Positions 1 to 33,315 of a DNA stretch of 33,315 nucleotides are shown in pieces; position 1 is the first letter of the stretch; each line of letters begins with the position of its first letter. Source of the DNA: a virus; IMG/VR virus record IMGVR_UViG_3300045135_003611, positions 1 to 33,315 of that record; one strand, 5' to 3'. Both the position numbers and the translations under genes were made by a program. The notes under the pieces were generated by a model. It worked only from the letters and a program-made list of their open reading frames with translations, did no database searches and was not told the DNA's origin.

Positions 1-197
1 CCGAACTGGCCGACCGCTGGGGCGTTTCCCAGCGGACTCTGGAGCGCTGGCGTGCTATCGGCTGGGGGCCTTGCTTCCTGAAGATGGGTGGCCGCGTTGT
101 CTACCGCCTCGAGGATATCGAGGCATATGAAATCCAGCACATGCGTGCATCGACATCCGAGCCTGCCAATCAGCCACAGGTAGGAGGTGCCCTATGA
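1..197 (+). CDS. Helix-turn-helix DNA-binding protein (5' end outside the window)
   Basis: The reading frame is open from base 3 and ends in TGA at 195-197, giving 64 visible residues. The visible N-terminal part, ELADRWGVSQRTLERWR, has the pattern of a winged/MerR-excisionase type helix-turn-helix, followed by a beta-hairpin-like stretch (GGRVVYRLEDIEAYE) that often follows it in AlpA/Xis-like proteins. The stop codon overlaps the next start as ATGA, and a GGAGG at 183-187 serves that next gene, so this is the upstream partner in the early operon. Its role could be regulatory or excisionase-like. The missing N-terminus prevents a firmer call. Confidence 0.75.
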   Translation, partial: ELADRWGVSQRTLERWRAIGWGPCFLKMGGRVVYRLEDIEAYEIQHMRASTSEPANQPQVGGAL

Positions 198-661
198 GTA
201 TCACTCTGGAAGATACGAAGGGTTTTTCCGTTGCTGAGCTGACAGGCCTACCGGCAAAAGAGCTGATGCAGCTGCAGGCTGCTGCTACGGATTCCCTGCA
301 AAAAGCCAAAGAGCTCAAAGACTGGATCGATGGCTCTATCGCTCTGAAGTACGAAGTTCAGGCCAAGGCGTTACGCGTACAAACGGGTAAGGACACCGGC
401 ACTGTCCACTTCGATGAAGACGGCGTCCGCGTCACGACCAACCTCCCCAAGAAACCGGTGTGGGATCAGAAGAAGCTGTCCGAAATTGCCAAGCGCATTA
501 CTGCCAACGGTGACGATCCCACCGAGTACCTGGACATCACCTACAAGGTCGCCGAGCGCAAGTACACCGCCTGGCCGGAGAGCTTGCGCGAGTCATTCGC
601 TCCCGCTCGCACCCTCAAGACCGGCAAAGCCACCTTCCAACTGATCCCGATTGAGGAGTAA
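194..661 (+). CDS. Phage protein of unknown function (155 aa)
   Basis: I do not recognise the family. The start is well supported: GGAGG at 183-187 and an ATGA overlap with the preceding HTH gene. The N-terminal 60 residues are helical and charged, and could form a short coiled coil (AKELMQLQAAATDSLQKAKE). A middle segment (VHFDEDGVRVTTNLPKKPVW) looks like a beta-hairpin, and the C-terminal half is rich in Lys, Arg and Trp. There is no signal peptide or membrane segment. Its place directly ahead of the recombination ATPase and SSB-like genes suggests an early accessory role in DNA metabolism, but that is inference from position only. Confidence 0.8.
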   Translation: MSITLEDTKGFSVAELTGLPAKELMQLQAAATDSLQKAKELKDWIDGSIALKYEVQAKALRVQTGKDTGTVHFDEDGVRVTTNLPKKPVWDQKKLSEIAKRITANGDDPTEYLDITYKVAERKYTAWPESLRESFAPARTLKTGKATFQLIPIEE

Positions 662-665
662 AGCC

Positions 666-947
666 ATGTTTAAAAAACAGACACTGCTCGAAAGACTGAA
701 AAAGCACCATCCATATATGTTGGAAGAGCTCCCCGAAGTGGTCGACTCTGACGCTGAAGAGGTTGCGCTCAAGGATAGCACGCTTGATCAGATCGCCTTT
801 TCCATTCTTGCACTCGAAGCAGAGATCCGTCCCCTCAGTCGGCGCTTGAATGCCTTGCGTGATCTCTACGATCTCGCCCGTAAACGCGGTGCCCTGGGAG
901 CTCATCGCATCGGTGACATCTTCTCGAATGAGGAGGATCACTCATGA
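666..947 (+). CDS. Small phage protein of unknown function (93 aa)
   Basis: The ATG at 666 is preferred over an in-frame TTG at 651, because GAGGAG at 654-659 has good spacing to 666. The product is acidic and largely helical, with a heptad-like central stretch (LDQIAFSILALEAEIRPLSRRL) that could form a coiled coil. There are no catalytic motifs, cysteines or membrane segments. It ends in an ATGA overlap with the ATPase gene at 944, so the two are likely translated together. Function cannot be assigned. Confidence 0.8.
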   Translation: MFKKQTLLERLKKHHPYMLEELPEVVDSDAEEVALKDSTLDQIAFSILALEAEIRPLSRRLNALRDLYDLARKRGALGAHRIGDIFSNEEDHS

Positions 948-1825
948 GCTTGCCTATTATTTCCGCTGACCAGCGACTGGCCGAGAAGCGCGGTATCAAG
1001 GGCTGCATCTTTGGCAAGTCCGGCATCGGCAAGACCAGTCTGCTGTGGACTCTGGATCAAGAGAACACGCTGTTCTTCGATCTGGAAGCCGGTGATCTGG
1101 CCATCGAAGGGTGGTCAGGCGACAGCATCCGTCCCAAAACTTGGCAGGAATGCCGTGACTTTGCCGTGTTCATTGGTGGCCCCAATCCCGCGTTACGGGA
1201 AGACCAGCCATACAGCCAGGCCCACTTCGATGCGGTATGCGAACGCTTTGGTGATCCGGCTGTGCTGGAGAAATACGAGACCGTTTTTATTGATTCGATC
1301 ACGGTTGCGGGCCGTCTCTGCTTCCAATGGTGCAAGGGACAACCGCAGGCATTCAGTGATCGTACCGGCAAGCCAGATAACCGTGGAGCCTATGGCCTTC
1401 ATGGGCAGGAGATGATCGCCTGGCTGACTCATCTGCAGCATACCCGCAACAAGAATATCTGGTTCGTCGGCATCCTCGATGAGCGAATCGACGATTTCAA
1501 CCGCAAGGTGTTCCTGCCACAGATTGAGGGATCGAAAACAGGTCTTGAGCTACCCGGCATTGTCGATCAGGTGATTTCCATGGCGGAGATTACTGACGAT
1601 GAAGGTCAGTCATGGCGTGCCTTTATCAACCACACGCTAAATCCCTATGGCTATCCCGCCAAGGACCGCAGCGGCCGTCTGGAAATGATCGAGGAACCAC
1701 ACCTCGGTCGCCTGATGGCAAAGATCCATACCCCCGTAAAACCGGCAGTGGAGCGACTTGAGTTTGGCCGCCCATCCGCATCCACCGCCGACCCTCAACG
1801 ATCTAATGAAAGTGAAGGAGTTTAA
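944..1825 (+). CDS. RecA-fold ATPase, Sak4-like (AAA_24 family) recombination protein
   Basis: This is a 293-residue P-loop protein. Walker A is GKSGIGKTS at residues 24-32 and a Walker B-like VFIDSIT lies at 114-120. The length and layout fit the phage nucleotide-binding (AAA_24) proteins, which include the Sak4 group of RecA-like single-strand annealing proteins. The next gene encodes a DUF669 protein, which is proposed to be a phage single-strand-binding partner, and a Cas4-like nuclease is encoded 2.6 kb downstream. Together these suggest a recombination module acting on replicating phage DNA in the cytoplasm. The ATPase assignment is firm. The annealing role is inferred from family and neighbours. 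Confidence 0.8.
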   Translation: MSLPIISADQRLAEKRGIKGCIFGKSGIGKTSLLWTLDQENTLFFDLEAGDLAIEGWSGDSIRPKTWQECRDFAVFIGGPNPALREDQPYSQAHFDAVCERFGDPAVLEKYETVFIDSITVAGRLCFQWCKGQPQAFSDRTGKPDNRGAYGLHGQEMIAWLTHLQHTRNKNIWFVGILDERIDDFNRKVFLPQIEGSKTGLELPGIVDQVISMAEITDDEGQSWRAFINHTLNPYGYPAKDRSGRLEMIEEPHLGRLMAKIHTPVKPAVERLEFGRPSASTADPQRSNESEGV

Positions 1826-1827
1826 CC

Positions 1828-2427
1828 ATGACATCCACTTGGAATGATTTCAATTCAGCTGACGATCAAAACAACTTTGACCTGATCCCCAAAGGCACCC
1901 TCGTAAAGGTGCGCATGACCATCAAGCCCGGAGGCTACGATGATCCGGCACAGGGCTGGACCGGTGGTTATGCCACCCAGAGCCATACCACGGGATCTGT
2001 GTACCTCAACTGTGAATTCGTGGTGCTGGAAGGTAATTACGCCCGTCGCAAGATGTGGAGCCTGATCGGTCTGCACAGCAACAAAGGTCCGGAGTGGGCC
2101 AACATGGGCCGCGCCTTCATCAAAGGCATTCTGAATTCTGCCCGTGGTTTACACCCTCAGGATAATTCCGCACAGGCCCAGCAAGCACGACGCATCAGTG
2201 GTTTTGCCGATCTCGATGGTATCGAGTTTGTCGCCAAAGTCGAGATGGACAAGGACCAGTACGACGATGACAAGAATGTCATCAAGATGGCGATTACACC
2301 GGATAAGAAGGAATACGCCGGTGTGATGGGCAATGTTCAGGCTCAGCCTGCGCAGCCAGCACAACCCACCCAACAGACATCAGCACCAGCAGCGGCACCC
2401 ACGGGTCGTCCTAGCTGGGCGCAATAA
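1828..2427 (+). CDS. DUF669 family protein, probable phage single-strand DNA-binding protein
   Basis: The 199-residue product has the DUF669 pattern: an N-terminal FDLIPKGTLVKVRMTIKPGG segment, a beta-rich core and the YARRKMWSLIGLHS motif near residues 70-85. The last 30 or so residues are a flexible Gln/Pro/Ala-rich tail (QAQPAQPAQPTQQ) ending in PSWAQ, which recalls the disordered tails of SSB proteins although it lacks the usual acidic tip. It starts two bases after the stop of the Sak4-like ATPase gene, a pairing common in phages. Binding to single-stranded DNA during replication and recombination is inferred from family and context. Confidence 0.75.
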   Translation: MTSTWNDFNSADDQNNFDLIPKGTLVKVRMTIKPGGYDDPAQGWTGGYATQSHTTGSVYLNCEFVVLEGNYARRKMWSLIGLHSNKGPEWANMGRAFIKGILNSARGLHPQDNSAQAQQARRISGFADLDGIEFVAKVEMDKDQYDDDKNVIKMAITPDKKEYAGVMGNVQAQPAQPAQPTQQTSAPAAAPTGRPSWAQ

Positions 2428-2439
2428 GGAGGGGTTGAG

Positions 2440-4113
2440 ATGATACTAAGGCCCCGCCAGAAAATGTTTGTTGAGCGCAGCATCAAAGCGCTGAACGAGC
2501 ATGGCAACACTCTGGGTGTTGCGCCGACCGGTGCCGGTAAAACCATCATGCTCTCCGGCGTTGCCGGAGAGTTGTTGGAGGACACCGACGCCAAAGCCTG
2601 TGTACTGGCCCACCGGGATGAGCTGACCAGTCAGAATGAAACCAAGTTCAACAAGGTCAATCCCGGTATCAAAACATCTGTTTTTGATGCCCGGGATAAA
2701 TCCTGGGCAGGTCAGGCCACTTTTGCCATGGTCCAGACCCTGTCGCGAGAGAAGAACCTGCGGCAGATGCCAAAGCTGGATTTGTTGGTGATCGACGAAG
2801 CTCATCACGTTGCAGCGCCCAGCTACGCTCGCATCATTGATCATGCCCGTGAGCAAAACCCGGATATCGCGGTATTTGGAGTGACTGCTACGCCCAACCG
2901 TGGAGACCGAAAGGCGCTGCGTCCGGTATTTAGCAACGTGGCGGATCAGATTGGATTGGGAGAACTGATCCAGTCTGGTCATCTTGTGCCACCCCGGACC
3001 TTCGTGGTGGATGTGGGTACACAGGGAGCGCTGGCCAACGTCAAGCGGACAGCTGATGAATTCGATATGGCAGAGGTCGATGCCATTATGAATAAGGCTC
3101 CCATCACGGATGCCGTGATCAAGCAGTGGAAGGAAAAAGCCGGTGATCGCAAGACCGTGGTGTTTTGCTCCACCATCGATCATGCACGGAATGTGGCAGA
3201 TGCGTTTGCTGCATCCGGAGTCGAGGCAGTTCTGGTCCATGGTGAACTGTCAAAACATGAACGCGAATCTGCCCTGAACCGATTCGAACAGGGTGACGCT
3301 CAGGTGATCGTCAACATTGCAGTCCTCACCGAGGGCTGGGATCACCCGCCGACTGACTGTGTCATCCTGCTACGCCCCAGCTCATATAAATCCACGTTGA
3401 TTCAGATGGTAGGCCGTGGCCTGCGTACCGTTGATCCCAACGAGCATCCGGGTGTCACCAAGTCGGATTGCATCGTGCTTGATTTTGGCACCAGCACCTT
3501 GTTGCATGGCTCACTGGAACAGGATGTCAATCTTGATGGCCGGGATCTTAATGGCGAAGCGCCGCAGAAGGAGTGTCCGGAATGCGGTGCACAGGTCCCG
3601 GCCGCCTCCATGGAATGTCCGTTATGTGGTCATACATGGGAGCGAAAAGAATCAGATGACAAGATCGAGCTGACCGACTTTGTGATGTCTGAACTGGACT
3701 TGCTCAAACGGTCCTCTTTCCGCTGGTGTGACCTGTTTGGTGACGATGGCGCTCTGATGGCCACCGGGTTTGATGCCTGGGCCGGTGTTTTCTTTCTCAA
3801 TGGTCGCTGGTTCAGCGTTGGTGGCGGCAAGAATCTTGGCACCCATCTGTTGGCACTGGGCGAGCGAACCGTTTGCATCGCTGCAGCAGATGATTGGCTG
3901 AACGAGCACGAAACAGAAGACACTGCGCTCAAATCACGGCGCTGGCTGAATCAGGCTGCGACCCAACAGCAGCTGCGTTATCTGCCACCTGCCTATCGCC
4001 AGGACTTCGGTCTCACCCGTTACCAGGCATCTTGTCTTCTGGCATTCCAGTTCAACAAGCGTGACATCCAATCTCGGGTCTTCGGCGCAGCTGATAGCAA
4101 GGAGGCTGCGTGA
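2440..4113 (+). CDS. Superfamily 2 DEAD/DEAH-box helicase with C-terminal zinc ribbon
   Basis: This 557-residue helicase shows all core motifs: Walker A APTGAGKT at 28-35, DEAH at 119-122, motif III TAT at 149-151 and motif VI QMVGRGLR at 321-328. A four-cysteine zinc ribbon follows (CPECG at 378 and CPLCG at 392). The remaining 160 residues are phage-type C-terminal sequence with no motif I can name. It belongs to the UvsW/RecG-like ATP-dependent DNA or RNA helicases often found in phage replication operons, and probably remodels replication or recombination intermediates. RBS GGAGG lies at 2429-2433. Its TGA overlaps the GTG start of the next gene. Confidence 0.92.
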   Translation: MILRPRQKMFVERSIKALNEHGNTLGVAPTGAGKTIMLSGVAGELLEDTDAKACVLAHRDELTSQNETKFNKVNPGIKTSVFDARDKSWAGQATFAMVQTLSREKNLRQMPKLDLLVIDEAHHVAAPSYARIIDHAREQNPDIAVFGVTATPNRGDRKALRPVFSNVADQIGLGELIQSGHLVPPRTFVVDVGTQGALANVKRTADEFDMAEVDAIMNKAPITDAVIKQWKEKAGDRKTVVFCSTIDHARNVADAFAASGVEAVLVHGELSKHERESALNRFEQGDAQVIVNIAVLTEGWDHPPTDCVILLRPSSYKSTLIQMVGRGLRTVDPNEHPGVTKSDCIVLDFGTSTLLHGSLEQDVNLDGRDLNGEAPQKECPECGAQVPAASMECPLCGHTWERKESDDKIELTDFVMSELDLLKRSSFRWCDLFGDDGALMATGFDAWAGVFFLNGRWFSVGGGKNLGTHLLALGERTVCIAAADDWLNEHETEDTALKSRRWLNQAATQQQLRYLPPAYRQDFGLTRYQASCLLAFQFNKRDIQSRVFGAADSKEAA

Positions 4114-4454
4114 TATGTGCAATCTGTGGACGAGAAGGACGTGGTTTTTGTTGGTTATCGCCGAGCAGAGCTGGAGTAAAGCGTCAATTCAAACGGTTCT
4201 GCTCAATGCAATGCCAGTCGTTGCATGCCAAAAGTATCAAGTCTGGAGGTGGTGTTGTGATTGATCCCACCCATAACGAAAAGGCAGCCATGGAATCCGT
4301 GTTGCCGCATCTTGGTGAGTACGTGGCATCCGTTGGTATGGACAAACCGCTGTCAGCATACAGTCGGGCCGAGATTCTACAGATGGTGGATGTGGTGCTC
4401 ACTGCCTATTTCGATAACCTGCGGGATCTCACCCCCGACGACGTGCCGTTTTAG
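4110..4454 (+). CDS. Small zinc-finger phage protein (DUF6511-like)
   Basis: The start is a GTG at 4110 overlapping the helicase stop (GTGA), with GGAGG at 4101-4105. The first 30 residues hold two Cys pairs (CAIC near the N-terminus and CSMQC about 25 residues later) with basic and aromatic residues between them, as in a treble-clef or zinc-ribbon finger. The rest (AAMESVLPHLGEYVASVGMD and following) matches my recollection of the DUF6511 phage family, whose members lie beside helicase and nuclease genes. No biochemical role is known to me. A nucleic-acid-binding accessory function is plausible. Confidence 0.75.
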   Translation: MICAICGREGRGFCWLSPSRAGVKRQFKRFCSMQCQSLHAKSIKSGGGVVIDPTHNEKAAMESVLPHLGEYVASVGMDKPLSAYSRAEILQMVDVVLTAYFDNLRDLTPDDVPF

Positions 4455-4464
4455 GGGAGGAATC

Positions 4465-5223
4465 ATGTTGGACTTTAATTCCTCCGCCTCTTTTAGTGAG
4501 CGGATTACAACCCTTATTGATGATGCGTTGGCAGCAGAGCGTGATCAGCAAACCCCTCGAAACTATCTGGGCGGTTCACGTTTGGGTGTGGCCTGTGATC
4601 GGGCACTGCAATATGAATATCTACAAACCCCAGTTGATGTGGGACGTGAGTTCTCCGGGACCACGCTGCGGATCTTTGAGGCAGGTCATGTCTTTGAAGA
4701 GACTGCGATCCGTTGGTTGCGTCTTGCAGGTTTTGAAATCCACACGGAAACCTCACGAGGTGAACAGTATGGATTCAGTGCTGCCGGTGGCCGTGTCCAG
4801 GGTCATGTTGACGGGATTCTGTCAAACGGCCCTGATGTCATTGGTTTGGGCTATCCGGCACTCTGGGAGTGCAAGTCACTCAACAATAAGTCGTGGAAGG
4901 ATACGGTCAAACGTGGCCTGACACTTTCCAAACCGGTCTATGCCGCACAGGTTGCGCTCTACCAAGCCTACATGGAACCGCAGGTTCCGGGTATCAGTCA
5001 GAATCCGGCGATTTTCACTGCCATCAACAAGGATACGGCCGGGCTCTATTTCGAACAGGTGCCATTCAATGGGCAGCTGGCGCAACAGGCATCGGACCGT
5101 GGCGTGCGCATCCTGCAAGCATGTGATGCCCATGAGTTGTTGCCACGTATTGCCAATGATCCGACCCATTACGAGTGTAAGTTCTGCGCATGGCAGGACC
5201 GCTGTTGGGGGGGGGCGCCATGA
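4465..5223 (+). CDS. Cas4-like PD-(D/E)XK exonuclease with Fe-S cluster cysteines
   Basis: The ATG at 4465 is chosen over upstream in-frame starts because GGGGAGG at 4454-4460 precedes it and the longer frame would run through the previous gene. The 252 residues carry the full RecB-family nuclease signature: His75, Asp116 in GHVDG, Glu135-Cys-Lys137 and Gln162/Tyr166. Cys44 near the N-terminus and C238-x2-C241-x5-C247 at the C-terminus form the four-cysteine pattern that binds a 4Fe-4S cluster in Cas4, AddB and related phage exonucleases. It probably resects dsDNA ends to feed the Sak4-like/SSB-like recombination pair. The last codons contain a run of nine G (5207-5215), and the stop overlaps the next start. 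Confidence 0.88.
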   Translation: MLDFNSSASFSERITTLIDDALAAERDQQTPRNYLGGSRLGVACDRALQYEYLQTPVDVGREFSGTTLRIFEAGHVFEETAIRWLRLAGFEIHTETSRGEQYGFSAAGGRVQGHVDGILSNGPDVIGLGYPALWECKSLNNKSWKDTVKRGLTLSKPVYAAQVALYQAYMEPQVPGISQNPAIFTAINKDTAGLYFEQVPFNGQLAQQASDRGVRILQACDAHELLPRIANDPTHYECKFCAWQDRCWGGAP

Positions 5224-7397
5224 TGGCAGACAATATCGTCTGGATGGATTTCAATGATGCGCCCGATCAGGCTGTCACTGAACGAGAAACTTTCGATGCC
5301 AAGGAACTGAAGGTACGTCTGCTTGACCGGCTACCTGAAGCACTGGCCTACCTGTTTCCCAATGGAAAGCACCGGGGTAAACAGTTTGTTGTTGGCGACC
5401 TACAAGGTAATGCTGGCAAAAGCCTGGTGGTGGACCTGCAAGGTCAAAAGGCCGGCATGTGGATCGACTTTGCGACCAGTGAAGGCGGTGATGTGCTTGA
5501 CCTGTGGGCTCAGGCCACTGGTATGGACAGCCATCGAAACTTCCCGCAGGTCATAGAATCGGTAGCACGCTGGTTGGGTGAGGCACCATTGAGGCCTGTC
5601 CAGCCAGTCATCAAGAAAGAGCCCGTCGACGAGCTCGGACCATGGACTGCCAAGTGGGATTACCACGATGCCAACGGTCAGCTCATCGCCTGTGTTTATC
5701 GCTACGACACACCCGATGGCAAAGAGTATCGGCCGTGGGATGTGCTTGCCAGGTCGATGCGGGCACCCAACCCAAGACCGCTCTATAACCAGCCACGACT
5801 TAAGTCTGTCCGCGAAGCTGTATTGGTCGAGGGCGAGAAAGCGGCCGATGCACTGTCCGGTATCGGAATCATAGCGACCACGGCTATGAATGGAGCTAAT
5901 GCGCCGGTTGATAAAACCGACTGGTCACCGCTTGCCGGTAAGCATGTGCTGGTCTGGCCGGATAAAGACGAGGCTGGTATGCAGTACGCGCAGCGTGCAA
6001 GTCTAGCGTTGACCAAAGCCGGTGTGGCCTCGGTCGCCATCTTGCAACCACCCGCAGACAAACCGGAAAAATGGGATGCAGCCGATGCGGTGGATGAGCA
6101 AATGGATATCACCGCCTTTCTGGGCACAGCATCAGGTCTTGATGACACACAGGGATCGTCCATCCCGGTATTCAGCCTGGCGCAGCTTCTGGCTGATACC
6201 TCACCCATGCCGGATGACCTGATTGCACCAAGGCTGCTGACCCCGGGTGGCATGATTGTGTTCGGTGGTGCGCCCAAGGTCGGCAAAAGTGATTTTTTGC
6301 TCACGATGCTGACCCACATGGCGGCAGGCGAGCCATTTCTGGAACTAAAACCACCCAGGCCATTGCGTATTTTCTATCTGCAGGCCGAGGTGCAATACCA
6401 CTACCTGCGTGAGCGCTTCCAGGCGATGAACCTGCCATCGCCGGTTGTCCAGAAGGCAGCGGAAAATCTTAAGGTCACGCCACAACTTAAACTGGTGCTC
6501 AACGATGAGGGTATGGCTGTTGTTCTGGCTGCCATGCGAGATGCATTCACTGATCATCCGATGGATATCCTGGTCATCGACCCCATTCGGAACGTCTTTG
6601 ATGGTGGTCCGGAGGGAGCCAGTGAGAACGACAATAATGCCATGCTGTTTTTCCTGCGCGACCGTGTCGAACAGCTGCGTGACAGCATCAATCCCGATGC
6701 CGGGATCATTCTGGCGCATCACACCAAAAAGATCAGCAAGAAGCAGGTTGAGGAAGATCCTTTCCTGGCCTTATCGGGAGCTGGCAGTCTGCGTGGTTAT
6801 TACACCGCCGGGATGCTGCTGTACCGGCCTGATGAAACCCGCACAGATCGCATGCTGGTATTTGAGCTGCGTAATGGACCAGGCCTGCCTACCAAGAGGG
6901 TCGACAAATCCGGTGGCCGCTGGGTGGAACTGGATGCGCACAGTGAGCGGCTGGTCAACCAGGATCATGGCGAGAGGCTGGATGCCGAGCGTCGTCGCAA
7001 ACGTGATGTGATCCTGCAGCTCATTTTTGATGAGGCAGCTAAGAACCGGGTCTATACCTCCAACCAATTTGCCGAAGCCTTTGAGGGCAAGGCAGGACTG
7101 GGTGCCAACCGCACTATCAACGAGCGTCTGGCTGTCCTGGCCACCAAGGGATACATCAAGTTTTTCCGCAATCCCGAGGATTACGGACTGCCAGCACTGA
7201 CCCGCAGCAAGTTTGGACATCTGTGTGTTGAGCAGATGGCCTTACCCGGCAAAGAACAGATCGACGCCGATACCGGCGAGGTCATTACGACCACTATTGC
7301 CGTCAAACCCACCCACTACAAATGCCCACAAACCGGTGCGGTGTTGCCGGTTGAAAACCCGAATATCTGGATCTACCAAGAGGAGGACCAAGAATGA
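5220..7397 (+). CDS. Primase-helicase: TOPRIM domain fused to RepA/KaiC-like ATPase
   Basis: The ATG at 5220 (ATGA overlap with the nuclease stop) gives 725 residues. An upstream in-frame ATG at 5190 lies inside the nuclease gene and is less likely. Residues 30-130 are a zinc-free primase-like N-terminal region. The TOPRIM motifs are VEGEK at 203-207 and WPDKDEAG at 246-253. A hexameric-helicase-type ATPase follows: Walker A GGAPKVGKSD at 349-358, Walker B LVIDP at 451-455 and a HHTKK sensor at 500-504. The C-terminal 130 residues hold a winged-helix-like segment. It is expected to prime and unwind phage DNA. The iteron-like cluster starts less than 50 bp downstream of this gene, which fits an origin-recognition unit. 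Confidence 0.88.
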   Translation: MMADNIVWMDFNDAPDQAVTERETFDAKELKVRLLDRLPEALAYLFPNGKHRGKQFVVGDLQGNAGKSLVVDLQGQKAGMWIDFATSEGGDVLDLWAQATGMDSHRNFPQVIESVARWLGEAPLRPVQPVIKKEPVDELGPWTAKWDYHDANGQLIACVYRYDTPDGKEYRPWDVLARSMRAPNPRPLYNQPRLKSVREAVLVEGEKAADALSGIGIIATTAMNGANAPVDKTDWSPLAGKHVLVWPDKDEAGMQYAQRASLALTKAGVASVAILQPPADKPEKWDAADAVDEQMDITAFLGTASGLDDTQGSSIPVFSLAQLLADTSPMPDDLIAPRLLTPGGMIVFGGAPKVGKSDFLLTMLTHMAAGEPFLELKPPRPLRIFYLQAEVQYHYLRERFQAMNLPSPVVQKAAENLKVTPQLKLVLNDEGMAVVLAAMRDAFTDHPMDILVIDPIRNVFDGGPEGASENDNNAMLFFLRDRVEQLRDSINPDAGIILAHHTKKISKKQVEEDPFLALSGAGSLRGYYTAGMLLYRPDETRTDRMLVFELRNGPGLPTKRVDKSGGRWVELDAHSERLVNQDHGERLDAERRRKRDVILQLIFDEAAKNRVYTSNQFAEAFEGKAGLGANRTINERLAVLATKGYIKFFRNPEDYGLPALTRSKFGHLCVEQMALPGKEQIDADTGEVITTTIAVKPTHYKCPQTGAVLPVENPNIWIYQEEDQE
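7381..7386 (+). promoter_or_regulatory. Ribosome binding site supporting the long form of the RuvC-like ORF
   Basis: AGGAGG sits seven bases ahead of the ATG at 7394, itself coupled to the primase stop by ATGA. This strong site argues that translation begins at 7394, although the first 100 or so codons read through repeats and palindromes and look unlike a protein domain. A weaker GAGAGGAG at 7633-7640 could serve a GTG at 7652. Confidence 0.6.
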
Positions 7398-8164
7398 ATC
7401 AAACGACAAATCCCGTCACCGATACGCGTATCGGCAGTCTGCAAACTAGGGCAGTTTGCTGCAATCTGCAAACTACCCGCAAACTGGAATCCATTAAAAA
7501 CAACCACTTGCGCCAGTTTGCAGTTTGCGGAGACCAGTTTGCAACGCGTACCTGCAAACTGCCCACAAACCCAGTCATATCAAAGGTTTCAGCGGTGTTT
7601 CCAGTTTGCACGCAGACCCCCTCTCCCTACGGGAGAGGAGAGCCCCGAGGGGTGGCTCTCCATCCCGGGGAGAAGGGAGCGTCAGATTCAGACGGCATCA
7701 CTGTGTTATGTCTGGACCTGGGGACTAAGAGTGGCTGGGCGCTTCGTTCCGCCGATGGTGTTATTTCCAGTGGAACGGCCGAGTTCAAGCATGATCGCTA
7801 TTCCGGTGGCGGCATGCGTTTCCTCAAGTTCAAACAATGGCTCAATCAGATGCTCGAAGCCGTTGATCAAATCGATGCCATCTACTTCGAAGAGGTTCGA
7901 CGCCACCTTGGTGTGGATGCGGCACATGCCTATGGTGGATTTCTTGCCCATCTGTCTGCATGGAGTGAACAACACGGCATTGCCTACGAAGGCGTGCCGG
8001 TCGGTACCATCAAGCGTCATGCCACCGGTAAAGGCAATGCCAACAAGGCAAAAGTCATTCAGGCGATGCGACTGCTGGGTTACTACCCGACGGACGACAA
8101 CGAGGCCGACGCGCTGGCTCTGTTGCACTGGGTAATCGATACCCGGCTTGGAGGTGCGTCATGA
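7394..8164 (+). CDS. RuvC-like Holliday junction resolvase with an anomalous N-terminal extension
   Basis: The resolvase domain begins near residue 101 with VLCLDLGTKSGWAL. Acidic catalytic candidates are Asp108, Glu166 (IYFEEV) and the DDNEAD cluster at 234-239, the D-E-D pattern of RuvC/RNase H-fold resolvases. It would cleave branched DNA before packaging. The first 100 codons are odd: they cover nine copies of a GCAAACT heptamer and two GC-rich hairpins, and are rich in Cys, Gln and Thr with no domain-like pattern. The start at 7394 has the best RBS and is used here. GTG at 7652 (170 aa) or 7703 (153 aa) would give a normal-length RuvC-like protein. The domain call is firm and the start is not. 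Confidence 0.8.
   Translation: MNQTTNPVTDTRIGSLQTRAVCCNLQTTRKLESIKNNHLRQFAVCGDQFATRTCKLPTNPVISKVSAVFPVCTQTPSPYGRGEPRGVALHPGEKGASDSDGITVLCLDLGTKSGWALRSADGVISSGTAEFKHDRYSGGGMRFLKFKQWLNQMLEAVDQIDAIYFEEVRRHLGVDAAHAYGGFLAHLSAWSEQHGIAYEGVPVGTIKRHATGKGNANKAKVIQAMRLLGYYPTDDNEADALALLHWVIDTRLGGAS
7441..7609. repeat. Cluster of nine GCAAACT heptamers, candidate iterons/replication origin
   Basis: Exact copies of GCAAACT on the + strand begin at 7441, 7468, 7479 and 7554. Exact inverse copies (AGTTTGC) begin at 7453, 7515, 7522, 7536 and 7603. The wider consensus, read in one direction, is YTGCAAACTGS. Nine copies in 169 bp is far above chance and mixed orientation excludes simple tandem slippage. The cluster lies just after the primase-helicase gene, as expected for binding sites of a replication initiator. 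It could instead be an operator array for a phage regulator. Confidence 0.7.
7620..7678. repeat. GC-rich compound hairpin resembling a dispersed REP-like palindrome
   Basis: Two hairpins are adjacent. CCTCTCCC-TAC-GGGAGAGG (7620-7638) has a perfect 8-bp stem and 3-base loop. GGAGAGCC (7637-7644) pairs with GGCTCTCC (7654-7661), with CCCC/GGGG nested inside. A further purine-rich stretch ends the unit. Sequences of this style (CCTCTCCC...GGGAGAGG) are familiar as dispersed intergenic repeats in proteobacterial chromosomes. Here it sits inside the open frame ahead of the RuvC domain, which suggests insertion of non-coding DNA there. Confidence 0.55.
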
Positions 8165-8544
8165 ACTGGACCGAAGCGTTGGTAGCAGAGCGCTTTGAAG
8201 CCTGCGTGCAAACCCTGCGTAAACTGCCACCTGTGCGTGTGGGCGGTTATGTGTCGACATGGCCGGATATCGTCTACACACCGCAGGAGATCAACCGCCA
8301 AGAACCCAAACCCATTCGTTTCACGGCATCACCTGATGAGATTACGCGCATGGAAGAGACATTGACCTGGATTTCATGGGTCAATGAGGCTGAGCGCAAA
8401 CTCATCTGGCTGCGTGCCGAGCGAGTACCCTGGCGAGTCATTGCCAGAAAGACAGGCTTTCCAAAAACCTCCGCCCAGCGTTATTGGCAGGTGGCGTTAA
8501 GCAAAATAGCGCGACGTTTGGAGACAGAGCGTAATGCAGCGTAA
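8161..8544 (+). CDS. DUF6362-like phage protein with C-terminal helix-turn-helix
   Basis: The ATG at 8161 overlaps the RuvC-like stop (ATGA). The 127 residues match the pattern I recall for DUF6362: an N-terminal AERFEACVQTLRKLPPVRVGGY segment followed by STWPDI, and a C-terminal WLRAERVPWRVIARKTGFPKT followed by SAQRYWQVALSKIARRL. The latter reads like a sigma-70 region 4 type helix-turn-helix. It is the last gene of the early operon and is followed by a terminator at 8623-8653. Members of this family lie near the early/late junction of many phages, so a regulatory role in late transcription is plausible but unproven. Confidence 0.75.
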   Translation: MNWTEALVAERFEACVQTLRKLPPVRVGGYVSTWPDIVYTPQEINRQEPKPIRFTASPDEITRMEETLTWISWVNEAERKLIWLRAERVPWRVIARKTGFPKTSAQRYWQVALSKIARRLETERNAA

Positions 8545-8622
8545 ACGTGGCGAAATGGGCGGTGGGACAAAATCCCCAATATTTGCTTTAATGCTTGCTA
8601 ACATCGCGAGCGAACTGCAACC

Positions 8623-8653
8623 AAGGCCACGGATTCAACCCCGTGGCCTTTTT
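8623..8653 (+). terminator. Rho-independent terminator closing the early operon
   Basis: AAGGCCACGG (8623-8632) pairs perfectly with CCGTGGCCTT (8641-8650) around an 8-base loop and runs into five T (8649-8653). It stands 78 bp after the DUF6362-like gene. Confidence 0.85.
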
Positions 8654-8803
8654 CGTTGCGGTCATGGAGTGGCCATGAGGACTACGGGTCCTTCCTGCGC
8701 ATTCACACGGTGCGGGGCGCAAGGCCGCCGCGTTTCGCTAGCGACAGACCCGAAAAACGGGTTCGCAGGTTCGCGGTACGCACTCACTTTCCAAGGTAAT
8801 CGA
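8654..8803. other. GC-rich gene-free segment before the methyltransferase; possible cos/control region
   Basis: No credible gene is present; the frame that is open here merely joins the methyltransferase downstream. Visible structure includes a perfect 10-bp palindrome TCGCTAGCGA (8735-8744), a short hairpin ACCCG/CGGGT (8748-8762) and a GC-rich tract (8686-8730). I see no good -35/-10 pair. Because it lies ahead of a lambda-type terminase block, a packaging (cos) site is one possibility; an RNA leader for the methyltransferase gene is another. Confidence 0.35.
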
Positions 8804-10051
8804 ATGCAAACAACATTTGTTGAATCGGTGGAGCATTGGCCGCTCCAGCGACTGATCCCGTATGCGCGTAATGCTCGTACCCACGATGAGGGTCAGGTAT
8901 CGCAGATTGCCGGATCGATTGCTGAATTTGGTTTCGTTAATCCGATCCTCGTTGGTGATGACAATGTCATTGTCGCCGGTCATGGTCGATTGATGGCCGC
9001 ACAGCAACTGGGTCTGGAGCAGGTGCCGGTCATCGTGCTGGCTCATCTGACCGAGGCACAGCGCAAGGCGCTGGTGATTGCCGACAACAAGATTGCAGAG
9101 AATGCCGGGTGGAACGAAGAACTGCTGAAACTTGAGCTGGGTGAAATTGAAGAACTCGGTTTTGATTTGGACGTAATTGGTTTCTCAGATGATGAACTGG
9201 ATGAATTGCTGGGTTCTGAAGAGGATGTTGGACTGATCGATGATGATCAGGTTCCGGAGCCCGAAGAACAGACAATTAGCCAATCGGGCGATGTCTGGCG
9301 ATTGGGTGACCATCGTCTGTTATGTGGTGATGCCACCAATCCTGAAGATATGGAATTGTTGATGGAAGGTGAACTAGCCGACATGGTATTCACCGATCCT
9401 CCTTACAACGTGGATTATGGCAATAACGCCAAAGACAAAATGCGCGGTACAGATCGGCGTATTCTCAATGACAATCTGGGTGAAGGCTTCTACGGATTTC
9501 TGCAGGCTGCCATGGGTAACCTGCTCAAGGTGACCAAGGGTGCCTGTTATATCGCCATGTCATCCAGTGAGCTGGATACCCTGCAACAGGCTTTTCGTGA
9601 TGCTGGTGGAAAGTGGTCCACCTTTATCATCTGGGCCAAGAATACCTTTACCCTGGGACGCTCGGATTACCAGCGTCAGTATGAGCCGATACTCTACGGC
9701 TGGAACGAAGGCGCTGACCATTTCTGGTGCGGTGCCCGTGACCAGGGTGATGTCTGGTTTTTCAATAAGCCGGTCAAGAATGATCTGCACCCGACCATGA
9801 AACCGGTCGAACTAGTTGAGCGTGCGGTGCGCAATTCCAGCAAGAGCCGGGATATCGTCCTGGACCCGTTTGGAGGTTCAGGCAGCACCCTGATCGCTTG
9901 CGAGAAGAGTGGTCGTCAGGCCCGCTTGATGGAACTGGATCCCAAATACGTCGATGTGATTATCAGGCGTTGGCAGGAATGGTCAGGTAAACAAGCCATC
10001 CGTCAGGCGGACGATATGGCTTTTGATGATCTCGTTAGTTCTGAAGTTTAA
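8804..10051 (+). CDS. ParB-like domain fused to beta-class DNA methyltransferase
   Basis: The ATG at 8804 (weak RBS AAGG at 8793-8796) gives 415 residues. Residues 12-110 form a ParB/Srx-like domain with VIVAGHGRLMAAQQLG at about 55-70. The methyltransferase domain follows a flexible acidic linker: motif IV DPPYN at 198-202 and the AdoMet-binding motif DPFGGSGST at 354-362, the order typical of beta-class enzymes. DPPY usually marks N6-adenine methylation, and N4-cytosine is possible. No restriction endonuclease gene adjoins it, so it looks like an orphan phage methylase, possibly for anti-restriction or regulation. It is followed at once by a bidirectional terminator. Confidence 0.9.
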   Translation: MQTTFVESVEHWPLQRLIPYARNARTHDEGQVSQIAGSIAEFGFVNPILVGDDNVIVAGHGRLMAAQQLGLEQVPVIVLAHLTEAQRKALVIADNKIAENAGWNEELLKLELGEIEELGFDLDVIGFSDDELDELLGSEEDVGLIDDDQVPEPEEQTISQSGDVWRLGDHRLLCGDATNPEDMELLMEGELADMVFTDPPYNVDYGNNAKDKMRGTDRRILNDNLGEGFYGFLQAAMGNLLKVTKGACYIAMSSSELDTLQQAFRDAGGKWSTFIIWAKNTFTLGRSDYQRQYEPILYGWNEGADHFWCGARDQGDVWFFNKPVKNDLHPTMKPVELVERAVRNSSKSRDIVLDPFGGSGSTLIACEKSGRQARLMELDPKYVDVIIRRWQEWSGKQAIRQADDMAFDDLVSSEV

Positions 10052-10056
10052 GTTCC

Positions 10057-10084
10057 AACCCTTTGACCCAGTCAAAGGGTTGTT
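10057..10084. terminator. Bidirectional terminator between convergent genes
   Basis: AACCCTTTGAC (10057-10067) pairs perfectly with GTCAAAGGGTT (10071-10081) over a three-base loop. It lies between the methyltransferase stop (10051) and the stop of the minus-strand gene at 10087. The flanking T/A content is modest, so efficiency is uncertain. Confidence 0.75.
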
Positions 10085-10086
10085 GA

Positions 10087-10428
10087 TTAGACCTTCAAAG
10101 ATCGCCAGCGGTCATCTTCGAAAATATAGAGGCAGCTGGCCCAGTTATCTTGTGCGCGTTTCATCAGTTCATTTTTTGAGTTGGAGATAACCGGCTGGGT
10201 TTTATCCCAGTGATCACCGCGATCCCTGTGATAGGCGCAGACCTCATTGCCTTTGATATAGGACAGGTCGCCCAGATCTATCAGTGACCGGGCGCTATCT
10301 TCATTGTTGAAGTGTGATCTCAGCGTTGGGCCAACACCCTGATCGTAATCGTAGCCATCAAAATGGCAGTAAACAGAACGATATTGTTCATCATCCAGAT
10401 GGATGGCGATCAGGCATGCGGTACTCAT
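10087..10428 (-). CDS. Phage protein of unknown function (113 aa)
   Basis: This is the last gene of the leftward cassette, overlapping the DUF3489-like gene by ATGA. The pattern SVYCHFDGYDYDQGVGPTL, then LIDLGDLSYI and AYHRDRGDHW, is a recurrent phage family of about 100-130 residues for which I know no function. The protein is cytoplasmic, with conserved-looking Asp, His and Trp residues and no membrane segment. The ATG on the minus strand is at 10428-10426. It is probably an early or lysogeny-linked accessory gene. Confidence 0.82.
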   Translation of the reverse strand: MSTACLIAIHLDDEQYRSVYCHFDGYDYDQGVGPTLRSHFNNEDSARSLIDLGDLSYIKGNEVCAYHRDRGDHWDKTQPVISNSKNELMKRAQDNWASCLYIFEDDRWRSLKV

Positions 10429-10865
10429 GATGCGCTCCCGTCAACGATGCGGTAGCGTCGCGCTGATCCCTCATCCTTGCTGGATGTGATAGCTAAACCA
10501 AGTCGCTTCTTGAGCGCATTACTCATGGCACCTCTCACTGTATGGCGCTGCCATCCGGTGGCCTCGGCCATCTCTTCAATGGTTGTGCCGGATGGGCGTT
10601 GCAACATTTCAATCATGGTGGCCTGCTTGGTACCGGACCGGATGACCGGTTTGTCGTCCTTGCCCGGCTTGCCGATGGCTTCAAAGCCAACGCTGCTGAT
10701 GCGGTAATAGCCGCCTTGGAACTTGATCAGTTTGCGTTTAAGCAGGCCATCGATGACCCGTTGGCGAACACCGGCATTAATATTGGATGGCAGCGGTTCG
10801 ATATCCCCACTGGGGCGATCCGCTGCGGCTTGAAGGATGTTTTTCTGGGTGGTTGTCAATTTCAT
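10425..10865 (-). CDS. DUF3489 domain protein with two winged-helix-like halves
   Basis: The 146-residue product starts at 10865 with AGGAGAA well placed upstream on the minus strand. The N-terminal half (residues 1-70) has a winged-helix-like pattern (RQRVIDGLLKRKLIKFQGGY). The C-terminal half carries the DUF3489 signature: GTKQATMIEMLQRPSGTTIE, followed by EMAEATGWQRHTVRGAMSN and KKRLGLAITSSK. The GWQRHTVRG stretch looks like a recognition helix. Members of this family occur in phages and mobile elements and are thought to bind DNA. A transcriptional role is inferred. Confidence 0.85.
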   Translation of the reverse strand: MKLTTTQKNILQAAADRPSGDIEPLPSNINAGVRQRVIDGLLKRKLIKFQGGYYRISSVGFEAIGKPGKDDKPVIRSGTKQATMIEMLQRPSGTTIEEMAEATGWQRHTVRGAMSNALKKRLGLAITSSKDEGSARRYRIVDGSAS

Positions 10866-10888
10866 GGTTCTGGTTCTCCTGTCGGGTG

Positions 10889-11101
10889 TTATTCGGCGTA
10901 TTCGCCTTCGTGGAAGGCGGCGTCGGTGATCTGTTTAAGAAGTTCGGCGTAGCGGCCAAGGTCGCCAACGTGGCCCCAGGTAACCTCTTCCGGGGCGACA
11001 TCAAAATGGTTGTCGCTCAGGGCCTGTAGCCGCGCCAGCATGGCGTCGATTTCGGCTTTTCTGGCGATGAAGGCGTCAATGGAGGTGGCTTTGTTGCTCA
11101 T
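10889..11101 (-). CDS. Small phage protein of unknown function (70 aa)
   Basis: The gene lies between the 62-aa gene and the DUF3489-like gene on the minus strand, with GGGAGAG just ahead of its ATG. The product is mostly helical, with an N-terminal AFIARKAEIDAMLARLQAL that could form a short coiled coil and an acidic tail. No motif links it to a known function. Confidence 0.75.
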   Translation of the reverse strand: MSNKATSIDAFIARKAEIDAMLARLQALSDNHFDVAPEEVTWGHVGDLGRYAELLKQITDAAFHEGEYAE

Positions 11102-11103
11102 GG

Positions 11104-11292
11104 TTACTCTCCCTTGGCGATGTTGATCTGGGTGCCGTTATCCAGCGTAAGGCCGGTGCAGCTGGGTTCTCGCTCGATGTAATTGATGGCCTTGATCAGC
11201 GTTGGGCTGTGGATCTGTGCCTTGGGGAAGGTCATGGGCTGCTCGCCGCTAAAGGTAATCGTGTAGTGATTGTCTGCTTGGGTTGCGTTCAT
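11104..11292 (-). CDS. Small phage protein of unknown function (62 aa)
   Basis: I choose the ATG at 11292 (GGAG eight or so bases upstream on the minus strand) over the longer frame from 11355, which would run back through the divergent control region. The product is short and beta-rich (HYTITFSGEQPMTFP, then TLDNGTQINIAKGE). It is the first gene of the leftward cassette. Function unknown. Confidence 0.65.
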   Translation of the reverse strand: MNATQADNHYTITFSGEQPMTFPKAQIHSPTLIKAINYIEREPSCTGLTLDNGTQINIAKGE

Positions 11293-11411
11293 TTTTTCGT
11301 CTCCGTCAGTGCTTAACCGTGGTGACATGAACGCTTCATTCAGCCAGCTAATCAACTTGTTTCTGCTTATTAATCGGATGAATATGCGATTAAAAACAAT
11401 GAGATAGAAGA
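11293..11411. promoter_or_regulatory. Divergent control region between leftward cassette and late operon
   Basis: This AT-rich gap separates genes reading left (from 11292) and right (from 11412). It contains a perfect dyad TTAATCG (11370-11376) / CGATTAA (11387-11393) with a 10-base spacer, a size suited to a dimeric regulator. TTGTTT at 11358 could be a -35 for the rightward genes, but I find no convincing -10 in either direction, so the exact promoters are unassigned. Confidence 0.5.
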
Positions 11412-11948
11412 ATGGGGATATCCATCCGCGCCTATGGCCGTCATCGGGGTGTTTCGGATGCTGCTGTGCGTAAGGCCATCAAATCCGGGCGTATTAGCAA
11501 GGAGCCGGACGGCACCATTGATCCGGATAAAGCGGATTCCCAATGGGACAAAAATACCGATGTAGCGCAACAGCGCGAACCAAAGCGTAAAGCTGTCTCA
11601 TCTGCCGCAATCGATGCGGTCAACGACACCCTGCAGGAACAAGGCGTATCCGCTGGCGGAACCACTTATATGCAGGCGCGGGCCGCCAATGAGGTGTTGA
11701 AAGCACAGACAAATCGTCTGCGATTACAGCAACTCAAAAAAGAATTGGTAGATCGATCCAGCGCACTGGCCCATGTATTCAAACTGGCCCGGGCAGAACG
11801 GGATGCCTGGATCAGCTGGCCTGCGCGTATCTCAAGCCAGATGGCAGCTGAATTGGGCGTGGATGCACATACCATGCACGTCACGCTGGAAGCCTATGTC
11901 AGACAACACCTCTCAGAGCTCGCCGACGTCCAGCCTCGTGTGGACTAG
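11412..11948 (+). CDS. Terminase small subunit, Nu1-like
   Basis: The 178-residue protein opens with a helix-turn-helix (SIRAYGRHRGVSDAAVRKAI, residues 3-22) and a beta turn with KEPDGTIDPDKAD. It continues with a long helical region (QARAANEVLKAQTNRLRLQQ) and ends in a segment typical of Nu1/'elements of external origin' packaging proteins. The small subunit recognises the packaging site and recruits the large subunit. Its RBS is weak (GAGATAGAAG just ahead). It overlaps the large-subunit gene by about 50 bp, as usual for coupled terminase genes. It is the first gene of the rightward late block. Confidence 0.85.
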   Translation: MGISIRAYGRHRGVSDAAVRKAIKSGRISKEPDGTIDPDKADSQWDKNTDVAQQREPKRKAVSSAAIDAVNDTLQEQGVSAGGTTYMQARAANEVLKAQTNRLRLQQLKKELVDRSSALAHVFKLARAERDAWISWPARISSQMAAELGVDAHTMHVTLEAYVRQHLSELADVQPRVD

Positions 11949-13926
11949 CGGAGTAGATCATTACGACGGCGCAATAGACATTGAAAAAAACTGGCGTGAG
12001 GGACTGAGACCCGATCCATTCCTCGATGTGTCGCAATGGTCCGACAAATACCGGGTGCTATCGCCCAAGTCGGCCGCTGAGCCCGGACGCTGGCGCACAG
12101 AGCGCACGCCTTATCTCAAAGAGATCATGGATTGCCTGTCGGTTTCGTCACCGGTACAGCGGGTTGTGTTCATGAAAGGCGCACAGGTTGGCGGAACCGA
12201 GGCAGGCAATAACTGGATTGGCTATGTCATCCATATTGCACCGGGTCCGATGATGGCGGTTTCACCGACGGTGGAGATGGCCAAACGTAATTCCCGCCAG
12301 CGTATCGACCCACAGATCGAGGATGTCTCTGAACTGCGTGAGCGGGTTGCTCCTGCTCGCAGTCGGGATTCCGGCAACACGGTTCTCTCCAAAGAGTTTC
12401 CGGGTGGTGTGCTGGTGATGACCGGGGCAAACAGCGCGGTAGGTCTGCGTTCGATGCCTGCACGTTATCTGTTTATGGATGAAGTGGACGGCTATCCCGG
12501 CGATGTGGAGGGTGAAGGTGATCCAATTTTACTTGCAGAACGTCGCTCAGCCACATTCCAGCGACGTCGCAAGATACTGCTGGTGAGTACACCCACGATC
12601 AAGGGGCTGTCCCGGATTCAGCGCGAGTTCGAGGCATCGGACCAGCGTTACTATCAGGTGCCTTGTCCAGAATGTGGCTTTGAACAACCCCTTCGTTTCA
12701 CACAGCTGAGATGGCCTGAAGGTAACCCAGAACAAGCCCAATACTGTTGTGAATCCTGTGGTGCTCTGATCGATGAACACCACAAGAGCCAGATGCTGGC
12801 CAAAGGGCGATGGGTGCCATCAGCTGAAGGTGATGGTCGTACACAGGGGTATCACCTGTCATCGCTCTACAGTCCGGTTGGCTGGTTTTCATGGGCCGAT
12901 GCCGCACGATTGTTTGAAACAGCGCAGAACAATCCGGACCTGATGAAAGGTTTCGTCAATACGGTATTGGGCGAACCTTATGAAGAAGAATTCGAAGCGC
13001 CTGAATGGGAACGGCTTTATGAACGCCGGGAAAAATACCCGATAGGCATTGTCCCGCAAAACGGCCTCTTTCTGACTGCTGGCGTTGATGTACAGCGTGA
13101 CCGGCTCGAATGTGAGGTGGTTGCCTGGGGCCGGAACAAGATTTCATGGTCCGTGGACTATCAGGTACTGGATGGCGATACCGCACAGCCTGAAGTTTGG
13201 CAAAAACTCGATGTGTTGCTGTCGAATGACTGGCCGCATGCTGCGGGCGGAACCCTGCCGATTCGGGTCATGTGCGTGGATTCCGGTTACGCCACACAGG
13301 ATGTCTACGGCTGGGTCCGAAAATATCCACAGGCCGTCTGGGGCGGTGCGGGAGCACGCGCTTCCCAGCCGAGAACAGCCGTTGCCATCAAGGGGCGCGA
13401 TCAGGATACGGCACTCATTCTGAGTGTTTCCAAGGCCGATACCGGTGGCAAACGCAAGGGTCTGCGTGTCTGGAATGTCAGTGGCCCGGTGGCCAAGGTC
13501 GAACTGTATCGCTGGCTGAAACTGCCGCGACCCACTGATGAAGAACTGGCAGCTGGTGAAGATTATCCACCCGGCACCTGCCATTACCCGGAGTACGGCG
13601 AAGAGTATTTCAAACAACTCACTGCCGAACGACGTGTGATTCGATTGCACAAAGGCTTTCCGAAAGCGACCTGGGAAAAAGATCCTGCGCGTAACAACGA
13701 GGCACTGGATTGCCGGGTCTATGCCAGAGCAGCAGCCAGCATCTACGGGCTTGACCGTTTCAAGGAAATCCACTGGAAACGACTGGAACAGGCACTGGGT
13801 GTGAATGCCATGCCGAGTGATCGGGAACAACCGAGTCGCAAGACATCGAGCAATCAAACGGTACCAAAAACACGGCCACGGCTGATGCAGCGGTCATCGA
13901 CAGTTGTTGATGATCCCTATCTGTAG
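11896..13926 (+). CDS. Terminase large subunit, lambda GpA-like
   Basis: From ATG 11896 the product has 676 residues (lambda gpA has 641). A GTG at 11938 is an alternative start. The Walker A-like KGAQVGGTE lies at 94-102 and Walker B YLFMDEVDGYP at 191-201. A CPECG...CCESCG zinc ribbon follows near 250-290. The C-terminal nuclease half holds acidic residues in GVDVQRDRLE and CVDSGYA and the downstream ALDCRVYARAA. The enzyme cuts concatemeric phage DNA and drives it into the prohead by ATP hydrolysis. GpA-family terminases generally cut at cos sites, so this phage probably has cohesive ends. Confidence 0.93.
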   Translation: MSDNTSQSSPTSSLVWTSGVDHYDGAIDIEKNWREGLRPDPFLDVSQWSDKYRVLSPKSAAEPGRWRTERTPYLKEIMDCLSVSSPVQRVVFMKGAQVGGTEAGNNWIGYVIHIAPGPMMAVSPTVEMAKRNSRQRIDPQIEDVSELRERVAPARSRDSGNTVLSKEFPGGVLVMTGANSAVGLRSMPARYLFMDEVDGYPGDVEGEGDPILLAERRSATFQRRRKILLVSTPTIKGLSRIQREFEASDQRYYQVPCPECGFEQPLRFTQLRWPEGNPEQAQYCCESCGALIDEHHKSQMLAKGRWVPSAEGDGRTQGYHLSSLYSPVGWFSWADAARLFETAQNNPDLMKGFVNTVLGEPYEEEFEAPEWERLYERREKYPIGIVPQNGLFLTAGVDVQRDRLECEVVAWGRNKISWSVDYQVLDGDTAQPEVWQKLDVLLSNDWPHAAGGTLPIRVMCVDSGYATQDVYGWVRKYPQAVWGGAGARASQPRTAVAIKGRDQDTALILSVSKADTGGKRKGLRVWNVSGPVAKVELYRWLKLPRPTDEELAAGEDYPPGTCHYPEYGEEYFKQLTAERRVIRLHKGFPKATWEKDPARNNEALDCRVYARAAASIYGLDRFKEIHWKRLEQALGVNAMPSDREQPSRKTSSNQTVPKTRPRLMQRSSTVVDDPYL

Positions 13927-13936
13927 AGAAGAATCC

Positions 13937-14164
13937 ATGACTGACCTTGCCATTTTAAAACAGCGGCTTTTTGAAGCTGAGGCGGCATTGCATCGTTTGA
14001 TGACCGGCGAACTCGAGGTGACTGTCTCTGTCGGTGGGTTTGGTGCAACGACCTATAACCAGGCCAGCGCTGACAAGTTATCGACCTATATCGCCGGGCT
14101 GAAAAATGAGATCGCCAAGCGTGAAGGTGGTTCGAGACGAGGGCCGATACTGATGAGGTTTTAG
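13937..14164 (+). CDS. W: Head-tail joining protein gpW (lambda W-like)
   Basis: Using the ATG at 13937, the product is 75 residues and shows the gpW pattern: LAILKQRLFEAEAALHRLMT, then a beta-hairpin (VTVSVGGFGATTYNQ) and a second helix. In lambda, gpW plugs the portal after packaging and is needed for tail attachment. It sits between terminase and portal exactly as in lambda. An upstream in-frame ATG at 13904 would lie inside the terminase gene and is less likely. Confidence 0.85.
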   Translation: MTDLAILKQRLFEAEAALHRLMTGELEVTVSVGGFGATTYNQASADKLSTYIAGLKNEIAKREGGSRRGPILMRF

Positions 14165-14169
14165 ACGAC

Positions 14170-15705
14170 ATGTTAGATGCTGGGCAGGTACAAATTCTCG
14201 GACCGAATGGTCAGCCTGTGGCACAGGATACTGCGCATCGTGGCGCATCACTGTCGGCGCGTGAATTATCCAGCTGGCTACCTAAGGCGGGCTCTCCCGA
14301 TGCTGATCTACTTGGTGAGTTGCCGACACTGGTATCTCGGTCACGGGATCTGGTCCGCAACCACGGCGTGGCTGCGGGTGCCATACAAACCCTGGTCGAC
14401 AATGTCGTGGGCACTGGCCTGCGCCTGTCCGCTTTGCCAGATTACAAGGCGCTGGGCAGAGACAAGGACTGGGCGGATGATTGGTCCAGAAAGATAGAAG
14501 CCTTATGGCGCAGCTGGGCTGATACTACGGAATGTGATGCAGCCCGTAGTCTGACCTTCAATGGTTTGACGATGCAGGTGTTTCGTTCCGGTCTGGTCAA
14601 TGGTGAAGCATTGGCCTTACCGCTTTGGTTGCCCAATCGTGGCCAGGCTTTCGCTACCACGATTCAGTTAATCGAACCTGATCGTCTGGGAAGCCCGGCT
14701 GATCGGGTGAATGACACCAAGATCCGAGGTGGGATTGAAGTCGATACCTACGGAGCACCTCTGGCTTACTGGATCGCCAAGCATCACCCAGGAGATCAAC
14801 TTCTTGGATTGAACCATTCCTCTGAGCAGTATCAGCGGGTTCAGGCGCGTACCCGTTTTGGTCGACGACGCGTAATCCATGTACATGATAAGGAGCGCAC
14901 CGGACAGAATCGCGGTAAACCAATCCTGACCAGCATCATGCCGCTATTCAAGATGCTGGATCACTACGAACGCTCGGAATTACAGGCGGCAGTGGTCAAC
15001 GCTATGATTGCGGCCTTTATCGAAACACCGCTTGATGGAGAGTCCATCAGCGAGATGTTTGGTGGTTCGGCCGAGGACTATATTGCTGCACGCAACGAAT
15101 GGCAGGTGAAACTCCAGGGAGGTGCAGTGATCCCTGTTTTTCCTGGCGACAAGGTGGCTCCTTTCACTCCCAGCCGACCAAACTCGGGTTACAGCAGTTT
15201 CGTGGAAAACGTCCTTCGACATATTGGGACAGGGTTAAACCTGCCTTTTGAATTGTTGATGAAGGACTTTTCTAAAACCAACTACTCATCGGCACGTGCT
15301 GCTCTGATGGAAGCCTGGCGGTTTTTCATGGGTCGCCGCAGTTGGCTGGCCACCTACTGGGCAAAGCCAGTCTATGAGCTTTGGCTGGAAGAGACTGTCA
15401 ATAAGGGGCTCATCAAGGCCCCGGGTTTCTACGAAAACAAGGCGCTCTGGTGCCGCTGCAAATGGATCGGTCCTGGTCGCGGCTGGATTGATCCGGTCAA
15501 AGAAGCCAAGGCTTCCAAGATTCGGTTGGAGATAGGTCTTTCCACATTGGAAGACGAATGTGCGACACAAGGGCTGGATTGGGAAGAAGTGCTCGAACAA
15601 CGTGCCCGTGAACAGGCCAAGATGCACGAGCTTGGGTTGAACCAGGAGGTTGGTAGCGATGACTTTCAAACGCAACCAGCCCCATCGACTGAAACTAATG
15701 AGTAA
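14170..15705 (+). CDS. B: Portal protein, lambda gpB-like
   Basis: The 511-residue protein matches the lambda-type portal family in length (lambda B is 533) and in motifs: RSRDLVRNHGVAAGAIQTLV and VDNVVGTGL near residues 56-83, GRRRVIHVHDKERTGQNRG near 232-250, then LPFELLMKDFSKTNYSSARA and LMEAWRFF. It forms the dodecameric DNA entry ring of the prohead. It starts five bases after the gpW stop. The C-terminal tail is disordered and Gln/Thr-rich. In lambda the portal is processed by the gpC-type protease encoded next. Confidence 0.92.
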   Translation: MLDAGQVQILGPNGQPVAQDTAHRGASLSARELSSWLPKAGSPDADLLGELPTLVSRSRDLVRNHGVAAGAIQTLVDNVVGTGLRLSALPDYKALGRDKDWADDWSRKIEALWRSWADTTECDAARSLTFNGLTMQVFRSGLVNGEALALPLWLPNRGQAFATTIQLIEPDRLGSPADRVNDTKIRGGIEVDTYGAPLAYWIAKHHPGDQLLGLNHSSEQYQRVQARTRFGRRRVIHVHDKERTGQNRGKPILTSIMPLFKMLDHYERSELQAAVVNAMIAAFIETPLDGESISEMFGGSAEDYIAARNEWQVKLQGGAVIPVFPGDKVAPFTPSRPNSGYSSFVENVLRHIGTGLNLPFELLMKDFSKTNYSSARAALMEAWRFFMGRRSWLATYWAKPVYELWLEETVNKGLIKAPGFYENKALWCRCKWIGPGRGWIDPVKEAKASKIRLEIGLSTLEDECATQGLDWEEVLEQRAREQAKMHELGLNQEVGSDDFQTQPAPSTETNE

Positions 15706-15787
15706 CTCAATGACAAAATTGCAGGATAGAAATTTTGCACAGCCGAAGGCTGCCCGTCAGGGTGCAGCACAAGGAGGTGCTGCATGA
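15698..15787 (+). CDS. Possible 29-aa ORF bridging portal and protease genes
   Basis: An ATG at 15698 overlaps the end of the portal gene, and the frame ends in TGA at 15785-15787, overlapping the protease start as ATGA. It also has an in-frame ATG at 15710. It would encode a basic peptide ending in GAAQGGAA. The frame contains the protease's SD (AAGGAGG), so passage of ribosomes through it could couple the two genes. The initiation site is weak. A hairpin CAGCC-GAA-GGCTG (15740-15752) lies inside. It may be only a leader. Confidence 0.3.
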   Translation: MSNSMTKLQDRNFAQPKAARQGAAQGGAA

Positions 15788-17076
15788 AATTCTGGAACCA
15801 TGCAACAGGTGACCCATGGGCGATCACCGAGTCAGCGTTGAATAACATTCTGATGATCGCCTCCCGCGAGAATGAGTCCATTGAAACAGTATCGGCTCGG
15901 CTCGGCAGAGAGCTGGATAATAGCTACGTCAGCGAAATCCGAGATGGGGTGGCCATCATCCCAGTGATTGGACCACTGTTCCGCTATGCCAATCTATTCA
16001 CGGCGATCAGCGGCGCTTCCAGTTACGAGATTCTTGCCAAGGATTTCATGGCCGCCCTGGAAGATCCAGAGGTCAAAGGTATTGTGCTCGATATCGATTC
16101 ACCCGGTGGTGAGGTCAATGGCTGTGCAGAATTTGCCAACATGATTTTCGAGGCACGTGGAACCAAACCCATCATCGCCTATGCCTCGGGTGATGCTGCC
16201 TCCGGCGCCTACTGGATTGCCTCAGCTTGCGATGAAGTCATCGTTTCAGAAACCTCTTCGTTGGGATCCATCGGTGTCGTTGCCGTATATCGAGGGGCGA
16301 ATGGCGAGAATACTGTCGAGATCGTTTCATCCCAAAGCCCCTATAAACGTCTGGATCCAGACAGCGATGAGGGGAAAGCACGATTACAGTCACGTACCGA
16401 TGACCTTGCAGCTGTCTTTATTGAATCCATCGCCCGCCATCGTGGAGTGGATCCACCGACAGTGATTCGAGATTTCGGTGGCGGCGATGTGTATATAGGT
16501 AAACACGCCGTCACACAGGGATTAGCCGACAAGATAGGAAGTCTCGAAAAGACTATCAACAATATCAACCCATTTCAGAACCTCGCCCACGAGCGGGGTT
16601 CTTCATTTCTATTACTTGAGGACAGCAATATGACTGACAAGACCCAAAAGGCTGAGGCCCTGAAAATGCAAACACTCAGTCTTGGTTCGCTGAAGGCCGA
16701 TCACCCGCAGTTGGTGGAAAGCATCAAAGCCGAAGGCCGCAATGAAGCATTGGAGGAAGGCGTAAGACAAGGACAACAGCAGGAGCGTGAGCGTATCGGT
16801 GCCATTGTCGCGGCTGAAGCAGCCAAAGGACGTGAGCAACTCGCTCAACATCTGGCTTTTGCCACTGATATGAGCGCCGAAATAGCGTTATCGACACTGG
16901 AAGCCGCACCGATGAAGGTCGAGTTGAAACCCCAGGCATCTGTGACCGGGTTTGAACAAGCCATGGCCTCAGTCGATAACCCGGCCATTGATCCCGATGG
17001 TGACGAACAGGAAGAGGATGACGCTGACGCCGTGGCCAAACGTATCGCTCGATTCTCTCAAGGAGGTGCAGCATGA
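15784..17076 (+). CDS. C: S49-family prohead protease with C-terminal scaffold (lambda gpC-like)
   Basis: The 430-residue product has an N-terminal SppA/ClpP-fold protease (residues 50-270). Catalytic candidates are Ser140 in DAASGAYWIA and Lys188 in SSQSPYKRL, the spacing expected for the Ser-Lys dyad of S49 enzymes. Residues 283-430 are helical and charged (EGVRQGQQQERERIGAIVAA) with an acidic C-terminus, typical of a scaffold. In lambda, gpC matures the prohead and carries the Nu3 scaffold as its own C-terminus. AAGGAGG precedes the start at 15784. The gene ends in an ATGA overlap with the decoration protein gene. Confidence 0.92.
   Translation: MKFWNHATGDPWAITESALNNILMIASRENESIETVSARLGRELDNSYVSEIRDGVAIIPVIGPLFRYANLFTAISGASSYEILAKDFMAALEDPEVKGIVLDIDSPGGEVNGCAEFANMIFEARGTKPIIAYASGDAASGAYWIASACDEVIVSETSSLGSIGVVAVYRGANGENTVEIVSSQSPYKRLDPDSDEGKARLQSRTDDLAAVFIESIARHRGVDPPTVIRDFGGGDVYIGKHAVTQGLADKIGSLEKTINNINPFQNLAHERGSSFLLLEDSNMTDKTQKAEALKMQTLSLGSLKADHPQLVESIKAEGRNEALEEGVRQGQQQERERIGAIVAAEAAKGREQLAQHLAFATDMSAEIALSTLEAAPMKVELKPQASVTGFEQAMASVDNPAIDPDGDEQEEDDADAVAKRIARFSQGGAA
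16630..17076 (+). CDS. nu3: Nested in-frame scaffold protein (lambda Nu3-like)
   Basis: An internal ATG at 16630 is in frame with the protease and has GAGG at 16618-16621, eight bases upstream. It would produce a separate 148-residue protein equal to the helical, charged C-terminal region of the protease (from Met283). Lambda uses the same nested arrangement: the short form is the main scaffold and the long form anchors it to the protease. That the internal start is used is inferred from the RBS and the lambda parallel. Confidence 0.7.
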   Translation: MTDKTQKAEALKMQTLSLGSLKADHPQLVESIKAEGRNEALEEGVRQGQQQERERIGAIVAAEAAKGREQLAQHLAFATDMSAEIALSTLEAAPMKVELKPQASVTGFEQAMASVDNPAIDPDGDEQEEDDADAVAKRIARFSQGGAA

Positions 17077-17456
17077 GTATTCCAGGCATTGCAGAAGGTT
17101 TTACCGATCAAGGCGCGCATGCGCCGGACAATTTGATTGCTGGCGAATTTCCGCGCATCTGCCGGATAGTGACGCTGACCGGTGGCGCGTCATTGTCGCA
17201 GGGAGCCGTTCTTGGCCGAATTTCAGCAAATGGTTTCTACCAGCTCAGTGATGCAGGTGGAAACGATGGCTCGGAAGTTCCCGATGCCATCTTGGCTGAG
17301 CCAGTCGATGCCACCGCTGGTGATGTGCAGGCGCACGTCTACTTTGCTGGTGAGTTCAATGCCCGCGCTTTGACATTGGGTGCTGGGCATACGCTGGAAA
17401 CCATTGCCACTGGCTTTCGTCAGCGTTCTCTTTTTCTTCGTAACAACCAGTCTTAA
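17073..17456 (+). CDS. D: Head decoration protein, lambda gpD-like
   Basis: The 127-residue product has the gpD pattern: a flexible N-terminus, then LIAGEFPRICRIVTLTGGAS followed by GAVLGRIS, and the later VPDAILAEPVDATAGD and VYFAGEFNARALTLG. Trimers of gpD bind at the threefold axes of the expanded capsid and stabilise packaged DNA. AAGGAGGT sits just ahead of the ATG inside the preceding gene's last codons. Its position between scaffold and major capsid genes agrees with lambda order. Confidence 0.9.
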   Translation: MSIPGIAEGFTDQGAHAPDNLIAGEFPRICRIVTLTGGASLSQGAVLGRISANGFYQLSDAGGNDGSEVPDAILAEPVDATAGDVQAHVYFAGEFNARALTLGAGHTLETIATGFRQRSLFLRNNQS

Positions 17457-17475
17457 CCAGTAATAGGAATTACCC

Positions 17476-18507
17476 ATGGATATTTTTTCTACGCATGTGC
17501 TCAACCGTGTGGTCGACCATCTGGACCGTCCAGCCTCCTTTTTGCTGGATACCTTTTTTCCGTCGATTCAGACAGAGGACAGTGAAGAGATTCACTTTGA
17601 CATCGACAAGTCCAAACCTCGACTGGTGCCCTTTGTGTCGCCCTTGGTTGAAGGTAAGGTTGTCGCCACGGAGGGTTTTGAAACCCGCAGTTTCAAACCC
17701 GCCTACGTGAAGGACAAGCGCCGTTTCGATCCAAATGCTCCACTGAAGCGCCAGATCGGCGAAACCATCGGTGGTAACCTGAAACCGATGGATAGACGTG
17801 AAGCCGCGTTGAATCGTTCACTGACCAATCAGGTCGAGAATCTGACCCGGCGTGAGGAAGTGATGGCGGCTGAGGCCTTGCGCACCGGCAAGATCACCGT
17901 GTCCGGTGAGGACTATCCAACGCAAATTATCGACTTTCAGCGTGATCCAATGTTGACCCTGGCACTGACTGGTGCCACCCGCTGGGGTGAGGCTGGTGTG
18001 AAGGTGCTCGATGATATTGAGGACTGGGCGGGGATGGTGCAGATCAAATCAGGGGCTGCCGCACGTACAGTCGTGATGGACCCGCTGGCATGGCGTGTAT
18101 TCAAGGCCGATGAAAAGGTAGAGCGGCTTTTGGAACTGCGTAGAGGCACTTCCAATACACTGATTATCGACCCGATTCTGCGTGGCCAGGCAAATGATAA
18201 GGCGCGCTACGTTGGCTCGGTTGGAGACTTCGATTTCTGGGTCTATAACGACACTTATGTCGATGATGACGGTGTGGCACGCAACATGTTGCCTGAATAC
18301 ACGGTGCTGTTGGCTAGCCAAGGAATGCTTGAGGGTACACGCTGTTACGGCGTGATCCAGGACGAGAAGGCGGGCTACCGTGCCAGCCGTTACTTCACCA
18401 AGTCCTGGCTGGAAGAAGATCCGGCATTGCGCTGGCTGTTGATGCAGTCTGCACCACTGGTTGTGCCTTATCGTCCCAATGCCTGCTTCTGTGCAACCGT
18501 ACGTTAA
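17476..18507 (+). CDS. E: Major capsid protein, lambda gpE-like
   Basis: At 343 residues the protein is almost the length of lambda gpE (341). The N-terminal DIFSTHVLNRVVDHLDRPAS, the LVPFVSPLVEGKVVATEGFE region and the C-terminal GVIQDEKAGYRASRYFTKSW match the gpE family. It forms the icosahedral shell with an HK97 fold. RBS AGGA at about 17465 precedes ATG 17476. It lies directly after the decoration gene. There is no sign of a frameshift or truncation. Confidence 0.92.
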   Translation: MDIFSTHVLNRVVDHLDRPASFLLDTFFPSIQTEDSEEIHFDIDKSKPRLVPFVSPLVEGKVVATEGFETRSFKPAYVKDKRRFDPNAPLKRQIGETIGGNLKPMDRREAALNRSLTNQVENLTRREEVMAAEALRTGKITVSGEDYPTQIIDFQRDPMLTLALTGATRWGEAGVKVLDDIEDWAGMVQIKSGAAARTVVMDPLAWRVFKADEKVERLLELRRGTSNTLIIDPILRGQANDKARYVGSVGDFDFWVYNDTYVDDDGVARNMLPEYTVLLASQGMLEGTRCYGVIQDEKAGYRASRYFTKSWLEEDPALRWLLMQSAPLVVPYRPNACFCATVR

Positions 18508-18518
18508 GGGGGTGCTGT

Positions 18519-18860
18519 ATGAAAGTCATTTCTAACATAACCCTGCGCGTCGGTACCCCAGAGAAAATGGAATACATTCCTCCAGGCGAACCGGTAAACC
18601 TGCCCGCAGACGATGCCAAGGCGTTGATTGAGCGAGGTCTGGCGGGTAAAGCCACGCCTCATGAAAAAGAGGATGACGATGATGATGACGACCTGTTAGA
18701 GGCCATCATCGATGCCATTGGTGATCTTGATCCTGCTGCGTTTGGCAAGGACGGCAAGCCCAATGTGAAAGCCATTGAAGAGATCATTGGCCGTAGCATT
18801 TCTGCTTCTCAGCGTGATCGTGGCTGGGGTGCATTTCAAAAGCTGAGTGATGATGACTGA
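18519..18860 (+). CDS. Small structural-region protein with acidic linker (head-tail junction region)
   Basis: The 113-residue product is not one I can name with certainty. Residues 1-45 form a small beta module (YIPPGEPVNLPADDAKALIE, then RGLA) seen in many short phage proteins between head and tail genes. A linker with seven consecutive Asp (52-58) follows. The C-terminus (AFGKDGKPNVKAIEEIIGRS then ISASQRDRGWGAF) looks like a HeH/LEM-like helix pair. In lambda the equivalent position holds FI, a packaging accessory protein that is also acidic. An FI-like role is plausible by position only. Confidence 0.75.
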   Translation: MKVISNITLRVGTPEKMEYIPPGEPVNLPADDAKALIERGLAGKATPHEKEDDDDDDDLLEAIIDAIGDLDPAAFGKDGKPNVKAIEEIIGRSISASQRDRGWGAFQKLSDDD

Positions 18861-19176
18861 TAGCCGGGAGCGCTTTTCAAAATCGTTGAACAGCCAGTTT
18901 CGGCATCTGGGAACAGATGCCGAATACCGGTCTGTGTCAGGGATGGTTCAGACCATCCGTGTCATTGCCAGACGGCCTGAGGATATCTATGAACTGGGTG
19001 AAGGCCGTATTCATGCCGAAAATCCGGTTTTCGATTTTAGGGTCAGTGAGGTGAACGAACCTCAAACCGGTGATCAGATCTGCCTGTTTGGGCAGTGCTA
19101 CCGGATTGAAAGCGAGCCTCAGATCGATCAGCACCATCTGATATGGACAGCCGAGTCCTTGCCTTCCACAGGATAA
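18850..19176 (+). CDS. Head-tail attachment protein, lambda FII-like
   Basis: The start could be GTG 18847, ATG 18850 or ATG 18853; all overlap the previous gene's end. The 108 residues have a beta-barrel-like pattern (VQTIRVIARRPEDIYELGEG, HAENPVFDFRVSEV, CYRIESEPQID) matching phage head-tail joining proteins of the gpFII type, which close the portal-connector and form the tail docking surface. It follows the FI-position gene and precedes the Z-like gene, the lambda order. Family assignment rests on length, pattern and order. Confidence 0.7.
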   Translation: MMTDSRERFSKSLNSQFRHLGTDAEYRSVSGMVQTIRVIARRPEDIYELGEGRIHAENPVFDFRVSEVNEPQTGDQICLFGQCYRIESEPQIDQHHLIWTAESLPSTG

Positions 19177-19180
19177 TCAA

Positions 19181-19714
19181 ATGTTGAATATAACAGTAAC
19201 ACCACAGCCAGCGCTGGCTGAGTGGAATATGGCGCTGGGTGCCAGCGAACGACAGATTAAAACTGCAGCAGTACGGGCGCTTAATAAGACAGCCCGTTGG
19301 ATGCGTACCCATGTGGCTCGAAACACCGCCCAGTCACTCAATGTTCGAGTGGGCACGATTCGAAAAGACTTGATCCTGCTTCGGGCCAGAGCCAGCCATC
19401 CCCAATCAGGTGTGGCAATGGGCAGTAAAGCGGGTGTGATCAAGGCTACCGAGCTGGGATCACCCCGACAAAACCGGCGTGGTACCCGTGTGGGAAAACG
19501 TCAGTTCGATGGCGCTTTCATTGCGACCATGCCGACAGGACATCGTGGTGTATTCCGGCGCAAAGGAAAATCACGCCTGCCGATTCAGGAAGTACAGCTG
19601 GTGACCACTGGACGGGTTGCCGAGGTGATGGAGACATTGGCGGAAAATCAGGCCATGTCACGATTTGAAAATTTGTTTGAACACGAACTGCGATACGCAT
19701 TGAAAGCCGCATGA
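19181..19714 (+). CDS. Z: Minor tail protein Z-like (neck/tail completion)
   Basis: This 177-residue basic protein has the lambda gpZ pattern: RQIKTAAVRALNKTARWMRT near residues 24-43, VRVGTIRKDLILLRA, and a later FDGAFIATMPTGHRGVFRRKG. In lambda, gpZ is needed to finish functional tails and position the DNA end. It follows the FII-like gene and is overlapped by the next gene (ATGA-type coupling at 19711). It belongs to the lambda-like side of the mosaic. Confidence 0.78.
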   Translation: MLNITVTPQPALAEWNMALGASERQIKTAAVRALNKTARWMRTHVARNTAQSLNVRVGTIRKDLILLRARASHPQSGVAMGSKAGVIKATELGSPRQNRRGTRVGKRQFDGAFIATMPTGHRGVFRRKGKSRLPIQEVQLVTTGRVAEVMETLAENQAMSRFENLFEHELRYALKAA

Positions 19715-20214
19715 CCACATTGGAAATATTACATCAGGCGATTCTGGAAGGGATCGCAGGTTTGCCCGGTGTTCAACACTGCGGCGCTTTTCCCCGGCGC
19801 ATGGACAAAGTGACATTGCCAGCCGTGTTTGTTGATCTGGTTGAGCTGGAATCGGCAAGCGATCCTGGTACCGGTGAGTTGGCACTGATAACCCACTGGG
19901 AGGCACGTGTTGTTGTAGCGGAATCCCAGACCGGTACGGATGCGATTATCCGTTCATTGATTCTGGCAGTGATGCTCTGGTTATACAGGCATCCGTGGCC
20001 GCAGAAAAACATCGGTCGAGCGAAGTTAAAACAAGCTGGCCCAGACCATTTTTCACCGGAATTGCAGGGGCATGTTATCTGGCTGGTCGAATGGACGCAT
20101 TCCATTCGGGTCGGGGAGTCTGTCTGGGATGGTGAAGGCGTGGTCCCACAGCAGGTTTTTATCGGTAGCAATGATAATTATGAGGAGATAACCATCGATG
20201 GAGTCAGCGTTTGA
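19711..20214 (+). CDS. Tail terminator-like protein (lambda U position)
   Basis: The 167-residue product shows an alpha/beta pattern with LEILHQAILEGIAGLPGVQH at the start, FPRRMDKVTLPAVFVDLVEL, and HWEARVVVAESQTGTDA. This resembles tail terminator (gpU-type) proteins, which cap the tail tube and join it to the head. The order after the Z-like gene also matches lambda U. Sequence evidence alone is not decisive, so a generic neck/tail-completion protein is the safe reading. It overlaps the P2-like V gene by 17 bp, marking the lambda-to-P2 junction. Confidence 0.6.
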   Translation: MTTLEILHQAILEGIAGLPGVQHCGAFPRRMDKVTLPAVFVDLVELESASDPGTGELALITHWEARVVVAESQTGTDAIIRSLILAVMLWLYRHPWPQKNIGRAKLKQAGPDHFSPELQGHVIWLVEWTHSIRVGESVWDGEGVVPQQVFIGSNDNYEEITIDGVSV

Positions 20215-20779
20215 AATCACTGAACTGCATCGTCGTGTCGGGAATCTTCTCAAGATAGGCCGTATCGAGGAAGTAAATTACGCTGGCGTGATTCCATTGT
20301 GCCGGGTGCGTATTGCCGATCTGTTAACCGGCTGGTTGCCGATGCTGGCACTGCGTGCAGGACCGGATAATTGCTGGTGGCCGCTGGAAATCAACGAGCA
20401 GGTAATGGTGCTTTCACCCAGTGGCGATCCTGTGCAAGGCGTTGTGCTCGGTGCTATCAATCAACAGCAGTTTGCGGCCCAGGCAGATCGTTCGGATATA
20501 CACCGGGTGGTGTATGCCGATGGCGCAGTCATTGAATATGATCGCACCGCTCATCATCTTGAGGCGACATTGCCGGGCGGTGCAACCACGAAGCTCGTTT
20601 CCGATGGTGGCGTCGCCATTATCGGTGACGTCACGGTTACCGGGCACATCAAGGCCACTGGTGAGATTACCGACCATACCCGCTCGATGCAGGCGGACCG
20701 CGATATTTTCAATGGTCACACACACAGTGGAGTGAAATCAGGCGGCTCCAGCACCGCATCACCCAACGAGAAGCAGTAA
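20198..20779 (+). CDS. V: Baseplate spike protein V (P2 gpV-like)
   Basis: The 193-residue protein matches the P2 gpV family: an OB-fold N-terminal domain (LHRRVGNLLKIGRIEEVNYA, then CRVRIADLLTGWLP, and LSPSGDPVQGVVLGAI), followed by a repeating beta-prism (VTVTGHIKATGEITDHT) and the tip NGHTHSGVKSGGS. The HTH pair near the tip recalls the HxH iron-binding site of the P2 spike. It forms the trimeric membrane-piercing spike. RBS GAGGAG is at about 20182-20187. Confidence 0.92.
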   Translation: MESAFEITELHRRVGNLLKIGRIEEVNYAGVIPLCRVRIADLLTGWLPMLALRAGPDNCWWPLEINEQVMVLSPSGDPVQGVVLGAINQQQFAAQADRSDIHRVVYADGAVIEYDRTAHHLEATLPGGATTKLVSDGGVAIIGDVTVTGHIKATGEITDHTRSMQADRDIFNGHTHSGVKSGGSSTASPNEKQ

Positions 20780-20783
20780 ACCC

Positions 20784-21119
20784 ATGCAAGGCATGAACGC
20801 AATCACTGGCCAGCACCTGGCCGGAGAGGCACATCTGCGCCAGTCGATCATAGATATTCTGACAACACCGCTCGGAACCCGGGTGATGCGCCGGGACTAT
20901 GGCTCACGATTGTTCGAGTTGGTGGATGCGCCCATCAATCGCTCGACACTGGTTGAAATCTACGCGGCCACAGCAGAGGCGCTCCTGAAGTGGGAACCGA
21001 GGCTGGAATTGAGCAGAGTACGTGTCACCCAGGCAGATCCGGGAAAGGTGGAGTTGTTGCTGGAAGGCACCTATTTACCCGATGGGCAACACATAGAGCT
21101 GGAAGGCATTATCGTATGA
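20784..21119 (+). CDS. W: Baseplate wedge protein W (P2 gpW / T4 gp25-like)
   Basis: The 111-residue protein shows the gp25-like lysozyme-related fold pattern: HLRQSIIDILTTPLGTRVMR followed by RDYGSRLFELVDAPIN. It is a conserved core subunit of contractile-tail baseplates and starts sheath assembly. A second in-frame ATG at 20793 is an alternative start. It follows V directly, as in P2. Confidence 0.92.
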   Translation: MQGMNAITGQHLAGEAHLRQSIIDILTTPLGTRVMRRDYGSRLFELVDAPINRSTLVEIYAATAEALLKWEPRLELSRVRVTQADPGKVELLLEGTYLPDGQHIELEGIIV

Positions 21120-21120
21120 C

Positions 21121-21165
21121 ATGTAGGACACATAAATTTCGCGGGAGCCATGGAGGGCGGGAGCG
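21121..21165. repeat. Structured intergenic element, copy A (upstream of gpJ)
   Basis: Hairpin I is ATGT-AGGAC-ACAT (21121-21133). It is followed by TCGC (21139-21142) pairing with GCGA (21163-21166), enclosing a GCC/GGC inner pair around ATGGAG. The layout equals copies C and E, but the sequence is divergent in the stems. Confidence 0.55.
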
Positions 21166-22062
21166 ATGAGTGGATTTACAGCGATTGATCTTGCCAAGCT
21201 GCCTTCCCCGGAGGTGGTGGAGCAGCTGGATTACGAACAAATCCTCGCTGCCATGCTGGCCGACCTGCGTGCCCGGGACGAGCAATTTACGGCGCTGGTG
21301 GAGAGTGACCCGGCCTACAAGATTCTGGAGGTTGCCGCTTACCGGGAAACATTGCTGCGGGCACGTATCAACGATGCCAGTCGGGCAGTAATGCTCGCCT
21401 ATGCGCGAGGCAGTGATCTAGAGAATCTGGCGGCATTCTTCGGTGTGGAACGCCAACTGGTAGATCCGGGAAACAGCGAGGCCATTCCACCTGTACCGCC
21501 AACCTATGAGGATGACAACAGACTGCGCAAACGTGTGCAGCTGAGTCTGGAAGGACACAGTACCGCAGGCCCCATCGGCAGCTATGTCTTCCATTCACTG
21601 GCCGCCAGCGCCCGGGTAAAGGATGTGGATGTGGCAAGCCCGACACCGGGTGAAGTCATCGTTACGGTACTGTCCGATGATGAACAGGGTGTGCCATCCA
21701 GTGAATTATTGTCTGCAGTAGAAACCACGCTGAATGCGGAAGATGTCAGGCCACTGACCGATCACCTGACAGTCCAGCCAGCGGAAATTCTGACCTACCG
21801 GATTGAAGCATCACTGGTGCTTTACACCGGACCGGATGCGGCAGTGGTACAGGCTGCGGCAAGACAATCGGTAACCGACTATGTGCGCCGTCATCACCTG
21901 CTGGGTAATGACATCACCTTATCAGGGCTCTATGCCGCCCTGCACAAGGAGGGTGTGCAACGCGTTAATTTGATATCGCCTGTAGCAGACATTGTGGTCG
22001 AGCCTCATCAGGCTGCCTGGTGTAGCGGCATTACGATCACAGATGGTGGCCGGGATGAGTGA
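21166..22062 (+). CDS. J: Baseplate protein J (P2 gpJ-like)
   Basis: The 298-residue product has the baseplate J pattern: IDLAKLPSPEVVEQLDYEQI at the N-terminus, then AYRETLLRARINDASRAVML and AYARGSDLENLAAFFGVERQ, with the central HSTAGPIGSYVFHSLAASAR. It forms the wedge that links the baseplate hub to fibres. Its initiation region carries structured element copy A. It overlaps gene I by 8 bp, as in other P2-like phages. Confidence 0.92.
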   Translation: MSGFTAIDLAKLPSPEVVEQLDYEQILAAMLADLRARDEQFTALVESDPAYKILEVAAYRETLLRARINDASRAVMLAYARGSDLENLAAFFGVERQLVDPGNSEAIPPVPPTYEDDNRLRKRVQLSLEGHSTAGPIGSYVFHSLAASARVKDVDVASPTPGEVIVTVLSDDEQGVPSSELLSAVETTLNAEDVRPLTDHLTVQPAEILTYRIEASLVLYTGPDAAVVQAAARQSVTDYVRRHHLLGNDITLSGLYAALHKEGVQRVNLISPVADIVVEPHQAAWCSGITITDGGRDE

Positions 22063-22783
22063 TGCGAGTTTGCTGCCACCCAATGCTGTCACGCAGGAAA
22101 GAACACTTGAATCGGTCTTGGAACCCGGAACCGATCTACCCATTCCCATTCGTGATCTATGGAAACCGGATACCTGTCCCGCCTCTCTGTTGCCCTGGTT
22201 GGCATGGGCGCTTTCGGTCGATGAATGGGACAGTGACTGGCCAGAGGCGATCAAACGTTCCGTCATTGCACAGAGTGTTGCCATACACCGCAAGAAAGGA
22301 ACGGTTCATGCGGTACGGCGGGCATTGGAGATACTCGGTGTCCGGGTCGAACTACGGGAATGGTTCGAGCAGAATGCTGCACCCCATACCTTTTCTCTGA
22401 CAGCCTGGGCGGGTGAAAACTTCCAGGCCGAAGGCGAGCCACTGTTGACGCCACAGTATTACGCTGCGCTCAAACGTGCGGTGGATGCCGTCAAGCCGGT
22501 TCGATCCCATTACAACTTCAAGGTGGGAGCCCGGTTCTTTCGGGATCTCGGCATGCTGACAACGCTCGGTTCGACCCTGAGCCTGCGCCGCAATGCCAAA
22601 GCCATTCAGAGTCCGATTGCAGCGGCCATCGGTATTACATCCGGGTCGGCAGCACTGCCTATGAATCTGATGCGCCGCTGGGTCCAGCCTGCAAGTCTGG
22701 GGAATTTACAACTGGCCGCACCAATGACCGTGGTGACGCAAAGAGCCGTCACTCACGTAAGAGTTTCGATGGAGATGCAATGA
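22055..22783 (+). CDS. I: Tail protein I (P2 gpI-like)
   Basis: From the ATG at 22055 the product is 242 residues. The segment LESVLEPGTDLPIPIRDLWK, then CPASLLPWLAWALSVDEWD and HRKKGTVHAVRRALEILG, is the signature of the phage tail protein I family, a baseplate component linking J to the tail fibre. An upstream in-frame ATG (21992) would lie inside J. It is coupled to the fibre gene by an ATGA overlap at 22780. Confidence 0.92.
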   Translation: MSDASLLPPNAVTQERTLESVLEPGTDLPIPIRDLWKPDTCPASLLPWLAWALSVDEWDSDWPEAIKRSVIAQSVAIHRKKGTVHAVRRALEILGVRVELREWFEQNAAPHTFSLTAWAGENFQAEGEPLLTPQYYAALKRAVDAVKPVRSHYNFKVGARFFRDLGMLTTLGSTLSLRRNAKAIQSPIAAAIGITSGSAALPMNLMRRWVQPASLGNLQLAAPMTVVTQRAVTHVRVSMEMQ

Positions 22784-23667
22784 GTAACACATTAATACCG
22801 GTGATTACCCAGGTTGGGTTACAGGCAGTATTCAATGCCAGCAACTCCGGCCTGCAGGCAGAGATCACGGAAATCGCTCTGGGTGATCAGGGCTGGCAAC
22901 CCGACAATGCCGCCACTGGTTTGAGAAATGAACGACGACGTATCCAGATCAGCAATGGTGAACGGATTGCGCCAACTCAAATTCATATCACCGCCGTTGA
23001 GGACGGCACCCAGCTGGAATACTGGGTACGGGAAGTCGGCTTTTATCTGGCGGATGGCTCCTTGTTGGCCATATGGAGTCACGAGACACAGGCGCTGGCA
23101 TACAAGGCGGCAGGTGTTGATCTATTGCTGGCCTTTGATATGGCGCTTGCGGCGCTACCCGCAGAGAGTGTCACGGTCGTTGGTACTGGCGGCGTCAGTT
23201 TGCCACCGGCAACGACCGTCAAACTGGGTGTGATGCGCTTTGCCACCACTACGGAGGCAAAAGCGGGAACCATCCATGACAAGGCCGTGACGCCAAAGGG
23301 TATGCGGACACATGGCGATGCGCGTTACTCGAAACTGTCGCATCAGCACGATGCGGCCTATGCGGCGCTGTCGCACTTGCATGACGACAGGTATATCCAG
23401 TTATCGGATGCACCCCGGGCGGTATATGTCGATGTGCGATCCACGGGTAATACCGCGAATGCATCCACTGCACTGAACTGGGCGCTGGCCATTCACCCCA
23501 ATAGTGGGTTTAGCAATAACGATCACATCATCGTCCTGTATCGCAACCGCTATGTGCGTGGCACTGGCAACGGCAGCGCCTGGTGGACTGATGACCGAAC
23601 CACAACCTTTATCAAAGCCGGTAGCTGGCGTGCCATTGCTACCAGCACCAATGGCTACTGGGGATAA
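22780..23667 (+). CDS. H: Tail fibre protein (P2 gpH-like N-terminus, short)
   Basis: Residues 1-150 match the tail-collar fibre domain (DUF3751 type): LIPVITQVGLQAVFNASNSG, LEYWVREVGFYLADGSLLAI and AYKAAGVDLLLAFDMAL. A linker (VKLGVMRFATTTEAKAGTI, then AVTPKGM) follows, then a collagen/shaft-like HQHDAAYAALSHLHDDRYIQ repeat and a compact C-terminal domain ending in STNGYWG. At 295 residues it is much shorter than P2 gpH (669). The C-terminal 90 residues are the likely receptor-binding part and would be expected to vary between relatives. Confidence 0.85.
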   Translation: MSNTLIPVITQVGLQAVFNASNSGLQAEITEIALGDQGWQPDNAATGLRNERRRIQISNGERIAPTQIHITAVEDGTQLEYWVREVGFYLADGSLLAIWSHETQALAYKAAGVDLLLAFDMALAALPAESVTVVGTGGVSLPPATTVKLGVMRFATTTEAKAGTIHDKAVTPKGMRTHGDARYSKLSHQHDAAYAALSHLHDDRYIQLSDAPRAVYVDVRSTGNTANASTALNWALAIHPNSGFSNNDHIIVLYRNRYVRGTGNGSAWWTDDRTTTFIKAGSWRAIATSTNGYWG

Positions 23668-23670
23668 CCG

Positions 23671-24204
23671 ATGAAAGTCATTCTCGTATTCAACAAATTC
23701 ACCGACCAGTACATCGGTATGACCTACGGTACCGAAGCCATGGCGCTTGCCGAGGATAAATGCGACCACACGCACTTCCAGTACAAGACGGTCGACATGG
23801 ACCCGGAGGCAGAGACCTGGGAAGGCGATTTCGCCACTGGAAAGATTATCCCACTGGCGCAACAGACCACCGTGATTTCCGAAACGGAACTGGATGCAGA
23901 CTGTCAGGACAAGATCTTCCGTCAGTACCGGTACTACCATCAGCTGAATGTGGTCTACGGTGTGCTGGATCAGCTGATTGCCGCCGTGGCACTGGATGAA
24001 TCCCTGTTGGCCGACTATCGGCAAATGCAGACCTATATCCGCAAGATTGTAGAAAACAACAGTCGTTACAAGGAAGCCTATGCCCAGCAGGAGGGTTACG
24101 AATATCTGGACAAGCCAAGCGAGCGGGACCGTCTGAATGCCCAGCTCGAAGGCGGGCTGCATGAGGTGATGGGTCGTTCTACCCACCCGGGTACACCACA
24201 ATGA
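23671..24204 (+). CDS. Unknown tail-fibre-linked protein (177 aa)
   Basis: I do not recognise the family. It starts three bases after the fibre stop and overlaps the next gene by ATGA, so it belongs to a fibre cassette. The N-terminal 60 residues are beta-rich with aromatic residues (MKVILVFNKFTDQYIGMTYG). The middle (ETWEGDFATGKIIPL) resembles the short strand-turn segments of tail-fibre assembly proteins. The C-terminal 100 residues are helical with many Tyr and Gln. A fibre-assembly chaperone is possible by position; a virion-associated protein is the alternative. Confidence 0.7.
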   Translation: MKVILVFNKFTDQYIGMTYGTEAMALAEDKCDHTHFQYKTVDMDPEAETWEGDFATGKIIPLAQQTTVISETELDADCQDKIFRQYRYYHQLNVVYGVLDQLIAAVALDESLLADYRQMQTYIRKIVENNSRYKEAYAQQEGYEYLDKPSERDRLNAQLEGGLHEVMGRSTHPGTPQ

Positions 24205-24686
24205 TTGAAATAACCCGGCATATCTCCAACTCAGAGGCTGCCCAATTACGCGCCCAGATACGGTCGCTGGACAAAGCCTACTGGCAGGACCGCTCCAAGC
24301 ACAATCTCAATCTGGGCGTGGATAACTCGGTTGGTCAGTATTACTCCTGCGGGCAGGTTTCCTGTCCGGCAGAACTGAGTGAACTGATCGAATCCATTGC
24401 ACCGGAGTGTCCCGGATACGAACTTGAAGAATGGATCATCAACTGGACGCCTGAAGGTGGATTCATGCCACCTCATATCGATAACGAAGGCTATCTGCGT
24501 ATCGGCATTCTATGTCTTCAATCTGATAGCGGTGCCTTCATCTGGTATCGCGACAATAACCTGAATCAGCCTGAGCGGATAAACGATATCGCAGGCCAGT
24601 TAATCCACATAGACGACATCACCCAGATCCATGCCGTGGCTCCTGCCTGCATGGATCGTTACGTGATCATATTTCTCTACAGGTAA
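24201..24686 (+). CDS. Putative 2OG-Fe(II) oxygenase-like protein in the tail-fibre cassette
   Basis: The 161 residues show a double-stranded beta-helix pattern with GGFMPPHIDNEGYLRIGILC near 86-105, SGAFIWYRD at 110-118 and AGQLIHIDDITQIHAV at 131-146. His92-x-Asp94, His144 and Arg153 give HxD...H...R, the iron and 2-oxoglutarate binding signature of prolyl-4-hydroxylase-like enzymes, with normal spacing (49 residues between D and H, then 9 to R). No signal peptide is present. In the fibre cassette it could hydroxylate a fibre protein or modify a host or DNA target. The fold call is from motifs only and no substrate is known. Confidence 0.65.
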   Translation: MIEITRHISNSEAAQLRAQIRSLDKAYWQDRSKHNLNLGVDNSVGQYYSCGQVSCPAELSELIESIAPECPGYELEEWIINWTPEGGFMPPHIDNEGYLRIGILCLQSDSGAFIWYRDNNLNQPERINDIAGQLIHIDDITQIHAVAPACMDRYVIIFLYR

Positions 24687-24692
24687 TTCACT

Positions 24693-25196
24693 ATGACGCA
24701 AATCAAACCCGCACTGCTGAGTGCGGCGCAGTCGGCTGCGCTTTTGAAATCTGCCAATGAGCACTTGAGCCAGTTTATGCCCAGCCATGGTGTATTCCGG
24801 CGTATGGGGATCAATGGCGTCGATGCGCTGTCGGAGTACGAATTTCTCAAGCGCTGGAAGTTTCCCGATGCCCTTAACCTGGTTTATGAGCAGCAGGTGC
24901 CTGCAGCACTGCAGCAAACCAGTAACGAAGCATGGCTGTTGCGCTTTCCAACGGGTGGTTTTCTGGACCAGTGCCGCGCCAGCAAGCCACTGTTCAATTG
25001 CCTGTCCATCCCGTTGAACGATGGTGGTCAGTTCACTATCTGGGAAAACGGAGAACCTGTAACCCATACCAACAAAGCGGGCGATGGTTATCTGTTTTCA
25101 TTGGCTGACTACCACCAGGTGCCGCCAGCCACACAGGATGACCTGTATCTCTGTTTTCTGTTTCTCAACCATATCGAGGTGATGAACAATGCCTGA
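24693..25196 (+). CDS. Protein related to its neighbour by fold pattern, lacking the HxD motif
   Basis: The 167-residue product starts seven bases after the oxygenase-like gene and overlaps the sheath gene. Its C-terminal half follows the same order of elements: FPTGGFLDQCRA near 85-96, GGQFTIWENG at 111-120, KAGDGYLFSLADYHQV at 128-143 and a final beta strand. The positions of the catalytic HxD are replaced (approximately Cys94 and Ala96). His141 is kept and the Arg is not evident. It may be an inactive relative or a partner of the first protein. The N-terminal 70 residues have no partner motif. Confidence 0.55.
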   Translation: MTQIKPALLSAAQSAALLKSANEHLSQFMPSHGVFRRMGINGVDALSEYEFLKRWKFPDALNLVYEQQVPAALQQTSNEAWLLRFPTGGFLDQCRASKPLFNCLSIPLNDGGQFTIWENGEPVTHTNKAGDGYLFSLADYHQVPPATQDDLYLCFLFLNHIEVMNNA

Positions 25197-26415
25197 ACAA
25201 TTTTTACATGGGGTGGAGGTCGTTGAAATTGACAGCGGCCCACGCCCGATTCGAACCGTCCGTTCATCCGTTATCGGACTGATCGGTACAGCACCCGCAG
25301 CGGATGAGGATCAATTTCCCTATCACATGCCGGTGCTGATTGCCGGTAGCCGCAAGGAGGCCGCCGGTCTTGGCAGTGAAGGTACGTTACCTGCGGCCAT
25401 CGATGACATCTTTGACCAGACCGGTGCCATGATCGTGGTGATCCGGGTGCCGGACTTTGGTGGTGAATTCGGGGGCGAAGAGTTCCCTGTCTTCGATGGA
25501 GAGCTGGGATTCGCTCCCTGGTTACCCAACATCTCGGAAATTATTGGTGGCGTGGATGAAGAAACCGGGCAGTACCTCGGAATTCAGGCCTTTCTGGCTG
25601 CCGAGAGTGAAGTCCATGTCACGCCTCGGATTCTGATTGCGCCCGAGTACAGCCACAATCCGGCAATCGCCAACGAGCTTTTGAGTGTGGCCGAACGGCT
25701 GAGAGCAGTGGTCATCGCCGATGGTCCCAATATGAGCGACACAGAGGCCATTGATTACCGTGAAATGTTCGGCAGTCCCCGCCTGTATCTGGTCGATCCA
25801 TGGGTGAGAACCTGGGATGTGAATATCGATGCCGAAGTGGTGCGCCCGGCAAGCGCCCGGGTCGCCGGGCTGATCGCCAAGTCGGATGCCGAGCGCGGTT
25901 TCTGGTGGTCGCCGAGTAACCGGGAGATCAGAGGCGTACTGGGTACGGCGCGTTCGGTGGATTTTGCACTGGGCGATGTCAACGCCAGAGCCAACTATCT
26001 CAATGAGCATGAAGTAACCACGATTATCCAGAAGACCGGCTTTCGCCTGTGGGGTAACCGTACCTGCTCAGCCGATCCCAAGTGGGCGTTTCTCAGCGTG
26101 CGGCGTACTGCCGATATGATCAACGAATCATTGCTGCGTGCGCACATGTGGGCCGTTGATCGCAATATCACCAAGACCTATCTGGAAGATGTACTGGAAG
26201 GCGTCAATGCCTACCTGCGTCATCTTCGAACAGTGGGGGCAATTATCAACGGTCGTGCCTGGGCTGATCCTGATCTGAATACACCCGATCAGATATCTCA
26301 GGGCAAGGTCTACATCGACTTTGATTTTACACCGCCATATCCGGCAGAACACATCACCTTCCGTAGTCATCTGGTTAACGACTATCTGGTTGAAGTGCTG
26401 CCTGAAGTCGCATAA
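25189..26415 (+). CDS. FI: Tail sheath protein FI (P2-like)
   Basis: The 408-residue protein matches the contractile sheath family in length (P2 FI is 396) and motif: FLHGVEVVEIDSGPRPIRTV at the N-terminus, VRSSVIGLIGTAPAAD, GFRLWGNRTCSADPKWAFLS and a C-terminal domain with YIDFDFTPPYPAEHITFRSH. Sheath subunits contract to drive the tube through the host envelope. It overlaps the preceding gene by 8 bp and is followed by the tube gene in P2 order. Confidence 0.95.
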   Translation: MPEQFLHGVEVVEIDSGPRPIRTVRSSVIGLIGTAPAADEDQFPYHMPVLIAGSRKEAAGLGSEGTLPAAIDDIFDQTGAMIVVIRVPDFGGEFGGEEFPVFDGELGFAPWLPNISEIIGGVDEETGQYLGIQAFLAAESEVHVTPRILIAPEYSHNPAIANELLSVAERLRAVVIADGPNMSDTEAIDYREMFGSPRLYLVDPWVRTWDVNIDAEVVRPASARVAGLIAKSDAERGFWWSPSNREIRGVLGTARSVDFALGDVNARANYLNEHEVTTIIQKTGFRLWGNRTCSADPKWAFLSVRRTADMINESLLRAHMWAVDRNITKTYLEDVLEGVNAYLRHLRTVGAIINGRAWADPDLNTPDQISQGKVYIDFDFTPPYPAEHITFRSHLVNDYLVEVLPEVA

Positions 26416-26427
26416 CGGGAGACACCA

Positions 26428-26931
26428 ATGCTGGATGACATTCTGAAAAATATGGCCCTGTTCGTCGACGGGCGGGGTTACGCAGGCAATGTGGAAGAAC
26501 TGACGCTGCCAAAACTCACCATGAAGACCGAAGAGTTCCGGGGTGGCGGCATGGATGCACCCATCGAGGTGGAGATGGGCATGGAGAAACTCGAATGCGA
26601 GTTTACGCTCACCCGCTTCGATAAAGAGGTGCTCAAACTATTCGGGCTGGCTCCGGGCCGGGTGATGCCGCTGACGGTTCGCGGTGCCGTGGTATCTGAC
26701 AACGGCACGCAAACACCGGTGGTGGTCAATCTTCAGGGCACCATCCGAGAGATGGACCCGGGAAATTGGAAGCCGGGTGAGAAAGCCACGCTCAAGTTTG
26801 CCATCGCCTTGCGCTACTACAAGTTGAGCCATGGCGGTGAGGTGATACACGAAATCGATATCCCGAATATGGTTCGGGTGGTCGGCGGTGTGGATCAACT
26901 GTCTGAAATTCGTAATGCGCTTGGCGTTTAA
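26428..26931 (+). CDS. FII: Tail tube protein FII (P2-like)
   Basis: The 167-residue product matches the P2 FII tube family (172 residues in P2): DGRGYAGNVEELTLPKLTMK near the start, followed by EEFRGGGMDAPIEVEMGMEK and KFAIALRYYKLSHGGEVIHE. It polymerises into the inner tube around the tape measure protein. It lies 12 bp after the sheath gene. There is no irregularity. Confidence 0.94.
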   Translation: MLDDILKNMALFVDGRGYAGNVEELTLPKLTMKTEEFRGGGMDAPIEVEMGMEKLECEFTLTRFDKEVLKLFGLAPGRVMPLTVRGAVVSDNGTQTPVVVNLQGTIREMDPGNWKPGEKATLKFAIALRYYKLSHGGEVIHEIDIPNMVRVVGGVDQLSEIRNALGV

Positions 26932-26948
26932 TCAACGAGGTCATAATC

Positions 26949-27230
26949 ATGGAAACCCAAACTTACTACGTCATCAAACCAACGACTCATAACAAAACCA
27001 AAGTCACCCACGGTGACCGGCTGGAACTGACCGGGGAACAGGCGCGGCCTCTGATCAACGGCGGATTCATTGGTACCGACAAGGCCAGTGCTATCCGTAT
27101 CGGTGAACTGGCAGCAGCACTCGACAAGGCCGAAGCCGAAATCAAGTCGCTACAAGGTCAGATTGCCAACGATACATCCGAAGCACCGGTGAAGGCAGAT
27201 ACGCCAAAGACAGAGGCCAGTAAATCATGA
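26949..27230 (+). CDS. Small tail-region protein with coiled-coil segment (93 aa)
   Basis: The 93-residue protein has an N-terminal beta module (GDRLELTGEQARPLINGGFI) similar in pattern to the start of the 113-aa protein at 18519. A helical segment follows (IGELAAALDKAEAEIKSLQG) that could form a coiled coil, and a disordered Thr/Glu/Lys tail ends it. It lies between the tube gene and E and overlaps E by ATGA. P2 has no equivalent here as far as I recall. Function unknown. Confidence 0.75.
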   Translation: METQTYYVIKPTTHNKTKVTHGDRLELTGEQARPLINGGFIGTDKASAIRIGELAAALDKAEAEIKSLQGQIANDTSEAPVKADTPKTEASKS

Positions 27231-27466
27231 GCACCATCGAAATCAAATATCCGATCAGTGTGGACGGGGTGAAGGTGAAGTCCCTCAAACTGCGCCGTCC
27301 CAAAGTACGGGACATGCTGAGTGTCGAGTCGGGCCAAATTTCCGATGCCGAGAAAGAGATCAACCTGTTCGCCAATCTCTGTGAAGTGACACCGGAAGCC
27401 TTGATGGAACTGGATATGTCGGACTACGCCAAACTTCAAAAGGCTTACCAGGATTTTTTGTCTTAA
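27227..27466 (+). CDS. E: Tail assembly chaperone E (P2 gpE-like), unshifted product
   Basis: The 79-residue product matches the gpE family: KYPISVDGVKVKSLKLRRPK, followed by VRDMLSVESG and LCEVTPEALMELDMSDYAKL. Together with the frameshift form it coats the tape measure protein during tube assembly. It ends at TAA 27464-27466, four bases after the slippery heptamer. In P2 the E/E' pair is required for tail assembly. Confidence 0.88.
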   Translation: MSTIEIKYPISVDGVKVKSLKLRRPKVRDMLSVESGQISDAEKEINLFANLCEVTPEALMELDMSDYAKLQKAYQDFLS

Positions 27467-27600
27467 ACCCACCCGAGGCGCGACGCGCCTGTATCGCCCT
27501 GGCTTCCCATACCGGGTGGCCGCTTTCTGAATTACTCGAACTGGATGGTCATGAGCTCATGGCCTGGCTTGAGGCGTGCCCGACATCCAGGGATGGATAA
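27227..27600 (+). CDS. E': Frameshifted tail assembly chaperone E+E' (P2-like)
   Basis: A -1 shift at 27454-27460 joins the 78 codons of E to a 46-codon extension. The extension is read from 27460 to TAA 27598-27600 and begins VLNPPEARRACIALASHTGW, with LLELDGHELMAWLEACP later. Those residues are protein-like and match the role and place of P2 E', giving a 124-residue fusion. A hairpin GGCGC-GAC-GCGCC (27477-27489) lies 16 bases downstream of the slip site. P2 uses the same heptamer. The extension has no ATG of its own near its start, which supports frameshifting. Confidence 0.85.
27454..27460 (+). promoter_or_regulatory. Programmed -1 frameshift site T TTT TTG
   Basis: The heptamer T TTT TTG is in the zero frame of gene E (codons TTT at 27455 and TTG at 27458). 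It is the same slippery sequence known for the P2 E/E' frameshift. The zero-frame stop follows two codons later. Confidence 0.88.
27477..27489 (+). other. Hairpin downstream of the E frameshift site
   Basis: GGCGC (27477-27481) and GCGCC (27485-27489) form a tight stem over GAC, extended by an A-T pair on each side. The 16-base spacing to the slippery site is longer than usual for a stimulatory hairpin, so its effect is uncertain. Confidence 0.45.
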
Positions 27601-27680
27601 GTGTCGCGGGAGGCACGACTGCAGGGATGCAGGAGGTAGAGCAACGCAAGGAGCAGTTGCCGAGGACGCCGGGAGCGACC
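27585..27680. repeat. Structured element, copy B (complex, between E' and tape measure)
   Basis: Two GGGA-loop hairpins are visible: ATCCA-GGGA-TGGAT (27585-27598, overlapping the E' stop) and CTGCA-GGGA-TGCAG (27619-27632). A GCAAC/GTTGC stem (27641-27660) follows. An outer GTCGC (27603-27607) / GCGAC (27675-27679) pair, the same as in copies C and E, encloses the last parts. The rest of the gap to the tape measure start at 27700 holds only its RBS. Confidence 0.6.
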
Positions 27681-27699
27681 GACAACTGGAGAAAGGTAA

Positions 27700-29997
27700 G
27701 TGAAAAGTTCTTTCAAACTGGCCATCCAGATCGGTGCAGCCGTCAGTGGCAGCTTCAAAACCGCAGTACGAGGTTCACAGGTCCAGCTGAATCAGCTGGG
27801 GGGAACGCTGAAAAAACTGCGTTCCCAGCAGCAGGCCATCGGTAAATTCGAACTGGCAGAGACCAATCTGGGCAAGGCCCGAGTTTCCTACAATGCTGCT
27901 GCCAAAGAGGTCATGCGTCTGCGTAAGGAGATGGCGGCGACCGATCAGCCCAGCAAGAAGCTGGTTCAGTCTTTCGAATCAGCCAAACAGAAAGCGGCAA
28001 GCCTGTCGGTCAAACTCGCTTCTCAGAAAGACAAGCTGCGGCAGGTACGGCGAGAGCTGGATGGTGCGGGGATCGATACCCGGAATCTGGCCAGTGAGAA
28101 CCAGCGGCTTGGTTCCACCCTGGACCGGTTAAACACCAAGTACAAAAAACTGACTCAGTCCATGCGTGCGCAGGAAGCCGTGAAGGCTCAGCGTGCCAAT
28201 CTACGGGGTCAATTATTTGATGCGGTAGCACTGGGTACCACCATTGCTGCACCCATCAAGGTGGCCGTGGATTTTGAACAGTCCGTTGCCAAGCTTGGTG
28301 CCATCACCCGGGCTGATGAGCAATCGTTACAATCTTTGGAAGCGACTGCCCGAAAGCTGGGTGAGACGACGCTCTTTACCGCCAGCCAGAGTGCGGAGGC
28401 CATGACCTTTCTGGGAATGGCAGGATTCAAGACCAATCAGATCCTGGAAGCCACGCCGGGCATGCTGAATCTTGCCCAGGCGGCCGGTAGTGATCTGGCT
28501 GAAACAGCGGACATTGCCTCCAACATCCTCAGTGGATTTTCGCTTGAGGCCGGACAAATGGGGCGTGTGGGTGATGTTTTGTCAGCCACATTCACCAGCT
28601 CGAATACCACCTTGCAGATGCTCGGGGACACGCTGAAATACGCGGCACCCGTCGCCAGCGCCACAGGGGCTTCACTGGAAGAAGTGGCAGCCATGGCCGG
28701 TCTGCTGGGTAATGTAGGTATTCAGGGCAGCATGGCAGGCACTGCCTTACGGGCTGCGTTCTTACGACTGTCTGCACCGCCCAAAATGGCAGCTGATGCC
28801 ATCGCGGAACTGGGACTCAGTGTGAAGGATGCGGATGGCAATCTGCGTCCTATCCCCGAGATTCTCAAAGAGATCGGTGCGGCAACCGAATCCATGGGCT
28901 CGGCGGAACAGGCCGAGGTGATCAAGAAATTGTTTGGCAGTGAAGCCGCTGCCGGAATGACCGAACTGCTCAAGCAGGCAGGCACCGGTGCGCTGGATGA
29001 CTATATCGCCCAGCTGCAGCAGGCCAAGGGCACCACCGATGAAATGGCCCGGAAAATGGGCAGCACCACCAGCGGTGCCTTGAAACGCCTGGGCAGCGCC
29101 ATGGAGAGTATGGCGATCAGTCTGGGCAACGTGTTATTGCCTACAGTTGCAGCCGGTGCCGAGATCTTCGCTTCCTTCGCCAGCTGGGTTTCAGCGGCAT
29201 CGCAAGAATATCCCTTGCTGACCAAGGTGGTTGTTGGTGCCACAGCCGGTCTGATCGTTTTGAAGGTCACCGCCATTGCCGGTGCCTATGCGTTTACCTT
29301 CTTGAAAGGTGGTGTGCTGACACTGGTAACGGCATACAGAACCTTGAGTGCCGGACTTGCATTGGCACAGCTGGGCATGACCCGCATGAATGTACTGGCC
29401 GGACTGAGTGCGGCAAGAATGGGCATTGTCACCGCCGCCCAGTGGGCGCTGAACATCGCTATGACGGCCAATCCCATCGGTTTGATTGTGGCAGGTATTG
29501 CGGCACTGGCTGGTGCGGCCTATCTGCTATTTCAGAACTGGGAGCCTATCGGAGAGTTCTTCGGCAATCTCTGGCAAGGCGTAAAGGATATGACATCTGC
29601 CGCAGTCGACTGGATTGTTGGCAAGCTGGAGTTTCTCGGCAAGCCAATGGAGATGCTGGGTAAGGCATGGGATGCGGTGACCGGCTGGTTCGACGATGAA
29701 GATGAAACCAAGCCCGGACCGAAAAAGAGCATCGGCCGGTTGACCCGGTCTACTGTGGGCACCGCATTGGTGGCATCCACGCCTGTCATAGCTGCATCGC
29801 CATCACCGGATTTGCCCGATGTGGTCCTGCAATCCCGGCCACCTGTTGAACAGGTCATCCAGATCGATGCGCCGATCACGATTCATGCACAGCCTGGTAT
29901 GGATGCACGCGCCATTGCGCTTGAAGTGCAAAAGGCACTGGAACAACAGAAAAATAGAGCGATGAGTGACCGGCGCTCAGCACTATACGATGTATAG
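27700..29997 (+). CDS. T: Tail tape measure protein (P2 gpT-like)
   Basis: The start is a GTG at 27700 with GGAGAAAGG at 27688-27696. Residues 1-160 are helical and Lys/Gln-rich (coiled coil). The TP901-type core follows: VDFEQSVAKLGAITRADEQS, TLFTASQSAEAMTFLGMAGF and the later GSMAGTALRAAFLRLSAPPK. Hydrophobic segments near residues 500-610 may form transmembrane-like helices, as in other tape measures that insert into the host inner membrane. At 765 residues it compares with 815 in P2, implying a tail slightly shorter than P2. Its stop codon lies inside hairpin I of structured copy C. Confidence 0.93.
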   Translation: MKSSFKLAIQIGAAVSGSFKTAVRGSQVQLNQLGGTLKKLRSQQQAIGKFELAETNLGKARVSYNAAAKEVMRLRKEMAATDQPSKKLVQSFESAKQKAASLSVKLASQKDKLRQVRRELDGAGIDTRNLASENQRLGSTLDRLNTKYKKLTQSMRAQEAVKAQRANLRGQLFDAVALGTTIAAPIKVAVDFEQSVAKLGAITRADEQSLQSLEATARKLGETTLFTASQSAEAMTFLGMAGFKTNQILEATPGMLNLAQAAGSDLAETADIASNILSGFSLEAGQMGRVGDVLSATFTSSNTTLQMLGDTLKYAAPVASATGASLEEVAAMAGLLGNVGIQGSMAGTALRAAFLRLSAPPKMAADAIAELGLSVKDADGNLRPIPEILKEIGAATESMGSAEQAEVIKKLFGSEAAAGMTELLKQAGTGALDDYIAQLQQAKGTTDEMARKMGSTTSGALKRLGSAMESMAISLGNVLLPTVAAGAEIFASFASWVSAASQEYPLLTKVVVGATAGLIVLKVTAIAGAYAFTFLKGGVLTLVTAYRTLSAGLALAQLGMTRMNVLAGLSAARMGIVTAAQWALNIAMTANPIGLIVAGIAALAGAAYLLFQNWEPIGEFFGNLWQGVKDMTSAAVDWIVGKLEFLGKPMEMLGKAWDAVTGWFDDEDETKPGPKKSIGRLTRSTVGTALVASTPVIAASPSPDLPDVVLQSRPPVEQVIQIDAPITIHAQPGMDARAIALEVQKALEQQKNRAMSDRRSALYDV

Positions 29998-30040
29998 GAA
30001 ATACAAGTGTCGCGTGAGCCAGGGATGGCGGTAGCGACCG
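29991..30040. repeat. Structured intergenic element, copy C (upstream of gpU)
   Basis: Hairpin I is TGTAT-AGGAA-ATACA (29991-30005). Hairpin II has outer GTCGC (30009-30013) / GCGAC (30034-30038) and inner GCCA-GGGA-TGGC (30018-30029). The gpU start lies 14 bases beyond. Copy E has the same 30-base outer span. Confidence 0.7.
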
Positions 30041-30053
30041 ATGAGGTAAATAT

Positions 30054-30494
30054 ATGTCTGAAACCATGATGGGGCTGGGCGGTTACCGGTTTTCACTAAC
30101 CAGTGCCGCCTATCAGGAGTTGCGCAGAAGCAATGCCTATCGCTGGCAGGCTCAGGAGCGATTGCAACGTCTACCGGCACAACAGTTTGTCGGCCCGGGT
30201 AGTGAGACGCTTGATCTCAAGGGCACAATCTATCCCCACTATCAGGGAGGAATGAAGCAGATCGATCTGATGCGTTCACAGGCAGGCCGAGGTGAGCCCT
30301 TGTTGCTGGTCGATGGTCTGGGCCTTATCTGGGGCCGGTGGGTTATTTTGCAGGTCGATGAAACTCAAACCGTCATGCTGACCAATGGCCAGCCAAGAAA
30401 ACTGGAGTTTCAACTACGGCTGGTGCGATATGGGGACGACGCCAGGGATGGCGGAGGTAGAACAATGTCTGGAACAAATGTCGAGGATCAGTAA
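30054..30494 (+). CDS. U: Tail protein U (P2 gpU-like)
   Basis: The 146-residue product shows the P2 gpU pattern: MMGLGGYRFSLTSAAYQELR at the N-terminus, followed by ERLQRLPAQQFVGPGSETLD and GLGLIWGRWVILQVDETQT. It works in tail completion next to X and D. Its last codons contain a GGGA-loop hairpin (copy D). It overlaps gene X by one base (TAATG junction). Confidence 0.92.
   Translation: MSETMMGLGGYRFSLTSAAYQELRRSNAYRWQAQERLQRLPAQQFVGPGSETLDLKGTIYPHYQGGMKQIDLMRSQAGRGEPLLLVDGLGLIWGRWVILQVDETQTVMLTNGQPRKLEFQLRLVRYGDDARDGGGRTMSGTNVEDQ
30440..30453. repeat. GGGA-loop hairpin, copy D (3' end of gpU)
   Basis: CGCCA-GGGA-TGGCG is a perfect 5-bp stem with the loop shared by the other copies, placed about 40 bases ahead of the gpX start. 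It is within the U coding frame, so coding constraint could in part explain it. Confidence 0.5.
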
Positions 30495-30703
30495 TGGCTC
30501 AATATCGCACGCGTGAAGGCGACATGCTCGATGCCATATGCAAAGCCTGGTATGGCGAATCATCCCGATACACCGAGGCGGTACTCGAGAGTAATCCCGG
30601 ACTTGCTGATCTGGGTGCGGTACTGCCAGCCGGTGTCATCATTGAATTACCGGAATTTCCAGACCTGTCTGTCAAGCAGGGTTCAATCAGATTGTGGGAC
30701 TGA
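30494..30703 (+). CDS. X: Tail protein X (P2 gpX-like)
   Basis: The 69-residue protein has the tail X pattern, a LysM-like fold: YRTREGDMLDAICKAWYGES, then LESNPGLADLGAVLPAGVII and ELPEFPD. It is a small tail-tip or spike-associated protein. It is tightly coupled between U and D, as in P2. Confidence 0.92.
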   Translation: MAQYRTREGDMLDAICKAWYGESSRYTEAVLESNPGLADLGAVLPAGVIIELPEFPDLSVKQGSIRLWD

Positions 30704-30706
30704 GGT

Positions 30707-31744
30707 ATGACACCGGATTTTCGGATACTGGCCGATAGTCAGGATATTACTGATCGCATTAAGGATCGGTTGTTATCCCTGCGTGTTACCGACGAAGCCG
30801 GTATCAAGTCCGATACAGTTGAAATCAAACTCGATGATCGTGATGCCCTGATTGCCTGGCCAGAGCATGGTGCAGAACTGGAAGTATCTCTGGGATATGC
30901 CGCACAAGGAAGTGCTAATGCCGCGTCAGCCATGGATGGCGTGAGCGGCCCAAAGGCAGGATTAACCAGGATGGGGCTGTATGTTGTCGATGAAGTTGAA
31001 CATGGCGGTCCACCCAATGCGCTGACGATACGGGCAAAAGCCTCCGACATGCGCCAGAGTCTCAAGGCACCGAGAACAAGGGTCTGGGACAATGTCACAC
31101 TGGCCGATATGGTGACCACCATTGCCGGTGAACATGGCCTGGTACCCAAGATCAGTGAGACGCTGGCAGTGGTCAGCTACACCCATCTGGACCAGACAGA
31201 GGAATCCGATTTGCACCTGTTGACGCGGCTTGCCCGTGAAAACAGTGCCGTAACCAAGCCTGTCGCAGGAAATCTGATCTTTGCAACCCGGGGAGAAGCC
31301 AAAAGCATCTCCGGCCAAGAATTACCCGCGATTCAGGTTGTGGCACACCAGATCCAACGCCACCAAATGACACAGGCGGACCGGGGCAAGTACGCTGCTG
31401 TACTGACCCATTGGCATGACCCAATGAAAGCTGAGCGTGTGCCGGTAAAGGTTGGTCAGGGCAAACCGGTTTATACCTTGCGCCATACCTATTCGGATAG
31501 TGACCAAGCCACTCGGGCTGCACAGGCAAAGCTGGAAGCGCTACAGCGAGGCACCGGCACCCTGAGCCTGACATTGATTGGAGACAGTGACCTGATGGCG
31601 GAAGCCAAACTTGAACTGAAAGGCATACGTGATCGTGTCGATGGTGAATGGCTCATTCAACGCGTCGAGCATCAATTCGACAACCAGGGTTTCGTGACCC
31701 GTATTGAGGCCGAAAAATCTGCCAGGAGCAGATTTTCGCGCTAG
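30707..31744 (+). CDS. D: Late control/tail protein D (P2 gpD-like)
   Basis: The 345-residue product matches P2 gpD: PDFRILADSQDITDRIKDRL, SDTVEIKLDDRDALIAWPEH, and WDNVTLADMVTTIAGEHGLV with a later LDQTEESDLHLLTRLARE. It is homologous to T4 gp27-like hub proteins and forms the trimeric baseplate hub above the spike. It closes the tail operon. A 6-bp hairpin and a terminator lie after it. Confidence 0.93.
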   Translation: MTPDFRILADSQDITDRIKDRLLSLRVTDEAGIKSDTVEIKLDDRDALIAWPEHGAELEVSLGYAAQGSANAASAMDGVSGPKAGLTRMGLYVVDEVEHGGPPNALTIRAKASDMRQSLKAPRTRVWDNVTLADMVTTIAGEHGLVPKISETLAVVSYTHLDQTEESDLHLLTRLARENSAVTKPVAGNLIFATRGEAKSISGQELPAIQVVAHQIQRHQMTQADRGKYAAVLTHWHDPMKAERVPVKVGQGKPVYTLRHTYSDSDQATRAAQAKLEALQRGTGTLSLTLIGDSDLMAEAKLELKGIRDRVDGEWLIQRVEHQFDNQGFVTRIEAEKSARSRFSR

Positions 31745-31758
31745 CCCCAAAGGGGTGA

Positions 31759-31774
31759 AACGCATGGATGCGTT
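31759..31774. repeat. Hairpin with TGGA loop, copy F (after gpD)
   Basis: AACGCA-TGGA-TGCGTT is a perfect 6-bp stem. Its core CATGGATG differs by one base from the CAGGGATG core of copies B to E. It lies 15 bases after the gpD stop. The gap 31745-31914 otherwise holds a terminator and copy E. Confidence 0.5.
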
Positions 31775-31824
31775 GAACAAACGCCGAAACCATAATCCAA
31801 ACCCAATAAGAACAGATTAACCAG

Positions 31825-31848
31825 ACCCGCCCGATTGGCGGGTTTTTT
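31825..31848 (+). terminator. Rho-independent terminator after the tail operon
   Basis: ACCCGCC (31825-31831) pairs with GGCGGGT (31837-31843) around CGATT and runs into six T (31843-31848). It separates the tail operon from the lysis genes, which may therefore need read-through or their own promoter. Confidence 0.85.
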
Positions 31849-31850
31849 AT

Positions 31851-31898
31851 GTACAGGAAGTACGGTATGTCGCGATGGCAGGGATGCCAAAGAGCGAC
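31851..31898. repeat. Structured intergenic element, copy E (upstream of lysis genes)
   Basis: Hairpin I is GTAC-AGGAA-GTAC (31851-31863). Hairpin II has outer GTCGC (31869-31873) / GCGAC (31894-31898) and inner GGCA-GGGA-TGCC (31877-31888). Compared with copy C the inner stem has exchanged bases on both sides, so pairing is preserved. Confidence 0.7.
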
Positions 31899-31914
31899 CG
31901 TTTTAGAGGTCCCC

Positions 31915-32202
31915 ATGAACAGCCAAGAAAAAGACAAACCAATGGTCAACCTGCGCAGAGAGGAATTTGAAGAGATGCTCAACTGTGCGGCTGAACGAGG
32001 TGCTCGGCGAGCGCTGCACGACGTGGGACTTGATGGCGATGACGCAGCCGAAGACATCCGTGACCTGCGTTCACTACTCAAAGCCATTCATGTTGCCAAG
32101 CATACTGCCTGGCAGACCGTTATCCGCATTACCACAACTGGCCTGATCATCGCGCTGATGGCCGGAGCCGTGATCAAACTGAAACTCTTTGGAGGACATT
32201 AA
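31915..32202 (+). CDS. Small single-TM phage protein (DUF6127-like)
   Basis: From ATG 31915 (upstream GAGG at 31906) the product is 95 residues. The segment VNLRREEFEEMLNCAAERGA, followed by RRALHDVGLDGDDAAEDIRD and HTAWQTVIRITTTGLIIALM, matches the pattern I recall for DUF6127. It has one C-terminal membrane helix (about residues 72-90) and a charged N-terminal part. Placed ahead of the holin-like and lysozyme genes, it may be an antiholin or a regulator of lysis; that is inference. Longer frames from 31849 run through copy E and are rejected. Confidence 0.75.
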   Translation: MNSQEKDKPMVNLRREEFEEMLNCAAERGARRALHDVGLDGDDAAEDIRDLRSLLKAIHVAKHTAWQTVIRITTTGLIIALMAGAVIKLKLFGGH

Positions 32203-32203
32203 G

Positions 32204-32662
32204 ATGCTGACACTATTAGGCAGTCTGCTAGGTTTTGTTTCCAGCGCCTTTCCGGATCTGCTGGGTCTGTGGCGGGATAGTCAGGACCGGAAACACGAAC
32301 TGGCCATTCTGGACCGGCAAATGGAACAGATGAAACTCGGCCACAACCAGCGATTGGAAGAGATCTCGGTGGAGGCTGATATCGCCGAGAGTCGAGCGCT
32401 GTACCAACATGACACCCAGCCATCAGGTGTGCGCTGGGTCGATGGGCTGCGCGCCTCGGTACGACCGTTAATCACCTATGCCTTCTTTCTGCTTTTTACC
32501 GCAGTGAAGGTCAGTGCCTTGATTGTGCTGGTCAACGAGCAGGGTATGACATTGATCGAAGCCTTACCCCAGATATGGGACCCGGAAACCCAGGCTCTGT
32601 TTGCCGCTGTGATGAGCTTCTGGTTTGGCCAGCGTGCGCTGACAAAGCTGAGAGGTCAGTAG
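32204..32662 (+). CDS. Holin-like membrane protein (3-TM, GTA-holin type)
   Basis: ATG 32204 with GGAGG at 32191-32195 gives 152 residues. The N-terminal helix (MLTLLGSLLGFVSSAFPDLL), an amphipathic charged middle (KHELAILDRQMEQMKLGHNQ) and two C-terminal hydrophobic segments (RPLITYAFFLLFTAVKVSAL and near ALFAAVMSFWFGQ) fit the three-TM holin group. It would permeabilise the inner membrane to release the lysozyme, which has no signal peptide. An in-frame TTG at 32189 is less likely. Confidence 0.75.
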   Translation: MLTLLGSLLGFVSSAFPDLLGLWRDSQDRKHELAILDRQMEQMKLGHNQRLEEISVEADIAESRALYQHDTQPSGVRWVDGLRASVRPLITYAFFLLFTAVKVSALIVLVNEQGMTLIEALPQIWDPETQALFAAVMSFWFGQRALTKLRGQ

Positions 32663-32663
32663 G

Positions 32664-33104
32664 ATGCGGACCATTTCTGAAACAGGACTGGATCTGATCA
32701 AGCACTTTGAAGGCTTTTCGAAAACGATCTACATCTGCCCGGCCGGGTACCCAACCATCGGCTACGGCCATGTAATTCGAAACGATGAAAATGATCGATT
32801 CTCTGATGGGATCGACCAGGAACAGGGAGAGGAGTTGCTGCGCCGCGACGCCCAAGTAGCAGAGCGTGCCGTCCTGCGATTAATCACGGTGCCGCTCACT
32901 GATGGCCAGTTCGACGCCCTGGTCTCGTTCACCTTCAATCTGGGCAGTGGTGCGCTGCAGCGATCCACCCTGAGAAGCAGACTCAATCGGCAGGAGTATG
33001 TATCGGCAGCAGAAGAGTTTCGTCGCTGGGTCTGGGCGGACGGCCACAAACTCAAAGGTTTGATCAAACGCCGGGAAGCGGAGAAAGTGTTATTTGTCTA
33101 TTGA
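32664..33104 (+). CDS. Endolysin, T4-type lysozyme (GH24) with E-C-T triad
   Basis: The 146-residue protein matches phage lysozymes: LIKHFEGFSKTIYICPAGYP, TIGYGH, and LTDGQFDALVSFTFNLGSGA. Glu16, Cys25 and Thr31 occupy the E-x8-D/C-x5-T positions; Cys in place of Asp is known in some phage lysozymes, so activity is plausible. It cleaves peptidoglycan between MurNAc and GlcNAc. No signal peptide or SAR domain is visible, consistent with a classical holin. No spanin gene follows within the window. Confidence 0.92.
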   Translation: MRTISETGLDLIKHFEGFSKTIYICPAGYPTIGYGHVIRNDENDRFSDGIDQEQGEELLRRDAQVAERAVLRLITVPLTDGQFDALVSFTFNLGSGALQRSTLRSRLNRQEYVSAAEEFRRWVWADGHKLKGLIKRREAEKVLFVY

Positions 33105-33121
33105 AAACAAATGCTTATAAT

Positions 33122-33172
33122 CCCCATGGCTTCATCCTCATCAGAGAGAATGAAGCCATGGGGCTTTTTTTT
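33122..33172 (+). terminator. Strong Rho-independent terminator after the lysis genes
   Basis: CCCCATGGCTTCAT (33122-33135) pairs perfectly with ATGAAGCCATGGGG (33150-33163) over a 14-base loop and is followed by C and eight T (33165-33172). It ends the late region. Confidence 0.92.
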
Positions 33173-33224
33173 GGCGTTTCAAGGTTGAATCCGCCGTTTG
33201 TAACATTCTGTAACGCTTTTTTGG

Positions 33225-33253
33225 TTGTTTGTTCTACTAAAAAACAATATAAT
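33225..33253 (+). promoter_or_regulatory. Sigma-70-type promoter reading out of the window
   Basis: TTGTTT (33225-33230), a 17-base spacer, and a perfect TATAAT (33248-33253) predict a start near 33260. No ORF lies downstream before the window ends, so it serves a gene or small RNA beyond, or the short transcript noted next. Confidence 0.75.
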
Positions 33254-33282
33254 GCTAAGGTTTTTTGAGTGGATTTACGGGT

Positions 33283-33315
33283 AGGTGCGCATTTCTGAGT
33301 AACAGCGCCTTTTTT
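33283..33315 (+). terminator. Possible terminator at the window edge
   Basis: AGGTGC (33283-33288) can pair with GCGCCT (33305-33310) with one G-T pair around a 16-base loop, and the window ends in six T. With the promoter at 33225-33253 this would make a transcript of about 55 bases. The stem is weak and the sequence stops at the T run. Confidence 0.4.

Follow-up and report, generated by a model that had tools for sequence, protein, structure and literature searches.

In the tail and lysis region of this phage, short hairpins with GGGA or AGGA loops recur at several gene junctions, which raises the question of what they are and how they came to lie there. The window, that is, the whole stretch of 33,315 nucleotides that was analysed, contains at least seven small inserted pieces with two RNA hairpins each (Table 1). 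The explanation favoured here, and considered probable, is a mobile repeat of about 50 nt that carries a two-site RNA to which, we infer, CsrA/RsmA binds. The initial annotation had described five inner hairpins together with AGGA-loop hairpins, all of which are present where it placed them, and the outer pair that it reported as spanning exactly 30 nt does so in both copy C (30009-30038) and copy E (31869-31898). The copies that it listed are real, although the list lacked the copy inside gpD, the type II nature of copy D and of the middle of copy B, and the type III element.

Table 1. Double-hairpin elements and their parts in the window
Feature	Type	Position	Strand	Context and details
Copy A	type I	21112..21168 (core 21120-21166)	+	between gpW (gp25-like) and gpJ; inserted piece of ~50 nt
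Copy B	type I, interrupted by nested type II	27582..27679	+	between gpE/E' and tape measure gene T
Nested element	type II	27616..27667	+	within second hairpin of copy B; CGAC-TGCAGGGATGCA-GGAGGTAGAGCAAC-GCAAGGAGC-AGTTGCCGAGGAC (assigned from sequence)
Copy C	type I	29988..30038	+	between T and U
Copy C, hairpin 1		29991-30005	+	loop AGGAA
Copy C, outer stem		30009-30013/30034-30038	+	
Copy C, hairpin 2		30018-30029	+	loop GGGA
Copy D	degenerate type II	30435..30482	+	end of gpU, before gpX
gpD copy	extra type I	30898..30948 (model match 30893-30950)	+	inside gpD coding sequence
Type III element	type III	31715..31779	+	gpD 3' end; AAATCTGC-CAGGA-GCAGATTT, spacer, AACGCA-TGGA-TGCGTT
Copy E	type I	31849..31898	+	directly after intrinsic terminator (~31826-31848), before DUF6127/lysis genes

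From the perspective of their architecture, the elements fall into three types. In the type I element, of about 50 nt, hairpin 1 (loop CAGGA[T/C/A]G or CANGGANG) is separated by a short linker from an outer stem, variously GTCGC/GCGAC, GCCGC/GCGGC or another sequence, that encloses hairpin 2 (loop CANGGATG); the consensus of 117 matches has the same two hairpins over about 50 nt, with an outer stem of the GTCGC/GCGAC type. Besides type I, the window contains two other types with a pair of GGA hairpins, namely type II, in which a hairpin is followed by GGAGGTAGAGCAA and a GGA hairpin, and type III. In both hairpins of the element the loop is invariably A(N)GGA(N), closed by a C-G pair, and it is the GGA loop, not the foot of the stem, that is conserved. 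The distance from GGA to GGA is 24-30 nt, and 25-26 nt in 104 of 125 copies. All copies in the window lie on the sense strand, and CAGGGATG occurs six times in it, always on the + strand, against 2.06 expected (six or more in 2 of 100 shuffles). An Rfam scan of the window gave chance matches only, the family being absent from Rfam, and the Rfam models of the CsrB, CsrC and RsmX/Y/Z sRNAs had no match in the window up to an E-value of 5. The open-licence literature yielded no description of the element, no named repeat with these sequences and no report joining CsrA to mobile repeats. This two-hairpin repeat, widespread in Proteobacteria, is thus apparently unnamed.

The hairpins are genuine and depart strongly from randomness. 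Predicted folds reach z-scores of -2.6 to -3.3 for copies B, C and E (-2.6 for C), are weaker for copy A (-1.7) and are no better than chance for copy D (-0.9). Covariation is strong: compensatory, both-sided changes affect 10 of 14 pairs, and the pairwise covariation analysis, from which the covariation of the outer stem is also read, scores 0.359 against 0.109 for shuffled alignments. In hairpin 1, the second and third pairs form in 80-81% of rows compared with 42-45% after shuffling, the stems having played no part in row selection. The earlier claim of a selected structure with compensatory change therefore holds, the signal far exceeding that in shuffled and slid controls. Covariation in stems may also come from template-switch correction of DNA palindromes.

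A covariance model built without copies A and B recovers both (E 3.4e-10 and 2e-6, respectively) as well as the gpD copy (5.8e-14) and the training-set members C (2e-17) and E (3.6e-15). The search also finds full-length copies throughout Proteobacteria, from 1 to 131 or more per genome, and on other viral contigs. Bacterial copies occur in both orientations and also inside genes, and many run antisense to their neighbours: relative to neighbouring genes, 10 score xx and 23 ==, and inside genes 10 are antisense and 17 sense, counts that rest on codon-scored gene calls from a home-made scorer, which replaced longest-ORF calling because the latter produced spurious genes in GC-rich DNA. The antisense copies cannot act in the mRNAs of those genes, which weighs against the CsrA reading. 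Some copies follow terminators (E, and those at L008, L044 and L062), and others lie in tRNA spacers adjoining a repeated tRNA 3' end. Dispersed repeats are common in Shewanella, and an ortholog search for locus L050 returned other dispersed repeats.

Comparison with relatives, whose gpD is 75-85% identical, reveals that each copy in the window is missing from the corresponding site in at least one of them, and the clean empty sites account for 47-65 nt. Relatives L376 and L377 have no insertion at the site of copy A, where the former reads GCATTATATTATGAGTGG, and L241 has none at that of copy C. Copy B is absent from L239 and L240; L242 has it at the same site, sharing the first hairpin but not the second half. 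Copy D is a 48-nt insertion that is lacking in L239, L240 and L241 and is present in L242 with the loop ATGGAT. The gpD copy is an in-frame insertion of 51 nt that adds 17 residues, has the outer stem GCCGC/GCGGC instead of GTCGC/GCGAC, and is missing from L239, L240, L241 and L242. The type III element is a 65-nt insertion relative to L239 and alters the gpD C terminus; in L309 and L303, similar pieces come after tRNAs that lie downstream of csrA. Copy E is a 50-nt insertion, and its empty site in L239, L241 and L242 reads GGCGGGTTTTTT followed directly by CGTTTTAGAGG. Insertions of one element within another also occur, and the nested type found in copy B recurs in L339-L345 and in loci L200 and L305 of G020. 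Taken with orthologous bacterial loci that have no copy and with the range of copy number per genome, these empty sites and nested copies demonstrate, at the level of sequence comparison, that the elements are mobile insertions. They were rejected as MITEs, since the element has no terminal inverted repeat and the compared empty sites display no constant target-site duplication. The sequence CGATG stands at both ends of copy C, with no such repeat at the other copies.

As to what the element carries, the initial annotation named no family; the loops of both hairpins match the CsrA/RsmA site consensus, with GGA in a hairpin loop, the motif A(N)GGA and CA/TG closing pairs. The repeat of CsrB is CAGGA(U/A/C)G and the SELEX site of CsrA is RUACARGGAUGU (PMC7652899), while RsmE prefers ATGGA and AGGGA (PMC9928087). 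A CsrA dimer bridges sites 10-63 nt apart, and best those more than 18 nt apart (PMC7652899), a range that includes the spacing of 24-30 nt in the 125 copies, which would suit bridging by one dimer. Among Proteobacteria, csrA is present in 42 of 43 element-bearing genomes and in 178 of 355 others (Fisher p 8e-11, phylogeny not controlled). The metagenome-assembled genomes G014 and G004, with 42-45 copies, have no csrA match, though each of them may lack sequence or have been binned wrongly. The element lies downstream of csrA in 4 of 20 csrA loci against 0.77 expected, a count that includes a weak match. The protein-binding role proposed earlier is likely, and binding of CsrA, with its effects, is proposed.

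Among known systems, CsrA/RsmA sites in mRNAs and in the sponges CsrB/C and RsmX/Y/Z share the A(N)GGA hairpin loop closed by CA/TG and the presence of at least two sites at a bridgeable distance, but the known sites are neither mobile nor a fixed two-hairpin unit of about 50 nt with an outer stem, and the sponge RNAs are single long genes. The tRNA-linked repeats (TLRs) of E. coli (rrA/rrB/rrF, rtT) are repeated GGA hairpins, of which RrB binds CsrA in vitro, and they repeat the 3' end of a tRNA or rRNA (PMC8144298), as do the copies near csrA. TLRs are confined to tRNA/rRNA operons, whereas the window copies are free insertions, in which the repeated tRNA 3' end was not found. Cyanobacterial small dispersed repeats are very small and inserted in frame into protein genes, and we know of no report of CsrA-type loops in them or in Rickettsia palindromic elements (RPEs). 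The RPEs resemble the element in the same two respects (PMC3733652). Both belong to other host groups and are set apart from it by description, not by sequence.

The strongest competing explanation, which we regard as unlikely, is a REP-like or IS200/IS605-like mobile palindrome whose hairpins and loops are conserved because a transposase reads them as single-stranded DNA, the likeness of the loop to CsrA sites being incidental. The element is small, abundant, nested and found in both orientations, in genes and after terminators, and Y1 transposases occur in 15 of 19 element-rich genomes, all of which would agree with it. REPs and REPINs are likewise short palindromes of high copy number, sometimes in genes, with compensatory stems and dimers, and a RAYT gene usually has its own REPs, or other inverted repeats, on its flanks (PMC3733652). 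However, none of 30 Y1 transposase (Y1_Tnp) loci has the element nearby, and G026 (56 copies), G024, G012 and G006 have no Y1 match; with no RAYT neighbourhood, classical REP/RAYT was rejected. A REP is a single palindrome of 20-40 nt with an unpaired GTAG or CGTC tag at one end, whereas the element has two unlike hairpins and no such fixed tag at either end. Its conservation lies in the GGA loop rather than in the stem foot, and both the choice of loop and its spacing are a close fit to CsrA.

Somewhat less likely still is a dispersed palindromic repeat whose conserved structure has some other protein than CsrA as its ligand and another role in RNA (processing, termination or the protection of mRNA 3' ends), to which the copies after terminators or in tRNA spacers would conform, but which leaves unexplained both the invariant loop with its closing pair in the two hairpins and the near-constant spacing. 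The initial annotation's own view of ancestral cis-regulatory hairpins specific to tail and lysis junctions, lost in relatives, agrees with sense-strand copies just before five genes and with copies B and D being common to L242, but was rejected as highly improbable, because the same junctions are empty in close relatives, a finding that the initial annotation had itself named as refuting and that would require precise parallel losses in up to four of them, including the in-frame 51 nt of gpD, and because the family also sits inside genes, at unrelated places and in both orientations in bacterial genomes, and nests within itself.

Under the favoured reading of a mobile CsrA/RsmA-binding repeat, the element would, in Proteobacteria and their phages alike, insert between genes and at times within a gene without shifting its reading frame. 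Its transcript would form a pair of hairpins with GGA loops, spaced at about 25 nt, which would jointly serve as a two-site platform for the CsrA/RsmA dimer of the host. The messages of the phage tail and lysis region would thereby come under host CsrA, which would block or stabilise translation of the gene that follows; one such gene is J, since the GGAG/GGGAGCG of copy A runs into its start codon at position 21166. Phage copies would also add to the titration of CsrA. A broader and more tentative proposal, possible rather than probable, is that of a transposable regulatory cassette with this two-site RNA as its cargo, the spread of which would rewire the CsrA network gene by gene, while in phages the several copies acquired would link the late operon to the CsrA status of the host or titrate CsrA.

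The gain and loss of targets by global RNA-binding regulators such as CsrA is usually ascribed to point mutation in leaders. If true, a mobile, ready-made pair of CsrA sites would offer a direct route for network rewiring and let phages sense a host regulator or titrate it. It would also account for an apparently nameless repeat of many Proteobacteria, and would imply that regulatory sites of the CsrA kind may spread as mobile DNA.

The initial annotation's five inner hairpins with GGGA loops, its hairpins with AGGA loops and its outer TCGC/GCGA pairs are confirmed, each exactly in its place, whereas their interpretation as structures of tail-operon junctions is replaced by that of a dispersed mobile element, as the window copies are missing in relatives. 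The surrounding genes are P2-like (gp25/W, J, I, tail chaperone E/E', tape measure T, U, X, D and a DUF6127 gene), all window copies lie on the sense strand, and the window elements have no match in Rfam. A T6G slippery run precedes the stop of the tail-chaperone ORF at 27227-27466 (window 27450-27600) and is followed by an open E'-like frame, at the end of which copy B lies; this arrangement looks like the P2-type E/E+E' -1 frameshift.

Bacterial and viral collections were scanned with a pattern of the outer stem and GGGA hairpin. Many matches are chance, and about thirty, from unrelated Gammaproteobacteria and viral contigs, share an element longer than originally described, composed of hairpin 1 (loop AGGA[TCA] or ANGGA[TCA]), AGT or AAT, GTCGC, hairpin 2 (loop GGGA) and GCGAC (type I). 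A covariance model was built from twenty-eight aligned sequences, whose pair counts are not an independent test because the sequences were picked for having hairpin 1. This model recovers C and E, both training-set members, and, from outside the training set, A, B and a copy within gpD. The outer stem varies (GTCGC/GCGAC, GCCGC/GCGGC, GCCGT/ACGGC, GCAGT/ACTGC and others), and that of the gpD copy, GCCGC/GCGGC, represents a compensatory change. D and the middle of B are of a second type, whose linker is GGAGGTAGAGCAA and which is also present in seven other viral contigs and one bacterial genome. A longer-stemmed version that keeps the same plan, GCGGCATGGATGCCGC-GAGA-GCCGCGATGGGCCAGGGATGGCCCTTCGCGGC, occurs in large genomes among the element-bearing Proteobacteria (G090, G094, G222, G388, G340 and G178; loci L319-L321 and L332-L334). 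In copies located right after a T run (window copy E and L044, L008, L062, L142, L324 and L327), the usual YGAY start is missing and the linker differs (GGTAT or TTAT), as would be expected of a distinct subtype targeting terminators.

Close phage relatives were located through gpD (amino-acid identity to the window 85% in L239, 81% in L241, 76% in L240 and 75% in L242). Alignment to relatives shows every window copy as an insertion missing in at least one of them, and neither L239 nor L241 holds a type I copy within its available DNA.

Elements of the window and compared contigs lacking them
Element	Position	Site	Length	Missing in
Copy A		before J		L376, L377
Copy B		before T		L239, L240
Copy C		between T and U		L241
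Copy D		before X	48 nt	L239, L240, L241
Copy E		before lysis genes, directly after terminator T run	50 nt	L239, L241, L242
gpD copy (covariance model match, absent from the initial annotation)	30893-30950	inside gpD, in frame	51 nt	L239, L240, L241, L242
Type III piece (third double-GGA-hairpin type)	31715-31779	gpD end		L239

At the T-U junction, L240 and L242 each hold an unrelated insert of several hundred bases. Elements nested in the second hairpin of another are seen in the window and in bacterial genome G020, where nesting is repeated (L200, L202, L203 and L207), the newer copy lying inside the second hairpin of the older one, which hints that the element's own hairpin is a preferred target. 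At one bacterial locus orthologs are without the element, and the gap at this locus does not align cleanly. Mobility is well supported. Regarding a mobiliser, 4 of 19 genomes lack Y1 transposases, and no copy lies near any of 30 loci of this family.

Genomes reached from pattern hits carry from 1 to at least 131 copies, these counts being lower bounds (150 candidates scored per genome), and at least 43 of 398 sampled Proteobacteria match at E <= 1e-4 (14 candidates scored per genome). Copies have the same strand as both neighbours in 23 cases and the opposite in 10; inside genes, 17 are sense and 10 antisense. The sense excess is modest (40 vs 20, p 0.013; 36 vs 20, p 0.044, with the window left out), and the antisense and intragenic copies show that the element also inserts outside regulatory positions.

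Among 113 distinct matches, in an alignment fitted to the structure, both-sided changes occur in 10 of 14 pairs, 93% of cells pair (77.9% when shuffled) and covariation scores 0.359, compared with 0.109 after shuffling and no more than 0.072 when partners are slid. With stem-free anchors (130 distinct candidates), pairs 2 and 3 of hairpin 1 pair in 80-81%, against 42-45% shuffled. Template-switch correction of palindromes could keep stems paired without selection, although it would not hold loops constant.

Most loops read CAGGA(T/C/A)G or CANGGANG in hairpin 1 and CAGGGATG, CAGGATG or CATGGATG in hairpin 2, and the two GGA motifs are 24-30 nt apart (25-26 in 104 of 125 copies). The CsrB repeat is CAGGA(U/A/C)G, the SELEX site is RUACARGGAUGU, and two sites are bridged at 10 to 63 nt, best above 18 (review PMC7652899). 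Effective binding by RsmE was reported only for the ATGGA and AGGGA hairpins (PMC9928087), the two commonest six-base loops among these elements. Of the 43 genomes that bear an element, 42 have csrA, compared with 178 of the 355 remaining genomes (p 8e-11), a caveat being that both csrA and the element follow phylogeny; against CsrA, two element-rich MAGs gave no csrA match. Four of 20 csrA loci carry the element (0.77 expected), and in two of these it lies between tRNA-Ser and tRNA-Arg, next to a repeated tRNA 3' end. Downstream of csrA in L301, L303, L309 and L313, tRNA-Ser/tRNA-Arg spacers show partial tRNA 3'-end repeats beside GGA-loop hairpins. Elements near csrA thus placed, with their GGA-loop hairpins, resemble the E. 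coli tRNA-linked repeats, of which RrB binds CsrA in vitro (PMC8144298). We strongly infer CsrA binding, and read the element as a dispersed mobile element with a probable two-site CsrA/RsmA-binding RNA.

A single CsrA dimer would grip both loops within a transcript. At a start codon directly adjoining the element, such as that of J next to copy A (W and J overlap at ATGA in relatives), the dimer would hinder or tune initiation; copies away from start codons could change stability or titrate CsrA, and antisense copies would either have no effect or work through antisense RNA.
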